A DNA stretch of 64,000 nucleotides from the NCBI GenBank assembly GCA_019247515.1, contig JAFAOS010000231.1:1-64000 (forward strand), in the 5' to 3' direction. The notes under the pieces are model-generated. The model searched no databases. It was not told where the DNA came from and saw nothing but the letters and a program-made list of their open reading frames with translations. The DNA is from Chloroflexota bacterium. Lineage in GTDB: Bacteria > Chloroflexota > UBA6077 > CF-72. Shown one piece after another: positions 1 to 64,000 of the stretch (its first letter is position 1; each line of letters begins with the position of its first letter). Both the position numbers and the translations under genes were made by a program.

Positions 1-2
1 CG

Positions 3-248
3 ATAGCCTCGAAATGTCTAGTATTAGGGCGATGTCCACAGGAATTGAAAACTGTTTTTGGATACAACCCAGTTGTCGAAGTAGACTTTGACAATCCAGC
101 CGACCAACTGTTGGATATATTGTCTAATATTCGCATGCACCAGGATACGGTCGAACGAAACTATCAAAGGTTGGTCGAAGTAGGTACATGGCGAAGTCGT
201 GTTGATGCACTGATAGGAATGCTTGATAAACGCGGTTATTGCACCTGA
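3..248 (+). CDS. C-terminal end of a glycosyltransferase (cut by left edge)
   Basis: The reading frame is open from base 3 with no start before the window edge and closes with TGA at 246-248, leaving 81 residues. The segment ASKCLVLGRCPQEL, then FGYNPVVEVDF, then a helical tail looks like the end of a GT-B glycosyltransferase, where a Rossmann half-domain is followed by a closing helix. A TTG at 45 could be called as a start, but the recognisable similarity begins upstream of it, so this is more likely a truncated view of a longer gene. It fits the polysaccharide genes that follow. The donor and acceptor cannot be told from this fragment. Confidence 0.6.
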   Translation: MASKCLVLGRCPQELKTVFGYNPVVEVDFDNPADQLLDILSNIRMHQDTVERNYQRLVEVGTWRSRVDALIGMLDKRGYCT

Positions 249-615
249 GATACCTCTGACATCAACCTGTAGAGCACGTTGCGGACCGCTTCGGTCGATG
301 CACGCCTGAGCCTGAACTGGCCGCTGCAGCTTTTGCGCACAGGACAGGCGCTGCTGGCAGCTTTCACACGGTTTTCTCATACCTGTCAGTGGCGCCGACA
401 AATCAGCTCCTGTGGCGCCTGGGCGTCAGCATCGCTCCACCGGGACGGCGGCGTCCCCGGGCGTCTAACACACCACTGACGCGCTTGGCCAGGGGCAGTG
501 CTCAGGGCCTCGGCAGTACGCTCCGGCTCATCGGGCAGACGCATGGCAGCGGCTTGGACGAGATGAGTGCGGGCGAGCACCAGATTGCCTTATAAATGTC
601 GCTGGCGAAATCGCA
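249..615. other. Intergenic region, 367 bases, no gene recognised
   Basis: Short open frames on both strands here have no recognisable composition or motif and no ribosome-binding site. A TATAAAT at 591-597 lies just before the next start and could be a -10 element, but no -35 at proper spacing was found. Nothing else can be supported. Confidence 0.5.
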
Positions 616-2817
616 ATGCGCATGTTTCTTATCATCGCCCTCGGGCTGGCACTTGTGATGTGCCAGTCGACGGCAGCTCAGGAGAACCAGGACTCATCCG
701 GACCGCCGTCAGGGCCAACTGTGTCCGACGACGGCCAGCAGCCTGCCGTAGCAGCGCAACCACCCGCCGTATCAGCCCAACCTGCGGCCGCGCTGTCCGA
801 ATACGCCCAGACGGTTCTCGCGGACAACCCATTGGTGTATTGGCAGTTGAACGACGTCGGCGACACGGCGCACGACGCCTCCGGCAACGGGCACGATGCC
901 TCGATTACTGGCGGCGTAACTCTCGGAGCGCCGGGCGCATTCGGGGGCGCCACGGCGATGACGTTGGACGGCCAGACGGGGTTCCTGCGCGACAATGCCT
1001 CACTCACCATCGGCCCTGACTTTACGATCGAGGCCTGGGTCAAGGCATCCTCAGTGACCGAGGATGCCCCGATTCTCACGGTACTCGCGCCCGACGGCCA
1101 GGGCTTCCGTTCCTTATATCTGGACGCGGGGCATTTCCGTGGGATGGATGACGCGACGGGCAACTGGCCGACCTACTCACTAACAACCCCTGCGAACTAC
1201 GATACAACTGCGTGGCATCATGTGGTCTTTACGACACAGGGTGACACGAATCTGACAGTGTGGGTGGACGGGGTGCTGGCCGCGTCCGGCACGGTACCGA
1301 ACGTCGCCAACTTCTCCGGTAATCCAGTGCTGGGGTTCGCGGACAATCCCGCATTTCACCAATTTGCCGGAAGTCTCGAGCACGTGGCGCTGTATGCCCA
1401 GGTCCTGTCCGCGGATCGGATCGCCGCGCATTACACCGCCGCGACCGGATCCGCACCGGGTGCCGACTGCTCGGCAAGTCTCCAGTCGCTCATCAATACC
1501 GCGCCGGCAGGCTCGGTACTTCGCGTGCCCAAGTGTCTGTATCGCGAAACAATCGTCATCAACAAACCCTTGACTCTCGACGGCCAGGGTCAAGCCGAGG
1601 TGCGGGGCAGCGACGTCTGGACAGACTGGACCGCGGCTGGCTCCCGCTGGGTCTCCCGCAACAGCGTCCCCGATATGGGTGGGGATACCCCGGGCTCGGT
1701 GTATGTTGATCAATTTCGTGCCGCGCACATCGAGCAGGTCTTTGTTGATGGTGGATCGCTAACGCAGGTTCCCTCCAATCCTGACGGTACACAGTTTGCC
1801 CTCGACTCCGGGCGCCACGTGATTATCGGCACGAACCCAGCCGGCCACGTCATCGAAGTGACCACGCGCCGTCAATGGGAAATAACCCAGGCAGACAACG
1901 TGACTGTTGCGAATTTTACATTCCGCGACGCCGCGACGGGAGCGCAGGGGCATGCAATCGGCAATGACGATCACAACAATTTTACGTTGAGCAATAGCAC
2001 GTTGAGCGATGCACACGGCAGCCTGCTCGCCATTGGTGGGGCAGGGTCGAATGCAAGCGTGTTGGGCAACACTATTTCCCGCGCCGGCGACCTGGCTATT
2101 GCCGGGTTCAGGGGCGATCACACGCTCATCCAGGGCAACACCATTACGCAAAGTGGACGCGGTGGCTGGGACTCAGGTTGGCAGGCCGGTGGCATCAAGA
2201 ATGTCGGTTCGACGAACCTCACTGTCGATGGCAATTCGGTCTTCGCCAATGGCGGTTCAGGTATCTGGTGCGACATCGGCTGCCACGGCATCACTGTCAC
2301 CAACAACAAGGTGTACGGCAATACGACAACCGGCATCTTTTTCGAGATCAGCACCGGCGCCAACATTGCCAGAAACGCCGTGTGGGGTAATGGTCGCGAG
2401 GGGATCTACATCTCCGATTCCGGCGGCGCGGAAGTCTCGTCGAACGTTGTCGCGTGGAATGCGATAGGTGTCTCGGTGCTGCAGACCCAGCGTTCAGATC
2501 GGCCAGACTCGGACGGCACCGGCAACTATGTCCACAACAACGTAATCGCGATGAGCCGACCTGATGCACAGGCATTTATCTGGGTACAGTCGGGACCAGG
2601 CAAATTGTTGGACCCCAGCGCCGGCAACCATGGTGCGAACAACAGCTACTGGTATCCCTCAGCTGAGGATAACCACGATCGGTTCTCCTGGCAGCATGGA
2701 TTTCAGAAGCTGTCTGACTTCAGCGGCACCCCTGGCGACAGCGGCGGCAAATACCTGTCGCAGGCGGACCGTGATGCATCTCTAAACAGTGCGGGTGTCC
2801 CTCTCAGCCCCGGGTAG
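616..2817 (+). CDS. Secreted LamG plus right-handed beta-helix protein
   Basis: This 733-residue protein begins with a signal peptide (MRMFLIIALGLALVMC, then small residues to about position 22), so it is exported. After a Ser/Pro/Ala linker, residues about 58-215 form a LamG/concanavalin-like sandwich (NPLVYWQLND, FTIEAWVKAS, WHHVVFTTQG, VWVDGVLAASG). Residues about 285-690 are rich in N-x-I/V repeats typical of a parallel beta-helix of the NosD/pectate-lyase type (for example GNTITQSGRGG, VTNNKVYGNTT). Families with this layout bind or cleave polysaccharide. Next to the exopolysaccharide operon, a role in binding, trimming or epimerising the product is plausible but inferred. Its 3' end overlaps the convergent methyltransferase gene by 36 bases. 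Confidence 0.8.
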   Translation: MRMFLIIALGLALVMCQSTAAQENQDSSGPPSGPTVSDDGQQPAVAAQPPAVSAQPAAALSEYAQTVLADNPLVYWQLNDVGDTAHDASGNGHDASITGGVTLGAPGAFGGATAMTLDGQTGFLRDNASLTIGPDFTIEAWVKASSVTEDAPILTVLAPDGQGFRSLYLDAGHFRGMDDATGNWPTYSLTTPANYDTTAWHHVVFTTQGDTNLTVWVDGVLAASGTVPNVANFSGNPVLGFADNPAFHQFAGSLEHVALYAQVLSADRIAAHYTAATGSAPGADCSASLQSLINTAPAGSVLRVPKCLYRETIVINKPLTLDGQGQAEVRGSDVWTDWTAAGSRWVSRNSVPDMGGDTPGSVYVDQFRAAHIEQVFVDGGSLTQVPSNPDGTQFALDSGRHVIIGTNPAGHVIEVTTRRQWEITQADNVTVANFTFRDAATGAQGHAIGNDDHNNFTLSNSTLSDAHGSLLAIGGAGSNASVLGNTISRAGDLAIAGFRGDHTLIQGNTITQSGRGGWDSGWQAGGIKNVGSTNLTVDGNSVFANGGSGIWCDIGCHGITVTNNKVYGNTTTGIFFEISTGANIARNAVWGNGREGIYISDSGGAEVSSNVVAWNAIGVSVLQTQRSDRPDSDGTGNYVHNNVIAMSRPDAQAFIWVQSGPGKLLDPSAGNHGANNSYWYPSAEDNHDRFSWQHGFQKLSDFSGTPGDSGGKYLSQADRDASLNSAGVPLSPG

Positions 2818-3789
2818 GGACTGCCCGCGAATCATGTCCAGCCAAGGCTGACTGTAGAGCTGGCCAAACGACTCGATCGATGCGGTGCGGCCGCTGGCTA
2901 CGTCGACGACAAGACAATCGGCAATCAGTCGCGCGCGGTCGAGACCACCGGTGAAGATGAGGTGGTCTGAGGTATCACGCGCCTCACGGAAGCGCGACGG
3001 CCGTGGCGCGCGAGTGGCAATTCGGTCGTCAAAGCGCTCCAGGCGATCGTCGCGCACGAAGAACGCATTGTTGCCGGCGCGATTCGTGCCCAGCAGTGTA
3101 TATCCCTTTTCGCGTGCGAGGCGCATGAGCGCCGTGATCGAGGTGCCGTAGTACAGGTTGGACCAGTGGGCTTGCGTACGCGCAAAGTTCGGCTGGTATG
3201 GGATGGTGAGTTCGAACTGGTCGCCCAACACCGCGTTGTATTCGACGACGACGATATGGGGGCTCACGCTGTCTATCGCATCCCACACCCAGTAATCGTT
3301 GCCATCGATGTCGATACTGAGGAGGCCCACTTCACCGCAGAAGCCCTCGCTCCGGAATAACTGATTGACGTTCTCTCGTGTGATGAACGCGTGGCGGGCC
3401 GCAAGGTCGTGCTGACTGTAGATCATATCGGAGCGCACGACGTCAATGCTGTGCGGATCTCCGTCAAAGATAAGGCCCCGCCAGTTGCGCGCCGTCAACA
3501 GAAAGCGAGTATTCGCTTCGACGTAATTCGACGCACCGAACTCGATGAAACTCTCCGGCATTTCTCCGTTCTTGTGGATCAGCCACTCGAGGATGCCGTC
3601 CTCGCCGAACTGAGAGAAAACTCGGAACTCCACGTCGGCCAGACTACCAATCCGGTCCATCTGTCGGATCCGGAGTGACGCCAAGGTGCCCTGCGTTACG
3701 ATCATTCGGGAGTACGCCGGATGTGCAACCAGTCGCCGCCATGCGGCGTAGGAAAGCTTGTCGATCCAGCGCGCCACAAGACGGTTCAT
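2782..3789 (-). CDS. FkbM-like SAM-dependent methyltransferase
   Basis: The 335-residue product has the FkbM-type methyltransferase pattern: FSQFGEDGILEWLI, then FIEFGASNYVEANTR as the SAM-binding loop, LIFDGDP after the second strand, and LLSIDIDGNDYWVWDAI as the acidic motif following strand 4. FkbM relatives methylate sugar hydroxyls or act in glycan modification. The gene starts inside the last codons of the GT61 gene through an ATGA overlap (3786-3789), so the two are co-translated, and it probably decorates the same glycan. The acceptor is unknown. The 3' end runs 36 bases into the convergent beta-helix gene. Confidence 0.75.
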   Translation of the reverse strand: MNRLVARWIDKLSYAAWRRLVAHPAYSRMIVTQGTLASLRIRQMDRIGSLADVEFRVFSQFGEDGILEWLIHKNGEMPESFIEFGASNYVEANTRFLLTARNWRGLIFDGDPHSIDVVRSDMIYSQHDLAARHAFITRENVNQLFRSEGFCGEVGLLSIDIDGNDYWVWDAIDSVSPHIVVVEYNAVLGDQFELTIPYQPNFARTQAHWSNLYYGTSITALMRLAREKGYTLLGTNRAGNNAFFVRDDRLERFDDRIATRAPRPSRFREARDTSDHLIFTGGLDRARLIADCLVVDVASGRTASIESFGQLYSQPWLDMIRGQSLPGAERDTRTV

Positions 3790-4946
3790 ACACCCTCTGC
3801 CTTAAGGAAGTGGTTCAGTTCCCGCAGGTCGATGGTTGCCTTGAAGTCTCCGCTGCCTGGAAACACGGCGAAGTGGTGTTTGGCTCCGACCAGTGCGGCC
3901 AATCCCTCGAATACTCCATTCAAATAGTTGGATGCCAGCAGCTCGTAGACTCGGCAGCCAGGCTGGCACCACAACAGGTTCGTCAATCCACCACCATGCA
4001 GCCCGCACACGACCTCCGCCGACGCGAATAACTTGATCTGCTGCGCCAGCGTGAGCGATTCCGGATCGATAACTGCCCAGTCGTGCTCGCGAAAGTAGTC
4101 GACCACCTCTGATTCGTTCGCCAACCCTCGCCGTCTACCAACTCGATGAAGAAAGAAGCGGCGAGGCGGGTCGTAGGTCGCGTCGGCCATCCCGAGAAAT
4201 GTGCCGCGAAGGAATGCCACGGCATCAGGATCCGAGCCACCCATCATGACGGTAGGTGGTGCAAAATAGAAGTCTTCCACAATGACATGTTTCGCTGTCG
4301 TCGGCCGGTACCGGTCGGTCAGATCCATCCACGCCAGGGTCTCCGCCTGGTAACGCAGGAGCGGGCCAGGGCCAAGCACGTGTGTGTCATTTGGAAATTC
4401 TGACAGGAGTGCCAGCCGAGGCAGCGCATCCATGAACCAATGGTGAAATGCTCCGGTCCACCACCCGACAATGCTCGTCCAGTTACCTTGCAGGCGAACG
4501 GCTGGCGGCAGCACTACATAGCGAGTAGCGGGATCGCGTTCGTCGCCAAACGGACCGTACACGGCCTCGTAGCAGACACGTTTGTCTTCGTCCAGCATTG
4601 CAAGCGTCGTCCCAACGAGCCGCGCGTTTCGGTGCCGCGTCCAGAAGAGTGTCCATGAGCCGAGCGTTTCCTGTTGCAGTCGAGCTCTCGTGCGGAGCGG
4701 GGAAGCGCTGTCCGGAGGTGGACCCGCCGAGCGCAGTATTCTCCCCGTTACGGTTCCGTGACGGAGCTGCTCGAGAGCTGAGAATGTCCCTCTCGGTGGG
4801 CCCAGCCGGACAATCGCGGTTGGCGATATCTTGCGAAGCAACTTCCACGTCGTTTGGGATAGCCAGCGGTACACGAAACGGACCGCGAGGTACAAAGGTC
4901 GGGACCCTCTGAGGTGGTCAATCAGCTGAGGAGCAGGTTCGGACAA
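3786..4946 (-). CDS. Glycosyltransferase family 61 (DUF563) protein
   Basis: The C-terminal half carries the GT61 signature: FFLHRVGRRRGLANE, DPESLTLAQQIKLFASAEVV, then GLHGGGLTNLLWCQPG, the conserved nucleotide-sugar site of this family. GT61 enzymes transfer pentoses or GlcNAc-type sugars. The longest open frame begins at an ATG at 5102, which would overlap the divergent flippase gene. I prefer a TTG at 4946 because GGAG lies about seven bases upstream, giving 386 residues. A hairpin sits directly before that site. The gene is translationally coupled to the FkbM gene downstream. Start choice is uncertain; family assignment is good. Confidence 0.72.
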   Translation of the reverse strand: MSEPAPQLIDHLRGSRPLYLAVRFVYRWLSQTTWKLLRKISPTAIVRLGPPRGTFSALEQLRHGTVTGRILRSAGPPPDSASPLRTRARLQQETLGSWTLFWTRHRNARLVGTTLAMLDEDKRVCYEAVYGPFGDERDPATRYVVLPPAVRLQGNWTSIVGWWTGAFHHWFMDALPRLALLSEFPNDTHVLGPGPLLRYQAETLAWMDLTDRYRPTTAKHVIVEDFYFAPPTVMMGGSDPDAVAFLRGTFLGMADATYDPPRRFFLHRVGRRRGLANESEVVDYFREHDWAVIDPESLTLAQQIKLFASAEVVCGLHGGGLTNLLWCQPGCRVYELLASNYLNGVFEGLAALVGAKHHFAVFPGSGDFKATIDLRELNHFLKAEGV

Positions 4947-4959
4947 TCGGAGTCTCCGC

Positions 4960-4978
4960 CCACCAGCAACGCTGGTGG
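4960..4978. promoter_or_regulatory. Perfect 8-bp hairpin between divergent genes
   Basis: CCACCAGC and GCTGGTGG flank a three-base loop (AAC). On the minus strand it lies immediately upstream of the GGAG proposed for the GT61 gene, so it could control translation of that mRNA or act in the shared divergent control region. The structure is seen directly; the function is inferred. Confidence 0.45.
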
Positions 4979-5081
4979 CGGGTCTTATGCTAACAAAACG
5001 TGTACGCTGGGACCCGACAACCTGGCGTCTGGCGATCGTTCGGTTATGGTGTTCGGGTTCGATGAGTAAGGCACTGAGGAC

Positions 5082-6596
5082 ATGAATCTTCGGCTGCTCC
5101 ATGACCTGCTCAAGTATTCGCCCGGCCTGGCGCTTCCTATCCTGTTCAGCGCGGGCTCGATGGCGATCTTTGCCAGGCTTGCTTCGCCCACGGAGTTGGG
5201 AACGTACCTGCTCATCTTCGCAACCACCTCGTCACTTAGCACTCCAATCAGCCTGGTTCTGACACAGCCCATCGTGCGTCTGGTGCCCGCTTATGTCCGT
5301 GATGGCCGTCAGGGGGAGCTGCTCCATGCTTACTTCTGGCTTGGCCTGGGATTCGGCGCACTCGGGGCGATTGTGGTCATGGCGGTGCTGGCGCTCGGCT
5401 TTGATGGGGCCTACGCTCGCGCGGACTATCTGCTGCCTGCCATGGTCATGTCATTCTTTGGTATCAGCAGTGGTGGTCAAGTATCCGTCCTGGAGGCCAC
5501 GTTCGCCGCGGGCCGCTGGAGCTTGTTTGCGACGGCTACAGGCTTCCTGCGTCTGACGCTGCCGCTCCTGTTGTTCCCACTCGTCGGGCCAGTCCACGCG
5601 CTCCTGTGGGGGTCCGCAGCGGCCGTGGTCGCGATCTGGATCTTTCGTGACCGACAACAGCGGCGCGAGATCCCCATGCAACCCGTCTCTTTGCGCGAGG
5701 TTCGGCGTATGTGGTCGGAATCGTTGAGTTTCGGCCTGCCGTTTGCGCTGACGGGCATCGGCGACCAGGTGCTCGCGTTCTCGGACCGCTATATCATCGC
5801 CGCGGTCCTCGGCGTGGCGGCCGTTGGGTTGTACAGCACCAATTATTCGATCGCTGAGAAGCTACTCATCATGGTTCAAGCGCCGCTGATCTACGCCGCG
5901 ACGCCACGTGTCATGTCTCACTGGGAGAATGACGCCCACGAGGATGCGGTGCGACTGATCCGGACTGCCATGCGCTGGCTCATGCTGCTCGGCGTGCCCG
6001 TTGTCGCCTTTACGCTGGTTCGCAGTCGGTTACTGTCCACCTTTGTGCTTGGCGAGCAGTACGCGGACGCGCACTGGGTAATTCCAATCGTGACCGCGGC
6101 GATCCTGACGTGGGCGGCGAGCCAGTACGGTCACGTTTCATTCCAACTCGCGAAGCGAAGCTGGATCATCGCCGTAGCGCTTGCCAGCGCGGCCCTGGCC
6201 AACGTCGTCTCGGTGCTGGTGTTGACGACAACCGTCGGCTACATCGGTGGGGCGATCGGAACTGCAGTCGGTTATGCGGTCTACGCGATAGTGATTTATG
6301 TTGCGTCTCGGTTGACGGGACCACTTCCGTGGCGACTGCCGTGGTCGACGCTGTTGCACACGTCCATCGGGGCTGCCGCCGCCGCGGCCGTGTGGGCTAC
6401 GCTGGTCCCCCAGCAACTTTACGGACTCGGTGATGCGCTGATTTGCGTGATCGGGGGCAGTGCTGGACTGGCGATTTACGGATTGCTACTGCTAGCGTTT
6501 CGAGAAGTCGTCATCCCCGTCAAGGCTGATTCGTCGCGCGGACGGTTGCTGACCTCGCTCACCCGCATAATGGGGGCGATCCGCGTTAGCGATTGA
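5082..6596 (+). CDS. Wzx-like polysaccharide flippase (first copy)
   Basis: This 504-residue integral membrane protein has about 12-14 hydrophobic segments and the organisation of the MOP/oligosaccharide-flippase superfamily, which moves lipid-linked sugar repeats across the cytoplasmic membrane. Landmarks shared with the second flippase at 9816-11351 include a start of the type YSPGLALPILF, the stretch LYSTNYSIAEKLLI, QAPLIYAA and VGYIGGAIGTAVGYA, so the two are paralogues. The ATG at 5082 follows a GAGGA very closely. A tiny frame at 5062-5085 ends in a TGA overlapping this ATG, perhaps by chance. Its 3' end overlaps the convergent polymerase gene by 121 bases. Confidence 0.85.
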   Translation: MNLRLLHDLLKYSPGLALPILFSAGSMAIFARLASPTELGTYLLIFATTSSLSTPISLVLTQPIVRLVPAYVRDGRQGELLHAYFWLGLGFGALGAIVVMAVLALGFDGAYARADYLLPAMVMSFFGISSGGQVSVLEATFAAGRWSLFATATGFLRLTLPLLLFPLVGPVHALLWGSAAAVVAIWIFRDRQQRREIPMQPVSLREVRRMWSESLSFGLPFALTGIGDQVLAFSDRYIIAAVLGVAAVGLYSTNYSIAEKLLIMVQAPLIYAATPRVMSHWENDAHEDAVRLIRTAMRWLMLLGVPVVAFTLVRSRLLSTFVLGEQYADAHWVIPIVTAAILTWAASQYGHVSFQLAKRSWIIAVALASAALANVVSVLVLTTTVGYIGGAIGTAVGYAVYAIVIYVASRLTGPLPWRLPWSTLLHTSIGAAAAAAVWATLVPQQLYGLGDALICVIGGSAGLAIYGLLLLAFREVVIPVKADSSRGRLLTSLTRIMGAIRVSD

Positions 6597-7924
6597 GGAC
6601 GCCTGGATGCGAGCCGCGCGCCGAGGACTGTGAACAGCGCGGTCAAGGACACATAAAACGGAAATCTCGCGTACGTCTGCATCAAGCTGTCGCCCAGGTT
6701 GCAGGCAAGGAAGAACACCATGAATGCGATGACGAGAATCGCATCGGCGTCACCATCCATCACGCGCAGACGGATGCTGTGCCAGATTCCAGTCAGCCAT
6801 AGTGCCAGAAACAAGAACAGCCCAATCACTCCCGTTGCCAATGCCTCGTCGATGAAGCCATTGTGGGCGACGGGCGCGTTCCATCCGACCACGCTCCAGA
6901 TGGCGGGCATGAATTCGGGATTCCAGAACGCGCCGAACCCGTACCCCAACCAGGGTTGAGCCGCGAAATATCTCCCCAGCTCGTCCCAGAGTGGCGTGCG
7001 ACCAGTCAAGGTCACCAGACCATTGTCGCCCCCGTCCAGCGTTCCATATGCGAACAGTGTGTCGCCGATTGAGCCGAGCGCGGGACTACCGCCGACCGCG
7101 GCGACTATTCCCAGGGCGTACGCCACCAGGCCGCCAGCGCCCGCGTAGATGGCAAGCCGTCGCCAACCAATGCGAAGTTCAAGTAGAGGCAGAAGCGCAG
7201 CGAGTACGACCGTGAACGCCAGAATGAACCGGCCTTTGATCGCGATCAGACAGATGATGGATACCGCTGCCAGAAGTAACATCTGGCGCCACCTGACACC
7301 GCGAAATGCCAGCCATATCGACGCGAACACGCCGAACGCAATCGGGTAAATGATCGGCGTCCCGACCCCAAAGGACTTCGCGGACCAGGCTGGATTCAAC
7401 AGGTCGGGGCCGCCATGCAGTCCGATGGATATCCACAGTACGACGATCGACATGCACGAGGCGATCACCAGGTGCGCCGCGAGCACCTGCGTACCATGCC
7501 GGATCTCTCCGTAGAATCCCAGGCCGAGCCCGACGCTGCCGATAACCACCAGGAGCATCTCGATGTAGCGTTTGAAGGTAAGGCCGGGATCGACGCTCCA
7601 CAGCAACGACAAAAATGCCCAGGCGAGATAGATCCCGAGCAGCAACGCGATTGATCGCACACGCGCCCTGGTGAGCGCGTGTTGGCCGCGTGTCAGGTGG
7701 TACGCGCCGACCAGGGCATACGACGCCACCAGCATCTCGTTGAATACGGAGCCCGACTGCGTCGCCTGCACGATGTCGTCGCCCGTGGGCGAGCCTGCGT
7801 CGATCTGCTGGACTTGTTGAACGAGGAACCAGAGCAACAGGAAGACGCTGGTGGCCGTGGCCACCGTCATGCGGCGGACAGGCTTGATGCTCGTGCGGGT
7901 TGCCTGGCCGGCGAGTTGGCTCAT
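6476..7924 (-). CDS. O-antigen ligase/Wzy-type polymerase family membrane protein
   Basis: The 482-residue product has about ten membrane segments and a Wzy_C-type core: LAWAFLSLLWSVDPGLTFKR near residue 110, a large loop with LTGRTPLWDELGRYFAAQPW, then GYGFGAFWNP and VAHNGFIDEALATGVIG, the conserved stretch of the O-antigen ligase/polymerase family. It probably polymerises or ligates the exported repeat unit. The ATG at 7924 overlaps the preceding FkbM stop by four bases (ATGA), so it is the last gene of the long minus-strand operon; a TTG at 7930 is less likely. The C-terminal 40 codons overlap the convergent flippase gene. Confidence 0.82.
   Translation of the reverse strand: MSQLAGQATRTSIKPVRRMTVATATSVFLLLWFLVQQVQQIDAGSPTGDDIVQATQSGSVFNEMLVASYALVGAYHLTRGQHALTRARVRSIALLLGIYLAWAFLSLLWSVDPGLTFKRYIEMLLVVIGSVGLGLGFYGEIRHGTQVLAAHLVIASCMSIVVLWISIGLHGGPDLLNPAWSAKSFGVGTPIIYPIAFGVFASIWLAFRGVRWRQMLLLAAVSIICLIAIKGRFILAFTVVLAALLPLLELRIGWRRLAIYAGAGGLVAYALGIVAAVGGSPALGSIGDTLFAYGTLDGGDNGLVTLTGRTPLWDELGRYFAAQPWLGYGFGAFWNPEFMPAIWSVVGWNAPVAHNGFIDEALATGVIGLFLFLALWLTGIWHSIRLRVMDGDADAILVIAFMVFFLACNLGDSLMQTYARFPFYVSLTALFTVLGARLASRRPQSLTRIAPIMRVSEVSNRPRDESALTGMTTSRNASSSNP
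6555..6592. repeat. Imperfect inverted repeat inside two convergent gene ends
   Basis: The arms 6555-6568 and 6579-6592 match at 11 of 14 positions with a 10-base loop. They lie where the flippase and the polymerase genes overlap tail to tail, so both strands encode a similar peptide (SLTRI ... RVS). The hairpin could serve as a weak two-way transcription end. No T-run follows it. Confidence 0.45.
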
Positions 7925-8694
7925 GGACAACGCAGGAAGAGCGCGTCAATGAAGACGACGTGACCAGCGGTCGTGTACGCCTGGTCGAGGTTACCGGCAT
8001 ACGTATACCCAAGAGAATCCAGAAGCAGGAAGATATCCCTGAATGTGCCCTGCGCTTCGTACAGGGAATCGAGGTTGATCTCGATGATGCACGCTCGTGC
8101 CCGCTTCAGCGTTTCCTGACCACCCCGAAGGACTCGATCGTCATAGCCCTGGGCGTCGACTTTGACCAGAATGTCGGGAATGAGCGGCACGTCGCAGTCT
8201 GCGATGAAGTCGTCCAGACGCGCGACGCGCACTTGCGTGGTGACTTGCCCCTTCTGGTATGGGTACACGTCAATCGCGTGTTCCGTCGTGTCGAGTAGCG
8301 ATGAGGAATAGTCCCAGTCGACATGAACTTGCATCCGACTTGTTCCGTTCGTCTCGCCCAAGGCCAGGTTATACGCAACAACAGCGCCGGCTGTCGAAGT
8401 GGCCCACTTCTGAAGTGAACGAAAGACGTCAGGCAGTGGCTCGAAGCACAAGACGCGAGCCTGAGGAAGGAATCGCAGGATCTCGCGAGCGAACTGTCCT
8501 CGATTCGCCCCTACGTCGACCACTGTTCGTATAGGCAGTTGCCCGAGTCCAAGGAACGTTTCACTTGGCATACGGTAACGCCGCACGACGTCGAAACCAA
8601 TCGGTCGAAGCATGCTTCTCAGTCCAGCCCGGACCACGGCTTTGCTGGCATTGCCTAGCTGCGCCCGAACGGAGCTCGCGTTAGACGGCGGCAC
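7921..8694 (-). CDS. FkbM family methyltransferase
   Basis: The 257-residue product has a clear FkbM methyltransferase core: VVDVGANRGQFAREIL (SAM loop), VLCFEPLPDVF, a mid-region NLALGETNGT, and ILVKVDAQGYDDRVLRGG with the acidic pair, followed by IIEINLDSLY. It most likely O-methylates a sugar of the repeat unit. A longer open frame reaches 8751, but the GTG at 8694 has a strong GGAGGT eight bases upstream and overlaps the preceding glycosyltransferase gene by only 14 bases, so I place the start there. It lies between a GT4-like transferase and the polymerase in the operon. Confidence 0.85.
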   Translation of the reverse strand: MPPSNASSVRAQLGNASKAVVRAGLRSMLRPIGFDVVRRYRMPSETFLGLGQLPIRTVVDVGANRGQFAREILRFLPQARVLCFEPLPDVFRSLQKWATSTAGAVVAYNLALGETNGTSRMQVHVDWDYSSSLLDTTEHAIDVYPYQKGQVTTQVRVARLDDFIADCDVPLIPDILVKVDAQGYDDRVLRGGQETLKRARACIIEINLDSLYEAQGTFRDIFLLLDSLGYTYAGNLDQAYTTAGHVVFIDALFLRCP

Positions 8695-9808
8695 GGTAGA
8701 GCACCTCCAGCGTGCGTTCGGCGGCACGCGCCCAGGTAAAGCGTTCAACAATTGACGTCTTCGAATTCGACCGCGCCATCACGGTTGTGAGCAGCGAATC
8801 GGCCCAGGCGCTCTGGTCCAGGGGTGGGACGTAATGGGCGGCATCGCCAACGAGCTCCCGAAAGACGGGCAGATCACTGGCGATGACTGGGGAACCGGAG
8901 GCCAGAGCCTCAATCAGCGGGAAACCAAAGCCCTCGCAGGTTGAAGGCACGGCGACCGCATGTGCGCCTCGGTACAGAGCGGCGAGCCTGGTGTCGGATA
9001 CGCCTTCGACAAACTGCACCTGGCCCGGAGGCGAGCACGCGGCTGCCAATGCGCGCAACTCCGCAGTGTATGGCGTTGTCCGGCCGACCATGACGAGGGA
9101 TGGTAATGCGCTTGATGCGGGCCATTCCGCCAAAACCGTACCGAACGCGCGCACCAGCGTATCGAGATTCTTGCGCGGTTCATGGGTGCTGACGCACAGC
9201 ACATATGGGCCGCTGATGCCAGCCTCGTGTGCGATTTCGGGCTCTTCGCTCGCCGCGGATACGGGGGTGAATATACCCGAGATCCCGTGGTGCACCACCG
9301 TGATGCGCGCTGCATCAACGCCGTAGGTCGCGACTACGGCATCCTTACAGGCTTGCGAAACCGCTACGACCTGGCTGGCAGTCCGCACCGCGACGCCAGT
9401 GCGAGTGTCCATCGCCCGCCCTCCATCTGCGAAATACTGCTGGTGGGAGCGGAAGCACACGTCATGCACAGTAACCACTGCTGGAGATGACAATCGACTG
9501 GGCACCACCGACCATGGAAAGAACAGCACGTCGGGGCGGGCCAGACGCGCGGCAAGAGAGAAGTATGAATTGAGCCACAGGCGTCCGCCTTCTGCGCGCA
9601 TTCCGAGGCGGCTCACAACCGGGTTTGGCGCACACCAGGAAATCCGTCCGCCAACTGGCATATCCGTCGGCTGCGCGCCAGGTGCGCACAAGACGAATTG
9701 CGGTCCGTCAGGCCGGCGTGCCCACTCGCGTACCAGTTCACGCAAGTATCGAGCGATGCTGGACCTGGGCGCAGCAGTGAGGAATCTTGCATCCACAAAC
9801 ACCCGCAT
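8681..9808 (-). CDS. Glycosyltransferase family 1/4 (GT-B)
   Basis: This 375-residue GT-B enzyme starts MRVFVDARFLTAAPRSSIAR, the usual N-terminal strand and glycine-poor loop of GT4 enzymes, continues with VTVHDVCF and VVAVSQACKDAVV, and has the C-terminal donor site YVLCVSTHEPRKNLDTLVRA and AVAVPSTCEGFGFPLIEALA with the conserved E-x7-E pair. It is probably a mannosyl- or rhamnosyltransferase-type enzyme acting in the cytoplasm on lipid-linked repeat units. The ATG at 9808 lies seven bases after the flippase stop. A longer frame to 10129 only reads through the flippase gene. Confidence 0.85.
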   Translation of the reverse strand: MRVFVDARFLTAAPRSSIARYLRELVREWARRPDGPQFVLCAPGAQPTDMPVGGRISWCAPNPVVSRLGMRAEGGRLWLNSYFSLAARLARPDVLFFPWSVVPSRLSSPAVVTVHDVCFRSHQQYFADGGRAMDTRTGVAVRTASQVVAVSQACKDAVVATYGVDAARITVVHHGISGIFTPVSAASEEPEIAHEAGISGPYVLCVSTHEPRKNLDTLVRAFGTVLAEWPASSALPSLVMVGRTTPYTAELRALAAACSPPGQVQFVEGVSDTRLAALYRGAHAVAVPSTCEGFGFPLIEALASGSPVIASDLPVFRELVGDAAHYVPPLDQSAWADSLLTTVMARSNSKTSIVERFTWARAAERTLEVLYRAAV

Positions 9809-9815
9809 CAAGAAC

Positions 9816-11351
9816 TCACGCGGATACCGCGGCGGGCTGCCAGAACCGTAGCCGGGCCTCGCCCGCCCACAAAATAATCGCGACGTAGACGACGAGCCCG
9901 AGCAGGCCGCCGACCAGGAGCCCGGGCACATCACTGAGGCGCTGCAGACGCGTCGGCACGATCGCCAGCCAAGCCAGGCTGGCCGCGGCCGAGCCGACGA
10001 CTGCCCACCCGAGCGTTCGCCACGGTATTCTCCAGGCAAAAATGCCCGAGCGGCGCGACAGGTAGTAAATGAGCGCCGCGTAGCTCGTGTAGCCGACAAC
10101 GGTTGCCAGCGCACCACCGATATACCCAACCGTGAGGGTCAACCCAATTGCCGCAAGTACGTTGGCGACCCCGGCAATAGCCAGGGCAAATGTGATCACC
10201 CACGTGTTCCGCGCCAATTCGAAGCACTTGTGGCCGTACTGGCTTGCCGCGTACACGAGGATAGACACGGCAGTCAGTGGCAGGACAACGTGCCCAGCGG
10301 CGTACGTGTCCCCGAGCAGTAGCCCGGAGACCAACTCTCCGCGCACCAGCGTGAACGCGGTGAGAGGCATGCCTAGCAGGACTAACCAGCGCAAAGCAGA
10401 CCCGATGAGCGATAGCGTCTCAGATCGGTCTCCACGCTCCCAAGCGGCCATTATGGGTGGGTGCGCCGCGTAAATGAGTGGCGCCTGAACGAGGATCAAG
10501 AGTTTTTCCGCAATGGAGTAGTTGGTACTGTACAGAGCCAGCGGAGCCGCTCCCAGGAAACCTGCGATGGCGTAGCGGTCCGAGTACTGGAGAACCTGCG
10601 AGCCGACTTCGGATGCGGAGAGCGGCAGACCGAACGTGGCCGCGTCACGCCCAATGCCTATGACCTCAGCGCGATTGGGGGGCGCTTCGTTGGTTGTGGC
10701 GCGCGGTCGACCTTGTGCGAACAGGACCCAGCGCAGGAATATCGCCGCCGCGGTACCCCACAGTAGCGCCGGCAACGGTTCAAGTACCAGCATCAGGGCG
10801 AGCGGGAAGGCGAACCTGGCTACGGCGGTCAACGAATGGAAGGTGCTGTAGCGCGCCGGCTGAAATGTCGCCAGCAGCGCGGCTTCGGGAGCGCCGCCCG
10901 CCACCGTAAATAGTGTGATGGCTGCGGCGGGCACGATCAGCCAGGACCGGAATTCCTCGCCGCCGAATCCGCACCAGAGCAACACGCCGATGCAAGTTGC
11001 CGCGACCAGCCCCGAGACAACCGCCAGACCAAACGTCGTCAGTAAAAAGACCTGAGTGCGGTGATCTCGCATGCGCTGCGGGTAAAAGCGGAGGACTGCC
11101 TGCTGCAGCCATTGACTGCACGGAGTGCCAATGCTGGTCGCCAGCGCCGTTGCGAGCAGAAACGCCCCGAGGACCTCTGGGGAAGTCACCCTGGCAAACA
11201 CTATCGTCGACAGTGTCCCAAACGCGATGGGTACGACCAGGCCCGGAACGTATCGCGCCACGTCGTGTGACAGGCGCCGTCGACCAACCTTCGCCGACGG
11301 TGTGGACTCGTCCGTGCCGGGGCCCGCGGCGACCGGATCGGCGCCGATCAT
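9816..11351 (-). CDS. Wzx-like polysaccharide flippase (second copy)
   Basis: A 511-residue multi-pass membrane protein of the MOP flippase superfamily, recognisably paralogous to the product at 5082-6596 (shared LYSTNYSIAEKLLILVQAP, ASQYGHKCFELA and VGYIGGALATVVGY). The N-terminus has a charged cytoplasmic stretch of about 30 residues before the first helix. Its ATG overlaps the methyltransferase stop by four bases (11348-11351). It is the flippase embedded in the biosynthetic operon, so it is the better candidate for exporting this operon's repeat unit; the outlying copy may export another glycan or a different intermediate. Confidence 0.87.
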   Translation of the reverse strand: MIGADPVAAGPGTDESTPSAKVGRRRLSHDVARYVPGLVVPIAFGTLSTIVFARVTSPEVLGAFLLATALATSIGTPCSQWLQQAVLRFYPQRMRDHRTQVFLLTTFGLAVVSGLVAATCIGVLLWCGFGGEEFRSWLIVPAAAITLFTVAGGAPEAALLATFQPARYSTFHSLTAVARFAFPLALMLVLEPLPALLWGTAAAIFLRWVLFAQGRPRATTNEAPPNRAEVIGIGRDAATFGLPLSASEVGSQVLQYSDRYAIAGFLGAAPLALYSTNYSIAEKLLILVQAPLIYAAHPPIMAAWERGDRSETLSLIGSALRWLVLLGMPLTAFTLVRGELVSGLLLGDTYAAGHVVLPLTAVSILVYAASQYGHKCFELARNTWVITFALAIAGVANVLAAIGLTLTVGYIGGALATVVGYTSYAALIYYLSRRSGIFAWRIPWRTLGWAVVGSAAASLAWLAIVPTRLQRLSDVPGLLVGGLLGLVVYVAIILWAGEARLRFWQPAAVSA

Positions 11352-12121
11352 CGTGGCCGATGCGTGAGTCCGGGCTGCGGCCGCTCGGCAAGCAATGCCC
11401 AGTAGGCGCCTTCGGGCAGTGCAATGCAGCGCAGCTCAATCCGCGCGTAGCCGATCGACGCGAGCGTCCGCAGCAGCCAGTCCCCGTCGTAGCTGACCAG
11501 CCGTGCGAACAGCTGCTGGCCGCCGGCTTGCAGCCGACGCCGCTTGAACCACGCCGCAGTCGCGCCAATCTTCCGGCGTGCGCCGTAAATCGCGCCGAAT
11601 ATCGTCGGCGCCCACGGCCACCTGTGCACGGGCAGCTGAACAAACATGGTGCCACCTGGCTCGAGCACGCGGTAAATTTCTTCCCAATAGATCAGGCTGT
11701 CGTCCACCGCCTCAAAGTGTTGAAAAACATGGGAAGAGAAGACTGCCGAAGCAGATTCGCTGGGCACCGGAATAGTCTGGCCCTCGGTCACGAAATACGA
11801 GACTCGTTCCGACGGAGTAACGCGCGCTCGCGCATACGCAATCATCTCGGGTGAGACGTCCAGCGCGTAAACGTGGTCAAATGTATGTACAAGTTGCTGG
11901 GTGATGCGACCTGCGCCACATCCGATCTCGACGCAGCTCGAGGTTCGCAGGCCATACGTTTGCCACTGACTCAGGTGCTCGGACCATTCGTGCGCCCCGA
12001 GCGCGTAGAACTCGGAGTCTGTCCATGGCTGGCTGTCAAGGCGGCTCTTACCCGGTAGCGTCGAGACGCCATACAGAGGGTCGATTCGGCCCCAATGACG
12101 CCATTCAATATTTGATCGCAT
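11348..12121 (-). CDS. Class I SAM-dependent methyltransferase
   Basis: The 257-residue product has the class I motif I CVEIGCGAGRITQQL, motif II VYALDVSPEMIAYARARV, and a later VFSSHVFQHFEAVDD with YRVLEPGGTMFVQLP, the standard methyltransferase type 11 order. It most likely methylates a sugar or lipid carrier in the glycan pathway, judged by position between two glycosyltransferases and the flippase. The stop is overlapped by the flippase start. The upstream glycosyltransferase ends 30 bases before its ATG. Confidence 0.8.
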   Translation of the reverse strand: MRSNIEWRHWGRIDPLYGVSTLPGKSRLDSQPWTDSEFYALGAHEWSEHLSQWQTYGLRTSSCVEIGCGAGRITQQLVHTFDHVYALDVSPEMIAYARARVTPSERVSYFVTEGQTIPVPSESASAVFSSHVFQHFEAVDDSLIYWEEIYRVLEPGGTMFVQLPVHRWPWAPTIFGAIYGARRKIGATAAWFKRRRLQAGGQQLFARLVSYDGDWLLRTLASIGYARIELRCIALPEGAYWALLAERPQPGLTHRPR

Positions 12122-12151
12122 CCTGCAAACCTGTGCCTATTGTGTAATCCG

Positions 12152-12988
12152 TCAGGCCAGACGCCATCGAAATGAGGCGCTCTTGGCGAAAAATACTCGC
12201 CGAGAATCAACCTCGCTTGCGTCGTACACGGCGTAGACGATCGGCATCCGTTCGAAATACGCCCCATACAGCAGCTTTATGGCCCATCTCACAAGACGCA
12301 ATGGACGGCTCAAAGTGAGTACCCACCGCGGTCGCGTCGCGCGCATCTTCATGCCTTCCTGGCGCGCTTGAGGATTCTGGCCCCGGTTGGCTCCCGTCAT
12401 CGTGAACGCAGACAGATACCTGCGGCAAAACGCGAAGCGGTATTTCTTGCGGAGCAGGCGCGCCACGAACTCCTGGTCGCCGACGTCCCTGAGCGTCGGG
12501 TCGAACAGCTCACCACTGTCGACGATCCGTCGTCGAAAGAAGAACGAACTCGAATGAAATTGCAGATGCGCCGACAGCAACAGGGGCAGTGGAAAAGGGT
12601 ACGCCTTGCGATAGGCGATCAAAGAGCCGTCTGGCCTGATCAGGAGCGTGTCACCCGCCACCACGTCGATGTGCGGGTGAGTGTCAAAGAACTCTTTGAC
12701 AAAGCTCAAGGTTCCTGGAAGGTACTGCTCGTCGCAGTTCAGGTAGGACACCAGCTCGCCGCGCGCGAGCCGCAATCCCTTGTTGATCGCATCGTACATT
12801 CCCTGGTCCGGCTGGACCACGCCGACCACACTCGGTGAGGATCGGAGCCACTCGGCAGAGCCGTCGCGGGAACCACCGTCCATGACGATGTGCTCGAAGC
12901 TCACGCCTTTCTGATCCGCGATCGAGGCGTGGCAGCGCCGCAGGTAATCGAGCATGTTGAGACTGGGTGTGATGATCGAGATATCCAC
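12152..12988 (-). CDS. Glycosyltransferase family 2 (GT-A)
   Basis: The 278-residue protein opens directly with the GT2 fold, VDISIITPSLNMLDYLRR, followed by HIVMDGGSRDGSAEWL, the DQGMYDAINKGLRLARGE helix and LNCDEQYLPG in place of the usual DxD, and a C-terminal amphipathic region. WcaA-like family members transfer hexoses to lipid-linked oligosaccharides. The open frame runs to 13330, but the first 114 residues only shadow the neighbouring glycosyltransferase gene in another frame; I start at GTG 12988, where the domain begins. The Shine-Dalgarno is weak. NCDE instead of DxD is notable but common in this subgroup. Confidence 0.82.
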   Translation of the reverse strand: MDISIITPSLNMLDYLRRCHASIADQKGVSFEHIVMDGGSRDGSAEWLRSSPSVVGVVQPDQGMYDAINKGLRLARGELVSYLNCDEQYLPGTLSFVKEFFDTHPHIDVVAGDTLLIRPDGSLIAYRKAYPFPLPLLLSAHLQFHSSSFFFRRRIVDSGELFDPTLRDVGDQEFVARLLRKKYRFAFCRRYLSAFTMTGANRGQNPQARQEGMKMRATRPRWVLTLSRPLRLVRWAIKLLYGAYFERMPIVYAVYDASEVDSRRVFFAKSASFRWRLA

Positions 12989-13029
12989 GTGGTCAGACTC
13001 TAGTGTGGGCTCTGCTGGCAATCGAGGGC

Positions 13030-14082
13030 TTATACCACGACAAAGCCATAGCGGTGCCCCATAGTCGTCAGGCGATCGAGGAGCCAGCCGGGTGCAAGAA
13101 TGGCTCCAAGAGCGACGAACACTCGCCAGCTCCCGAGCACGGTGCGTCGGCTGTACGATGCGGCCTGCCAGATGTCGCGCAACGCCGCGCGCACGCCGCC
13201 ACCATTGACAGCGCGGCGCTGCAGCAAAGCGCGATGCAAAAAGGCGCGCGAGATCGCCGCCGAGATTCTTTCCCGCTCCTGACAGGAAACGCGTCGTCGG
13301 GCTTCGTGAGCGTGCAATGCCGATAGCCATGCTGCGCCGAAGTCGACCATGGCGCTGCGACTCTGCATGTGTCGCTTGATCAGTTTGCCAGTAATGGAGT
13401 TCCCGCGTACGGTGTAGTTGAGCAGCGGAGTATCGATATACTCCACATTGCCATACGCCGCAAGTCGCATCACCAGCTCCAGATCATGACTCAGGCCCAT
13501 CTCGGGTCGAAAGGCGCCGATCTCGGCTAGCAGCTCCCGCGGCATCGCCACCGAACCCATCATCCAGGGCGGGATGCCGGGCGCGGTGTTGACAGCCAGC
13601 CAGGTGGCGGCATCGTAGTGCCCGTCAGGAATTTGCTGGAAATGAAACGGTCGGTACGTCGTGTAATCGCCGCGCAGAATGTCCGTAGGTCGTCCCTTCG
13701 GATCCACCCGCCGGCACGCCGTAACAACCATGGCCAGTCCGACGTTGCTCCTCGCTGCCTGTTCGATCCGTTGCGCGATTTTACCGAGACAACAGCGGTC
13801 CAGGCGATCGTCAGCGCTCAGCAGCAGAATCCAGTCGTTGCGGCATAAAGACATCGTGCGGTTGTGGTTTTCCGACGCCCCGACGTGCGTCGACCAGCGA
13901 TGATACCGAATGCGGCTATCCGCGTACTGTCCGACGATCGCTGCGAGATCGGTATCGGATTGGTTGTCGCCGATAACCAGCTCCCAATCCGCGTGCGTCT
14001 GACCCAGAACACTCTCGATCGCCCCAGCCAACCACTCGTCGTCGTTCCACACCGGAATTGCGATCGAAAACGACGTCGTCAT
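13030..14082 (-). CDS. Glycosyltransferase family 2 (GT-A)
   Basis: A 350-residue GT2 enzyme: FSIAIPVWNDDEWLAGAIES, WELVIGDNQSDTDLAAIV, NHNRTMSLCRNDWILLLSADDRL with the metal-binding DD, and a later GLSHDLELVMRLAAYG. It should act on the cytoplasmic face, adding one sugar from a nucleotide donor. Its ATG overlaps the stop of the DUF362 gene by four bases (14079-14082), so the two are translationally coupled. The last 60 residues are Arg-rich and hydrophobic and may associate with the membrane. Confidence 0.84.
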   Translation of the reverse strand: MTTSFSIAIPVWNDDEWLAGAIESVLGQTHADWELVIGDNQSDTDLAAIVGQYADSRIRYHRWSTHVGASENHNRTMSLCRNDWILLLSADDRLDRCCLGKIAQRIEQAARSNVGLAMVVTACRRVDPKGRPTDILRGDYTTYRPFHFQQIPDGHYDAATWLAVNTAPGIPPWMMGSVAMPRELLAEIGAFRPEMGLSHDLELVMRLAAYGNVEYIDTPLLNYTVRGNSITGKLIKRHMQSRSAMVDFGAAWLSALHAHEARRRVSCQERERISAAISRAFLHRALLQRRAVNGGGVRAALRDIWQAASYSRRTVLGSWRVFVALGAILAPGWLLDRLTTMGHRYGFVVV

Positions 14083-15158
14083 ACTGTTTCCCGCGTGATC
14101 GGCTGTGTCGACGCGTCAACCGGTTCAACATCGAGGGTATGTTCGGGCGCTCCATAATCATAGAACGGCTTGCGGAAGACATACAGCAGCCGGTGCAGGA
14201 TGTCGGCGAACGGGGAGTAGTAGGCGAGATAGGCGATCCTGGACGATCTGAAAGCCAGCACTCCTGGATAGTCTGTCCACGCGCGCTTCAAGTAGAAGCG
14301 CTCACGTTGGAACGGTCTCGTCTCCTGGTTCAGATCAATCTCGGATGTGCTGGTGACGGTCCCTTCGTGCGCCCCCGCGTATCGCAGATAGTAGACATCG
14401 GCGGGACGAATGCGCATGAGCTCGCAACCCACCACGTCTGCAGCGTAGACGTCGTCAGCCACCATCACCCAGTCGAGGTCGACCACATCCCCAAGCATGG
14501 GTCCGCTGCGATTCAGGCCGTACTTGCCGTCGACGACGGCTATCGAGGGTCGAAGCAGCGAGTTGACCTCGAAGATCACCTTCTCGAACATCGGGTGCAA
14601 TCGCAACCGCATATTCGGCTCAGGAATGCACCCCCACTGATTCTTCACGGCCATGCTTATACGCGTATTCATGTGCGTCTTTGGCACGGGCACGGTTACG
14701 AACAGGTCGACGTTGTCGAGAAGCAGCTCGGACATCGGCACGGCATGTTGACGGCCGCGGTAATTGAACGCTACCGAACGGTATGGACAATGGCTCAGAT
14801 TGACGATCTGAATTCCATAACGCCGCTGCAGCTCCCTGAGCCCGATCGCGTCGAAGACGTGATCGATGCTGAAGCGGTTGTAGCCTCCCGAATCAGCCTC
14901 GCCCACGATGATCCGATTGGTGTAATCGCGCAAGGCGATAACGACGTCCTCCAGGCACTGGGGATTGGTCATCACCCCCTTGCGAAACACCGGAAACGTG
15001 AGATTGGGCTTTATGAACACCGTGTCTCCCCACCGAAGTCGTGAAGCCAGACCAATCCAGTCCAGACCCACTCGAACTGGCGTCAGGTAGTCCGACTCCA
15101 GTCGGTCGAGATAGACTCGGGGACGAGGCGCGCCGCTCACCGGTCTGGCCTGGTTCAC
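14079..15158 (-). CDS. DUF362-domain protein
   Basis: The 359-residue product contains a DUF362-type core: DTVFIKPNLTFP, an IIVGEADSGGYNRFS region, LLLDNVDLFVTVPVPKTHMNT, then SMAVKNQWGCIPEPN and PSIAVVDGKYGLNRSGP. The chemistry of this family is not established; members occur in sugar and cofactor loci. The GTG at 15158 has GGAGG just upstream and overlaps the preceding stop by four bases (GTGA). An upstream extension to 15275 is rejected because it lies in the neighbour. Its place between glycosyltransferases suggests a modification step of the glycan, but no reaction can be assigned. No 4Fe-4S ferredoxin motif is present. Confidence 0.75.
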   Translation of the reverse strand: MNQARPVSGAPRPRVYLDRLESDYLTPVRVGLDWIGLASRLRWGDTVFIKPNLTFPVFRKGVMTNPQCLEDVVIALRDYTNRIIVGEADSGGYNRFSIDHVFDAIGLRELQRRYGIQIVNLSHCPYRSVAFNYRGRQHAVPMSELLLDNVDLFVTVPVPKTHMNTRISMAVKNQWGCIPEPNMRLRLHPMFEKVIFEVNSLLRPSIAVVDGKYGLNRSGPMLGDVVDLDWVMVADDVYAADVVGCELMRIRPADVYYLRYAGAHEGTVTSTSEIDLNQETRPFQRERFYLKRAWTDYPGVLAFRSSRIAYLAYYSPFADILHRLLYVFRKPFYDYGAPEHTLDVEPVDASTQPITRETV

Positions 15159-16360
15159 GCCGCCTCCAGGGCGCTGCGAGGCCGAAGGCCCGTGGCCTGC
15201 TGGTAGACACTCAACAGGGATTCGGCGTTTGCCGCCGCGGAATACCGCTGCTCGAAGGCCCGGCGCGCGGGCCACCGCATGGCAGCGCTTTGCTCTGGAC
15301 GAACCGCCAGTTGCGCCAATTTGTCGAGCAGGTCGCGCGCGTCATGCGCGTCGAAAAGCAATCCGGTTCGGCCTTCTTCCACGATTTCGGGTGTTGCCCC
15401 CAGCCGCGAAGCCAGCACCGGCACGCCGTGGGCGTACGCTTCAATGAGCACGCGCCCAAACGTCTCGTAGGTGATCGACGGCAGCATGAGAAAGCAGGCG
15501 CGCCGCAGCAATTCTGCCACTTCTGCCGGGGTCTTTCGTCCCGCGAACCGCACATTCGGCTTCCGAAGCCGATGTGCCTGCTGCTCCAACTCCGCGCGCA
15601 GCGGGCCATCTCCAATGATGACCAGTGGCATCCACTCCGGGTGCCATACGTCGATAACGGTCTGAAGACCTTTTTCCTGGGATAGCCTTCCTACATAAAC
15701 GGCGACGTCACGCTCCGCCGGACTGAAGCCAGGATCATCGGTCACGAAATGTGGCTTGACAACAATCCGCTCTTCCGAGATACCCCAGCCGCGCAGTTTG
15801 GCGTGCACAAACCGACTCGGCGCGATGTACAGCGTCGGCAGCGACCATGCTCGGCGCCAGGCGTTGATGGTCTGCGCCAGACCGAGCGCCGCCGATTGCA
15901 CGTGCGAACCCCGATAGCAACCGAAGCGGATCCCGTTCAGGTGCCAACCAGGTCGACACTGCTCGCAAATCTGACCGCCGCGCAACAGTTGTCCCTGGAG
16001 ACAACCAATTCGGAAATCGTGCACGGTTTGGACCAGCGCTACACCCTCGTGCCTGGCGGCCCAGTACGCGGATGGGCCAATCATCGGCCAGAGATTGTGG
16101 CAATGAACAAGTTCGATCTTCTCGCGCTGGATGATCCGACGGATGTCTCTATATGCTCCGCGATTAAAGACCAGTTCATTCGGCCGACGCTTCACATGCC
16201 GAACCCGATTGGGGTCATTGCTGTCGTATACAAGCGACTCAACATGAGCCCCACGAGTCCGCATGAGATCGATCTCCGCATACGCGGTGAAGTCCTCACC
16301 ACCGAGGTGTTGAAACTGGTTATGAACCACGAGAACACGTGGCCAGGACCTTGTGTGCAC
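15155..16360 (-). CDS. Glycosyltransferase family 4 with Cys-rich insert
   Basis: This 401-residue GT-B enzyme starts VLVVHNQFQHLGGEDFTAYA and has LVHCHNLWPMIGPSAYW, VQTVHDFRIGC, then a cysteine cluster (CLQGQLL, ICEQCRPG, RFGCYRG) typical of one GT4 subgroup, and a C-terminal donor site VAVYVGRLSQEKGLQTVID with MLPSITYETFGRVLIEAYA and GVPVLASRLGATPEIV. The E-x7-E pair lies in TYETFGRVLIEA. It probably begins or extends the repeat unit. The start is a GTG thirteen bases after the GMC gene; the stop overlaps the next start. The cysteines may hold a structural zinc. Confidence 0.85.
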   Translation of the reverse strand: MHTRSWPRVLVVHNQFQHLGGEDFTAYAEIDLMRTRGAHVESLVYDSNDPNRVRHVKRRPNELVFNRGAYRDIRRIIQREKIELVHCHNLWPMIGPSAYWAARHEGVALVQTVHDFRIGCLQGQLLRGGQICEQCRPGWHLNGIRFGCYRGSHVQSAALGLAQTINAWRRAWSLPTLYIAPSRFVHAKLRGWGISEERIVVKPHFVTDDPGFSPAERDVAVYVGRLSQEKGLQTVIDVWHPEWMPLVIIGDGPLRAELEQQAHRLRKPNVRFAGRKTPAEVAELLRRACFLMLPSITYETFGRVLIEAYAHGVPVLASRLGATPEIVEEGRTGLLFDAHDARDLLDKLAQLAVRPEQSAAMRWPARRAFEQRYSAAANAESLLSVYQQATGLRPRSALEAA

Positions 16361-16373
16361 AGGAGTCGGAATT

Positions 16374-17984
16374 CTAACAGATGTTCACGGGCGGCCCGTT
16401 GCACAGTTGATCGCGAATGTGATCCGCGAGACGCAACGCGAGCGCGATGATCGTCAGGGTCGGATTGGCATAGCCACCTGTTGGAAAGGTAGCGCTGCCG
16501 GCGATGAAGAGATTAGCCATACCGAACACGCGGCAGTCAGGGTCTACAACGCCCTGAGTTGGGTCGCGATGCATACGCGTGGTACCCATGTGATGAAATC
16601 CACTGCGTAATTTTCGCGATTTGCCGTTGGAGTCGATCAAGCTGGTAACGTGACCAATTCCCGCGGCTTCCACCGCCGAGGCCAGAATCTCGTTAGCGCG
16701 GCGAATGCTGCGCAAATCAATCTCGCTTAGCTGCCAGTCAAGGCGGGCTTGTGGCGCTCCGAACTGGTCCCGCGTCGACCCGAGGACGACGCGGCTTTCC
16801 GGATTGGGCGACTGTTCACCGCATGCTGTCAGCACGAACTCCGCGCGAGACGTCCGCGCCTCGCCCAGCCGCCTCAGGCCAGTGAGTGCCACTGCACGCG
16901 CGCCGGCCAGCACGGTGCGGAGACGGTGCGGCCACTGGTAGGGGATGTGACGCGCGCGAATCGCCCAGCCAATCTGGCGTAACGCCATAACGCCTTTTGA
17001 ATGAAATTCGGGATAGCTGCGCCAGTGTGGCGGCACCTGGAACGCGCAGCGCACCATTCGCTCTTTCGCGAGTGTTTCGCTTGCAATACTGAGAAATCCT
17101 TCGATCGCTGTTGGCGGGGCGACCCGCTGCGAAGCATGCACGCTATAGAGCCGCATGCGCGCGGGGGCATCGTCCAGGTGCAGCACCGCGGATTCGAGGC
17201 GCGGATGGTCCATGAAGAACCGGCCGACCAGGTCGTGCTCCTGTCCCAGGCCCTTCGCATTCTGGCGGTTCGAGGCCAGCAGCAGGCGCGGCGCCTCCAC
17301 CCCGCCAACCGCAAGGACGAAAAACCGAGCGCCGACTCTGAACCGCGTACCACTCAATGTTCCAATGCGTACCGCCGTCGCGACTCGCGCGTTGTCGGTC
17401 GTTTCAATGTCGAGTACGTTGGCGTACAGCAGCGTGGTGATGTTGGGGGCGCTGAAGATGGCCTGCCGATATGCCCTGGCGAAGCGAGTCGGCGGGCTGA
17501 TCTGAAAGACGTGGGTGTTGATCCAGCGCGGGTCGAGCGGCAAGCGCTGGGCGTCGGACTCTTCCCAATCCTGTAGCTCATACGTTGGCGGACCGATCTC
17601 ACATACCGCTTGAGCGCGGGCGTAGTACGGATCGAGCACTGAACGACCGAAAGGCCAGCCGCTGAACGGCACCCAGTCGTGCGGCTCGAAATCGAAAGCG
17701 TCAAGTGGCCGGCAGGCGCCCTGCCAGATCGCGGTCGTGCCGCCAAAGCCGCGCACGCGGGTCTCGTCGAGCGGAAAACCGAAATCGCCGGCAAGCTCGC
17801 CCCTCGCCAGGGCCTGGGTGCGGCCGTCGTAGCGAATTCCGCCACTCTCGATCAGGCAGACCTTGAATGCCTGGCCCGTCAGCTCGCGCGCCATCGTGCA
17901 GCCAGCCGCACCCGCGCCAACGATGCAGACATCGGTTTCCAATGTCGTGCCATGTGGGATGCGCCGCGCGTCTATGAAAGGCAC
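16374..17984 (-). CDS. GMC-family FAD-dependent oxidoreductase
   Basis: The 536-residue enzyme has an N-terminal dinucleotide-binding motif VCIVGAGAAGCTMARELTG, a family FAD loop RGFGGTTAIWQGACRP, a mid-region VGGVEAPRLLLAS and a C-terminal GMC_oxred_C part with HHMGTTRMHRDP, VFGMANLFIAGSATFPTGG and NPTLTIIALALRLADHI. GMC enzymes oxidise alcohol groups of sugars or other alcohols; the His of the HHMG motif is in the usual catalytic region. As first gene of the glycan operon it may oxidise a sugar precursor. It is transcribed away from the palindrome-containing control region that it shares with the Wzc-like gene. Confidence 0.85.
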   Translation of the reverse strand: MPFIDARRIPHGTTLETDVCIVGAGAAGCTMARELTGQAFKVCLIESGGIRYDGRTQALARGELAGDFGFPLDETRVRGFGGTTAIWQGACRPLDAFDFEPHDWVPFSGWPFGRSVLDPYYARAQAVCEIGPPTYELQDWEESDAQRLPLDPRWINTHVFQISPPTRFARAYRQAIFSAPNITTLLYANVLDIETTDNARVATAVRIGTLSGTRFRVGARFFVLAVGGVEAPRLLLASNRQNAKGLGQEHDLVGRFFMDHPRLESAVLHLDDAPARMRLYSVHASQRVAPPTAIEGFLSIASETLAKERMVRCAFQVPPHWRSYPEFHSKGVMALRQIGWAIRARHIPYQWPHRLRTVLAGARAVALTGLRRLGEARTSRAEFVLTACGEQSPNPESRVVLGSTRDQFGAPQARLDWQLSEIDLRSIRRANEILASAVEAAGIGHVTSLIDSNGKSRKLRSGFHHMGTTRMHRDPTQGVVDPDCRVFGMANLFIAGSATFPTGGYANPTLTIIALALRLADHIRDQLCNGPPVNIC

Positions 17985-18135
17985 GGCACGGTCAGGTCAG
18001 GACGCCAGAGCAAGGATCGCACGCATTCAGTAATAACGCCGTCGCATGGCGGGTGAACGGTTCACGAACGGCATCGCGGAGAATACAGCCCGCGCGGCCG
18101 CCGCCGCAAAGATCCGACCAGCCCCACCTCGAGTT

Positions 18136-18146
18136 TTCGTAACGAA
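18136..18146. promoter_or_regulatory. Palindrome TTCGT-A-ACGAA, copy 1
   Basis: Five-base arms around a single central A, within TTTTCGTAACGAAT. It lies in the divergent control region between the glycan operon and the Wzc-like gene. Three further related sites were found (18183, 18363, 23259). This looks like an operator; the protein that binds it is not known. Confidence 0.5.
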
Positions 18147-18182
18147 TAACGTCCCTTGCCGAAAGACAACGAGCATCATTAA

Positions 18183-18195
18183 TTTCGTAACGAAA
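18183..18195. promoter_or_regulatory. Palindrome TTTCGT-A-ACGAAA, copy 2
   Basis: Six-base perfect arms around a central A. Its centre is 48 bases from that of copy 1. Two close perfect sites in one short control region make an operator array plausible. Confidence 0.55.
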
Positions 18196-18362
18196 AGTTC
18201 ACGACGGTAAAGTCACTTCTGCTCCGAGATTTGTCGCGCGTGCGCCTAACCGTGTGCCTAAGGTGGACGGCATGTGCGTCGACTGCTACAGTCCATGATG
18301 CTCAGATGGCCCGCTGGTGGGTGTGCTCGCGCGTACTCGCTATCATCTGAGTCGCGGGGTTG

Positions 18363-18371
18363 TCGTAACGA
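18363..18371. promoter_or_regulatory. Partial palindrome TCGT-A-ACGA, copy 3
   Basis: A shorter copy (four-base arms) ends about ten bases before the first possible start of the Wzc-like gene. If the true start is the GTG at 18456 this site would lie in the leader and could act as a repressor site. Confidence 0.35.
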
Positions 18372-18380
18372 ACGCCCAGC

Positions 18381-20090
18381 GTGCGAGGTTTTTTCAAGTG
18401 TGAGGTTATCGACCGTGTTGCAGGCTCGATCTTGACTGATCGAGGGGTAGCCGCTGTGGCAAAACGCTGGTGGTACCTGCTGGTGCTGTGCCCGATCGTG
18501 GCCGGCCTGGCGGCGTTCTTCATTGTCCAGCGCATCCCGTCGGTGTACGAGGCAACTGAGACCGTTGCCGTCAATCCCGCCACCTCGGTGGGCGGCGTGG
18601 CCGATGTACAGACCGCCCAGGCGTTGGCCGACACTTACGCCGAGCAGATGCACGCCAGTCCGGTCCTGACTGCCGCGGCGCAATCGCTCGGACTCTCGGA
18701 TACATCCGCGAGCTCCCTCAGCGGCATGGTCCAGACACGGCGCGTGCCGAATACGTCCCTCGTACGGCTCTCGGTCCAGGCCACGGATCCTGGCCTCGCC
18801 GCCCAGATCACCACCGCTGTGGTGCAGACGTTCATAGACCAGCACGCCGAGGGTGAAGGCACGCGGGCCACCGCTACGCAAAACAACCTGGTTGGACTGA
18901 TTACTCAGCTCCAAAACAATCAGGACGCGCTCAACCAACAACTCGACGGTTTGCGGGCGGAGCCGGCCTCCCCCGAGCGCGACGCGCTGATTGGGCGTCT
19001 GCAGGACCAGCTCACTCAGGTCCAAACGAGCCAGACCGCCGCCAGTCGCGGCTTGCAGGATCTGCAGCTTGCCGCGGCACGGAGCGGGAGCGAGCTAACT
19101 GTCGTGGACCCTGCGACGGTCCCGACGACGCCGGTCCGACCCAATCGATTGCTCAGCGTCGCCATGGCGGTCCTGTTCGGATTCCTCGCGGCGCTGGGCA
19201 TTGTCTGGCTCACGGAGCAGTTCGACGATCGCCTGCGAGGTGCGTCCGACGTGCTGCGCGCGCTGCAGCTGCCAACACTCGCGCGCATTCCCCAGTCCCG
19301 TTCGGGCATCGGCGCCTGCAATCCAAGCGACAGTGCCGTGGTCGCCAGCTTTGCGGTGCTGAGAAGCAACGTGCTGTCTGCCGTGCCGGATGTCCAGAGT
19401 GGCCGCGGCCGCACCATAGCTGTAACCAGCGCGTTTGACGGCGAGGGTAAGAGCGCCGTGGCCGCCAACCTGGCCGCCGCGCTGGCCCACACCGGCCGCT
19501 CGGTCGTCCTCGTCGATGCGGACCTGGCGCGACCAGCTCAGGCAAGCCTCTTCAACGTCAAGAACGAATCCGGGCTGGCCGCGCTATTAATGATTGCTGT
19601 GAAAGACGCGACGGATTTCGTCGTGCCAACCTGCGTCGAGAACGTGCGGCTGCTGGTCGCGGGCACCACCGGGTTCGAGTCGGCGGAGCCGGCCGCGCTG
19701 TTGATGTCCAAGCGCCTGCCCGAGGTGCTCGAGCAGTTGGCGGCAAAGTGTGATGTGTTGATTGTCGATGCTCCAGCCGTGCTCGACTGCCCTGAAGCCG
19801 CCTGGCTGAGCGCGCGCACCGATGGAGCGCTGGTTGTGCTGGACACCAGACGCGCGCGCACACGCACGGTCGAACCAGCGCTGGCCAGCCTTGCCGACGC
19901 GGGCGCCGCCGTCTTCGGCGTGGTGCTGAACCGCGCACGCGGTCGAGCCGTCGCAGAGCCGCGTACGCAGAGCCAGTCTGTCGAGCAGTCGCAGCCGGCG
20001 ACCGAGACCCGGCCAGCTCCGAGCACGAGGCCAGGTGGCGAATTAGTACACCGGCAGGGGATCGTGGGACCTGCCACGGACGGATCATGA
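18381..20090 (+). CDS. Wzc/CapAB-like polysaccharide copolymerase and BY-kinase
   Basis: The 569-residue protein joins a Wzz-type chain-length domain (RWWYLLVLCPIVAGLAAFF as first helix, periplasmic or outer coiled-coil region near residues 150-230, second helix LLSVAMAVLFGFLAALGIVWL) to a cytoplasmic P-loop kinase. Walker A is TSAFDGEGKSAVAANLA, Walker A' is VVLVDADLARP, and Walker B is CDVLIVDAP. These define bacterial tyrosine kinases that control export and chain length. The tail lacks an obvious Tyr cluster and is Gln/Pro-rich. The first GTG (18381) is the maximal start; GTG 18456, preceded by GAGGGG, is a good alternative. The stop overlaps the cytidylyltransferase start (ATGA). Confidence 0.85.
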   Translation: MRGFFKCEVIDRVAGSILTDRGVAAVAKRWWYLLVLCPIVAGLAAFFIVQRIPSVYEATETVAVNPATSVGGVADVQTAQALADTYAEQMHASPVLTAAAQSLGLSDTSASSLSGMVQTRRVPNTSLVRLSVQATDPGLAAQITTAVVQTFIDQHAEGEGTRATATQNNLVGLITQLQNNQDALNQQLDGLRAEPASPERDALIGRLQDQLTQVQTSQTAASRGLQDLQLAAARSGSELTVVDPATVPTTPVRPNRLLSVAMAVLFGFLAALGIVWLTEQFDDRLRGASDVLRALQLPTLARIPQSRSGIGACNPSDSAVVASFAVLRSNVLSAVPDVQSGRGRTIAVTSAFDGEGKSAVAANLAAALAHTGRSVVLVDADLARPAQASLFNVKNESGLAALLMIAVKDATDFVVPTCVENVRLLVAGTTGFESAEPAALLMSKRLPEVLEQLAAKCDVLIVDAPAVLDCPEAAWLSARTDGALVVLDTRRARTRTVEPALASLADAGAAVFGVVLNRARGRAVAEPRTQSQSVEQSQPATETRPAPSTRPGGELVHRQGIVGPATDGS

Positions 20091-20920
20091 AGGTCGTACT
20101 CTTCTGCGGAGGCATGGGCTTCCGCATCCGGGACAATGTGCAGGACACGCCCAAGCCCATGATCGTGGTTGGCGATCGGCCAATCCTGTTTCACATCATG
20201 AAGTACTACGCGAGCTACGGGCATACGGAGTTTATCCTCTGCCTGGGCTACAAAGGCCACCTCATCAAGGAGTACTTCCTCGGGTACAAAGACGCGCTCC
20301 ACGATGATTTCGTCCTGAGCGACGGCGGCCGGACCATCGAAGTGCTCCACAACGACATCGCGGACTGGCGCATCACGTTCGTCGAGACCGGTCTGCACGC
20401 CAATATCGGCGAGCGGCTCAAGCGGGTGCAACCGTACATCGGGGACGATGAGCACTTCCTGGCAAACTATGCCGACGTCCTGACCGACGCGCCATTACCC
20501 GACATGATCGAACGGCTTACGACGCGTCGCAAAGTCGCGAGCTTCTTATGCGTGCGACCACGCTACACGTTCCACGTGGTGACCGTCGATTCTGAACAGC
20601 AGGTCTCGAGCATCGACCACGTCAGCGAGGCCAGCATCTGGATCAACGGCGGCTATTTCGTGTTCAGCCGCGACATCTTCGACTATCTCCGCCTGGGGGA
20701 GGACCTGGTCGCGCAGCCGTTCAACCGGCTGGTGTGCGACCGCCAGTTACTGGCGTATCAGCACGAGGGGTTCTGGGCGCCCATGGACACGTTCAAAGAC
20801 CACCAGGTGATCCAGTCGATGTACGAGTCTGGTCTCCGCCCGTGGGCGGTGTGGGAGAACGGTCAGTCAGTAGCCGCTGGCGCTGGAACAGCAGTTGTCG
20901 CGTCGGCGGCCGGCGCGTAG
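20087..20920 (+). CDS. rfbF: Glucose-1-phosphate cytidylyltransferase-like nucleotidyltransferase
   Basis: The 277-residue enzyme matches RfbF-type sugar nucleotidyltransferases: LFCGGMGFRIRDN at the nucleotide loop, TPKPMIVVGDRPILFHIMK, FILCLGYKGHLIKEYFLGY, GERLKRVQPYIGDDEHFLANYADV, then WINGGYFVFSRDIFDYL and HEGFWAPMDTFKDHQ. The family makes CDP-glucose from glucose-1-phosphate and CTP, the first step toward CDP-dideoxysugars; UDP or dTDP use cannot be excluded. GGMGFR replaces the more usual GGxGTR. It is co-translated with the Wzc-like kinase by a four-base overlap. No CDP-glucose dehydratase is present in the window. Confidence 0.8.
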   Translation: MKVVLFCGGMGFRIRDNVQDTPKPMIVVGDRPILFHIMKYYASYGHTEFILCLGYKGHLIKEYFLGYKDALHDDFVLSDGGRTIEVLHNDIADWRITFVETGLHANIGERLKRVQPYIGDDEHFLANYADVLTDAPLPDMIERLTTRRKVASFLCVRPRYTFHVVTVDSEQQVSSIDHVSEASIWINGGYFVFSRDIFDYLRLGEDLVAQPFNRLVCDRQLLAYQHEGFWAPMDTFKDHQVIQSMYESGLRPWAVWENGQSVAAGAGTAVVASAAGA

Positions 20921-20929
20921 CAGCGTTCG

Positions 20930-21904
20930 TCAGCCGCCTGGCGGGCGGAACGGGACCTTGGTGGGCGTGGGTGGCACCGCCGGGGCGGCGGGTGCTGGCG
21001 CTGGCGCACGGCTAACGGGCGCCGGTTGTGGGCGCGGCGTCGGCACAACCGCGACGGCGCGTGGCGTCGGCGTCGGAGCTCGGTTCACGACGGGCGCGGC
21101 TGGCTGGGGCTGAGGCACGGGGTCCGCGGGAGGCGGAGCCTCGTCTGGCGCTGAAGCCTGATCGCTTGAAGTGTCGCCGTCGGCGACCGGCGCAGAAGCG
21201 GAATCGCTGGCAGCCGCAGACGCGGGTGCCTCGGTCGACGCGTCGCTCGGAGCGCTGGTCGCCTCGGCGGCAGGCGTGGCTGGCACATCGGTTGGCGCGG
21301 CGGTGGGCACACCGGTCGGGGTGGAAGTAGGTATGTCGGTCGGCGTGGACGTCGCGGTCGCAGTGGGCACGTCAGTCGGCGTGGAGGTTGGCGCGGCGGT
21401 GGGCACCTCGGTGGGCACGTCGGTTGCCGTTGGAGGCGTGGTTGGCACGCCGGTCGCCGTTGGAGGCGTGGTTGGCACGTCGGTTGCCGTCGCAGGCGCG
21501 GTTGGCACGTCAGTCGCCGTTGCAGGCGCGGTCGGCACCGCGGTAGGCGCCACCGTCGGCACAGACGTCGGAGGCGTCGTCGGCACCGCGCTTGGGGTCG
21601 CCGCCTCCGGAGCCCGCGTCGGCGTGAGTGCCACAACCACGCTTGAACCCTCCGTCGGCACCTCGCTCGGCACGCCGACGAGCGCCGCTTGTGTTGGCAC
21701 GCCCGTCGGCGGTGGCCCGGACGCCGCGGCGGCTACGCCCCGACTCAGCGTCTGCGGCCCTGCCACCAGCGCCACCGCGACCGCGCCGACCGCCAACGCC
21801 AGCACCAGGCCACCAATGACCAGCACCACTGGCGCCATCAAGTCGATGCCATCCATCGAGCGCTGGTCGCGCCAGTCGCTCAACCGTTCCCAAACCCGGC
21901 TCAC
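20930..21904 (-). CDS. Single-pass membrane protein with long Pro-Thr-Ala-rich tail
   Basis: The 324-residue protein has a short charged N-terminus, one membrane helix (LMAPVVLVIGGLVLALAVGAVAVALVAG, about residues 22-50) and then about 270 residues almost entirely of Pro, Thr, Ala, Val and Ser. Such tails are common in Chloroflexota surface proteins and suggest an extended, perhaps glycosylated stalk. No enzyme domain is visible. The coding DNA includes four 30-base tandem repeats. An opposite-strand frame of similar length exists but is a compositional mirror. It is divergent from the secreted PPC-domain gene at 21948. Confidence 0.7.
   Translation of the reverse strand: MSRVWERLSDWRDQRSMDGIDLMAPVVLVIGGLVLALAVGAVAVALVAGPQTLSRGVAAAASGPPPTGVPTQAALVGVPSEVPTEGSSVVVALTPTRAPEAATPSAVPTTPPTSVPTVAPTAVPTAPATATDVPTAPATATDVPTTPPTATGVPTTPPTATDVPTEVPTAAPTSTPTDVPTATATSTPTDIPTSTPTGVPTAAPTDVPATPAAEATSAPSDASTEAPASAAASDSASAPVADGDTSSDQASAPDEAPPPADPVPQPQPAAPVVNRAPTPTPRAVAVVPTPRPQPAPVSRAPAPAPAAPAVPPTPTKVPFRPPGG
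21411..21530 (-). repeat. Four 30-bp tandem repeats coding Pro-Thr-Ala units
   Basis: Four imperfect 30-base units (21411, 21441, 21471, 21501) encode variants of PTAPATATDV and PTTPPTATGV on the minus strand. They lie in frame and would change tail length by ten residues per unit if they expand or contract. Confidence 0.75.
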
Positions 21905-21947
21905 GAATTCCCTGACTCATGGTACGCTTAAGCCAATACCACCGTCC

Positions 21948-23267
21948 GTGCTTTCGCGTAATCCACACGTGGACCGTACGCGGCGAAGGCTTGTCGCCTG
22001 CGCTGTTGTCCTGGTGGGGGCGTCCATCATGTGCGCCATCACCTCCACTTTCAGCTTGCCCGTGGCGCACGCGCAGATCGTGCCCCTCGACGATCGTCCC
22101 GATAAAACGGGGCCAGGAGGGTCGAGCCCGGCGCCAACCGTGGCGCAGCCGACCGCGACCCCGCGCCTGGTCAGCACGCCAACCCGAGCGCCAACTCAGG
22201 CCCCTTCACCGACGCCCGCACCCCCACCGCCGACCGACACGCCACGTCCAACGCGCGCGCCTCTGCCGCCGACACCCGTTCCACCAACGCCCGCCCCACC
22301 ACCATCCCAGCCCGCGCCGGCGGTGCCGCAAACCGCGCCGGCGCCACCGCCGCCCCCACCGCCTGCGCCTGCGCCAGCGGCGACTGCGCCACCAGCCACC
22401 CCCACGCCGCGGCCGGCTGGCGGCACTGGCAGCGGGAGCGGCAGCGGCAGCGCCTCAGCGCCACGCCGGTCCACGCCCATTCCGACACCCACGGCTTCGA
22501 GCACCGCGCCAGCCGAGCCGAAGGCCGTCTTCGTCCCACCTCTACCTCCGCCGCCGCCACCCGCTCCAGTGCTGCCCGAGGCGCCCGCCGCGCCGACCGG
22601 GGCGCAGTTCCGGCTTGGGTTTGCGCAGCTCAAGGCCCAGCTCGGACCGATCATGGGTGATCCCACCGAGGATGAGCACGGCAATCCCGACAACTGCGAC
22701 ACCCAGCAGCAGACGACGACCGGCCTGGCCTACTGGCGCTGCTCGAGCAACATGTTGACGTTCGCCGCATTGCCCGACGGTGCCATGCACTGGGCGTCGG
22801 CGCCGTCCGGCTCGGGCCTGGTCGAATGGACCGGGACGCAGGACCCGCCGCCTGACGCGCTGACGGTCGCCAATGCCGAGGCGCCCACCGATGCCCAGGA
22901 CGATCCACCGCTCGACACCGCGTGCATAGCTGCCTCGCCGCTCCCAGCGACGGCGTGTGCCGCGGGAGACACGCTCGCCGCACAGGCCGCAATCCAGAAC
23001 TCCGGCGACACCGTCTCGGTCGACGTGAATGTGCCGCCCGCGGGCGCGCATCTCACCGCCGACCTGGTCAACCTGCCCGCGGACTACGACCTGTACCTGT
23101 CCGACGCCTCGGGCACGGTCGTCGACGAATCGATGCAGGAGGGCACCACCCCCGAGCACATGGACGACGACCTGCCGGCTGGAACGTACTACCTCTACGT
23201 CCATTCCGATCCGGGGCGCTCCGTAGACCCGCAAGACCCATTTCGTTTGGAAGTGAGTGTTTCGTAA
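21948..23267 (+). CDS. Secreted Pro-rich protein with a small conserved domain and a PPC-like domain
   Basis: After a signal peptide (RRRLVACAVVLVGASIMCA, cleavage near AHA-Q) comes about 170 residues of Pro-rich linker. Residues about 220-297 form a compact domain with MGDPTEDEHG, DTQQQTTTGLAYWRC and HW motifs, also found in the 34289-34732 product. The C-terminal 90 residues resemble bacterial pre-peptidase C-terminal (PPC) domains (LPADYDLYLSDASGTVV, LPAGTYYLYVHS). The protein is probably surface-exposed. A larger open frame from 21171 is a mirror of the opposite gene. I use GTG 21948; GTG 21969 is equally possible. The stop codon lies inside palindrome copy 4. Confidence 0.72.
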   Translation: MLSRNPHVDRTRRRLVACAVVLVGASIMCAITSTFSLPVAHAQIVPLDDRPDKTGPGGSSPAPTVAQPTATPRLVSTPTRAPTQAPSPTPAPPPPTDTPRPTRAPLPPTPVPPTPAPPPSQPAPAVPQTAPAPPPPPPPAPAPAATAPPATPTPRPAGGTGSGSGSGSASAPRRSTPIPTPTASSTAPAEPKAVFVPPLPPPPPPAPVLPEAPAAPTGAQFRLGFAQLKAQLGPIMGDPTEDEHGNPDNCDTQQQTTTGLAYWRCSSNMLTFAALPDGAMHWASAPSGSGLVEWTGTQDPPPDALTVANAEAPTDAQDDPPLDTACIAASPLPATACAAGDTLAAQAAIQNSGDTVSVDVNVPPAGAHLTADLVNLPADYDLYLSDASGTVVDESMQEGTTPEHMDDDLPAGTYYLYVHSDPGRSVDPQDPFRLEVSVS

Positions 23268-23273
23268 CGAAAC
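23259..23273. promoter_or_regulatory. Palindrome GTTTCGT-A-ACGAAAC, copy 4, upstream of ParB-like gene
   Basis: This is the best copy: seven-base perfect arms around a central A. It includes the TAA stop of the preceding gene and lies 42 bases before the ATG of the ParB-like gene. It resembles classical parS (TGTTTCACGTGAAACA) at its outer TTTC/GAAA arms but has an odd-length centre, so it is not a standard parS. Confidence 0.55.
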
Positions 23274-23314
23274 TGGCACATCACACTCACACGGGGCATC
23301 TACACTGTCACTGT

Positions 23315-24268
23315 ATGACTCGCGGCGTTTCGACCAGGAAGGCCCAGGAGACGGCCAGGGCCAGGCCAGCCCGTGTTCACATCGAGGGTGCCGCTCAACG
23401 AGCCACACTGACCCAGATCCCGATCGGCCGGATCGACGTGCCAGGCAACCCGACACGTCGGCAGCTCGGGGACATTGCCGCTCTGGCTGAGTCCATGCAG
23501 GACTACGGCCTCCAGCAGCCGGTCAGCGTGAGAGTCGTCGGCGATCGCTACGCGCTTACCTCCGGCATGCGGCGTCTGGCGGCAGCCAAGATGCTGCGCT
23601 GGACCACGATCACCGGATTCGTGCGCTCGGTCACTGCTGACGAAGCGTATTTGCTGGATCTCATCGAGAACTTGCAGCGCGAGGACCTTTCTCCAGCAGA
23701 GGAGGCGGACGCCTTCGGAGAGCTGATCCGCACGCGCGGCTGGACCGTTCAGCAGGTCGCCGACTCGGTCAAGCGCTCGGTGGCGTATGTCTCTAAACGC
23801 GTGCGCGTGTTCGACGATCCGCTCCTGCGGGAGGCGATTGTCGACCGCGGTCTACCGGTATCCACCGCCGAAGAATTGCTCGCGGCGCCGGCCGATCAGC
23901 GTCGGATCCTGATCGAGCGCGCACTGGCCGAGCGATGGGACCAGGTCCGCGCGCGCGCCGAGGTGCGCCCGGTTGAAACCGAACCTGAACTGGGGACTCG
24001 GCAGTCTGAGTCAGCGCACGCCGCGGCCGGGCAGACGACGCACGTCTCGCCGGTGCGCCCGCGCGGCCTTACCCACGCGATCCGCCAGTTTCATCGGCTG
24101 GTGCTCGACCTCCACACCGAGGACCTGACCCAGGCCGATCGTGCCGCGCTTCGGTCGCTGTTCCGCGACCTGCTCCTGCTCGCACGCGAGCCGACGACCC
24201 CCCGCGAGCGCGTCTTCCCAGAACTGCCGAACATACGTTCTAGGCACGGGCGTCCCGCTCGGCGCTGA
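23315..24268 (+). CDS. ParB/Spo0J-like DNA-binding protein
   Basis: The 317-residue protein has a ParB N-terminal domain: PIGRIDVPGNPTRRQLGDIAALAESM, then YALTSGMRRLAAAKML (the GxRR loop used for CTP binding in ParB) and IENLQREDLSPAEEADAF, followed by a helix-turn-helix (WTVQQVADSVKRSVAYVSKRVRVF). The long open frame extends to 22922 but the domain and the ATG at 23315 mark the real start. No ParA gene is adjacent, and the C-terminus is not a typical ParB dimer domain, so it may be a Noc-like or regulatory homologue rather than the chromosome segregation ParB. A palindrome lies directly upstream. Confidence 0.82.
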   Translation: MTRGVSTRKAQETARARPARVHIEGAAQRATLTQIPIGRIDVPGNPTRRQLGDIAALAESMQDYGLQQPVSVRVVGDRYALTSGMRRLAAAKMLRWTTITGFVRSVTADEAYLLDLIENLQREDLSPAEEADAFGELIRTRGWTVQQVADSVKRSVAYVSKRVRVFDDPLLREAIVDRGLPVSTAEELLAAPADQRRILIERALAERWDQVRARAEVRPVETEPELGTRQSESAHAAAGQTTHVSPVRPRGLTHAIRQFHRLVLDLHTEDLTQADRAALRSLFRDLLLLAREPTTPRERVFPELPNIRSRHGRPARR

Positions 24269-24270
24269 AT

Positions 24271-24296
24271 CCGACCCCCATCGGGGTCAGGTCGGT
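24271..24296. terminator. Hairpin between convergent ParB-like and trehalose synthase genes
   Basis: GACCCC (24273-24278) and GGGGTC (24283-24288) form a six-base stem with a four-base loop; an alternative CCGACC/GGTCGG pairing encloses it. The spot lies between two convergent stops. The T-run is weak, so it is a candidate rather than a clear intrinsic terminator. Confidence 0.45.
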
Positions 24297-25918
24297 TGTT
24301 GCACGCGCAGCCAGCGGTAGTCATAGCCGTCCAGGTCGACTGTTTGCGTACTGGCTGGCTGCGGCTCTCGCACGCCGCGGCCGAACAGGTGGATCAGCTC
24401 GCCGAAGCCGCGCGGCCATTTGACGTTCACCGCGCACGACGCTCGCGAAAAATTGTGAATCGCGATCACGGTTCTGCCGCGCCAGGTACACGCGTGCGCC
24501 AGCACCGATGGATGGTCCGTCTCCAGAAACTCCACTGCGCCCCATCCGAACTCGGGGCATTCCTTTCTGGTGCGGATCGCACGCTCGGTCCAGTTCAGCA
24601 GCGAGTTGTCGTCCAGACGTTGTGCGGCGACGTTGACCCGCTCGAAACGGTATTCGCCGTCGGCGATGACCGGCCGCACCAGCCGTCGCCGGTGTGCCGC
24701 GGAGAAGCCGCCGTTTGCCCCCGAGGACCACTGCATGGGAGTCCGAATCGCCTCGCGCTCTGGAAGGTCCAGGTCGTCGCCCATGCCGATTTCCTCTCCA
24801 TAGCGAATGACCGGCGTGCCAGGCAACGTGAACAGCAGGCTGTTCATCAACTCGATGCGTCGTCGATCTCCCTGCAGCATGGGTGACAATCGGCGCCGGA
24901 TACCACGATCGTAGAGCTGCATTTCCGGTTGGGGCGCAAACACGCTGAAGCAGCGCGCACGCGACTCCGGGTCCAGTCGTCCCAGGTCCAGCTCGTCGTG
25001 ATTGCGGAGGAAGTTGGCCCACTGCGCCGTCTGTGGCAGCTCCGGCAGCGCCGCGTAGGCCTTGCGCACCGGTTCGGCCGTTTCGCTGGCCACGGCGAGA
25101 AACAGGTGCTGATTGGACCAGAAGTTGAACAGCAGGTTGATGCGGTCGCCGTCGCCGAAAAAGTTGAGGACTTCCTTCGGATCGACGTTGGCTTCGCCGA
25201 GCATCATCGCGTCCCCTCGACGCCACGACAGGAATCGACGAAATTCGGTGAGAAAACTGTACTCCTCGGGCCCCATCGGTTCCTTCTTGCCCTTGTCTTC
25301 GATGAGAAACGGCACCGCGTCGATGCGGAATCCGGTGACGCCGAGCTGGAGCCAGAACCCCATGATCCGCTCGATTTCGTCGCGCACCACCGGATTCGCG
25401 ACATTCAAGTCTGGTTGAAACTTATAAAAGCGATGGAAGTAATAGGCCCGCGCCTGGCGATCGTAGGTCCAGGTTGTCTTCTGTACACCCGGAAACACGA
25501 CGCCACTGGTCGCGTCGGCGGGCTTGCGCCTGGACCAGATGTACCAGTCGCGGTAGGGTGAGCCAGGGTCAGAACGCGCTGATTTGAACCACGGGTGCTG
25601 ATCCGAGGTGTGATTGACCACCAGGTCCACGATGACGCGGATGCCAAGCTCGTCCGCCTGGCGGATGAAGTCGACGAAATCGCCCAGTGTTCCGTAGCGC
25701 GGGTCCACGCCGTAGAAGTCCTGAATGTCGTAGCCGTGGTCGCGCCACGGCGACGGGTAGAACGGCGTGAGCCAGACGCACGTGATGCCGATACCCGCGA
25801 GGTAGGGCAGTTGTTGACACAGACCCCGGAAGTCGCCCACGCCGCTACCCGAGCCGTCGGCGAACGTGCCGACGTCGAGGCAGTAGATGACCGCGTTTCG
25901 GTACCAGAGGTCGATCAT
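24287..25918 (-). CDS. treS: Trehalose synthase (GH13, maltose glucosylmutase)
   Basis: The 543-residue enzyme shows the GH13 order: WYRNAVIYCLDVGTFADGSG, FYPSPWRDHGYDIQDFYGV, VNHTSDQHPWFKSAR, GFRIDAVPFL with the nucleophile Asp, MLGEANV with the acid Glu, and FLRNHDELDL with the third acid. The long RRRLSPMLQGDRRRIELMNSLLF and EIGMGDDLDLPEREAIRTPMQW stretches are typical of TreS, which converts maltose to trehalose. Alpha-glucosidase activity is the main alternative. I choose ATG 25918 (MIDLWYRNAV) rather than the longer frame to 25972. It may be in the same transcript as the decayed peptidase upstream. Confidence 0.85.
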   Translation of the reverse strand: MIDLWYRNAVIYCLDVGTFADGSGSGVGDFRGLCQQLPYLAGIGITCVWLTPFYPSPWRDHGYDIQDFYGVDPRYGTLGDFVDFIRQADELGIRVIVDLVVNHTSDQHPWFKSARSDPGSPYRDWYIWSRRKPADATSGVVFPGVQKTTWTYDRQARAYYFHRFYKFQPDLNVANPVVRDEIERIMGFWLQLGVTGFRIDAVPFLIEDKGKKEPMGPEEYSFLTEFRRFLSWRRGDAMMLGEANVDPKEVLNFFGDGDRINLLFNFWSNQHLFLAVASETAEPVRKAYAALPELPQTAQWANFLRNHDELDLGRLDPESRARCFSVFAPQPEMQLYDRGIRRRLSPMLQGDRRRIELMNSLLFTLPGTPVIRYGEEIGMGDDLDLPEREAIRTPMQWSSGANGGFSAAHRRRLVRPVIADGEYRFERVNVAAQRLDDNSLLNWTERAIRTRKECPEFGWGAVEFLETDHPSVLAHACTWRGRTVIAIHNFSRASCAVNVKWPRGFGELIHLFGRGVREPQPASTQTVDLDGYDYRWLRVQQPT

Positions 25919-25999
25919 GCCGCGGGGTGTATGCACAAGCCATGCTCGGCGCGCACCCCCCACCTGCCCCACCTGTCAGGCGGTGCGCGGCCCGCTCGC

Positions 26000-26164
26000 T
26001 CAGAAGCCGCCGATCACGTGAGCGAACGAACCCTCAGGCATGTGCGCCGCCAGAAACTCCGCGAGCGGGCCCTCGTTGGGTATCTGGCTGGGAATGCGGA
26101 CCATGCCCTGAGCCAGGTCGAGCAGCGCGTCCGCGTCGACGTAGTCCGGCACACGGCTCACCAT
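26000..26164 (-). pseudogene. N-terminal remnant of an M20 peptidase
   Basis: A 54-residue frame reads ADALLDLAQGMVRIPSQIPN then EGPLAEFLAAHM, which matches the start of M20 (ArgE/DapE-like) peptidases, where a substrate-binding strand and helix begin. It stops after VIGGF, with none of the metal-binding His/Asp/Glu region. Its ATG overlaps the stop of the gamma-glutamyltransferase gene, as would be expected for a former two-gene operon. The remaining about 350 residues are absent and the next gene is trehalose synthase. I call it a truncated relic. Confidence 0.6.
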
Positions 26165-27255
26165 GCGGCGGCCGCGCCGTGGCGGCGGGGGTCCGGCGCA
26201 CCGAGCAGTCCGCCATCGGCGTCGAACCACAATGTGGGTGACTGTCCTCCCAGGTCGAGGCTGCCCCACGCCTTGACCTCGACGTGGCCGTGAACCTGGA
26301 GCGCCGCCAGCGTCTCGTCAGGCAGGCCGACTTCGACCAGCAGCGGGTCGCCGCGGGTGGTGTGATAGCGCGGGGCGGCGACAGCCCGGTCGCCCGGCCA
26401 CCCGTGGTCCAGCACCAGCGTCAGCGGCTGGGTGACCATGTTCGGAATGCGCCGCCCGCCGCTGGCGCCCAGGGCCAGGATCGGTTGACCGTCGCGCAGC
26501 ACGACGGTCGGACACATATTGGTGATCGCCTTTTTGCCGGGCTCCAGCGACTCCGGTTTGCCGGGTCGGTCGGTAAATAACGCCATGCCACTGTTGAGCA
26601 CGATGCCCGTGCCCGGCACGGTGAGGCGGCTGCCCATCAGCGTCTGGAGCGTGCTCGTGATGGACACGACATTGCCGCGCGTGTCGCCCACGACGAGATG
26701 GTCCGTGCAGCCGGTGTCGGCGGTGAGGCTTGCACCCAACCGTTGTGACCAGACCCGTGCGGCCGCGGCGACGATCGCGCTCATGCGCTCCGGACCAAGT
26801 GGATCGAGCTGTCGGGTATCGCATCCATCCAGCTCGGCCAGGATCTGGCGTAGAACTCCTCCGCCACTGTTATCTCCGGACGTGAACACGTCGAAACCGC
26901 GGTACTGATAGCATGCGGCCGGCCGAATCTCGGGCGCATACTCCGCCAGGTCGCGCCGGTCCAGGACGCCGCCTTCCGCCTGTACGTAGCGAACGATTTC
27001 GGCGCCGAGGTCGCCCGTGTAGAGCAGCGCCGGACCATCGTCCGCGAGGGCCCGCAGAGTCGCCGCCAGGTCCGGTTGCCGCAGGCGGTCCGCCGCGGCC
27101 ACGACGGCCGCCACCGGTGCATCGACGACATTACCACCCGCTTGCAGGACCTCGATGCCCGCTTCGGCCGGGGCCGGGTGCTGCGCGGCGACCAGCGCGT
27201 GCTCCGCGCGTAGCTTGCGGTCCTCGGCCAGCGCCCGTCTCATTCGATCGGACAT
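26158..27255 (-). pseudogene. Gamma-glutamyltransferase with a large internal deletion
   Basis: The 365-residue product retains the family start HALVAAQHPAPAEAGIEVLQ and AGGNVVD, but jumps from AAVVAAA straight to DRLRQPDLAATLRALADDG, losing roughly 140 residues of the large subunit. The rest is present: the catalytic region CTDHLVVGDTRGNVVSIT keeps the nucleophile Thr, though the second Thr of TTH is Asp, and LTVPGTGIVLNSGM and LGASGGRRIPNMV follow. Normal enzymes are about 530 residues. It is in frame, so it may be made, but is probably inactive. It overlaps the IclR gene by 16 bases, consistent with co-transcription. Confidence 0.6.
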
Positions 27256-28034
27256 CCAAGACGTCGGGAGAGCCCGCGGGCTTGCTCGAGCAGCGTCTCC
27301 AGCATGGTTGTCCGATGCTCGCCCTCGAAATCCGCGGCCGGACCCGAAATGCTCATCGCCCCGATCACGTCGCCGTGCGCGTCGCGGATCGGCGCCGCCA
27401 GACAGCGCAGACCGGGGATGCCTTCCTCGCGGTCTTCGGCAAAGCCTTGCTGCCGAACGCGCGAGAGCTCATGCTGCAGATCGGCAAGCTCGGTGATTGT
27501 CGTCGGCGTGCGCCGAACCAGCCCCACCGCGTGGACCAGCTCCGTGAGCCGCTCCGCCGACCAGCTCGACAGCAGCACCTTGCCCAGTCCGGTGCAGTGC
27601 AGCGCGTCGCGCTCGCCGACCCGCGTGTGGTACCGCAGCGCCCGCGCCGGCTCGGCCACCGCGAGGTGCACGACGCTGAAGTCCTGCAGGATGCCCAGGT
27701 TGGCCGTCTGGTCGGTGCGCTCGGCCAGGCGGCGCAGAAACGGCAGTCCGAGCCGATCCAGAGGCGAGGCCGCCAGATAGGCGCTGCCAACTTCGAAGGC
27801 GCGCGGCCCCAGGCTGTAGCGGGCGCTGCCCGGATCGAACGAGGCGAAGCCTTCGCCCCGCAGGCACTCGAGCAGCCGCAGGGCAGTCGCCTTGGGCAGT
27901 TGCAGGCGCCCGGAGACGTCGGCCAGGCTCAGGCTTGGCTCGTCTGGCGAAAAGGAGCTGAGGATGGCCAGACCGCGCTGTAAAGCGCGTACCTGATAGT
28001 TGGGCGGGTGACTTACGCTGCGGGGTCGGGCCAT
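27240..28034 (-). CDS. IclR-family transcriptional regulator
   Basis: The 264-residue protein has an N-terminal winged helix (VRALQRGLAILSSF, LSLADVSGRLQLPKATALRL, LLECLRGEGF) and an IclR effector domain (YHTRVGERDALHCTGLGKVLL, GFAEDREEGIPGLRCLAAPI, AMSISGPAADF). IclR proteins respond to small carboxylic or aromatic acids. ATG 28034 starts the domain properly; the frame to 28229 is an extension into the divergent promoter. The gene is divergent from the fumarase/fumarate-reductase operon and precedes the gamma-glutamyltransferase relic, so it probably controls the operon through the palindrome at 28047. Confidence 0.85.
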   Translation of the reverse strand: MARPRSVSHPPNYQVRALQRGLAILSSFSPDEPSLSLADVSGRLQLPKATALRLLECLRGEGFASFDPGSARYSLGPRAFEVGSAYLAASPLDRLGLPFLRRLAERTDQTANLGILQDFSVVHLAVAEPARALRYHTRVGERDALHCTGLGKVLLSSWSAERLTELVHAVGLVRRTPTTITELADLQHELSRVRQQGFAEDREEGIPGLRCLAAPIRDAHGDVIGAMSISGPAADFEGEHRTTMLETLLEQARGLSRRLGCPIE

Positions 28035-28046
28035 CGTGGGCGGGCA

Positions 28047-28069
28047 ATCATGAAAAACTGTTTCGCGAT
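28047..28069. promoter_or_regulatory. Candidate IclR operator palindrome
   Basis: ATCATGAAA (28047-28055) and TTTCGCGAT (28061-28069) form an imperfect inverted repeat with 7 of 9 matches and a five-base centre, placed in the 76-base gap between the divergent IclR gene and the fumarase operon. IclR operators are often GAAA...TTTC palindromes. Confidence 0.45.
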
Positions 28070-28110
28070 AGCGGGTCATGGTGGCGCGCGCGGCGTACCA
28101 TGTCAACCGC

Positions 28111-29103
28111 ATGCCCATCACGATTGCCACGCTCGAGGACGCCGCCGTCGAGCTCAATCGACGTGCCGCGGTCGCCACGCCCGTGGATGCCCGCCGCGCG
28201 CACAAAGCCGCCGCCGAACGCGAGACCAATCCGCTCGCGCGCTACGTCCTGAATTCACTCGTCGATAACGCCGAGCTGGCCATCGTCGACGATCGGCCGA
28301 TGTGCGGCGACACCGGGCTGCCCCGCTATTACGTCAAAGTTGGCAACGCCGCCCAGGTCGAGGGTGGCTTCGCCGCCTTCGAGCACACCCTGCGCAAGGC
28401 CGTCGCGCTGGCTACCCAGGCCGTCAAGCTGCGCTCGAACCGGGTGCATCCGCTGACGCGCAGGAATCCAGGCAACAACGTTGGAGTGTTCGCACCGAAC
28501 ATCGACTATCGCTTTCACCCCGTCGGCGACTGGATCGACATCACGGCCGTCCACAAGGGTGGCCTGTTCGGGAGCGACTACCGCATGCTGTTCCCGGGCG
28601 ACGGCATCGGCGGCATCAAGCGCTTCGTGGTCGACACGATTGCTGCGTTCCATCGTCGTGGCCTGGCCTGCCCACCCGCGATTGTCGGCGTCGGCATCGG
28701 CGGCACCAAGGACCAGAGCTTCACGCTCAGCAAGGAAGCCTGCTGCCTGCGACTGGTCGGCGACCGCCACCCGGACCCGACCGTCGCTCAGCTGGAGGAC
28801 GAGCTGCTGGACCTCTGCAACTCCACGCAGATGGGTGTCATGGGTCTGAAGAGCCAGACGGCGGTGGTCGACGTGCACTGCGAGATCGCCTACACGCACA
28901 CCGGCGGCCTGCCCGTCGGCGTGAGCGAGCTGTGTACGGCGGTGCGACGCTCGACAGTCCGTCTGTTCAACGATGGCCGGATCGAGTTTCGCGAGGACCC
29001 CTTGTGGTTCGACGCGTACATGCGGCGCGAGGGCGTGGATTTTCCCAACGACGCCGCTGGCTTGATGCCGGCTGCTTCCCCCGCGCGCCAGGAGGTGAAT
29101 TGA
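28111..29103 (+). CDS. Class I fumarate hydratase/tartrate dehydratase alpha subunit
   Basis: The 330-residue subunit corresponds to the N-terminal domain of class I fumarases. All three cluster ligands appear present: Cys in RPMCGDTGLP, Cys in GLACPPAIVGVGIGG and Cys in GVSELCTAVR, which would hold a 4Fe-4S cluster. The usual substrate is a 2-hydroxydicarboxylate (malate/fumarate or tartrate). ATG 28111 begins at the domain start; the frame to 28078 is longer by 11 residues. The beta subunit follows after three bases. Fumarase is the usual guess; a related hydroxy-acid dehydratase is possible. Confidence 0.85.
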   Translation: MPITIATLEDAAVELNRRAAVATPVDARRAHKAAAERETNPLARYVLNSLVDNAELAIVDDRPMCGDTGLPRYYVKVGNAAQVEGGFAAFEHTLRKAVALATQAVKLRSNRVHPLTRRNPGNNVGVFAPNIDYRFHPVGDWIDITAVHKGGLFGSDYRMLFPGDGIGGIKRFVVDTIAAFHRRGLACPPAIVGVGIGGTKDQSFTLSKEACCLRLVGDRHPDPTVAQLEDELLDLCNSTQMGVMGLKSQTAVVDVHCEIAYTHTGGLPVGVSELCTAVRRSTVRLFNDGRIEFREDPLWFDAYMRREGVDFPNDAAGLMPAASPARQEVN

Positions 29104-29106
29104 AAG

Positions 29107-29787
29107 ATGGCTGACGCGGAGCTGCGCGAGGTGCACTTGCGCGTGCCGCTCTCCGAAGCCGACGTGCGCGGGCTGCGGGCAGGCGACGTAGTGTATCTCT
29201 CGGGACCCGTTATCACCGGGCGTGACGGCGTGCTGACGTACATGCTTGGCGAGGGGCACGCGCCGCTGGTAGACATCCGCGGCGAGTGCAACGTGCTGAC
29301 GACTTCGTCTCCGGCGGGTGTGGAGGTGCGGCCGGGAGAGTTCGAAGTTGCCTCACTGCAGGCGACCGCGGGATTTCGGTATGCGCGCTGGATGGAGGAC
29401 CTGTGCGCGAAGTACGGAGTCCGGGCGGTCATTAGCAAGGGCGGCATGCCCGAGGAGGTCTACCAGGCGCTTGGCGATCGCTTCGGCGTGGTCTTCCTGT
29501 CCACGATGGGCTACGGGCTGGGCGCCATCTACGGGCGCGGCGTGACGAAGGTGCGTGCCGTGCACTGGAAAGCGGAGCTGGGCATTTCCGAAGCGATGTG
29601 GGTGCTGGAATGCGATCGGCTGGGTCCATTCCTGGTGGAAGGTGACACCGCGGGACGTTGCTTCTTCCAGGAGCACGCCGCCGAGGTCGACGCGCCGCTG
29701 ATGGCGGCGTACGAGGGCTTGCCGAAGCCCATCCTGTCACGGCTCGGCGAAGAGCAGGACCCGCGCCAGGAGCTCGCGCGCGGTTAG
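29107..29787 (+). CDS. Class I fumarate hydratase/tartrate dehydratase beta subunit
   Basis: The 226-residue protein corresponds to the C-terminal domain of class I fumarases and the TtdB subunit: DVVYLSGPVITGRDG near residue 30, CAKYGVRAVISKGGM, and VHWKAELGISEAMWVLEC. The region after GRDG differs from the usual RDAAHKRL, so substrate contacts may differ. It completes the active site with the alpha subunit in the cytoplasm. The stop at 29787 is followed immediately by the flavoprotein ATG at 29788, so the genes should be translated together. Confidence 0.8.
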   Translation: MADAELREVHLRVPLSEADVRGLRAGDVVYLSGPVITGRDGVLTYMLGEGHAPLVDIRGECNVLTTSSPAGVEVRPGEFEVASLQATAGFRYARWMEDLCAKYGVRAVISKGGMPEEVYQALGDRFGVVFLSTMGYGLGAIYGRGVTKVRAVHWKAELGISEAMWVLECDRLGPFLVEGDTAGRCFFQEHAAEVDAPLMAAYEGLPKPILSRLGEEQDPRQELARG

Positions 29788-31509
29788 ATGACGCCGGACC
29801 TCACGTGTGATGTCCTGATCCTCGGCTCCGGTGGCGCGGGGCTCCTCGCCGCCTTGCGAGCGGTGCGCCGCAATCCACGCCTGCGCGTCGTCCTCGCCTC
29901 CAAGGGTCTGGTGGGCAAAAGCGGCTGCACGCGCATGGTCCAGGGCGGCTACAACGCCGTGCTGGACCCCGGCGATTCGCTCGACCTCCACCTCGAAGAC
30001 ACGTTGAAAGGCGGCCAGTTCATCAACAACCAGGACCTGGCGTGCACGCTGGTCAACGGCGCCCCGGCGATGGTCCAGGAACTGGAAACCACGATCGGCT
30101 GCTTTTTCGATCGCCGCGATGATGGTCGCATCCACCAGAAGCCCTTCGCCGGTCAGTCGTTCGATCGCACCGTGCACCGTGGTGATCTGACCGGCATCGA
30201 GATCGTAGGCCGACTGCGCGACGCGCTGTACGCCACCGACGTGACGGTCCTGGAGGAAGCCCGCGCGCTCGACGTGGTGCGCTCGCCAGATGGCTGGCGC
30301 ATCGCCGGCGCGGTGCTGCTCGACGCACGGCGCGGCCAGTTCGTGCGCGTTCAGGCCAATCTGACCATTCTGGCCACCGGCGGCGGTGCGCGCATGTACA
30401 GAGTCGCCGCGCCATCCCTCGAAAAGACCGGTGACGGCATGGCGATGGCGTGGCGGGCCGGCGCGACGCTGGTGGACATGGAGATGTACCAGTTCCACCC
30501 GACCGGTTTGCTGGCCGGCGCCAGCCGCATGACGGGCATGGTGCTGGAGGAAGGTCTGCGCGGCGTCGGCGGGATCCTGCGTAACGCGGCCGGCGAGCGT
30601 TTCATGCAGCGCTACGATCCGGTGCGCATGGAGCGTTCCACTCGCGACGTCGTCGCCCGCTCCGGCTACCTGGAGATCATGGCGGGCCGCGGCACGCCGC
30701 AGGGCGGCGTGTACATCGACGTCTCGCACCTGGGCGCCGACGCGGTCCAGCGGATGTTTCCCGGCATGGTGGCCCGCTGCCTGGACTTCGGCTATGACCT
30801 GCGCAGCGGACCCGTCGAAGTCTCGCCCACCGCCCATTTTCACATGGGCGGCGTCAAAATCGACGCGCGCTGTCACAGCAGCCTGCCCGGCTTGCTGGCG
30901 GCGGGCGAGGACTCGGGTGGTACGCACGGCGCCAACCGGCTGGGCGGCAATGGCGTGGCGGAATCGACGGTGTTCGGCGCGATTGCCGGCGACGTGGCGG
31001 CCGAAGAAGCCCTCGATATGGGACGCTGCGTGCTCGACGCCGAGCATGTCGAGACCATCGAGCGCACGGCGTTGCGACCGCTCGAGCAGCCAGGTTTGGA
31101 GGACCCGTTCGAATTGCGCACGCGCCTGGAGGACCTGATGTGGGAGAACGTGGGCCTGGTGCGCAGCCAATCCAGCCTGGTGGACGCGCTGGAGGACATC
31201 TCGGAGCTCCGCGAGCGGGCGCTTTCGACCAGCGTGCCGAACTTCCGTCGGTTGAATCTGGCGTGGACCGAGGCGCTGGACCTCGTGAACCTGTTGCAAG
31301 TGGCGGAGCTGGTTACGCGCAGCGCGCTCGAGCGGCGAGAGAGTCGCGGCGCCCACTATCGGTCCGATTTTCCGGCGGCTGACGACGCACGCTGGCTGCG
31401 CAATGTCTTTCTCCAGCGTGAAACTGACGGCACTCCGCGTGTCTGGGATGAGCCAGTCCAGTTCAAGTACATGCGCCCACCGGGTGTGGCGGCGGCGGTT
31501 CCGGCGTGA
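29788..31509 (+). CDS. Fumarate reductase/succinate dehydrogenase-type flavoprotein
   Basis: The 573-residue protein has the flavoprotein fold: VLILGSGGAGLLAALRA, then GKSGCTRMVQGGYNAVL, YQFHPTGLLAG, HFHMGGVKI and GTHGANRLGGNGVAE. The position of the His that covalently holds FAD in SdhA and FrdA (SHT) appears to be Cys (GCT), so FAD is probably not covalently bound. The substrate-binding FHPTG and the HGANRLGG Arg are present. The likely reaction is interconversion of fumarate and succinate or a related dicarboxylate. The stop overlaps the iron-sulfur gene start. No membrane anchor gene follows. Confidence 0.82.
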   Translation: MTPDLTCDVLILGSGGAGLLAALRAVRRNPRLRVVLASKGLVGKSGCTRMVQGGYNAVLDPGDSLDLHLEDTLKGGQFINNQDLACTLVNGAPAMVQELETTIGCFFDRRDDGRIHQKPFAGQSFDRTVHRGDLTGIEIVGRLRDALYATDVTVLEEARALDVVRSPDGWRIAGAVLLDARRGQFVRVQANLTILATGGGARMYRVAAPSLEKTGDGMAMAWRAGATLVDMEMYQFHPTGLLAGASRMTGMVLEEGLRGVGGILRNAAGERFMQRYDPVRMERSTRDVVARSGYLEIMAGRGTPQGGVYIDVSHLGADAVQRMFPGMVARCLDFGYDLRSGPVEVSPTAHFHMGGVKIDARCHSSLPGLLAAGEDSGGTHGANRLGGNGVAESTVFGAIAGDVAAEEALDMGRCVLDAEHVETIERTALRPLEQPGLEDPFELRTRLEDLMWENVGLVRSQSSLVDALEDISELRERALSTSVPNFRRLNLAWTEALDLVNLLQVAELVTRSALERRESRGAHYRSDFPAADDARWLRNVFLQRETDGTPRVWDEPVQFKYMRPPGVAAAVPA

Positions 31510-32204
31510 CGACGCTGCGTGTCCGCCGCTTCGAGCCCGGCGTGCATGGCCAACGCTGGGATTCCTTCGAGGTCCCGCTTGCCGAGCGCACGACCGTGCT
31601 CGACGCGCTCTTCTACGTGCTGCGCCGGCACGATCGCTCGCTCGCCTTCCGCTGCGCGTGCCGGGCGGCGATGTGCGGCTCCTGCGGCATGGTCGTCAAT
31701 GGCAGCGAGCGGCTGGCGTGTCGCACGCCGTTAGCGGAAGTCGCGGTTTCGGGCGTGGTCCGCGTCGAGCCGCTGCGCAACCTGCCGGTCGTCAAGGACC
31801 TGGTGGTCGACATCGATCCGTTCTTCGACAAGTACGCGGCGGTCGAGCCATTCGTCATGCTGCCACCCGGCATACACGCGCCAGCTGAAATCCCCGCGGA
31901 CGACCCGACGCGCCAGCAGATCGGTGAGGGTCTGGATTGCATCACGTGCGGCGCGTGCTACTCCGCCTGCCCGATGGTCGCCGTGGACCCAGACTACCTG
32001 GGGCCGGCCCAATTGCTGCGCGCCTTCAACGTGCTCGAAGATGTGCGGGAAAGAGAAGACGCCTGGCAGGTGCGCGCCGAAGTCTTCGGCCGCCACGGCG
32101 TCTGGCGCTGCCACGCCATCTCGGAGTGCACTCGCGTCTGTCCCAAGGACCTGGACCCCGCGCAAGCCATCCGCCGCCTGAAGCGCCGCGCCCTCACGGG
32201 CTGA
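31506..32204 (+). CDS. Fumarate reductase/succinate dehydrogenase-type iron-sulfur subunit
   Basis: The 232-residue protein carries the expected cluster ligands: CACRAAMCGSCGMVVNG with LAC for 2Fe-2S, CITCGACYSACP for 4Fe-4S, and CHAISECTRVCPKDLDP for the third cluster. It would pass electrons between the flavoprotein and a carrier. The start is a GTG overlapping the flavoprotein stop by four bases (GTGA). In standard complexes one or two hydrophobic subunits follow, but here the gene ends the operon and the next gene is convergent. The electron partner is therefore unknown. Confidence 0.85.
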   Translation: MTTLRVRRFEPGVHGQRWDSFEVPLAERTTVLDALFYVLRRHDRSLAFRCACRAAMCGSCGMVVNGSERLACRTPLAEVAVSGVVRVEPLRNLPVVKDLVVDIDPFFDKYAAVEPFVMLPPGIHAPAEIPADDPTRQQIGEGLDCITCGACYSACPMVAVDPDYLGPAQLLRAFNVLEDVREREDAWQVRAEVFGRHGVWRCHAISECTRVCPKDLDPAQAIRRLKRRALTG

Positions 32205-32279
32205 AATCGAAAAACAGACTATCCGAGGACAGCAGCCTAGGCTAGGCTAGGTCGGTTGCATCCTCCAGTCTGGCGAACG

Positions 32280-34301
32280 TCAGGCGCCAGGCGTTCTGCG
32301 CAATACGTAATAATCGCCGAACTGAGCGACCGGGGTGTAGTTGTTGGCCAGGTACGTTTCCAGGTCCGTGTTCTGAGCGGGTTTGCCCCAGAACAGGAGC
32401 TGCGACTCCGAGACCACCACCAGATTCACCCGCGCCAGCTCGCCGATCACCGTGGTCAGCTCGCTCGGCGAGGCGGCGCCTGGGTAGAGGTGAGCGAAGC
32501 GCGTCGGATTCGGTCGGTCGGCCAGCACGTACAGTAGCGGCGCTGTCGGATAGACAAAGATCGGTTCGCGGGGCCGCGTGTTGGCGCTGACGTACTGAGC
32601 GGCGGCGATCAGGCGCGAGGCTTCGGGTGTCGGCACGCTGATGCCCGCGACCATGGGCGGATCGACCAGTCGCGTCCTCGACGCGAGCTGGATGCCCGCG
32701 GCAGGGCTGCCCGGCAGACTGGTGTCGACCATGCCGACGAAACCCTCTGAGCGCACGCCCAGGTTGCGCGCGGCCGAAGCCAGCGGCACCAGGACCAGCG
32801 CCGTCGCCAGCACGTATCGATTGAAACCACGTACATGCCAGCCCCTGGCGAGAGCGGTGAACAGGTAGGCGAGGACCACCGCGCCAATAGCCAGCGGCAG
32901 ACACGCGGACCAGGTCAGATGGACCTCGTCCACGCGTGGATACTGCGTCAGAAAGGTGACGGCGCTGGCGACCGTCAGCCAACGCAACGTCCAGGCGGTG
33001 CGCGGCGGGAGGGCGGTCGTCGACAGCAGCGCCGCGGCCAGAATCGACACGAATGGCAGCACCAGGGGCCAGCCGTACGCCGCGCGGCCTGGCGCCAGCA
33101 GCAGCGCCAGCGGCAGCGACTCCCCCTGTTCGGCCGTGACCACGACCATCGTCGCGCCACACGCGAGCGCCAGCAAGAGCGCCAGGAGTCGTGCGGACCA
33201 GCCTCGGGCGCGCACCAGGAGCAGCAAGGCCAGAGCCAGGGCGAGCAGCGTGGCCCACGCGCCGCCACCGGGACCCGTGAGCGGGTACCACAGCACGTCC
33301 TGGTTCGTCACGCCGACGAAGCTCTTGACCAGGTCGACGTCCCAGTTGAGCGCCGAGAGCAAGGCCACCATCCAGGGCAGGCTGACCAGGCTGAAGCCGA
33401 TCCCGAGACACACCACGCCGCCGACAAGCTGGCCCAGGCGGCGCCCGTCCGAAGCCACGCGGATGGGACGCAGCGCCGCGTAGGCCGCCGCCACCAGCGG
33501 GAGAATGAAATACTCGGCGATCGGCACACTCGCGTGGGGGTGAATCAGCCACACCGTGGCGGCCAGGACCAGGACCAACAGGCTGATCTGGATCACGCGC
33601 AGCGGCCGCGTGACCGTCGGACCTTGCCACGCCAAACCGAGGACGAGCGCCAGCCCGAGGAGCACACCGGCGTTCTGCTTGAAGACGAACGCCAGGCCAG
33701 TGATGGCGCCGAGGCCGATCAACAGAGCGGCGCGGCGCCAGCCCACCTGGGACGGCAGGCGCATGAAGGCCCAGACGCCGAGGATGGTCAGCGCGGCGCT
33801 CGGCCAGCCCGGGTGCGGTTCCCAGGTGGAGGGCACGCGGTCCAGACCGACCAGGATGAACAGCGGCGGCAGCACCGCGATCGCCGGCCTGACCAGGCTC
33901 CGGCATAACAAATACAGTCCAAGAGCCAGCACCACGCGGCTGACCAGTCCGACCACCCGCAGGTCGATCAATGGCGAGCCGCCGAACAGGCTCAGGACCA
34001 GCGCGTGGACGTACAGCAGCCCCGGCGTATACAGCGAATCGAAATCGCGATACGGAATCTGACCCTGCAGGACACGCGTCGCTTGCTCGAGGAAGTACCC
34101 CTCGTCCTGGGCGTCGATGCCGAAGCGGATCACGACCAGCTCGGCAAATAACGCCGCGAACAAGCACGCCAGCGCGACGAGCTCCTCACCCCGCCGCTGG
34201 TGCGGCCGCTCCAGGCGCTCGGCCAGCTGGCCGTCCGCGGCCAACTCCACCGCTTGCGCCCGCGTGGCAGTCGGCGGCGGACTCAGGATCAAACGAGACA
34301 C
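32280..34301 (-). CDS. Multi-pass GT39/ArnT-like glycosyltransferase
   Basis: The 673-residue membrane protein has about 12 hydrophobic segments. Near residue 63 lies IDAQDEGYFLEQATRVLQGQ, resembling the first outer loop Asp-Glu of GT39/GT83 and ArnT-type enzymes, then YRDFDSLYTPG and WEPHPGWPSA. These enzymes use polyprenyl-phosphate sugars to glycosylate exported acceptors. A C-terminal extracytoplasmic domain (VVVSESQLLFWGKP, NNYTPVAQFGDYYVLRR) follows. The GTG at 34301 overlaps the small secreted gene upstream by 13 bases. An out-of-frame longer ORF is compositional only. Possible substrates include surface proteins with Pro-Thr tails. Confidence 0.75.
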   Translation of the reverse strand: MSRLILSPPPTATRAQAVELAADGQLAERLERPHQRRGEELVALACLFAALFAELVVIRFGIDAQDEGYFLEQATRVLQGQIPYRDFDSLYTPGLLYVHALVLSLFGGSPLIDLRVVGLVSRVVLALGLYLLCRSLVRPAIAVLPPLFILVGLDRVPSTWEPHPGWPSAALTILGVWAFMRLPSQVGWRRAALLIGLGAITGLAFVFKQNAGVLLGLALVLGLAWQGPTVTRPLRVIQISLLVLVLAATVWLIHPHASVPIAEYFILPLVAAAYAALRPIRVASDGRRLGQLVGGVVCLGIGFSLVSLPWMVALLSALNWDVDLVKSFVGVTNQDVLWYPLTGPGGGAWATLLALALALLLLVRARGWSARLLALLLALACGATMVVVTAEQGESLPLALLLAPGRAAYGWPLVLPFVSILAAALLSTTALPPRTAWTLRWLTVASAVTFLTQYPRVDEVHLTWSACLPLAIGAVVLAYLFTALARGWHVRGFNRYVLATALVLVPLASAARNLGVRSEGFVGMVDTSLPGSPAAGIQLASRTRLVDPPMVAGISVPTPEASRLIAAAQYVSANTRPREPIFVYPTAPLLYVLADRPNPTRFAHLYPGAASPSELTTVIGELARVNLVVVSESQLLFWGKPAQNTDLETYLANNYTPVAQFGDYYVLRRTPGA

Positions 34302-34732
34302 AGATGTCGCAAGTCCGCACCGCGCACGACAGGCAGCGGCCGCGGCGATTCGGGACTGCCGAACCAGTGCTCGAGGCCGTCAGCGGTCAACATCCAGTGC
34401 TCCTGGCCGCGCGTAAAGCTGGGGCTGTTCGTACACCAGGAGTACGTGGCGACGCCGGTGGTTGTCTTCTGTGACGTGTCGCCGTTCGACTGGTCGGTGC
34501 CGTGCTCGCATTCGGTCGGCGCGCCCATGACCCCGCCCGTCGCCTGATCGAGAGCGGCGAAGCCGAATAGAAAGGTCGGGGACTGGTCGGGCAGGCACCA
34601 CGGCGCGTGGTGGGCGCCCGGCAGGACCCACAATTGCTGGCGCGGCACACCGGTGAGACCGATCGCCAGCAAAGCGACACACGCCAGGCCGAGGCCCAGC
34701 TCCACGCGCAGCGGCGTCGCGATGCGGGTCAC
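34289..34732 (-). CDS. Small secreted or anchored protein with the EHG...TTTG...HW domain
   Basis: The 147-residue protein starts with a hydrophobic segment (VELGLGLACVALLAIGLTG) that may be a signal anchor. The rest contains PTFLFGFAALDQATGGVMG, APTECEHG, DTSQKTTTG, then C and two HW dipeptides. The same ordered motifs occur in the secreted PPC-domain protein at 21948-23267. No known enzyme motif is present. The start is taken as GTG 34732, overlapping the hydrolase stop by four bases; the longer frame to 34834 lies inside the hydrolase gene. It is between a hydrolase and a membrane glycosyltransferase, so may be a surface protein acted on by the latter. Confidence 0.65.
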   Translation of the reverse strand: MTRIATPLRVELGLGLACVALLAIGLTGVPRQQLWVLPGAHHAPWCLPDQSPTFLFGFAALDQATGGVMGAPTECEHGTDQSNGDTSQKTTTGVATYSWCTNSPSFTRGQEHWMLTADGLEHWFGSPESPRPLPVVRGADLRHLCLV

Positions 34733-35682
34733 TCCTGGAGCTGCGTCGCGCTGAGAAACGGGCCGACGGCCTGAAGCAGGCCGCGGGGATTGTCGCCCTG
34801 GATCGTGTGGCCAGCATCGGCGACGATCTCCCAACGACCGTCGGGCAGTGACGCCGCGAACTCGGCGGCGGTCGCGTCGGAGAGCGATTCACTGCGCGCG
34901 CCGCGAACCACCAGCGTCGGGGTGCGGACCGCCGGCAATGCGTCCCACAGCGCTCGGCGGCGGGCGACCATCTTCGCGCGGTCGCGGCCCAGGATGTGGC
35001 CGCGGTCGTACTTCCAGGTCCAGCGTCCGTCCGGCAACTGGCGCAGGTTGTAGAGCAGACTGCGTCGCAGCAGGCGTCGGTCGCGCAGCGGATTGAACGC
35101 CACCGCGCGCTCCACAAAATCGTCAACCGAGTCGAGCTCCGCGGGGCCGGCCATGAAGTTGAAGACGCTGTTGGAGGCTGGAGCGGCCGAGGAGGGTGAC
35201 GGGGTGCGTTCGCCTGGGGCGGAATCCACCAGGACCAGCCCCCGCAATCTGGCCGCCGCCGTGGTCGCGTACGACAGGGCGACCATGCCGCCCATGGAGT
35301 GCCCGACCAGGAAGAAGCGATCCAGTTCGAGCTCGTTGACCAGCGCGTGCACATCGGCGGTCAGCGCCTCGGTGTCGTAGTCGCCGTCAGTTGCCCATTG
35401 CGTATCGCCATGTCCGCGCTGGTCGAGCGCCAGGCAATGGAAGTCCTGGCGCAGGCCCAGGCAGACGAGGTCCCAGGTGCGCGCCGTCAGGCCGACTCCG
35501 TGAAGAAACAGGATGGTTGGTTTTTCAGGGTTGCCCCAGTCGACCAGGTGAAATCTCAAGCCATTGGTCGAGACGGAAATGTGCTCTGGCAGGCGGATCT
35601 CGATCGGCTGCAGGCCAGCGACGGCGGCGGCCAGGTCGAGATGTTCGAGCTCGCTGAGCGTGGCAGTTTCAGTATCTGTCAA
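34729..35682 (-). CDS. Alpha/beta hydrolase
   Basis: The 317-residue hydrolase has the standard order: ILFLHGVGLTARTWD (oxyanion loop), DQRGHGDTQW, VGHSMGGMVAL with the nucleophile Ser, an acid near GARSESLSD, and the catalytic His in DAGHTIQGDNP. It is similar in shape to esterases, haloperoxidase-like enzymes and C-C bond hydrolases of aromatic catabolism; the substrate is not evident. There is no signal peptide, so it acts in the cytoplasm. It heads a three-gene minus-strand unit with a small secreted protein and a GT39-like enzyme; the functional link is unclear. Confidence 0.83.
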   Translation of the reverse strand: MTDTETATLSELEHLDLAAAVAGLQPIEIRLPEHISVSTNGLRFHLVDWGNPEKPTILFLHGVGLTARTWDLVCLGLRQDFHCLALDQRGHGDTQWATDGDYDTEALTADVHALVNELELDRFFLVGHSMGGMVALSYATTAAARLRGLVLVDSAPGERTPSPSSAAPASNSVFNFMAGPAELDSVDDFVERAVAFNPLRDRRLLRRSLLYNLRQLPDGRWTWKYDRGHILGRDRAKMVARRRALWDALPAVRTPTLVVRGARSESLSDATAAEFAASLPDGRWEIVADAGHTIQGDNPRGLLQAVGPFLSATQLQE

Positions 35683-35706
35683 ACGATCGGTCTCCAGGAC
35701 TCTTTG

Positions 35707-36498
35707 TTACAGATCCTTGCTGACTTTGTCGACGTAGTACGCCCACAGGCCATGGCCGCGGAACTCCCCCGTGGTGCGCGGCGCGCGCGCCGGCGGCGCG
35801 TCCATCTTGAAGTGCGGCACCTGCCAGAAGGGCGGCTGCGCGGCCGCTTCGGCCAACAGCTCGTCCGAGGTGTACGGGTGGTCGCGCCCCATCAAGCTGA
35901 AGGCCCAGGCATTCAACTGCGCCTGCTCCTCCAGCTGAACCATGTTCATGACCGACTCCTCCAGGTCGGCACCCGTGGTCACCGCGCCGTGGCCCTTGAG
36001 CAGCGCCGCCTTGCCGTGCTCCTTCAGTGTTTCGGCCACGCCTGTGCCGTCGGCGTCGGTCAGGATGAGCTTCGAGTGGGGATAGACGCCGATGGCCTTC
36101 TGCACCAGCCGGCCGCCCTCGTTGCGCAGCGGCCGAATGCGCTTGCCGAGCACGCTCATCAGGATCGTAAAGCGCGGGTGCGCGTGGACGATCGACTGCA
36201 CTTCGGGATACGCGCGGTAGATGCACGAGTGCATCTTGACTTCGTAGCACTGCGAGACGCCATCGGGCGCTTCGAGCTTGTTGCCCTCAAGGTCGCACAG
36301 CACCATGTCCTTCGGGCCAAGCTCGCTGAGGATGTCGAGCTCGTAGCCGCGGCCTTTGATCAGGAACTTGTCGGGCGACTCGGGCACGCGCAGGCTGGCG
36401 TGACCGACCGAAGCCGTGAGCTCGCTGGCGAGACCGAAGGCGGCGAGGATGCGATTGGCGACGGCCACCTGATAGCGGGTTTCTTCGTAGCTCATCAC
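35707..36498 (-). CDS. Class II aldolase/adducin family protein
   Basis: The 263-residue protein has the class II aldolase signature: NRILAAFGLASELTASVGHASLR, the phosphate or carboxylate loop region FLIKGRG, metal ligands in IVHAHPRFTI, and LLKGHGAVTTG with the third His. Family members cleave sugar phosphates or keto-hydroxy acids using a divalent metal. The N-terminal ATG at 36498 could also be the next ATG one codon later. It starts 21 bases from the divergent P450 relic. In this island it may act on a ring-cleavage product such as a 4-hydroxy-keto acid, but that is inference. Confidence 0.82.
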   Translation of the reverse strand: MMSYEETRYQVAVANRILAAFGLASELTASVGHASLRVPESPDKFLIKGRGYELDILSELGPKDMVLCDLEGNKLEAPDGVSQCYEVKMHSCIYRAYPEVQSIVHAHPRFTILMSVLGKRIRPLRNEGGRLVQKAIGVYPHSKLILTDADGTGVAETLKEHGKAALLKGHGAVTTGADLEESVMNMVQLEEQAQLNAWAFSLMGRDHPYTSDELLAEAAAQPPFWQVPHFKMDAPPARAPRTTGEFRGHGLWAYYVDKVSKDL

Positions 36499-36519
36499 CC
36501 GACACGATACCCGGGCGAA

Positions 36520-37414
36520 TTGGGGCGAGATCGCGAACTGGACCTCTCGGCACGCGCACTGAGCACCGATCCATACCAGACGTATGCACGCGCCTCCGCG
36601 CCAACCGTGGTGTCCACTACTGGTCAGGCACGCCCGAGCAACGCTTTGCCGTCCTCAGCCGGTACGCCGACGCGCGCCTGGCGTTGCGCGATCCGCGCTT
36701 CGGATCTCCGGGACCTGGCCACGTGCACCCGCGCGGCGGAGACGAATTCGTTCCGTCGGCGGCCGACATCGAGCCGGTGCGCCTTCAGCTGCGGGCCATT
36801 GCGACCGAGCTGCTCGAGGATTTGAGACCGCGCGACATGTTCGACGTGATCGCCGAGTTCGCTGCGCCTCTTTCGCGTTGCATCCTGTCGGAGATAAGGA
36901 GTTCTGCCCCAGTCGACGACCTGGCCAGCTGGGTCGAGCTGACCGTCGACCTGATTGGCAACGGCGCGCTCGCGCTGTTGAACCATCGCGACCAGCTGGC
37001 GTGGCTGCGCGCGACGCCGGAACAGGCCGGCGCCGCGGTCGATGAGCTGCTGCGGTTCGACGGTCCACTGCAGCGCACAGCCAGGGCGGCGCTGGTCGAC
37101 GTCGAGCTGCCCGAGGGCGACGTCGTCCAAGCCGGCGAGACGCTGACCCTGCTGCTTGGGGCCGCCAACCGCGACTACTCGCAGTTTGCCGAGCCGGACC
37201 GGCTGGACCTGGGCCGCTCGAACGCGAACCGACACCTGGCGTTCGGCGCCGGCAATCACGAGTGCCTGGGGTCGTGCTGGCGCGGCTCGAGGCCGAGGTT
37301 GGCCTGGGGGAGCTGGCGCGGCGGCTGCCGACACTGCATCTCGCCGAGTCGACGCCGCGCTGGCGGCCGAGCGTCGCGCTGCGGGGGTTGGAAGCGCTCT
37401 ACGTGGCCTGCTGA
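36520..37414 (+). pseudogene. Cytochrome P450 relic with two frameshifts and an internal deletion
   Basis: The relic begins at TTG 36520 with RALSTDPYQTYA, typical of bacterial P450 N-termini. Near 36590 the frame shifts (an extra CG in a CGCG run) into LRANRGVHYWSGTPEQRF and RYADARLALRDPRF. The K-helix AVDELLRFDGP and heme ligand loop HLAFGAGNHECLG are present. Near 37270, in a GGGG run, the frame shifts again to VVLARLEAEVGLGELARRL, ending at TGA 37412-37414. The I-helix with AGxxT is missing, so about 100 residues are deleted. It is therefore not a functional P450; the frameshifts alone could be sequencing artefacts but the deletion is not. Confidence 0.65.
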
Positions 37415-37780
37415 AGCGGGGCCAGATCTCGTCGTCGGCGATCTCGTGCCGAAGACAAGGGGAGACCCCTTGACCCCCACGGGGATTCCGCCGGCTGATG
37501 TGCGGGCAGTGATGGGCGTGCTCCTCATGCTGCCGCCCACGGATTTCCTGTCTTGGCTGCATGGCGCACGAGTTCAGGTGGCGGGTCGACCAGTGTGTCG
37601 CTGGCACCTCGCATCCTGGGCCGCGGATAGTGCCACTGTGCGGCGGCATCGGACTTCGACGTCTTCGACACGTCGAGATCGGCGACGACGAGATTCTGGC
37701 CCACGTTCGACAACGAACCCGCTGAATCCGGTTACAATAGGAGTGTTCAGCCCCAAACACTCTTCAGGAGGTAAAGCAGC
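37415..37780. other. Intergenic region upstream of the candidate selenoprotein
   Basis: No gene is apparent in this 366-base gap. The last 50 bases hold a TACAAT (37733-37738) that could be a -10 element, an inverted repeat and a strong AGGAGG. The rest has no recognised feature. Confidence 0.5.
37733..37771 (+). promoter_or_regulatory. Leader of the selenoprotein gene: -10, inverted repeat and strong Shine-Dalgarno
   Basis: TACAAT at 37733-37738 resembles a -10 site; a -35 is not clear (TCGACA at 37708 is 19 bases away). GAGTGTT (37741-37747) and AACACTC (37756-37762) form a perfect seven-base stem with an eight-base loop, followed by AGGAGG (37766-37771), nine bases before the ATG. The stem ends four bases from the ribosome site and could influence translation. 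Confidence 0.5.
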
Positions 37781-38098
37781 ATGGCTGAAGGCAAAGCACA
37801 ACTGGAGATCCAGTACTGCGTTTCTTGAGGGTACTTCTGGCAAGCTGCCGGTCTGGCAGCGCAGATCTGTGCCGGACGGAATCGCGAAGTCGGTGTGACG
37901 TTGACACCCGTGGGCCAGGGCCGTTTCGAGATCTATCTCAACGGCGAGCAGCTCTATAACCGCAAGGAGCCGCCGACCGACACGGTCAAGGACCCGATTG
38001 GCGATGTGCGCGGTTCAAGCTCGGTCGCCGAGATGGTGCGCACCAAGCTGATGACCGCACTCGAGAACGCACCAGCGCCTGCCGCTTCGGGCCATTAG
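37781..38098 (+). CDS. Candidate SelW/Rdx-family selenoprotein with in-frame TGA (Sec16)
   Basis: Reading through one in-frame TGA at 37826-37828 gives a 105-residue thioredoxin-like protein of the SelW/SelT/SelH (Rdx) type: LEIQYCVS-U-GYFWQAAGLAAQI, then VTLTPVGQGRFEIYLNG and GEQLYNRKEPP. The TGA lies exactly at the second position of the family CxxC/CxxU redox motif (Cys13-x-x-Sec16). A strong AGGAGG precedes ATG 37781. A 6-bp hairpin with a five-base loop beginning GG starts 15 bases after the TGA, the place and loop type of bacterial SECIS elements. A nonsense mutation of a Cys codon is the main alternative. SelA, SelB and tRNA-Sec are not in this window. Confidence 0.78.
37844..37860 (+). 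promoter_or_regulatory. SECIS-like hairpin downstream of the in-frame TGA
   Basis: GCTGCC (37844-37849) pairs with GGCAGC (37855-37860) around the loop GGTCT. Two G residues open the loop, 21 bases after the TGA, within the usual distance for bacterial SECIS. An outer four-base TCTG/CAGA pairing can extend the stem across an internal loop. The element lies in coding sequence, as bacterial SECIS elements do. Confidence 0.65.
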
Positions 38099-38137
38099 GC
38101 TCGCGGCCATCGATCTGTCAACCTGAATTCCCCAAAA

Positions 38138-38169
38138 GATCCGCCGCTCAACGCGCGGCGGGTCTTTTT
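38138..38169. terminator. Bidirectional intrinsic terminator
   Basis: A ten-base stem, one G-U pair included (GATCCGCCGC with GCGGCGGGTC), encloses a seven-base loop and is followed by TTTTT on the plus strand and preceded by AAAA, giving a T-run on the minus strand. It ends the selenoprotein transcript and lies at the end of the convergent decarboxylase gene, whose stop codon sits in the loop. Confidence 0.85.
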
Positions 38170-38762
38170 GTGTCTCCGGCCCCGGTGTTCTGCAGCCAGT
38201 CGCCGAATTCGCGAGCAAGCACCACCGGGTCTTCGAGGAAAAAGTCCGTTGTCGGCTGCTCGGTGCCCACCGGCACGCGCAGCAAAATCGGCCCGTCGGT
38301 CGCGCTGGCCCACTGCAGCGCCTCGCGCACCGCTTCGACCTCGGACGCGACGACGCGCGCATCTGCCCAGCCGCACGCCCGCGCCACGCCCACCAGGTCG
38401 ACGCTCGCCGCCGCCGTCGGCTGGCCGCCTGTCGCCAGATAGACCCCGTTGTCGAGCACTACGGCCACCAGGTTGCGCGGCCGGAGGTGGCCGACCGTCG
38501 ACAACGCCGAAAAGCCCATCAGCAACGACCCGTCGCCTTCGACCACCACCACTCGCTCGCCGCGGGCACGACCCTCCATTCCAAGGGCAAGTCCCAGTCC
38601 AATCGCCAGCGGCTGACCCATCGCGTCCAGGCTGTACAGGTGATTGGGTTTGCGGCCGACCACGGCCAGCATCTCGCGGATGGTGCCACCCAGGGTGAGT
38701 ACCAGCGGTTGTGCGGCAAAGGCGGCGTCGATCAACTCCAGCGCCTCGGGTCGACTGAGCAC
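38148..38762 (-). CDS. TPP-dependent decarboxylase beta subunit (ComE-like)
   Basis: The 204-residue protein is the C-terminal, cofactor-binding half of a split thiamine-pyrophosphate enzyme: LDAMGQPLAIGLGLALG, VVVEGDGSLLMGFSAL and LDNGVYLATGGQPT supply the GDG...N motif that binds TPP and Mg. Related pairs include sulfopyruvate and phosphonopyruvate decarboxylases. The partner gene lies upstream (38770-39297), separated by seven bases. Any sulfopyruvate role is only by similarity; here neighbours suggest a keto acid from ring cleavage. The stop lies within the terminator loop. Confidence 0.78.
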   Translation of the reverse strand: MLSRPEALELIDAAFAAQPLVLTLGGTIREMLAVVGRKPNHLYSLDAMGQPLAIGLGLALGMEGRARGERVVVVEGDGSLLMGFSALSTVGHLRPRNLVAVVLDNGVYLATGGQPTAAASVDLVGVARACGWADARVVASEVEAVREALQWASATDGPILLRVPVGTEQPTTDFFLEDPVVLAREFGDWLQNTGAGDTKRPAAR

Positions 38763-38769
38763 CGTCGTT

Positions 38770-39297
38770 CTAGCCGCCCATCAGGTTGACCAGTACGAAG
38801 ACTGGCCGATGCGTCGTGTGCGCATACGCGTAGCCGCGCTGGATAGTGGCGGACCAATCTTCGATCGGCGTGCGCGCATCCAGTTGAAACCAGCGCACGT
38901 CGGCCGCCGTCAACAACGCTTCGGAGCGTTCGCTGATGGTGTGGATCATCGAGTTGTACTCACCCAGGCCGCCGCGACGGGTGATGATGCCGAACAGCGG
39001 CAGGTGATACGGCTGCGGAAAGGTCAGCAGCGCCGTCAGCATGTTGCCGATGCCGTTGTCCTGAAAGATCATCACCGCGCGGCGGCCGGCCAGCCCCAGA
39101 CCCGAGAGAATCGAAATTCCCTCTTCCTCGCGCGGGATAGGAAAGATACGCCGATCGGGACGGGCGCCCGGCCCGTCCAGGAAATGCCCGAGCACCAGTT
39201 TCAGCGTGCTGCTCGGCAAGTGCAGCACGAACTCGGGATCAATCGCCTCGACGCCGTCGATCACTGCCTGGCTGCGTTGCTCGAACGAGGCGCTCAC
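38770..39297 (-). CDS. TPP-dependent decarboxylase alpha subunit (ComD-like)
   Basis: The 175-residue protein corresponds to the N-terminal PYR domain of TPP enzymes such as sulfopyruvate decarboxylase alpha: FVLHLPSSTLKLVLGHF, PIPREEEGISILSGLGLAG with the Glu that activates TPP, and FQDNGIGNMLTALLTF and TRRGGLGEYNSM. Together with the beta subunit it forms a complete enzyme. The start is GTG 39297. The amidohydrolase at 39366 is divergent, with 68 bases between, where both promoters would sit. The substrate is not determined. Confidence 0.78.
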   Translation of the reverse strand: MSASFEQRSQAVIDGVEAIDPEFVLHLPSSTLKLVLGHFLDGPGARPDRRIFPIPREEEGISILSGLGLAGRRAVMIFQDNGIGNMLTALLTFPQPYHLPLFGIITRRGGLGEYNSMIHTISERSEALLTAADVRWFQLDARTPIEDWSATIQRGYAYAHTTHRPVFVLVNLMGG

Positions 39298-39365
39298 GAC
39301 TAGCTATCTGTGAGAGTAGCAGTCCGATGTCGCGGGAGAGTCGCCCGGCATAGACTGGTCCTCAC

Positions 39366-40391
39366 ATGTACAACGGTGTGAAGGTCTACGACGTCCACGG
39401 TCACGTCTCCGCGCCTGGCAACAATGGCGCCGCCCTCGTCGGCGGCATGCTGGCTTCCAATACGCCGATGCGCCGCCTGTCAGATGGTCTTCCTGGCTTC
39501 GACGACGACGCCTTCCGCGCCTCGGGCAAACGCCACGCCGACCTCATGGACGATCGCAACATCGACGTCCAGATCATCGGCCCGCGCCCGTTTCTGACGA
39601 TGGGCTGGATGCAGCCGCACCTGATCCCGTCCTGGTCGCGCTTCGTCAACGACGCCATTGCCAAGCAGTGCAGCCTCTACCCGGACCGCTTCCTGGGCGC
39701 GGCAGCCCTGCCCCAGCTCAGCAACGCGCCTGACCTGAAGCACTGCATGCCCGAGCTCGAGCGGTGCCACAAGGAGCTCGGCGTGGTGGCCGTGTACCTG
39801 AGTCCGGACCCCGGCGGCATGCGCACGACGCCGGGCATGCACGAGCCCTACTGGTACCCGGTCTACGAGTACTGTCAGAAGAACAACCTGCCGATCATCG
39901 TCCACGGCACCAACTCGCATGACCCGCGCATCGGGATCATCCCCCAGAACTACCAGATTGGCTTCGTGGTGGAGCAGTTCATCGCCACGCAATTGCTGTC
40001 CCACGGGGACGTCTTCGAGCGCTACCCGGACCTCAAGGTCATCGTGTGCCACTGCGGGGGCGCGCTCGACCGCTTCATCAAGACCGATCGCCACCTGGCT
40101 CAAAAGGACTTGAGCAAGAACCTGTTCTTCGACACCAACGCCCTCGACATCAATTTCCTGGAGGCCGCCATCAAGCAGCGCGGGGTGTCGCAGACGTGCT
40201 TCGGCACCGAGGTGCCAGGCTCAGGCGCGGCGGTGCGACCCGAAACAGGCCGGCCGGGCGACGACCTGATTCCGATCATCTCTGGCTTCAGCTTTCTCAG
40301 CGAAGAAGACAAGCTGGACATCTTCCACAAGAACCCGCTCAAGCTGTTCCCAGCGTTCGAGCGGGCCGCAAAGGCGGCGGCCGCCGCCTGA
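39366..40391 (+). CDS. Amidohydrolase-2 family metal-dependent hydrolase or decarboxylase
   Basis: The 341-residue protein belongs to the ACMSD/LigJ-type branch of amidohydrolase-2: VYDVHGHVSAPGNNG in place of the usual DxHxH start, IIVHGTNSHDP, LKVIVCHCGGALDRF, and FGTEVPGSGAAV with Glu at the position of the usual Asp in GSD. Many relatives decarboxylate or hydrate products of aromatic ring cleavage; LigJ-like 4-oxalomesaconate hydratase is one possibility. It has no signal peptide. Its position among Rieske oxygenase, aldolase and decarboxylase genes supports a catabolic role. The exact reaction is not certain. Confidence 0.8.
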   Translation: MYNGVKVYDVHGHVSAPGNNGAALVGGMLASNTPMRRLSDGLPGFDDDAFRASGKRHADLMDDRNIDVQIIGPRPFLTMGWMQPHLIPSWSRFVNDAIAKQCSLYPDRFLGAAALPQLSNAPDLKHCMPELERCHKELGVVAVYLSPDPGGMRTTPGMHEPYWYPVYEYCQKNNLPIIVHGTNSHDPRIGIIPQNYQIGFVVEQFIATQLLSHGDVFERYPDLKVIVCHCGGALDRFIKTDRHLAQKDLSKNLFFDTNALDINFLEAAIKQRGVSQTCFGTEVPGSGAAVRPETGRPGDDLIPIISGFSFLSEEDKLDIFHKNPLKLFPAFERAAKAAAAA

Positions 40392-40407
40392 GCGTCGCCT
40401 GGCCCTT

Positions 40408-41718
40408 CTACACCAACGGACCCGTGATGCTGGAGTCCAGCTCCGGATGTTTGACGAAGCCGCGGCGGAGGTCTTCGGTGGCGGCCAGCCACTCGGCCTC
40501 CCGCGGCAAGAACACACCCCCGGCCCGAGCGCCGAAAACCTCCGGATCGTCAACGCCAGGCGGGGTCAGGCCTTGCTCCGCGAGCGCGTGCGCGGCCATC
40601 ATCAGCCGTCGTCGGACGCGGATGATCATCATGTCGCTCGAGGCCAGGTGCTCGCTGCTGCGATCGTAGAGCGGACCTTCGCTCTCGGTGATGGCCTGGT
40701 CTTGCAAGTGAATGCCCTGGATGCCGGTGAAGTCATCCATAGCTGAATTGCGCCGCTGTTTTTCGCGGTCGATCATGTAGTCGTTGCTGGCATTGGCGGT
40801 CAGCCGGAAACGACCGAGCCAATTGGTGGTGTTCGGCTGCATGCGGTTCCACGGTCCGGCGGGAGCAGCTGCACGTCGGAAGCGCGGACCGGCCATGTAG
40901 AACATCGTGTGGGTATCGTCCATAGGCACCCAACCGCGAGCCGTGATTTTGTGGCCCAGCATGCCCTGCGGCGGCATGGTCCAGAACGGGAACAGGAAAT
41001 TCGCGACGCGCCAATAGCGCCGACCGTCGTCAGTCTCGCGATACGCGCCATACATGGTGCCGAAATCGGTGTCGACCACCGAATAACGTGGCGCCCGGTC
41101 GGCGAGCATGTAGTAGGAAAACGTGCCCGGCTGCTGGGTGCTCACGTCCATCGAACCGGCGTGCAGGAACGAGAAGTGGCTGGTGTCGATGTCGCCTTCC
41201 AGACCCTGGAACCAGTTGCACTCACGCTGAATCGCCGTGACCTGGCCCTCATCCTCGGGCAGCATGTTGCCCTCGAAGCTCGGCAGCGGCGGTGGCGTAC
41301 TGCGCGGACCCAGATACGCCCAGACGATGCCCCCGCGTTCACGCGTCGGATAGGCAACCGCGCGGACCTTGTGCTTGAAATCGGACTCCGCCGGCTCGTT
41401 GGGCATATCCACGCACGTGCCGTCTACGGAGAATTTCCAACCGTGGTACACGCAGCGCAGTCCGCTTTCTTCGTTGCGACCGAAAAACAGCGAAGCGCCG
41501 CGGTGCGGGCAGTTGTTCTGGATGAGCCCCACCTGGCCGCCCGTGTCGCGGAAGGCGATCAATTGCTCGCCCAGGATCAGCACACGCAAGGGATCGGAGT
41601 CGGGCGCGGGAACTTCAGAGGACAGCAGCGCCGGCACCCAGTACTCGCGCATGAGCTTGCCCATCAACGTGCCGGGTCCGACTCGACACAAGGCTTCGTT
41701 TTCTTCTGGGATCAGCAT
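40408..41718 (-). CDS. Rieske aromatic-ring dioxygenase alpha subunit
   Basis: The 436-residue protein has an N-terminal Rieske 2Fe-2S site (NCPHRGASLFFGRNE ... CVYHGWKF) and a catalytic domain with the mononuclear iron ligands in GDIDTSHFSFLH. This arrangement is that of phthalate 4,5-dioxygenase-like, vanillate demethylase and related hydroxylases. The reaction is oxygen insertion into an aromatic ring or O-demethylation, driven by a separate reductase. No reductase or ferredoxin gene is visible within the window, so it must use one encoded elsewhere. Its stop and the amidohydrolase stop are 16 bases apart (convergent). It follows the solute-binding gene on the same strand. Confidence 0.85.
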   Translation of the reverse strand: MLIPEENEALCRVGPGTLMGKLMREYWVPALLSSEVPAPDSDPLRVLILGEQLIAFRDTGGQVGLIQNNCPHRGASLFFGRNEESGLRCVYHGWKFSVDGTCVDMPNEPAESDFKHKVRAVAYPTRERGGIVWAYLGPRSTPPPLPSFEGNMLPEDEGQVTAIQRECNWFQGLEGDIDTSHFSFLHAGSMDVSTQQPGTFSYYMLADRAPRYSVVDTDFGTMYGAYRETDDGRRYWRVANFLFPFWTMPPQGMLGHKITARGWVPMDDTHTMFYMAGPRFRRAAAPAGPWNRMQPNTTNWLGRFRLTANASNDYMIDREKQRRNSAMDDFTGIQGIHLQDQAITESEGPLYDRSSEHLASSDMMIIRVRRRLMMAAHALAEQGLTPPGVDDPEVFGARAGGVFLPREAEWLAATEDLRRGFVKHPELDSSITGPLV

Positions 41719-41737
41719 GTTCGCAGGCTCCTCCTGT

Positions 41738-43420
41738 TCATGTTGACGTCTGCAGGGCTTGCTCGAATTCCGAGCGAATCTGGTCGCCGCCCTGGGCGCG
41801 CCAGTCCTTCACCAGCTGGTCCAGTGAGGACACGTCGGCGCGCCCGAAGATGATCGCCAGCAAGCCATCACCCATCATCTGATGCAGCGTAGCCGCTTTC
41901 TGGGCGTTGGTTTGCGAATACAGACCGACCACTGGATTCTGGATGCCCATGCCCTGGATGACCGCGATGTCTCTGGCCATCACTCGGGCATAGTCGGGTG
42001 AGCTGGCGTTGTACAGCACGCTAGCGGCGGCGCCCACGTTCGGCCATGGGATGAACAGGTCCGTCTGGCCTCTGGCCGAAACGACCGGGTTGCCACCGGC
42101 GTCGAAGTCGAACTCGGAGCCTTCGACGCCGTACCACATCGTCAAATACTCCTGTGAACCGAACGGCGCTGACAAATAGTTCAGAACTCCAAGCAATTTC
42201 CTGGCCTGATCGGCGCTGGTGTTTTTGAGCACGGTCAGCAGGTTGGCGCCCGAACCCAGAAAATGCACCGGTTTGGCGGAGGGGCTCGCCGGAAACGGCG
42301 GCACCGCGCGCATCCCGAAACTGGGGTCCTGCGCGTTGGCGCGATTCCAGACGGTGTCGCCGATCACCAGCCCGTTGGCCCACAGCGCGTACTTGCCGGC
42401 GTAGAAACTCTGAGCTGCCTGGTTGACGCTGGCGGTCGGCGCGTCCGGCTGGACGACGCCGGCGTCCCACAACTGACGCGCGTATGCGACCGCCGCCCTG
42501 AACTCGTCGGTTTCCCAGTCTTTGGTCAATTTGCCGTTCGCTGCACGCCAGATGTTGGGTGCGCCGAACGACTCCAGGAAGTACGTCAACAGACCCGGGA
42601 CGCCATTCATCGGTGCGCCGGAGGTTGCGCCAATGCCCCACTGCGATCCGGAGCTCGTGAGCTGCTGCATCACCTTGAGAAAGTCGTTGGCATCCTTGAA
42701 GTTGATGCCGCCGACCGGGTCCAGCAGTTTGCCTGTGCCGAACATGATCGCGTTGCTGATGCTGGCCCGCACCGATGGCACCGCGTAAATGCGATTGTTG
42801 AACACCGCGTTGCGCCAGGCGTACGGTGGCAGGTTGGCCAGATTGGAATACGCCTTCACCGCGTCGCCGCTGACCAGCGGCGTGAGGTCGGCGCACTGAG
42901 ACTGCAAGAACTCGGGCAGGTTGGCGATACCCAGGCCGTTGCCCGCCCCGAGACTGAGCAGGTCCGGCAATGAACCGCCGGCGATGATGGTGTTCAGCTT
43001 GGTCGGATAGTCCGCCAGCTGCGTCAGCGGCAGGTTGACTTTGAATCCGACTTCCTGGTTGACGCGCTGCCAGGCTGGATTCTGGTCGACCGGCGTGGGC
43101 GGCGCCTGGGTCGTGTACGTGACCGCGGTGATCTCCTCGCCGCTGCCGACCGGCTGCTGCACGGTCTTGTTCGGATTGCGCGGATAGTTGAGAAACGCGG
43201 GCGGCACGAGTCCGTCCTGGCTGCCAGGCGTGTCTGGCGGTGGGCCCTGAGCTGGGACGTACGCGGGCAGCAGGACCGCGGCGTTGGCGGCGGGGGTTAC
43301 TGGACCACTCGGAGCGTTGGGCGAGGCCGGGCTGCATGCCTCTGACAGCACGGCCAGCGTTGCGCCGATGGACACCAGCCGCAGGAAGCCGCGGCGGGAG
43401 ATGGGCCGGAGCGGGGTCAC
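41738..43420 (-). CDS. Lipoprotein extracellular solute-binding protein (orphan, copy 1)
   Basis: The 560-residue lipoprotein starts with SRRGFLRLVSIGATLAVLSEAC, a twin-arginine-like signal with lipobox Cys, then a Pro-Ala linker and a family 1-type solute-binding fold (YPTKLNTIIAGGSLPDLLSL, NAVFNNRIYAVPSVRASI, AMFGTG-type hinge, WDAGVVQPDAP). It resembles sugar or oligosaccharide binders. No ABC permease or ATPase lies nearby. A paralogue is at 56655-58424 (related patterns such as VNNKIYAIP, TKD-ETDEF, LDGLV/LDQLV near the ends). I start at GTG 43420, since the frame to 43765 overlaps the phosphatase. Confidence 0.82.
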   Translation of the reverse strand: MTPLRPISRRGFLRLVSIGATLAVLSEACSPASPNAPSGPVTPAANAAVLLPAYVPAQGPPPDTPGSQDGLVPPAFLNYPRNPNKTVQQPVGSGEEITAVTYTTQAPPTPVDQNPAWQRVNQEVGFKVNLPLTQLADYPTKLNTIIAGGSLPDLLSLGAGNGLGIANLPEFLQSQCADLTPLVSGDAVKAYSNLANLPPYAWRNAVFNNRIYAVPSVRASISNAIMFGTGKLLDPVGGINFKDANDFLKVMQQLTSSGSQWGIGATSGAPMNGVPGLLTYFLESFGAPNIWRAANGKLTKDWETDEFRAAVAYARQLWDAGVVQPDAPTASVNQAAQSFYAGKYALWANGLVIGDTVWNRANAQDPSFGMRAVPPFPASPSAKPVHFLGSGANLLTVLKNTSADQARKLLGVLNYLSAPFGSQEYLTMWYGVEGSEFDFDAGGNPVVSARGQTDLFIPWPNVGAAASVLYNASSPDYARVMARDIAVIQGMGIQNPVVGLYSQTNAQKAATLHQMMGDGLLAIIFGRADVSSLDQLVKDWRAQGGDQIRSEFEQALQTST

Positions 43421-43454
43421 GTCATGAATATATTGCCGGGTAACCTCGAGGCGT

Positions 43455-43910
43455 TTGGAAGCCAATGCCTTCAGCTGGCTCATCGACGGCCAGCTTGCCG
43501 CTTGCGTCGACCCGACGGCCGGCCGGCAGGCGGCGGCGGAGCTGCAGCGCGGCGGGGTGCGTTTGCTGATCAACCTGCACGAAAAACCCGATTCAACCGA
43601 GCTGCTGGCGCAGCTCGGCGCCGAAACGCTGCACTTGCCGGTGATCAGCTCGTACGCGCCGACGCAGGCGCAGCTCGACGCGGGTGTCGCCGCCATACGC
43701 GAGTCGCTCGAGCGTGGTGAGCCGGTGGCGGTCCACTGTGGCGCGGGCCTCGGCCGCACCGGCACGCTGCTGGCCGCCTACCTCGTCAGCCAGGGACAGA
43801 CCGCCGAGGAAGCGATGGAGGTCGTCCGCGCCGTGCGCCCGGGCTCGGTGGAGACGCTGGAGCAGGAACAGGCGATCTACGAGTACGCGCGGCGCCTCAG
43901 GAGCGCGTAA
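43455..43910 (+). CDS. Cys-based dual-specificity/tyrosine phosphatase
   Basis: The 151-residue protein has the CX5R signature [20 protein letters not shown] with the nucleophile Cys and Arg, and an upstream [14 protein letters not shown] region with [14 protein letters not shown] that probably forms the acid loop. It resembles small dual-specificity phosphatases acting on Ser/Thr, Tyr or phosphoinositide-like substrates. The start is TTG 43455 with GAGG close upstream. It is divergent from the solute-binding gene and convergent with the sigma factor gene (14 bases overlap), near the kinase operon, so a signalling role is possible but unproven. Confidence 0.8.
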
Positions 43911-45111
43911 GCTCGTCTCGCCTGCGCTCGAGATACACGCGCTCGGCGACATTGTCGGTGCGGGCGATCGCGGCTTCGTAAGCAATGCGGGCCTCCGCGT
44001 CTCGTCGCAGGCGCCGCAAGAGGTCCGCGCGAATGGCGTGATACAGGTAGTAATGCTCCAGGTCCAGGCGGTCGACTTCCGCCAGCCCCGCGGCCGGACC
44101 CTCCACCTCGGCAAGGGCGACGGCTCGGTTCAACGCGACGACCGCACCTGGCGAAAGCGCGAGGAGCTGGTTGTAGAGGCGCAGAATCTGGCGCCAGTCG
44201 GTGTCGGGAGCGGTCGGCGCGTCGCTGTGGACGGCGTGGATCGCCGCCTGAATCTGGTAAGGGCCCGGCTGAGCGAGCTCCAGGCAGCGGCGCACGATGG
44301 CCTGGCCTTCGGCGATCAGCGAGCGGTCCCACCGCGAGCGGTCCTGGTCGGCCAGCGCCACCAGGTCGCCCTGGGACGTGGCGCGCGCGGCACGGCGTGA
44401 TTCGACCAGTAGCATCAGTCCGAGCAGCCCGAGGACCTCGGGCTCGTCGGGCATGAGCTCGACCAGCTGCCGCCCCAGACGGATAGCCTCGATGCAGAGG
44501 TCAGCCCGCACCAGGCGACTGCCAGAGCTGGCGGTGTAACCCTCGTTGAAAATCAGATACACGACCGCGAGGACCGTCCGCAGACGCGGCGGCAGGTCCG
44601 CCTCACTCGGTACGCGATACGGAATGCGCGCGTCGCGGATCTTGCCCTTGGCGCGCACCAGCCGTTGGGCCATCGTCGCTTCGGGCACCAGAAATGCGCG
44701 GGCGATCTCGGCGGTGGTGAGGCCACCCAGCAGCCGCAGCGTCAGCGCGACCTGCGCGCTCGGCGCCAGCGACGGATGACAGCACGTGAAGATGAGGCGC
44801 AGCCGGTCGTCGCGGATGACGCCCTCGTCCAGCGGTGCGTCGTCCGCGAACAGCAACACCGCCTGGGCGTGGCGATCCGTCCGAGTTGCCTCACGGCGGA
44901 GGCGGTTCAAAGCTCGGTTGCGCGCGGTCGTGATGATCCACCCAGCGGGGCTGGGCGGGAGCCCATCGGTGGGCCAGCGCTGCACCGCGACCGTGAACGC
45001 GTCCTGAACGGCCTCCTCGGCGAGGTCGATGTCGCCGAAGACGCGCACCAGCACGGCTACCGCGCGGCCGTACTCCTGCCGAAAGACCTGCTCGACGTCA
45101 GCGGACGGCAA
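43897..45111 (-). CDS. ECF sigma factor, ECF42-like, with C-terminal extension
   Basis: The 404-residue protein joins sigma-70 region 2 ([20 protein letters not shown] with [17 protein letters not shown]) and region 4 ([22 protein letters not shown] with [10 protein letters not shown]) to a C-terminal helical, TPR-like extension (about residues 180-404; DUF6596-type, [14 protein letters not shown]). It belongs to the ECF42-type group, which lacks a classical anti-sigma partner and depends on its own C-terminus. The TTG start (45111) overlaps the end of the kinase gene by 14 bases, suggesting they are transcribed together. Target promoters are unknown. Confidence 0.83.
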
Positions 45112-48100
45112 CGAAGATCGGCGGCGATGTGGGTGTCGCGGTCGGCCGCGGCGTGTTGGTGGGGGGTACGGGCGTGTTCGTCGGAGGTCGCGGCGTGTTG
45201 GTGGGCGGTACAGGCGTGTTCGTCGGCGGCACAGGCGTGTTCGTGGGCGGGACCGGCGTGTTGGTGGGCGGAACTGGGGTGTTCGTCGGCGGCACCGGCG
45301 TACTGGTCGGCGGCACCGGCGTGCTGGTTGGCGGCACCGGCGTGTCGGTCGGGGGCACCGGCGTGTTCGTGGGCGGCGGGGGGACGGGCGTCGGCGGCAC
45401 CGGCGTGTTCGTCGGCGGCGGCACCGGCGTATCGGTTGGCACGAGCGGCGGCGGGGTCGGGGTTGACGGCACCGGCGTGCTGGTGGGCGGGATGCTCGTG
45501 GGCGTGTCGCCGACGACGTCGGTCGGACTCGGCTGCGGGGTCGGCACGTCGGTGTCGGCCGGCGTCGGACCTGGCTCAGGTGTGGGTGGGCCGGGGTCGT
45601 CCGTCGCTTCCGGCTCAGGCGTATCGGTCGGCTGCGCCTGCGCCAGCGTCACGACCGGGGTCGCCGTCGCCGAAGGCCTGAACTGCACAGGCGTGGCCCT
45701 CGGTTGGCCGGGCGTTGGCGCGTCGGTCGGGACGACGACTTCGTCAGCTGGGGCCTCGGTAGGAGTGTCCGTTGGAGTGTCGGTCGGGACGCTGGTTGGC
45801 GTCGCCGACGGCACGCTCGTGGCCGTCGGCTCCGGCGGCGAGGTCGGCGTTGGCGACGGCGTGGCCGCCGGCGTGGGCGTGGGCGGCGGCGGCGCATCGC
45901 CAGCTGGGAAATCGACGCTGGTCACCAGGGGCTGTGAGGCGATAGCCGAGGCAGCGGTGAACCAGGCTGAGGGACCACCGAGCAGTCCGCTCTGCACGGG
46001 GTCGCCGCTGGCCTGCAGATGGACGGAATCCGGCTGGACATCGCCGCCGACGTCGAGTTGCACGGTTGCCAGCCAGATGGGCTGCAGCGGGTCCGGTGGC
46101 ACCACCTGCCAGTCGAGCGCTTTTCGCGAGTCTGGGGTGACCATCACCGCGTTGTTCAGATGGTACGCAACGGTATAGGTGTGTTCCGACGGACTGTCTA
46201 CACTGGGAAAGAACCACTCCACCCAGTACTGTTCGTCATCTTCCCAGCTCGTCGCGTAGCGCGGCTCCGGCGTCGCCGGGTCCGTCGCGAAGGTGACACC
46301 CCCCTCGGAGACTTTCAAGTTCGTCAGATCCCCGGCCGGAGCGCCGACCCTGGCCAGGACGTGGTCGTGGCTGCCGGCCGTGAACAGCACGCGGTGGGTT
46401 TCGACCACGTCGACGGAATTATCGGGATTCAGCGTGGCGCTGACGTTGAGCCCGTCCCACGACTGGCTGGCCGCATCGCCGAGCCCGGCTGCCTGGCGGC
46501 GCGCGGCGTATTCGACCGGCCAGCTGGCACACGGCACGTCCGTGCGCCCCCGGGACCCAACCTGGCCGGCGGGCATCACCGCCCCATCGCCAGGCTTGAT
46601 CGTTTCGCGGAAGTCGCCGATGGTGGTGCCGTCCGTGCACGACAGCTCCAGCTCGTGCGTGGCCTGGGTCTGGCCGGGCGTGTACGGCAGCCAGAAGTCC
46701 TGGTCGACGATCAGCATGGGGGCGCGCGTCGGCTGAAGCTCGAGAGCGCCCGCGGCGGCCGGCATGGCCAGCGCGGCGGGTGCGGCAGCACCCGTGACAG
46801 CCACCAATGGCAAAAGCAGCAAGCACAGGACGCCGAAGGCCGTCGCGCGCGCGCGCCAGGCCGCCCCGCCAGTCTCGTCCAGCGCGCGGCGGCTCTGCAG
46901 TACCGCCACGCCCAGCACGGCGACCACGGCCGCCAGCAGCACGGCCAGAGCGGCGGTACCGATCCACTCGTAGCCGGTCGAGCGGACCAGCGCCGCGGCG
47001 ATGGGCACCCCGAGGATCCAGTACGCCAGCACCAGCAGGACCACGTCGATCAGGGCGCCCACGATGCGGCCAAAAGCCCCCTGGCGCCGCGCGTGCGACG
47101 CCTCGTCGTCGGCCGAGTGCGTGCCGAGCAGGCCGCGATCCAGGCGACCGCCCAATGCGGGTCGCCCGAAATGGTTGAAGCGACTCCGCATGCCAATCAG
47201 CAGCAGCAAGAGCGCCACGCCGACCACCCAGGCCACGGCCGTGCTGGCGATCGTCGGGACGTCGCCGACGAGCCTGCCGTCCAGCAGCGGCAGCGACAAC
47301 AGCAACGGCGCGCCGAGCAGCAATCCCAGCAGCACGCCAAGCGCACCCGCCAGGACCTGCATGCGCACGATCAGCACCAACCAGACCATTGCGGCGACCG
47401 CCGTCACGAGCGTGGCCGCGACCACCACGGGCGCCACCACCTGCAGCTCGTCGGTGAGCGGAGTCCGTAGCAAGGCATACGCCAGCAGCAGGTAGATCAG
47501 GTCCAGGACGCAGCCGACCACGAGAGCCAGTCGCCGCCGATTGGCGGCGGCTCGCGCGAGCGTCACGTCGTCGCGCGACTCCAGCATCAGACGCCCCAGA
47601 CCATCCGCCGCCACCCTGCCCAGCACCTGGGCCGTTGGTCCGCGGCGCGCGACGATCACAGCGATCAGCGCGGCGGCGACCAGCAGCCGCACCGCGTTCA
47701 GGATTCCCGCCGCATCGGTCAGTCCCAGGTCGTTGGCCGACAACAGGCTGGTCAGCGCCCATGCCAACGCCAGGACGACCGCCGCGGCCTTGAAGCCCGC
47801 GGTACGCGAAATGGCGACGAGGATGATGAGCGCGGCCACGATGGCCGCCGCGAGCAGAGCCAGGCTGACCCCGCGCACGAGCGTGGGATCGGCAAAACTG
47901 CCGAGCAGGCCGATCAGTGGCGTACCGATCAGCCGATACAGACCGAAGACGTAGAGCAGGTTCACCACACCCTCGGCCGAGCCAACGACCGCATGGCGCA
48001 GCCCCGCCAGACGCGGACGTACTCTCGCCGGTCCGGCGCGGGCGCGCTCGACCGCGTCCACCAGCGCGTTGCCGGCACGTACGAACAGACCCACCACGTG

Positions 48101-49147
48101 CCAGCGGATGCCGAGCAGCAGCGCGCTGAGCCCCGCCGCCAGCGCAAGCTGGAACGGCCATACAAGTGGAACGCGGCCACCGATCAGCCCAGCGCCGGGC
48201 AGCATCAGCAGCAGCAGCGGACCGAGCACCAGCAGCGCCAGCAGGCCCGCGATGTTCGGCGCGGCATCGGCCAGGCTCTGCTTGGTTTCGAGCGACATGC
48301 CGCGCGTGTGTTCCGCGGCTTCGCTCAGCGTCCGCCCGAAATCGGCGACCGTGGGGAACCGATCGGCCGGATCCTTGGCGAGTCCGCGCAGCAGGATGTC
48401 TTCGATCGGCGACGGCAACCCCGGATTGAACACACGCGGCCGAGGTGGCGCGTCCTCGATGTGCCGCCGCATGATCTCGTCGGCGTCTGAACCCATGAAC
48501 GGCACTCTGCCCGTCAACAGCTCGTAGGCCATGACCGCCAGCGAGTACTGGTCGCTGCTGCCGTCCACCGCTTCGCCTCGGCACTGCTCAGGCGACATGT
48601 AGGCCGGCGTGCCCGCCACGCGGCGCTTGCCGGTCATGGCGGCCGGCTCGATGACTTCGGCAATGCCGGTATCGGCCAGCAACGGCCAGTCCGCCCGCCC
48701 GAGCAGCACGTTCGAAGGCTTGACGTCCAGGTGGACGACCTTGGCATCGTGGGCGGCCTGCAGCGCGTCTGCGACGCCGTGCACCATCCGCGCCGCGGTG
48801 ACCAGGTCCAGCGTGCCGCCGACGGCAATCAGCCGGTCGCGCAGGGTGCCACCCCGCACCAGGCGCATCGCGATATAGACGACGTCGCCTTCCTCGCCGA
48901 AGTAGTGGACCGTCAACAAGTTGGGGTGGAACAGGCGCGAAAGAAGTCGCGCTTCCTGATGGAAGCGCTCGCGCAGCTCCAGGTTGACCGCCATTTCGGG
49001 AGCCAGAACCTTGAGCGCGACGTCGGTTTCGAGTGAGCGGGAGTAGGCGCGGTACACGGTGGCCATTCCTCCGCGCCCGAGCACTTCGCGGACGAGATAC
49101 TCGCCGTCACGCAGCGTGCGGCCGATGAGCGAGGGCTGTGCTGTCAT
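45098..49147 (-). CDS. Large membrane Ser/Thr protein kinase with DUF2207-like domain and Pro-Thr repeats
   Basis: The 1349-residue protein begins with a Hanks-type kinase (residues about 17-280): [11 protein letters not shown], catalytic Lys in VALKVLAP, Asp in [18 protein letters not shown] in place of DFG, and [14 protein letters not shown]. About ten to fourteen hydrophobic helices follow (residues about 300-820), then an extracytoplasmic DUF2207-like region ([32 protein letters not shown]) and a 300-residue Pro-Thr tail with 7-residue repeats. The HRD Arg is Leu and DFG is DTG, which may lower or alter activity. The ATG overlaps the upstream membrane gene stop by four bases. It likely senses surface stress and could influence the adjoining sigma factor. 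Confidence 0.85.
45140..45425 (-). repeat. 21-bp tandem repeats coding PPTNTPV units
   Basis: About a dozen imperfect 21-base units encode PPTNTPV and variants ([21 protein letters not shown]) at the end of the kinase gene. They are in frame and the nearly identical DNA suggests recent expansion and length variation. Confidence 0.8.
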
Positions 49148-49929
49148 GCGCCGAGCACCCGACGCGTTGGATCGTCAGAATTGTCCGGCTCGCCTCTGAC
49201 GACCGTGGCCTCGTCTTCGAAGCGCTGAGGTCGCTTGCCCGGAACCGTCACGTCACTGTTACCGTGCCCGGCGACCTCGGTGGCATCCGTCACGCGCCCG
49301 CTGACCAGCGTCGGCACCTCGGCAGCCGCCGTCACAAACAGCGGCGCCACCACAGTCACCGCGTCGGTGGCCGACGGAATCGGCCCGCTGCTGACAACTG
49401 ACACCGACGTACGCGTTGGCTCCGCCAGCAGTGGCGTGCCAGTCGTGGGAATTGCCGCGTCGATCGCGCGCAGCGTCACTACCTGCACCATCGGGCGAGC
49501 GGTCTGATACACCCACACCAGCGTCACCAGCACCGCCGCGAGCGCCGCGGCGGCGATGCCCGATTCGATCGAGGTCGCCGAGTGATCGCCGCCGACGATC
49601 AATGCGATTGGACGCCGCACGATGGCCTGCGTGGTGACCAGCGCCAGGCCGAACAGCATCAGGCGGGCGAGCAACGCCGTCTGGCTGGTCGTGATCCTGG
49701 GCGAGCCGATGCCGCGGCCGAGCTCGGCCGCGAGCGGGCTGCTCAATTGCAGGGTCAGCGCGATCACCAGGATCGAGAGGAGGATGGCGACGACGAGCCA
49801 GACTGGCGTCATCAGGTCGCCCGGCGTGGGCCCAAAAATGAGCGGCAGCACGACGACGCCAATCGCGGCGCACGTGGCAACCAGCAGCACGGTTACCACT
49901 ACGGAATTCCACGTCGGCCGGTCGGTCAT
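49144..49929 (-). CDS. Membrane protein preceding the kinase (unknown function)
   Basis: The 261-residue product has about four hydrophobic segments (VVVTVLLVATCAAIGVVVLP, VWLVVAILLSILVIALTLQL, LMLFGLALVTTQAIV and AAAALAAVLVTLVWVYQTA) and a hydrophilic C-terminal 100 residues with VPG/T motifs and an acidic end. No family recognised. It is co-translated with the kinase (ATGA overlap at 49144-49147). It may be a partner of the kinase membrane domain, for example a sensor or scaffold, but this is inference. Confidence 0.65.
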   Translation of the reverse strand: MTDRPTWNSVVVTVLLVATCAAIGVVVLPLIFGPTPGDLMTPVWLVVAILLSILVIALTLQLSSPLAAELGRGIGSPRITTSQTALLARLMLFGLALVTTQAIVRRPIALIVGGDHSATSIESGIAAAALAAVLVTLVWVYQTARPMVQVVTLRAIDAAIPTTGTPLLAEPTRTSVSVVSSGPIPSATDAVTVVAPLFVTAAAEVPTLVSGRVTDATEVAGHGNSDVTVPGKRPQRFEDEATVVRGEPDNSDDPTRRVLGA

Positions 49930-50074
49930 TCTGCCTCCACGTCAGTTCGAAGCGCCTGCGGAGAATACGCGCGATCCGAGGCGTGTCAATATCAAGCAGT
50001 TCACAAAACGACGAGGCAACCGGTTTTCGCGGCAGGTCGCCGCCCGACTTCGGTTCGAACAGTAGAGTGAATTG

Positions 50075-50773
50075 ATGACTTCGGCGGTTCCGCGCGACGC
50101 GACGGCCTTTGAAGTCCGTGAGGCCTTGCGCGAATCGGGTTGCGCGGTTTGCCATCTCGCCTTGCGGTCAGTCGGCCGGCTGCTGCGATCGGTCGCTTAC
50201 GAGCAGGTCAATGACCTGGGCTTGCGCACAGTTCTCCGCAAGCGGGGCGGGTTCTGCAACGTCCACGCCCACGATTGGCTGCTCGCGGCGCACAGCGTCC
50301 TCGGGACCGCGCTCATCTATAAGGATGTGCTGGAGGCGGCGCTGCGCGAGCTCGACTCGCCCGCTGCCGGTGGGCAACGCGGGCGGCTCCTTCGCGGCCT
50401 GTTGGGAGCTGGCTCGAGCGACGCCGACTTGCCGTGTCCGGCGTGTCGGAGCCAGGCCGAAGCCGAGAGGCGCTACGTGGAGGCGCTGCTGGCGCTGCTG
50501 GCCTCAGACGCGGCAGTCGGCCGTGAGTTCGAGGCGTCTGACGGTCTGTGCCGACGGCACACGCTGGCGGCCCTGCGCGCGCGCCGCGACGCCGCTGAGC
50601 CCGTAGTCCGCCGCGCGCGCGAGGCGCTCGGCGAGCTGCTGGCCGAGCTGGACGAGGTCATCCGTAAGGAGGACTACCGCTTTCGCCACGAGCCGCGAAC
50701 TGCGGGCGAGCGCAGTGCGCCCGCGCGCGCCATCAACTGGGCGGCGGGCAAGGCAGGCCTTACCTCGCCCTGA
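50075..50773 (+). CDS. DUF6062-like Cys/His-rich protein
   Basis: The 232-residue protein has two similar halves. Each contains a CxxC (GCAVC near residue 23; CPACRSQ in the second half) and a later GFC/GLC-x2-H (GGFCNVHAHDWL; DGLCRRHTLAAL), with Arg-rich helices between. The spacing suggests two metal-binding modules, as in DUF6062-type proteins of unknown function. The tail (ERSAPARAINWAAGKAGL) is basic. I use ATG 50075; a TTG sits one codon earlier. Genes around it (kinase, pirin) do not suggest a specific partner. Confidence 0.6.
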   Translation: MTSAVPRDATAFEVREALRESGCAVCHLALRSVGRLLRSVAYEQVNDLGLRTVLRKRGGFCNVHAHDWLLAAHSVLGTALIYKDVLEAALRELDSPAAGGQRGRLLRGLLGAGSSDADLPCPACRSQAEAERRYVEALLALLASDAAVGREFEASDGLCRRHTLAALRARRDAAEPVVRRAREALGELLAELDEVIRKEDYRFRHEPRTAGERSAPARAINWAAGKAGLTSP

Positions 50774-50790
50774 CGTCAATCGCGGCGAGC

Positions 50791-51756
50791 TCAGTTGTTG
50801 AGAGCGCCAGCCGGGATCACTCCCAATCGCCCGGCGCGATAGTCCTCGAACGCCTTCGCCAGCTCCTCGTGCGTATTCATCACGAACGGCCCGTACCAGG
50901 CCACGGCTTCGCCGATCGGCTCGCCGCCCATGATGTACACGTCGAGCGCCGGCGTGTGGCTGTCCTGACTCCGATCGGCGGCGACGCGGATCGCGTCACC
51001 CGTGCCAAGCACCGCCAGCTGACCGGTACCAAACGGCCGACGCTCGGCGCCTACCGCGCCCTTGCCGCTCAGCACGTACACCAGGGCGTTGAAGTCGGGC
51101 CGCCACGGGATGTCGACCTCGGCGCCTGGCTGAAGCGTGGCGTGCACCACCGTGATCGGCGTGTACGTGACGCCCGGCCCCGCATGACCATCAACCGAGC
51201 CGGCGATCACGCGGATCAGCGCTCCTCCGTCTGGTGAGGTGAGCAGCGACACGCGATCCGCGCGGATGTCCTGGTAACGCGGCGCCGACATCTTGTCGCG
51301 CGACGGCAGGTTGACCCACAGCTGCAGGCCATGAAACAGGCCGCCGCTCATCACCAGGCGCTCCGGCGGCCGCTCGATGTGCAGGATGCCCGCGCCCGCG
51401 GTCATCCACTGCGTGTCCCCATTGGTGATGACCCCGCCGCCACCATTGGAGTCCTGGTGCTCGAACGTGCCGTCGATCATGTAGGTGACGGTCTCGAAGC
51501 CACGATGCGGATGCCATGAGGTGCCCCTGGCCTCGCCAGGCGCGTACTCGACCTCGCCCATCTGGTCCAGGTGGATGAATGGATCGAGATCGGCCAGCTG
51601 GGCGCCGGCGAATGCGCGACGGACGGGAAAGCCTTCACCTTCGAGACCGCGCGGCGCGGTGGTGAGCGAGCGGACCGGCCGCGACGTGGCGCGGCTCAGG
51701 TCGACGGCGGTGATGCGAGGCAGTGCAAGAGTGTTGGAAACGGTGACAGCTGGCAT
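50791..51756 (-). CDS. Pirin family protein
   Basis: The 321-residue bicupin starts with a pirin N-terminal domain: DPFIHLDQMGEVEYAPGEA, then TSWHPHRGFETVTYMIDG, where the His pair and Glu form the metal site, QWMTAGAGILHIERPP, and a C-terminal pirin part with NALVYVLSGKGAVG and GEPIGEAVAWYGPFVMNT. Known bacterial pirins act as quercetinases or redox-linked regulators; no specific substrate can be named. The C-terminal GPFVMNTHEE is typical. It is cytoplasmic. It precedes the IclR and MaoC block on the same strand but has its own 24-base gap. Confidence 0.87.
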   Translation of the reverse strand: MPAVTVSNTLALPRITAVDLSRATSRPVRSLTTAPRGLEGEGFPVRRAFAGAQLADLDPFIHLDQMGEVEYAPGEARGTSWHPHRGFETVTYMIDGTFEHQDSNGGGGVITNGDTQWMTAGAGILHIERPPERLVMSGGLFHGLQLWVNLPSRDKMSAPRYQDIRADRVSLLTSPDGGALIRVIAGSVDGHAGPGVTYTPITVVHATLQPGAEVDIPWRPDFNALVYVLSGKGAVGAERRPFGTGQLAVLGTGDAIRVAADRSQDSHTPALDVYIMGGEPIGEAVAWYGPFVMNTHEELAKAFEDYRAGRLGVIPAGALNN

Positions 51757-51779
51757 GATCTTCTACCCGAGACAACGTA

Positions 51780-52610
51780 TCAGCGGGCGTCCGTATTCCT
51801 CGACAGCTCGCCGTATCCCAGCTCCCACGAGATCGCCTGTGCCGTGCGGATCACCGCGGGCAGGAACTGCCGCTCCATCGTCCAGACGCTCATGGCCGAC
51901 TGCACCGAGAGCGCGCACACCGCGGCGGCGACGTGGCCGTCGCGCACACGCACCGGCGCGGCCACCGACCGCAAGCCCGGTTCCCATTCGGCGTCGCTCA
52001 CCGCGTATCCCTGGCGCGCCACCTCGCGAAGCTGGGCCAGCAATTCGTCGACGCTGGTGACCGTCGTCGGCGTGAAGCGCACGAACGGATGCCGAGCGGC
52101 AATGTCACGCACCAGGTCGGGGTCGAGGTCGGCCAGCAGGACCTTGCCCATGGCCGTCGCATGCGCCGGGAACACCGCCCCAGGCGGGATATTCGGCGCG
52201 ATCAGCCGCCTGGAAGACACTCGAATGGCGTGGCGGACCTCCATGTGGTCGAGCACCGCCATGCCGGTCGCCTCCCCAAGCGCCTCCGCCAGGTCCTGCA
52301 GATGCGGACGCGCGAGATCGGCGTAATCCAGGATCGACGACGTGACGTCGTGCAGCTGGAGCATCTTCCACGACAGTCGGTAGCGCTTGGTGCTCGCATC
52401 CTGGCGGACGTACCCGGCTTCTTCGAGGGTGCGGATGAGCCGCAGCGTGGTGGGCATGCCGAGCCCGACCCGCCGGCTGAGCTCGACCAGCGCGAGTGGG
52501 CCAGGATCGGCAATGAAGCAGTCGAGCAGGGCCAGGCCGCGCCCCAACGCTTCGACGTAGTACCGACCACGACTCGAGTCGAGGCTGGAGTCTGCGCCAG
52601 CAGAAACCAC
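51780..52610 (-). CDS. IclR-family transcriptional regulator (second copy)
   Basis: The 276-residue regulator has an N-terminal winged helix (VEALGRGLALLDCF, LALVELSRRVGLGMPTTLRL, RTLEEAGYVRQ) and an effector domain (AIRVSSRRLIAPNIPPGAVF, AHATAMGKVLLADL, AVSDAEWEPGLRSVAAPV). It is a different paralogue from that at 27240. GTG 52610 lies just after the MaoC stop; the frame to 52973 only overlaps the MaoC gene. It most likely controls the adjacent divergent catabolic genes, perhaps in answer to an acid or CoA-related metabolite. Confidence 0.84.
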   Translation of the reverse strand: MVSAGADSSLDSSRGRYYVEALGRGLALLDCFIADPGPLALVELSRRVGLGMPTTLRLIRTLEEAGYVRQDASTKRYRLSWKMLQLHDVTSSILDYADLARPHLQDLAEALGEATGMAVLDHMEVRHAIRVSSRRLIAPNIPPGAVFPAHATAMGKVLLADLDPDLVRDIAARHPFVRFTPTTVTSVDELLAQLREVARQGYAVSDAEWEPGLRSVAAPVRVRDGHVAAAVCALSVQSAMSVWTMERQFLPAVIRTAQAISWELGYGELSRNTDAR

Positions 52611-52618
52611 CGCGAGGA

Positions 52619-53122
52619 CTAGGCCCTGCTGTCCAGGTAGGTGCGCGTGATGGACTCGGCGACCATCGCCGGCTTGGTCTCGCCTTCGATTTCGACAGTG
52701 ATCTCGTTGATCTGCTGGACGACGCCTGGCTGCACCTCTTCGACGCTGACCAGCTTCGACCGACTCCGAATGCGCTTGCCCACCGGCACCGGGTTGATGA
52801 ACCGCACCCGATTCAAGCCGTAGTTGATACCCATGCGGCTGGGCAGGCGAACATTGATGGTGCTGGTGCCGCCGCGGCTGAGGAAGCCGGCCGCCGAAAG
52901 CGTCCAGTAGCCGTGGGCAATGGTGCCCTTGAAGGGACCGTTCTTGGCGCGCTCGATGTCGACGTGGATCCACTGGTGGTCGCCGGTGGCGTCGGCGAAC
53001 TGGTTGATCTCTTCCTGAGTCACCAGGTGCCAGTCCCCCACGCGGGTCTCCTCGCCGACGTGCTGCTTGAGCTGTTCGACAGTGGTGATCTCCGTGCCGT
53101 CTGCAGTTGCCATGCGCGCCAT
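52619..53122 (-). CDS. MaoC-type dehydratase (hotdog fold)
   Basis: The 167-residue enzyme has the hydratase-2 signature FADATGDHQWIHVDIERAKNG and PFKGTIAHGYWTLSA, with the Asp and His expected in the catalytic pair. Such proteins hydrate trans-2-enoyl-CoA or related thioesters. Its C-terminal half (INYGLNRVRFINPVPVG, EVQPGVVQQINEIT) supports the family. The gene may start at the first ATG (53122) or at the second one (53113). It is divergent from the SDR gene by a promoter gap, and upstream of the IclR gene. Confidence 0.85.
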   Translation of the reverse strand: MARMATADGTEITTVEQLKQHVGEETRVGDWHLVTQEEINQFADATGDHQWIHVDIERAKNGPFKGTIAHGYWTLSAAGFLSRGGTSTINVRLPSRMGINYGLNRVRFINPVPVGKRIRSRSKLVSVEEVQPGVVQQINEITVEIEGETKPAMVAESITRTYLDSRA

Positions 53123-53141
53123 TTTACGTCGTGAAACTTAC

Positions 53142-53172
53142 TTGCGCCATGCGGAATGTGCGGACGTACAAT
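53142..53172 (+). promoter_or_regulatory. Possible promoter for the SDR operon
   Basis: TTGCGC (53142-53147) and TACAAT (53167-53172) are separated by 19 bases. The -10 has the same core as the one before the selenoprotein gene. The -35 is poor and the spacing long. Confidence 0.35.
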
Positions 53173-53208
53173 ATGCGGCCAAGACCTGCTGGGAGGCCCA
53201 CCCCAACT

Positions 53209-54144
53209 ATGCCCGGAATTTGTGATGGCCGCGTCGTTATCGTAACCGGCGCCGGCCGCGGCCTCGGTCGCGCCCACGCTCTGGAGTTCGCCCGCCAGGG
53301 CGCTCGCGTCGTCGTCAACGACGTCGGCGCCGAGCTCGATGGCACTGGCTCCTCGAACGGCCCCGCCGGCGAAGTGATTGACCAGATCCGAGCCACCGGC
53401 GGCGAGGCCATCGCCAACGGCGACGACATCTCCGACGAAACAGGTTCCAAACACCTGATCGACGCCGCTATCGAGCAGTGGGGCACCCTCGACGTGGTCG
53501 TCAACAATGCTGGCATCCTGCGCGACCGCATGATCTTCAACATGAACGTCGCCGACTTCGACGCCGTCATCCGCGTCCACCTGCGCGGGACGTGGCTCAT
53601 GTGCCACCACGCGGCGGTCTACTGGCGCGACAAGTCCAAGGACGGCGCGCCAAACGATGCCCGCATCATCAACACCAGCTCGCCGGCAGGCCTGTACACG
53701 AGCATGGGCCAGTCCAACTACGGCCCGGCCAAAGCCGGCATTGCCAACCTGACCATCGTGCTGGCGGCCGAGCTGGGCCGCTACGGGGTGACCGTCAACG
53801 CCATTTCGCCTGGCGCGCGCACGCGCATGACCGAGACGATCCGGCGGCCCGGCGCCATCGAGGCCGAGCCCGCGGACGGCTTCGACTCGGGCGATCCGGC
53901 CAACGTCTCACCGCTGGTGGCCTGGCTGGGCAGCAAGGAATCCAGGGACGTGACCGGGCGTGTGTTCAACGTCCGCGGCGGCAGCATCAGCGTCGCCGAG
54001 CCGTGGCACGCCGGACCAGACGCCGACAAGCACGAGCGCTGGGAGCCTGCCGAGCTAGGCGAGGTGATTCACGACCTGCTGTCGCGCGCCCGACCGAAAG
54101 TGGGACCGTTCGGTCAGGCACTGACGGCCGCGGAGGCCCACTGA
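53209..54144 (+). CDS. SDR-family oxidoreductase
   Basis: The 311-residue protein has a classical short-chain dehydrogenase core: VVIVTGAGRGLGRAHALEF (cofactor site), NNAGILRDRM, the Ser in INTSSPAGLY, and YGPAKAGIANL with the catalytic Tyr and Lys. It resembles the 3-hydroxyacyl-CoA dehydrogenase domain of MFE-2/HSD17B4 proteins, which suits the adjacent MaoC and acyl-CoA ligase. ATG 53209 begins at the domain start; the longer frame starts in the control region. The TGA is overlapped by the amidohydrolase ATG (TGATG). Substrate not known. Confidence 0.85.
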   Translation: MPGICDGRVVIVTGAGRGLGRAHALEFARQGARVVVNDVGAELDGTGSSNGPAGEVIDQIRATGGEAIANGDDISDETGSKHLIDAAIEQWGTLDVVVNNAGILRDRMIFNMNVADFDAVIRVHLRGTWLMCHHAAVYWRDKSKDGAPNDARIINTSSPAGLYTSMGQSNYGPAKAGIANLTIVLAAELGRYGVTVNAISPGARTRMTETIRRPGAIEAEPADGFDSGDPANVSPLVAWLGSKESRDVTGRVFNVRGGSISVAEPWHAGPDADKHERWEPAELGEVIHDLLSRARPKVGPFGQALTAAEAH

Positions 54145-55019
54145 TGGATGTCTCGAAGCTGAAGGCCATCGACATCCACGTCCACGCCGGCGTCTCGGGC
54201 AAAGTGCCGCGTGACAGCTCGGGCCCGACCCGCGACGACACCCTCTCGCGCATGACCCAGCGCGGCGGTGTGGGTGGCCAGACACCCGACGAAACCGCTG
54301 AGTTCTATCGACAGCGGAATGTCGCCTGCGCGATGTGGGGCGTGGATACCGGCGGTACGCGACCCCAGCGACCGGGCGCTGTCAGCAACGACGAAATGAT
54401 CGAAGCAGCGGCGCGCCACCCGGACGTGTTCATCCCGTTCGTGTGGATCGACGTCTGGCGCGACCACGCGGGCGCCGACGAGGCCAGGCGACTGATCGAC
54501 GCGGGCGCGCGCGGCTTCAAATTCCATCCGCCGACGGGCGGCTACTACGCCAACGACCAGCGGCTGTACGAGCTGTACGAAGTGATCGCGGCGGCCAGGC
54601 TGCCGGCGCTGTTTCACACGGGACAGACCGCCGTGGGCCAGGGCGCCGGAGCGGGTGGCGGCGTGCGCTTGAAGTACGGCAACCCGATTTATCTGGACGA
54701 CGTCGCCGTCGACTTTCCAGACATGCCGATCATCATGGCTCACCCGTCCTTCCCGTGGCAGGAGGAGGCGCTGGCCATCGCGCTGCACAAGGCGCAGGTG
54801 TACATCGACCTGTCGGGCTGGTCGCCGAAGTATTTCCCGCCGTTGCTGGTCCAGTACGCCAACACGTTGTTGAAGAACAAGGTGCTGTTCGGCTCGGACC
54901 ACCCGATGATCACCGTCGATCGCTGGATGGCCGACTTCGATGGCGCCGCGTTCCGCGACGAAGTTCGGCCGCTGATCCTCAAGGAAAACGCGGCAAAACT
55001 GCTCGGACTCGGCGCGTGA
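54144..55019 (+). CDS. Amidohydrolase-2 family protein
   Basis: The 291-residue enzyme has the metal-dependent order IDIHVHAG, GFKFHPPTGGYYANDQR, LPALFHTGQTA, IIMAHPSFPWQEEA and FGSDHPMITVDRW, which supplies the HxH, His, His and Asp of this superfamily. It is different from the more LigJ-like protein at 39366. Family members decarboxylate or hydrolyse aromatic or heterocyclic acids. The frame to 53478 is an artefact; ATG 54144 overlaps the SDR stop. It is second in a four-gene unit with SDR, acyl-CoA ligase and solute-binding protein, suggesting breakdown of a CoA-activated aromatic or keto acid. Confidence 0.83.
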   Translation: MDVSKLKAIDIHVHAGVSGKVPRDSSGPTRDDTLSRMTQRGGVGGQTPDETAEFYRQRNVACAMWGVDTGGTRPQRPGAVSNDEMIEAAARHPDVFIPFVWIDVWRDHAGADEARRLIDAGARGFKFHPPTGGYYANDQRLYELYEVIAAARLPALFHTGQTAVGQGAGAGGGVRLKYGNPIYLDDVAVDFPDMPIIMAHPSFPWQEEALAIALHKAQVYIDLSGWSPKYFPPLLVQYANTLLKNKVLFGSDHPMITVDRWMADFDGAAFRDEVRPLILKENAAKLLGLGA

Positions 55020-55073
55020 GCATGGTGGCTGACACGACGGGCGTCTCCGCTGGAAAGTAGAAGCCGGAAAACG

Positions 55074-56627
55074 ATGCCAGATAATTTTTGGACCATCGCG
55101 GCGGCGAATCCTGACAAGACCGCGATCGTCGACAACGACGAACGCTCGCACTCCAACGCGGACGTCCTGGCGACCGTCAATCAGCTCAGCCATGGGCTGC
55201 GCGGCCTCGGTCTCGAGCGCGGCGATTCGATTGCGGCCATGCTGCCCAACTCACCCGAGGCCCTCGAGGTCTACCTGGCCATGCAACAGATCGGGCTGTA
55301 TCTAACCCCGATCAACTACCACCTGGTCGGGCCCGAGATCGCTTACATCCTGACCGACTGCGAGGCAAAGGCGTTCGTCGTCCACCAGCGCTACGCCGAC
55401 GTCGTGCAACAGGCGCTGGAAGAGACCGGCTTTCCAGCGGATCGCGTGTTCAGCGTCGGCGAGATGCCTGGAGTGAACAGGTTGGCGGACCTCACGGACG
55501 GTCAGCCCACAACCGCGCCCGCCGACCGGAGTCTCGGGGTGATCATGAACTACACCTCGGGCACCACCGGACGGCCCAAGGGTGTGCGCCGCCAACTGCC
55601 CACGACTGCCGTCGACGAAACGGACCTCGGCGGCGCGCTTACCGGCTACAACGTCGGCCGCGACGAAACCGACAACGTCCACTTGCTGGCCTGCCCCTGG
55701 TACCACACCGCGCCTATGGTGATGGTTGCTCCGTCGGTCCACCGCGGCCACGTGGTGTTCACGATGGACCGCTTCGACCCCGAGCGCGCGCTGCAGCTCG
55801 TCGACCGATACCGGGTCACCATCACCCACCTGGTGCCGACCCAGTTCGTGCGTCTGTTGGCCCTGCCCGACGAGGTCAAGCAGCGCTATGACGTCAGCTC
55901 ACTGCGCCACGTCATCCACGGCGCGGCGCCGTGCTCGCCCGAAGTCAAACGCCGCATGATCGAGTGGTTCGGCCCGGTGCTGGACGAGTACTACGCCTCG
56001 ACCGAGGGCGTTGGGGGCACGATCATCTTCTCGGACGAGTGGCTGGCCAAGCCCGGCTCGGTCGGTAAGCCGCGCCACACCACCACGATCGTGGTCATGG
56101 ACGAGGAAGGCAACATCCTGCCCGCCGGACAGGTTGGCACGATCTACTCGACCACTGCGGGGCGCGAGCCCTTCGAGTACTACAAGGACCCTGAGAAGAC
56201 GGCGAAGTCCAGACGCGGCGAGTTCCGCACGGTCGGCGACGTGGGCTACCTGGACGACGACGGATATCTTTTCCTGAGCGACCGCAAGTCGGACATGATC
56301 ATCTCCGGCGGCGTCAACATCTACCCCGCTGAGATCGAGAGCGTGCTGATTACTCATCCCCGCGTTGCCGACGTGGCCGTTTTCGGGGTGCCCAACCCTG
56401 AATGGGGGGAAGAAGTCAAAGCTGTCGTCGAGCTCCTGCCTGGCAGCCCCACCGAGCCAGACGCGATGCGCGCCGACATCCTCGCGTTCCTGAGCGGACG
56501 CATCGCGCGCTACAAGCTGCCCAGGAGCATCGACTTCATGGACGCTTTACCGCGCGATCCGAATGGCAAATTGTACAAACGACGTTTACGCGACCCGTAC
56601 TGGGCGGGCCAACAGCGCGCCATCTGA
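55074..56627 (+). CDS. Acyl-CoA synthetase (AMP-forming)
   Basis: The 517-residue enzyme has the ANL-family markers: MNYTSGTTGRPKGVRRQL, DEYYASTEGVGGTII, RRGEFRTVGDVGYLDDDGYL, SDMIISGGVNIYPAEIESVL, and a C-terminal catalytic Lys in PRDPNGKLYKRRL. It activates a fatty, aromatic or short acid to its acyl-CoA through an acyl-AMP. Specificity cannot be read from the motif alone. It follows the amidohydrolase by 54 bases and precedes the solute-binding lipoprotein by 27, so the three are plausibly co-transcribed. No signal peptide is present. Confidence 0.87.
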   Translation: MPDNFWTIAAANPDKTAIVDNDERSHSNADVLATVNQLSHGLRGLGLERGDSIAAMLPNSPEALEVYLAMQQIGLYLTPINYHLVGPEIAYILTDCEAKAFVVHQRYADVVQQALEETGFPADRVFSVGEMPGVNRLADLTDGQPTTAPADRSLGVIMNYTSGTTGRPKGVRRQLPTTAVDETDLGGALTGYNVGRDETDNVHLLACPWYHTAPMVMVAPSVHRGHVVFTMDRFDPERALQLVDRYRVTITHLVPTQFVRLLALPDEVKQRYDVSSLRHVIHGAAPCSPEVKRRMIEWFGPVLDEYYASTEGVGGTIIFSDEWLAKPGSVGKPRHTTTIVVMDEEGNILPAGQVGTIYSTTAGREPFEYYKDPEKTAKSRRGEFRTVGDVGYLDDDGYLFLSDRKSDMIISGGVNIYPAEIESVLITHPRVADVAVFGVPNPEWGEEVKAVVELLPGSPTEPDAMRADILAFLSGRIARYKLPRSIDFMDALPRDPNGKLYKRRLRDPYWAGQQRAI

Positions 56628-56654
56628 GGCACGAGAGGGGACTTTTTCTCAGTC

Positions 56655-58424
56655 ATGAATGATCACGACACTTCGGTCGATTCGATGTCTCGCCTGGATC
56701 GGCGCGCCTTCGTGACCCGCGCTGGCCTCGTTGCCGCGGGCGCGGTTGGCGCCACGCTGCTCGAGGCCTGCGGCCCGGCGTCGGCACCCGCGCCCGCGGC
56801 GCCGGCACCCACCTCCGCCTCGGCGGCCGCGCCGGCTGCCGCCGGCGCCCCTGCGCCAACGGCTGCCGCCGGCAAGTCCAGCTTGCTGCCGACGTACCTG
56901 CCCTTCCAGGGTCCCAAACCCGATCTGGCTGGCAACGACCAGGGTCTCGATCCAGCCTTCTTTAAATTCCCCTCCGACCTCACTCAGACGGTCACCACCC
57001 CGCCTGGCGACGGCAGCACGGTTAGCGCCATTACGTATCTGACGCTGGCGCCGCCACCGCCAATGGAGCAGAACGCTGCCTGGCAGGCGGTCAACAAGGC
57101 ACTCAACGCCACGTTGCAGATGGACCAGGTGACTGGCGCCGACTACCCGGCGCGCATCAACGTCGTGATCGCCGGCAACGACCTGCCGGACTTCGTCTAC
57201 AACCCGACGACCACCGTGCCCTGGGGCGTGATTCCGGGACTGCCCCAATTCCTGCAGGCCAAATGCCAGGACCTCACCCAGTACCTGAGCGGCGACGCCA
57301 TCAAGGACTACCCCAACCTGGCGCACTACACCAATTACACGTGGCGGTCGGGCGTGGTCAACAACAAGATCTACGCGATTCCAGTCGCTCGTCCGCCGAT
57401 CGGCCCGGTCATGATGTATCGCAAGGATTTGCTCGACAAGGCGGGCATCACCGAGCCGCCCAAGAACGCCGACGACTTCAAACGCGCCTTGCAAGCAGTC
57501 ACCAAACCAGACCAGAACCAGTACGGCATCGCGGCCAACGGTGCAAGCTACTTCGGCCTGACGCCGAACAGCGCTTACTCGGCGATCTGGCGCGTGCCCA
57601 ATAACTGGCGGCTGGATTCCTCTGGCAAGCTGACGAAGGACGTCGAGACTGACGAGTTCAAGGCGGCGGTCGGCTTCTCGCGAGACCTGTGGCAGGCTGG
57701 CCTGTGGCATCCGAATACGGTCGGGTACGGTGCGGCCGGCAATGACGACTTCATGGCCGGACGATTTGTTTTTCTGCCAGGCGTGTGGGGCCAGTACGTG
57801 CAGCTGTGGGACATCGAAGCGCTGCGTGTGCCCGACGCGCGGCTGTACCCGATGCAGCCGTTCGCGGCCGACGGCGGCAAGCCGTATTACCAGGCCGGCT
57901 CGGGGCAGTTCGGCGTCACGTACATGAAGCAGCAGAGCTCGCCCGATCGGATCAAGATGCTGCTGCGCGTGGCTAACTACTTTGCCGCGCCATTTGGCAG
58001 CAAGGAGTGGCTGCTGAACTACTTTGGCGTCCAGGACACCGATTTCAAGTTCAACGCCGACGGCGCGCCGGTCCTGACGGACCAGGGCCGCAGCGAGCTG
58101 ACCGCCGTGTGGCGCTACGTGAGCTCACCCGCGTACGCGCTGTTCAGCGCCAATCGCTCGCAGGAGTTTGCGCAGGTGTCGTATGCCGCCGAGCAGGCGA
58201 TGATCGCCGCCATGGACGTCGATCCCACCCTCGGGTTGTATTCGGCGACCGCCGCGAGCTCGGGTCAGCTGGCGCAGGACACGCTGATGTCAGGCGTTTC
58301 GGACATCGTCCAGGGCCGCCGCCCGATCAGCGACCTGGACGGACTGGTCTCCGACTGGAAAAACAATGTCGGCGACAAGATGCGCGGCGAGTTCCAGGAC
58401 GCCATCGCGGCCGCGAAATCCTGA
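56655..58424 (+). CDS. Lipoprotein extracellular solute-binding protein (orphan, copy 2)
   Basis: The 589-residue protein has RRAFVTRAGLVAAGAVGATL followed by LLEACGP, a twin-arginine-like signal and lipobox Cys, an Ala-Pro linker and a large solute-binding domain (YPARINVVIAGNDLPDFVY, WRSGVVNNKIYAIPVARPP, KLTKDVETDEFKAAVGFSRD). It is the paralogue of 41738-43420, with the same order of conserved blocks throughout. There is no permease or ATPase gene in either place. It might pair with a shared transporter elsewhere. Its position suggests uptake of the substrate for the preceding catabolic genes. Confidence 0.83.
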   Translation: MNDHDTSVDSMSRLDRRAFVTRAGLVAAGAVGATLLEACGPASAPAPAAPAPTSASAAAPAAAGAPAPTAAAGKSSLLPTYLPFQGPKPDLAGNDQGLDPAFFKFPSDLTQTVTTPPGDGSTVSAITYLTLAPPPPMEQNAAWQAVNKALNATLQMDQVTGADYPARINVVIAGNDLPDFVYNPTTTVPWGVIPGLPQFLQAKCQDLTQYLSGDAIKDYPNLAHYTNYTWRSGVVNNKIYAIPVARPPIGPVMMYRKDLLDKAGITEPPKNADDFKRALQAVTKPDQNQYGIAANGASYFGLTPNSAYSAIWRVPNNWRLDSSGKLTKDVETDEFKAAVGFSRDLWQAGLWHPNTVGYGAAGNDDFMAGRFVFLPGVWGQYVQLWDIEALRVPDARLYPMQPFAADGGKPYYQAGSGQFGVTYMKQQSSPDRIKMLLRVANYFAAPFGSKEWLLNYFGVQDTDFKFNADGAPVLTDQGRSELTAVWRYVSSPAYALFSANRSQEFAQVSYAAEQAMIAAMDVDPTLGLYSATAASSGQLAQDTLMSGVSDIVQGRRPISDLDGLVSDWKNNVGDKMRGEFQDAIAAAKS

Positions 58425-58469
58425 GTAGTGGAGCGGAGCGATCGCGCGGCCGACTAGAATCGAACCCCG

Positions 58470-60416
58470 GTGGTCAATCCGGCTCTCGAGCGTCCCGAGG
58501 CCCCCGCCGAGCGTGGGCCTCGCCCGTCGACCTGGTTCTTCCGCTTCCTGGTCCTCCTCCTGTTCGGGGTCCTCACCGCCCAGCTCTGGCGCCTGCAGGT
58601 CGTCGACGGCCAGCTCTACACCAATCGTTCGGCCGGCAACTGGCTGCGCCAGGCGGTCATCCCTCCACAGCGGGGAGTGATCTACGACCGCAACAAGACC
58701 CTGTTGGCCACCAACGCCCCGATCTTCGTCGTCTCGATCACGCCCGCGGATGTGCCGCCGGGCCGCATGCAGGAGATCGTCATCCGCGTGGCCAACGAGC
58801 TGCGCGTCCTGCCCGATGACATCCAGCGCATCATCGACGGCCACAAGGCGCTCAAGGACTACAACGCCTACAACTCGATCCCGGTCGCCTACAACATCGA
58901 CCGCGACTCGGTCATGCGTCTTTCGGAGCACTCGCTGGACATGCCCGGCGTCCAGATTGGCATCGAATCCACGCGTCGCTACAACGAAGGGTCGCTGATC
59001 GGCCACATCATCGGCTACATGGGCGCGATCTCACCCGACCAGGTCGACCAGCTCACCCAGGACGGTTACGGTCCCGACGACCACATCGGCGCCGCGGGCA
59101 TCGAGCAGGCCTACGAAAAGGACCTGCGCGGGCAGCCCGGCAAGCGCTCGTACGAGGTCGAAGCCTCGGGTCAGGAAGTCGCCGAGCTGCGGCGTCAGGA
59201 CGCCCAGCCAGGCAACAACCTGGTCCTGACCATCGACCTGGACCTGCAGCGGGATGTCACGCGCATCCTTCAGGAAGGCCTGCGCAACGGACCCGGCGGC
59301 GCGGCCATCGTCATGGACCCCCGCAATGGCGAAATCCTGGCTATGGTCAGCACCCCCAGCTTCGACGCCAACATCATCGGCGACCCCACGCGCGAGGACG
59401 AGCTGCAGCAACTGCTCAACGACACGACCAACACGCCGATGTTTCCGCGCGCCTTCGCCGGCCAGTATCCACCTGGCTCGGTGTTCAAACTGGTGACAGG
59501 CTCGGCGGCGCTGCAGGAGGGCGTCGCCAACCGAGACACGGTCATCGACTCCAAGGGCGTCATGTACGTCGATTCCGACGAGTACCCCGGCGTGCGCCAG
59601 GCGTTCAACGACAATGCCGCCTACGGTCCGCAGACGTTCTTCCAGGGTATTGCCAACTCGTCGAACATCTACTTTTTCTGGCTCGGCGGCGGCTTCTCCG
59701 AAGGCAACACGACCCTCTTCCCGGGCCTGGGCGTCGATCGCCTGGCCAGATACGCGCGCGCGTACGGCTACGGCGCGCGCACGGGCCTCGACATCAGCGG
59801 CGAACAGGACGGCACCATTCCAGATCCGACCTGGAAAGAGTTCCACAAGGGCCAGCCCTGGTTCAAAGGCGACACCTACAACATGGCCATCGGCCAGGGC
59901 GACGTGCTGTCGACGCCCCTGCAGGTCGCCAACACTACCAATGTCATCGCCAACGGCGGCACGCTGTACCAGCCGCACCTCGCACGTCAGGAGCTGGACT
60001 CGGAGGGCAACGTTGTCAAGGACTTGTCAGCCGATCCGCCGAGCCGCGCCGTGCCCGTGGACGCGAACAACCTGTCCGTCATGCGCCAGGCCATGGAGTG
60101 GGGCTTCGAGGGGCCGTGGCTGAAGTGGTTCAAGATCCCTGGCCTGCGGGTCGGCGGCAAGACGGGTACAGCCGAATATCAGGGCCCGCCCGACGACCAC
60201 GGCAACCTGCCGACGCACGGCTGGTTCACCAGCTTCGCCCCGGCCGACAATCCCGAGGTCACCGTCACCGTTTTCGTGGAGAACGGCAGCGGCACGAACG
60301 ACGCGTCGCCCATCGGCGCGCGCATCATCCGCCGCTATTTCCACCTGCCCGACATTCCCCCGGACCCGCCGAAGCTGCCGCCGGCGCCCCAGCCGGCGCC
60401 CCGGCCACCAGGCTAA
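58470..60416 (+). CDS. mrdA: Penicillin-binding protein 2 (cell elongation transpeptidase)
   Basis: The 648-residue protein has an N-terminal membrane helix (FFRFLVLLLFGVLTAQLWRL), a dimerisation domain with YDRNKTLLATNAPIFVVSI and GHIIGYMGAISPDQV, and a transpeptidase domain: YPPGSVFKLVTG with the active Ser and Lys, NSSNIYFFW for the SxN motif and GGKTGTAEYQ for the KTG motif. Such class B PBPs crosslink peptidoglycan with RodA/MreB. The GTG at 58470 is the best start. The C-terminus ends in a Pro-rich tail. It stands alone: no rodA, mreB or mreC is adjacent within the window. Confidence 0.88.
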   Translation: MVNPALERPEAPAERGPRPSTWFFRFLVLLLFGVLTAQLWRLQVVDGQLYTNRSAGNWLRQAVIPPQRGVIYDRNKTLLATNAPIFVVSITPADVPPGRMQEIVIRVANELRVLPDDIQRIIDGHKALKDYNAYNSIPVAYNIDRDSVMRLSEHSLDMPGVQIGIESTRRYNEGSLIGHIIGYMGAISPDQVDQLTQDGYGPDDHIGAAGIEQAYEKDLRGQPGKRSYEVEASGQEVAELRRQDAQPGNNLVLTIDLDLQRDVTRILQEGLRNGPGGAAIVMDPRNGEILAMVSTPSFDANIIGDPTREDELQQLLNDTTNTPMFPRAFAGQYPPGSVFKLVTGSAALQEGVANRDTVIDSKGVMYVDSDEYPGVRQAFNDNAAYGPQTFFQGIANSSNIYFFWLGGGFSEGNTTLFPGLGVDRLARYARAYGYGARTGLDISGEQDGTIPDPTWKEFHKGQPWFKGDTYNMAIGQGDVLSTPLQVANTTNVIANGGTLYQPHLARQELDSEGNVVKDLSADPPSRAVPVDANNLSVMRQAMEWGFEGPWLKWFKIPGLRVGGKTGTAEYQGPPDDHGNLPTHGWFTSFAPADNPEVTVTVFVENGSGTNDASPIGARIIRRYFHLPDIPPDPPKLPPAPQPAPRPPG

Positions 60417-60454
60417 ATGGATGCCGACGGCGGCCGAACGGGCCTGGCGCCGGC

Positions 60455-60805
60455 TCAGTCCAGGGTTGCCGTGCCCCGTCCGCGGGCCTCGCCGTTGAGA
60501 AACGCGTGGCTCAGCGGCACGACGCGGTACATGACCCACACGTTCGGACCCGCGGCATCTACCCGCAGCCCGGCGCTGATCCGCTGCGCCAGTTGTTGCC
60601 CCAGGCGATACAGCTGCTCGTCCGTACTGAGCTCGACCCACAGCTCGATCTCGTCGCGGTCGTCGTCGGTCGCCACGCGGCGCACGGCCACCTGGTCAGG
60701 ACTCACGCGCAGCGCCGCGGCCACCTCGCGGCTGACCACTTCGCGCACCTGGCCGAGCCGCCCGGCCGTGCCGAAGTAGTCGACGAAGATCATTCGGCGG
60801 GGCAT
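60455..60805 (-). CDS. Small conserved-looking cytoplasmic protein, function unknown
   Basis: The 116-residue protein starts MPRRMIFVDYFGTAGRLGQV and continues with a helix, VAVRRVATDDDRDEIELWVE and LYRLGQQLAQRISAGLRV. The pattern of strand-helix-strand with acidic patches could be a ferredoxin-like or tautomerase-like fold, but no catalytic residue can be identified. The start at ATG 60805 is chosen because the longer frame runs into the CoA-transferase gene. It lies directly downstream of the CoA-transferase beta gene on the same strand (eight-base gap), so it may belong to that operon. Confidence 0.55.
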   Translation of the reverse strand: MPRRMIFVDYFGTAGRLGQVREVVSREVAAALRVSPDQVAVRRVATDDDRDEIELWVELSTDEQLYRLGQQLAQRISAGLRVDAAGPNVWVMYRVVPLSHAFLNGEARGRGTATLD

Positions 60806-60813
60806 GGTAGCAG

Positions 60814-61578
60814 TTAGCGCGTCCAGAACCCGTGCGGGTCGGCCGCGCGGATCAGGCGCAGCTCGTCCGCCGTCGGCTCGGGCGTGGGTGGGCAGTCTTC
60901 GGACACGCGCAGCGGCCAACCCGTGGCCGCCTGCACCGCGGCGGGAGTGGTGAAGGGGTGATGCGCGGCCAGGTAGGCCTCGTGCGAAACTTCATCGAAG
61001 CGCAGCACGCCCAGCGTGGTGATGACCGCGGCTGGCCCGCCGCGCACCAGGCCTGCACGCTGGCGCCAGTCGGGAGAGCCGTCGCCGTATCCCGGCGAGG
61101 TGACGAAGTCGACACGCTCTCGCAAGCGCCGCGGCTCGTGCTCCATCAAGGTGACGAGCCGCCGAGCCAGACTGGCGATGTCGGCCCCGCCGCCACTGCC
61201 CGGCAGCTTGACGCGCGGCGCCGCACGCGGACCGATGCGATTGGTGTTGATGTTGCCGAAGCGGTCGACTTCGGCGCCGCCAATGAAGCCCAGGTCCACG
61301 TCGCCGTGCTGCAGCAGCTGCATGACGTCCACGAGTCCGGTCGCCAACGCGGCGCCCTGCACGTTCGGCGCGTCGCTCATCGTGTACAGATCGGGCGGCG
61401 GCACGCGATCGCGAACCAGTCCGTTTTCAAAGATGCCGATGGCCGACGGCGCATGAGTGCGTTTGGCCACTGCGAAGGCCAGCAGCGGCAGGCGCATGCC
61501 GACGAAGACGACCTCAGCATCGCGGATCTCGCGAGCCGCGGCCACGACCATCAGCTCCTGGGCTGTGTAGTCGCTCAC
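60814..61578 (-). CDS. CoA-transferase family I beta subunit (GctB/IpdB-like)
   Basis: The 254-residue protein has the beta-subunit pattern AAREIRDAEVVFVGMRLPLLA, a candidate catalytic Glu in IGIFENGLVRD, DLGFIGGAEVDRFGNINTN and LPGSGGGADIASLA. This pattern occurs in glutaconate and related CoA transferases and in the IpdAB pair that opens steroid ring products. The GTG at 61578 overlaps the alpha stop by four bases. A frame to 61698 is rejected because it lies in the alpha gene. The CoA-linked substrate cannot be specified, though the preceding catabolic genes make an aromatic or steroid-like acid plausible. Confidence 0.78.
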   Translation of the reverse strand: MSDYTAQELMVVAAAREIRDAEVVFVGMRLPLLAFAVAKRTHAPSAIGIFENGLVRDRVPPPDLYTMSDAPNVQGAALATGLVDVMQLLQHGDVDLGFIGGAEVDRFGNINTNRIGPRAAPRVKLPGSGGGADIASLARRLVTLMEHEPRRLRERVDFVTSPGYGDGSPDWRQRAGLVRGGPAAVITTLGVLRFDEVSHEAYLAAHHPFTTPAAVQAATGWPLRVSEDCPPTPEPTADELRLIRAADPHGFWTR

Positions 61579-62465
61579 GCGTAGTCGACCTCCGCCGCGA
61601 GCTGCCTGCTCGAGGGCCGCAATCGCTCGAGTCGGTCGCCCAGCTTCTCGCGATAGGCCTGGAGGTCGGGCACCTCGAGCACCCACTCGCGCAGCCATCG
61701 CAAGTAGCCGTCGCGCTCGCGCGTGGCCCCGTGATACTCGGCGAACGCCGCGTGGTCGCGCCCGTAGTAGCCCTGCACTGGCGAGGGGTGAGCGCCGCCC
61801 GGCGCGTGCACCACGGCCGCCACTCGATGCGGCGGCAGCAGGATGCGATTCGGGTCGCTCAGGATCACCTCAGGCGCCACGATCTCTTCGGCGGTCAGGA
61901 TGACCCTGCGGGCGGCCAGCCCTGCTTCGCGGGTGATGCCCAGGTTGCCCCAGCAGTGCGCGTGGCCCTCGGCATCGGCGCGCTGCACGTGCAGGATCGC
62001 CACGTCCGGCTCGATGGCCTGCACGTGCAGCAAGCCTGGCTCCGCGGGCCTCAGGCGCGGGTTGTTGGTGACCAGGTCGGAGCCGAGCAGACTCCGCGTT
62101 GGGACATACGGCACGCCCATTGCGGCGGCCAGTAAGCCCAGGCCGATCGAGAAGTTGGAATGCTCCTCGAGCTCGAGTGGCGCGGGGATGCCGTGTTCGA
62201 CGGCGCGCCGCAAGTTGTGGCCCAGGCCCGCGCTGACATTGCCAACCCAGGCAGCCGTGATGCGTCGCACACCGCCTGCCCCGATGAGCTGATCGAACAG
62301 CATGTCGGAGATCGGTCCAATGAGCTCCAGCCCGCTCCGTCGTTGGCGCATCAGCGCGTGCCCCGCGGCGAATGGGATCAGCGCTTCGAGCGCGGTGCCC
62401 ATGACCACCGAGGCGCCATCAGGCACGAGCTGGCGCAGCGCCTCGTCGAGGCCCAGCAGCTTCAT
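61575..62465 (-). CDS. CoA-transferase family I alpha subunit (GctA/IpdA-like)
   Basis: The 296-residue subunit starts LDEALRQLVPDGASVVMGTA and has the alpha pattern GAGGVRRITAAWVGNVSAGLG, EEHSNFSIGLGLLAAAMGVPY, and HVQRADAEGHAHCWGNLGI, followed by AARRVILTAEEIV. It pairs with the beta subunit to move CoA between acids or, in IpdAB, to hydrolyse a ring thioester. The gene is divergent from the rhodanese gene by a gap of 61 bases, and translationally coupled to the beta gene. The usual GxGG-like motif near the start is less canonical (VMGTALEA), which may matter for the substrate. Confidence 0.8.
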   Translation of the reverse strand: MKLLGLDEALRQLVPDGASVVMGTALEALIPFAAGHALMRQRRSGLELIGPISDMLFDQLIGAGGVRRITAAWVGNVSAGLGHNLRRAVEHGIPAPLELEEHSNFSIGLGLLAAAMGVPYVPTRSLLGSDLVTNNPRLRPAEPGLLHVQAIEPDVAILHVQRADAEGHAHCWGNLGITREAGLAARRVILTAEEIVAPEVILSDPNRILLPPHRVAAVVHAPGGAHPSPVQGYYGRDHAAFAEYHGATRERDGYLRWLREWVLEVPDLQAYREKLGDRLERLRPSSRQLAAEVDYA

Positions 62466-62526
62466 GTTTTGTACGATAGGCGGCGCCGCGACATTGGTAT
62501 CCTGACCTACCGAATAGGGGAAAAGG

Positions 62527-62868
62527 ATGACCCAATCACAGCACGCCCCAGCCGAGCCCTACGGTCGGCTTTCGCCTCAGGCCGCACGCGACCGAATCAG
62601 CAGCGGTGAGCTCACGGTCGTCGACGTCCGCGAACCGTGGGAATACGCCCGCGATCACATCCCGGCGTCGACTTTGACGCCGCTGGGCCAGATCATCTCT
62701 CGACCGCAGGAATCGATTACGGCTGATAATGTCGTCTTCGTGTGCGAGGTCGGTCAGCGCAGCGCGGTCGCGGCCGAGCTGGCCGCGGCGGCGGGCATGC
62801 AGCACGTGTTCAACCTGGAAGGCGGCATGCAAGCCTGGCGCAGCGCCGGGCTGCCCGTTGAAAGCTGA
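62527..62868 (+). CDS. Rhodanese-domain sulfurtransferase
   Basis: The 113-residue protein is a single rhodanese domain: VVDVREPWEYARDHIPAS, then FVCEVGQRSAVAAELAAAAG with the active Cys and the loop that binds persulfide, and FNLEGGMQAWRSAG. Such proteins carry sulfane sulfur, here plausibly to the adjacent Fe-S scaffold. GGGGAAAAGG precedes the ATG. Its TGA overlaps a CTG that may start the IscU-like gene, suggesting coupled translation of the sulfur carrier and scaffold. Confidence 0.85.
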   Translation: MTQSQHAPAEPYGRLSPQAARDRISSGELTVVDVREPWEYARDHIPASTLTPLGQIISRPQESITADNVVFVCEVGQRSAVAAELAAAAGMQHVFNLEGGMQAWRSAGLPVES

Positions 62869-63245
62869 GCGCAGCGGAGCAGAGCTCGGACGACACGCGG
62901 CCGCGGTTTTCGGCTGTCACCATCGACCACTTCCAGCATCCGCGCAACGTTGGACGCCTGGCGGATGCCGATGGCGTCGGCCGGGTCGACGATCCCAGTA
63001 CCGACACGATGGTGCAGATCTTCGTCAAGCTCTCGCCTGCCCGTCGCGTGCTGGACGCCGCGTTCAGGACCTTCGGCTGCAGCGCGTGCATTGCCGCGAG
63101 CAGCGTGGCGACCGAGCTGTTGGTCGGCCGTGACGCGCCGCCGACGGCCGACGAGCTGGATCTAGCCCTGGACGGGCTACCCGAAGATAAGCGCTACTGC
63201 GCCGACCTCGTGGCCGAGGCGGCGCGCCGCGCCCTGAGTCCGTGA
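62865..63245 (+). CDS. IscU/NifU-N-like Fe-S scaffold relative
   Basis: The frame opens right after a stop at 62859 and has no ATG, GTG or TTG before the domain, so I place the start at CTG 62865, overlapping the rhodanese stop by four bases (CTGA). It gives 126 residues: VTIDHFQHPRNVGRLADADG, then FGCSACIAASSVATELLVGR and LPEDKRYCADLVAEAAR. Two of the three scaffold Cys are present, but the first (usually in a C-G-D loop) is replaced in DPSTDTMVQIF. It may be a degenerate or modified scaffold. An ATG at 63009 would skip one third of the domain. Confidence 0.65.
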   Translation: MSAAEQSSDDTRPRFSAVTIDHFQHPRNVGRLADADGVGRVDDPSTDTMVQIFVKLSPARRVLDAAFRTFGCSACIAASSVATELLVGRDAPPTADELDLALDGLPEDKRYCADLVAEAARRALSP

Positions 63246-63256
63246 CCGACTGCTGA

Positions 63257-63556
63257 CTAGGGGTTCGGGCTGCCGCTGGGCGAGTCTGCTGACCCGCTCG
63301 AGCCAGTCGGCGTGTTCGAGCCGCTCGATGGCGGGGTCGAAGACGAAGAAGAAGTCGACGTCGAGCCGCCGATCGAGCTCGACCCGCTCGAACCGAAGCT
63401 GCTTGTGCTCGACGGCGTGCTGCTGAAGCTGCTGGTACTGCTGTAGCCGCCGTAAGTGTCCTGGTCACTGCCCAGGCCCAGGAGGTCCCGTCCGAATGAC
63501 TGCCAGGCCCAGTAGCCCGCTGCACCGAACGCCACTCCCAAGAGGAATCGGAACAT
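63257..63556 (-). CDS. Small Ser/Gly-rich membrane protein
   Basis: The 99-residue protein has a single N-terminal hydrophobic stretch (FRFLLGVAFGAAGYWAWQSFG) and a tail dominated by Ser, Thr and Gly. No family is recognised. The tail could be a flexible surface region. It ends convergently 11 bases from the IscU-like stop, and begins four bases after the end of the heme A synthase gene on the same strand. Confidence 0.55.
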   Translation of the reverse strand: MFRFLLGVAFGAAGYWAWQSFGRDLLGLGSDQDTYGGYSSTSSFSSTPSSTSSFGSSGSSSIGGSTSTSSSSSTPPSSGSNTPTGSSGSADSPSGSPNP

Positions 63557-63560
63557 AGAT

Positions 63561-64000
63561 TCAGGCTACGCCAGGGCGCTCGAAAACGCCAGAAGGCAGC
63601 CTGACCTCCGCGGGTTGCACCGAGCGCAGCGCCTCACGCAGAACCAGCGTCAGCGCCGCGAACAGCAGCCCCATCAGGCCGGCGTGCAGCAGCGTGCTGA
63701 GCAGCCCGAGCCGCGTCCAAACGATCAGGGCGCCGCTCAGGGCCTGCAGGATTCCCAGAACCGCCGCGCACGTCGCCACACTGGACGCGACGTCCATCTG
63801 GCGGGCCTGGTAGGCCAGGACGCCGAGCAGGATCACCGCGCCCAGCGCCGCCACGCGGTGCGCAAACACGATGCCAGTGGCCGCATCCAGCGGCGGGATG
63901 ACCTGACCGTTGCACAGCGGCCAGTCCAGACAGCCGAGACTCACGTCGGCGTGGCGCACGTAGGCGCCCAGGTACACCACCCCGAGGACATACGCGGTGG
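63561..64000 (-). CDS. ctaA: Heme A synthase (CtaA/COX15-like), C-terminal part, cut by right edge
   Basis: The minus-strand frame is open to the window edge and ends at 63561, giving about 146 residues. It begins AYVLGVVYLGAYVRHADVSL and GCLDWPLCNGQVIPP, the conserved Cys-bearing outer loop of CtaA/COX15, then IVFAHRVAALGAVILLG with a heme-binding His, and further helices (LLSTLLHAGLMGLLFAALTL with another His). The enzyme oxidises heme O to heme A for cytochrome oxidase. A GTG at 63980 is only an internal start. Because the edge cuts it, the first helices are missing here. Confidence 0.78.
   Translation of the reverse strand, partial: TAYVLGVVYLGAYVRHADVSLGCLDWPLCNGQVIPPLDAATGIVFAHRVAALGAVILLGVLAYQARQMDVASSVATCAAVLGILQALSGALIVWTRLGLLSTLLHAGLMGLLFAALTLVLREALRSVQPAEVRLPSGVFERPGVA

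Follow-up and report, generated by a model that had tools for sequence, protein, structure and literature searches.

In a 64,000-nucleotide stretch of Chloroflexota DNA, referred to as the window, we found a gene of the SelW-like (Rdx) family that is interrupted by a single in-frame TGA. TGA codon 16 is predicted to be read as selenocysteine by the SelB/hairpin route, giving a SelW/Rdx protein with a Cys13-Sec16 redox pair, and we assign this reading a probability of about 0.96. The frame, the family, the selenocysteine machinery of the genome, the conservation of the TGA and a covarying hairpin were each read directly from the sequences. The features at the locus are as follows.

37733..37738, + strand: possible -10 box TACAAT, a weak candidate for the gene's own promoter; TACAAT stands at the same place in the sister locus L062
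37766..37771, + strand: Shine-Dalgarno sequence AGGAGG, with 9-nt spacing to the ATG
37781..38098, + strand: SelW-like (Rdx family) predicted selenoprotein gene, 105 residues with Sec16 read through
37826..37828, + strand: in-frame TGA, predicted to be read as selenocysteine, the U of the C13-V-S-U16 redox motif
37844..37860, + strand: bacterial SECIS-type hairpin, GCTGCC (37844-37849), loop GGTCT (37850-37854), GGCAGC (37855-37860)
38138..38171, + strand: intrinsic-terminator-like hairpin with a T-run, 3' of the gene, bidirectional and common to the convergent gene

The ATG at 37781 opens a frame that is closed by the TAG at 38096-38098, and apart from the TGA at 37826-37828 this frame contains no further stops or frameshifts. 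Each of these elements, together with the AGGAGG, had been pointed out in an earlier sequence-only reading and was present in the sequence. Codon 16 is TGA and residue 13 is Cys, giving the motif C-V-S-U and confirming the earlier placement of the TGA at the Sec position of a CxxU motif; the read-through product begins MAEGKAQLEIQYCVSUGYFWQAAGLAAQI.... Most relatives also have a GGAGG-type site upstream of the gene. The standard-code ORF list for the window has no entry in the frame of the SelW-like gene.

Matches to the gene were present in 71/301 sampled genomes of the phylum, and most of the matches contain one TGA. A clade-alignment scan of 84,980 species genomes returned 13 loci, all titled Chloroflexota or Chloroflexi and all from metagenome-assembled genomes. 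These 13 and the window make 14 orthologues from at least 11 different assemblies, and in 14/14 the TGA stands at the same codon. No Cys version of the clade was seen in the scan, though the scan patterns allowed one, and no relatives were found on viral contigs or on plasmids. In the wider SelW-like family the Sec16 position is occupied by a TGA or a Cys codon; the pattern among close and distant homologues is thus in line with the earlier claim of a selenocysteine at residue 16. In a tree, the 14 orthologues formed one all-Sec clade on a stem of 1.21 changes per column (support 100/99), with six Cys rows outside it and the deeper order without resolution. The clade motif C-V-[ST]-U-G-Y-F-W is invariant; identity to the window protein is 90% for L062 and 43-55% for the other members.

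The TGA might instead stand for a Cys codon (TGC/TGT), either mutated to TGA in what is now a pseudogene or misread as TGA in sequencing. A single base separates TGA from TGC, the genome holds two intact Rdx paralogues of the Cys type, and the adjoining cytochrome P450 looks frameshifted. Against this, the conserved TGA in 14/14 orthologues refutes the explanation in practice, and the frame has no other stops or frameshifts. Compared with its nearest relative, L062, the gene gave a dN/dS of 0.057 over its whole length and of 0.054 after the TGA, with dS about 1.4 (against the other relatives dN/dS was about 0.2-0.6, and synonymous sites were almost saturated). None of the 14 clade members showed other stops or decay, the signs that would have spoken against the sequence-only reading, and the dN/dS of about 0.05 after the TGA agrees with this. 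We regard a pseudogene or error as having next to no probability. Because of the strong purifying selection seen in the dN/dS, the sequence after the TGA is almost certainly translated.

The Pfam Rdx profile PF10262 matched the read-through protein at 42.0 bits (cut-off 22.6; E = 1.1e-10), and the NCBIfam profile TIGR02174 (SelWTH) matched at 35.8 bits versus a cut-off of 34.2, a narrow pass; both profiles were matched by 13/13 aligned clade members. The Rdx homology spans the TGA and is beyond chance at this E value, which bears out the earlier statement that sequence on both sides of the TGA matches the family. In a sequence search, a profile of the clade picked up the SelW-related crystal structures 2p0g, 2fa8, 3dex and 2obk. 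We used the clade alignment to build an AlphaFold model (pLDDT 73.7, pTM 0.66), which has its first strand at E6-13 and its first helix at H19-30, with C13-V-S-U16 where the two meet. When this model was searched with Foldseek, the best matches were the SelW-related 2fa8, 2p0g, 2obk and 3dex at E about 1e-5 (best 5.3e-6), with TM (target) of 0.61-0.79, and mouse SelW (2npb) was matched by fold at E 3.4e-3. The predicted model thus has the thioredoxin-like SelW fold expected of the family.

These results bear upon a further explanation, that the TGA is a true stop, with the 15-residue ORF serving as a peptide or regulatory leader and the 3' part translated separately or never. A standard-code gene caller would read the frame in just this way. 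The Rdx domain, however, runs across the TGA, taking in the first strand, the CxxU and the first helix; conservation is as high in the 15 N-terminal residues as in the stretch just after the TGA; and the hairpin is placed as a SECIS is. A true stop is accordingly given almost no weight.

The assembly that holds the window (8.3 Mb, 579 contigs, 93% complete, 6% contamination) was searched for the genes of selenocysteine synthesis and insertion, on whose presence the sequence-only reading depended, and selA, selB, selD and tRNA-Sec were all found. selA (546 bits) adjoins selB (351 bits) on contig C530; selD (366 bits) has its own in-frame TGA at the expected place; and there are two tRNA-Sec genes with anticodon UCA. 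Among related genomes, selA was above cut-off in 12/12 tested genomes with a TGA copy versus 4/8 genomes that yielded Cys copies only, selB was present in 5/5 tested close genomes, and tRNA-Sec was detected in 9/10 tested genomes, the tenth (G225) being a fragmentary assembly that has selA and selB.

Some details of these genes were recorded in passing. The selD TGA lies at L022:1531 (G000:C29) in the context GAG-U-ACK, and a GGU-loop hairpin stands about 32 nt downstream. The tRNA-Sec genes (L001:1501-1598, G000:C41; L002:1497-1594, G000:C171) are 98% identical across exactly the 98-nt gene and have unrelated flanks; tested relatives have at most one tRNA-Sec apiece. This may represent a real duplication, or it could reflect a contaminant contig, given the 6% contamination of the assembly. 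G225, which is of the same genus, carries two different Sec-type copies (L066:953-1258, G225:C13; L068:264-575, G225:C400).

The sequence-only reading had placed a hairpin 21 bases after the TGA; this distance holds for the start of the loop (21 nt), but not for the stem, which starts at 15 nt. The hairpin has 6 bp, a 5-nt loop and a stability of -10.1 kcal/mol. It conforms to every rule of a published bacterial SECIS model, which allows a loop of 3-9 nt with G in loop positions 1-2, a spacing of 16-37 nt, a stem of 4-16 bp and an MFE of at most -7.5 (PMC13188914). Taken alone it is weak evidence, because a conforming hairpin follows about 9% of the window's TGA triplets, and one of equal or greater stability follows 4.3%; it becomes significant only by comparison with relatives. 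A stem of such length would arise from codon choice at the AA-x-x-AA residues alone with p about 0.23, and for the window alone the MFE has a z-score of about 0 relative to synonymous shuffles.

The comparison with relatives was informative. In the alignment of the 14 orthologues, columns 21/33 pair as U-A, C-G or G-C (once U-G) and columns 24/30 as C-G or G-C, and both pairs fall at third codon positions on both strands of the stem. In register, 94% of the cells were paired versus 23-68% when the partner strand was slid 1-3 columns. Under a synonymous-codon null, applied to five representatives of distinct stems, 30/30 cells were paired versus 24.3 expected (p = 0.0004, a value that takes no account of common descent among the five). 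In a set of 30 SelW-like sequences from the phylum, 28 of them distinct, this stem at this distance was 90.5% paired, a level reached by 0/500 shuffles. All clade members have an apical loop of the form [A/G]GUNU, at a fixed distance from the TGA. The L062 hairpin has one pair fewer and at -6.7 kcal/mol, taken alone, just misses the -7.5 rule. The stem is thus kept across relatives and covaries at silent sites, and the earlier suggestion of a SECIS-like element gains by it.

The TGA could in principle be translated as Trp, Cys or some other residue in place of selenocysteine, through code reassignment or through near-cognate suppression, and readthrough of any kind would by itself also account for purifying selection on the downstream part. 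TGA nonetheless terminates several ordinary genes in the window (abhydrolase, TPP enzyme, amidohydrolase and others), and therefore the code is standard, without reassignment; the Sec machinery of the genome is complete, the TGA stands where relatives carry Cys, and the SECIS-type hairpin covaries. Translation as another amino acid is in our judgment highly improbable, though a shade less so than the true stop or the pseudogene.

For the selenocysteine reading, the following course of events is proposed. SelB with Sec-tRNA(Sec) would bind the short hairpin 3' of UGA-16 when the ribosome arrives at the UGA, and selenocysteine would be inserted instead of termination. The product would be a 105-residue thioredoxin-like SelW protein in which Cys13 and Sec16 most likely form a selenenylsulfide and are reduced again to thiol and selenol, as part of thiol-dependent redox chemistry. 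By homology we infer both the insertion and this redox role; the product is probably a thiol redox protein.

SelW-like bacterial selenoproteins have been catalogued since 2005-2008, in the Sargasso Sea and GOS surveys (PMC1088965, PMC2398784); in the latter they were the most abundant prokaryotic selenoprotein family, with 427 sequences and CxxU (PMC2398784), and a 2026 review lists them with PF10262 and CxxU (PMC13188914). The present gene shares with them the Rdx family, a CxxU with Sec second, a SECIS just after the UGA, and SelABD with tRNA-Sec in the genome; it differs in belonging to its own long-branched clade with the invariant octapeptide. The Rdx structures 2p0g, 2fa8, 2obk and 3dex have the same fold and are alignable across most of the domain, whereas 2p0g and 2fa8, the two shown aligned, have CxxC in place of CxxU. 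Mouse SelW (NMR structure 2npb) is alike in its CxxU motif (PMC8508763) and fold class. Its sequence is distant, at 14% in the structural alignment. The present gene also differs from vertebrate selenoprotein W in that its SECIS lies inside the coding region; eukaryotic SECIS elements lie in the 3' UTR.

The gene adds a well-supported new member to a known bacterial selenoprotein family, and the general picture is unchanged because SelW-like proteins already rank among the most common selenoproteins of bacteria. Chloroflexi were credited with selenoproteins by 2006 (PMC1794560), and we found no paper on SelW-like selenoproteins of Chloroflexota in the open-access library searched; the long-branched, all-Sec Chloroflexota clade is the mildly new part. 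It is conceivable, though we would sooner doubt it than accept it, that the CV[ST]UGYFW clade is a functionally distinct Chloroflexota SelW subfamily that has stayed strictly selenoprotein, has a partner or substrate of its own and exists alongside separate Cys-type Rdx proteins in the same cell. Automatic annotation would lose or truncate the gene, and therefore counts of selenoproteins are likely too low for those Chloroflexota that are known chiefly from metagenomes. The clade also offers a clean, covarying, minimal bacterial SECIS hairpin over silent codon positions, useful to train SECIS detectors.

The gene is a single-gene locus; no conserved neighbour genes were seen at the loci of the 13 relatives, where ORF translations were judged by eye. 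At L069 only, apparent TusA-like and DsrE-like genes lie upstream; the other loci are without them. In the window the gene is adjoined by a cytochrome P450 remnant (36684-37416, + strand). Near 37270-37300 its C-terminal end passes into a different frame, and this apparent frameshift may represent a pseudogene or an assembly error. A promoter scan gave no full sigma-70 site at the gene, a -35 was not found, and Rfam gave only sub-threshold chance matches there. Between the TACAAT box and the Shine-Dalgarno site lies a leader hairpin (GAGTGTT...AACACTC, window 37741-37762, + strand), which is not clearly common to relatives other than L062; in L062 it stands at the same place with a compensatory change (GAGAGTTC...GAACTCTC).
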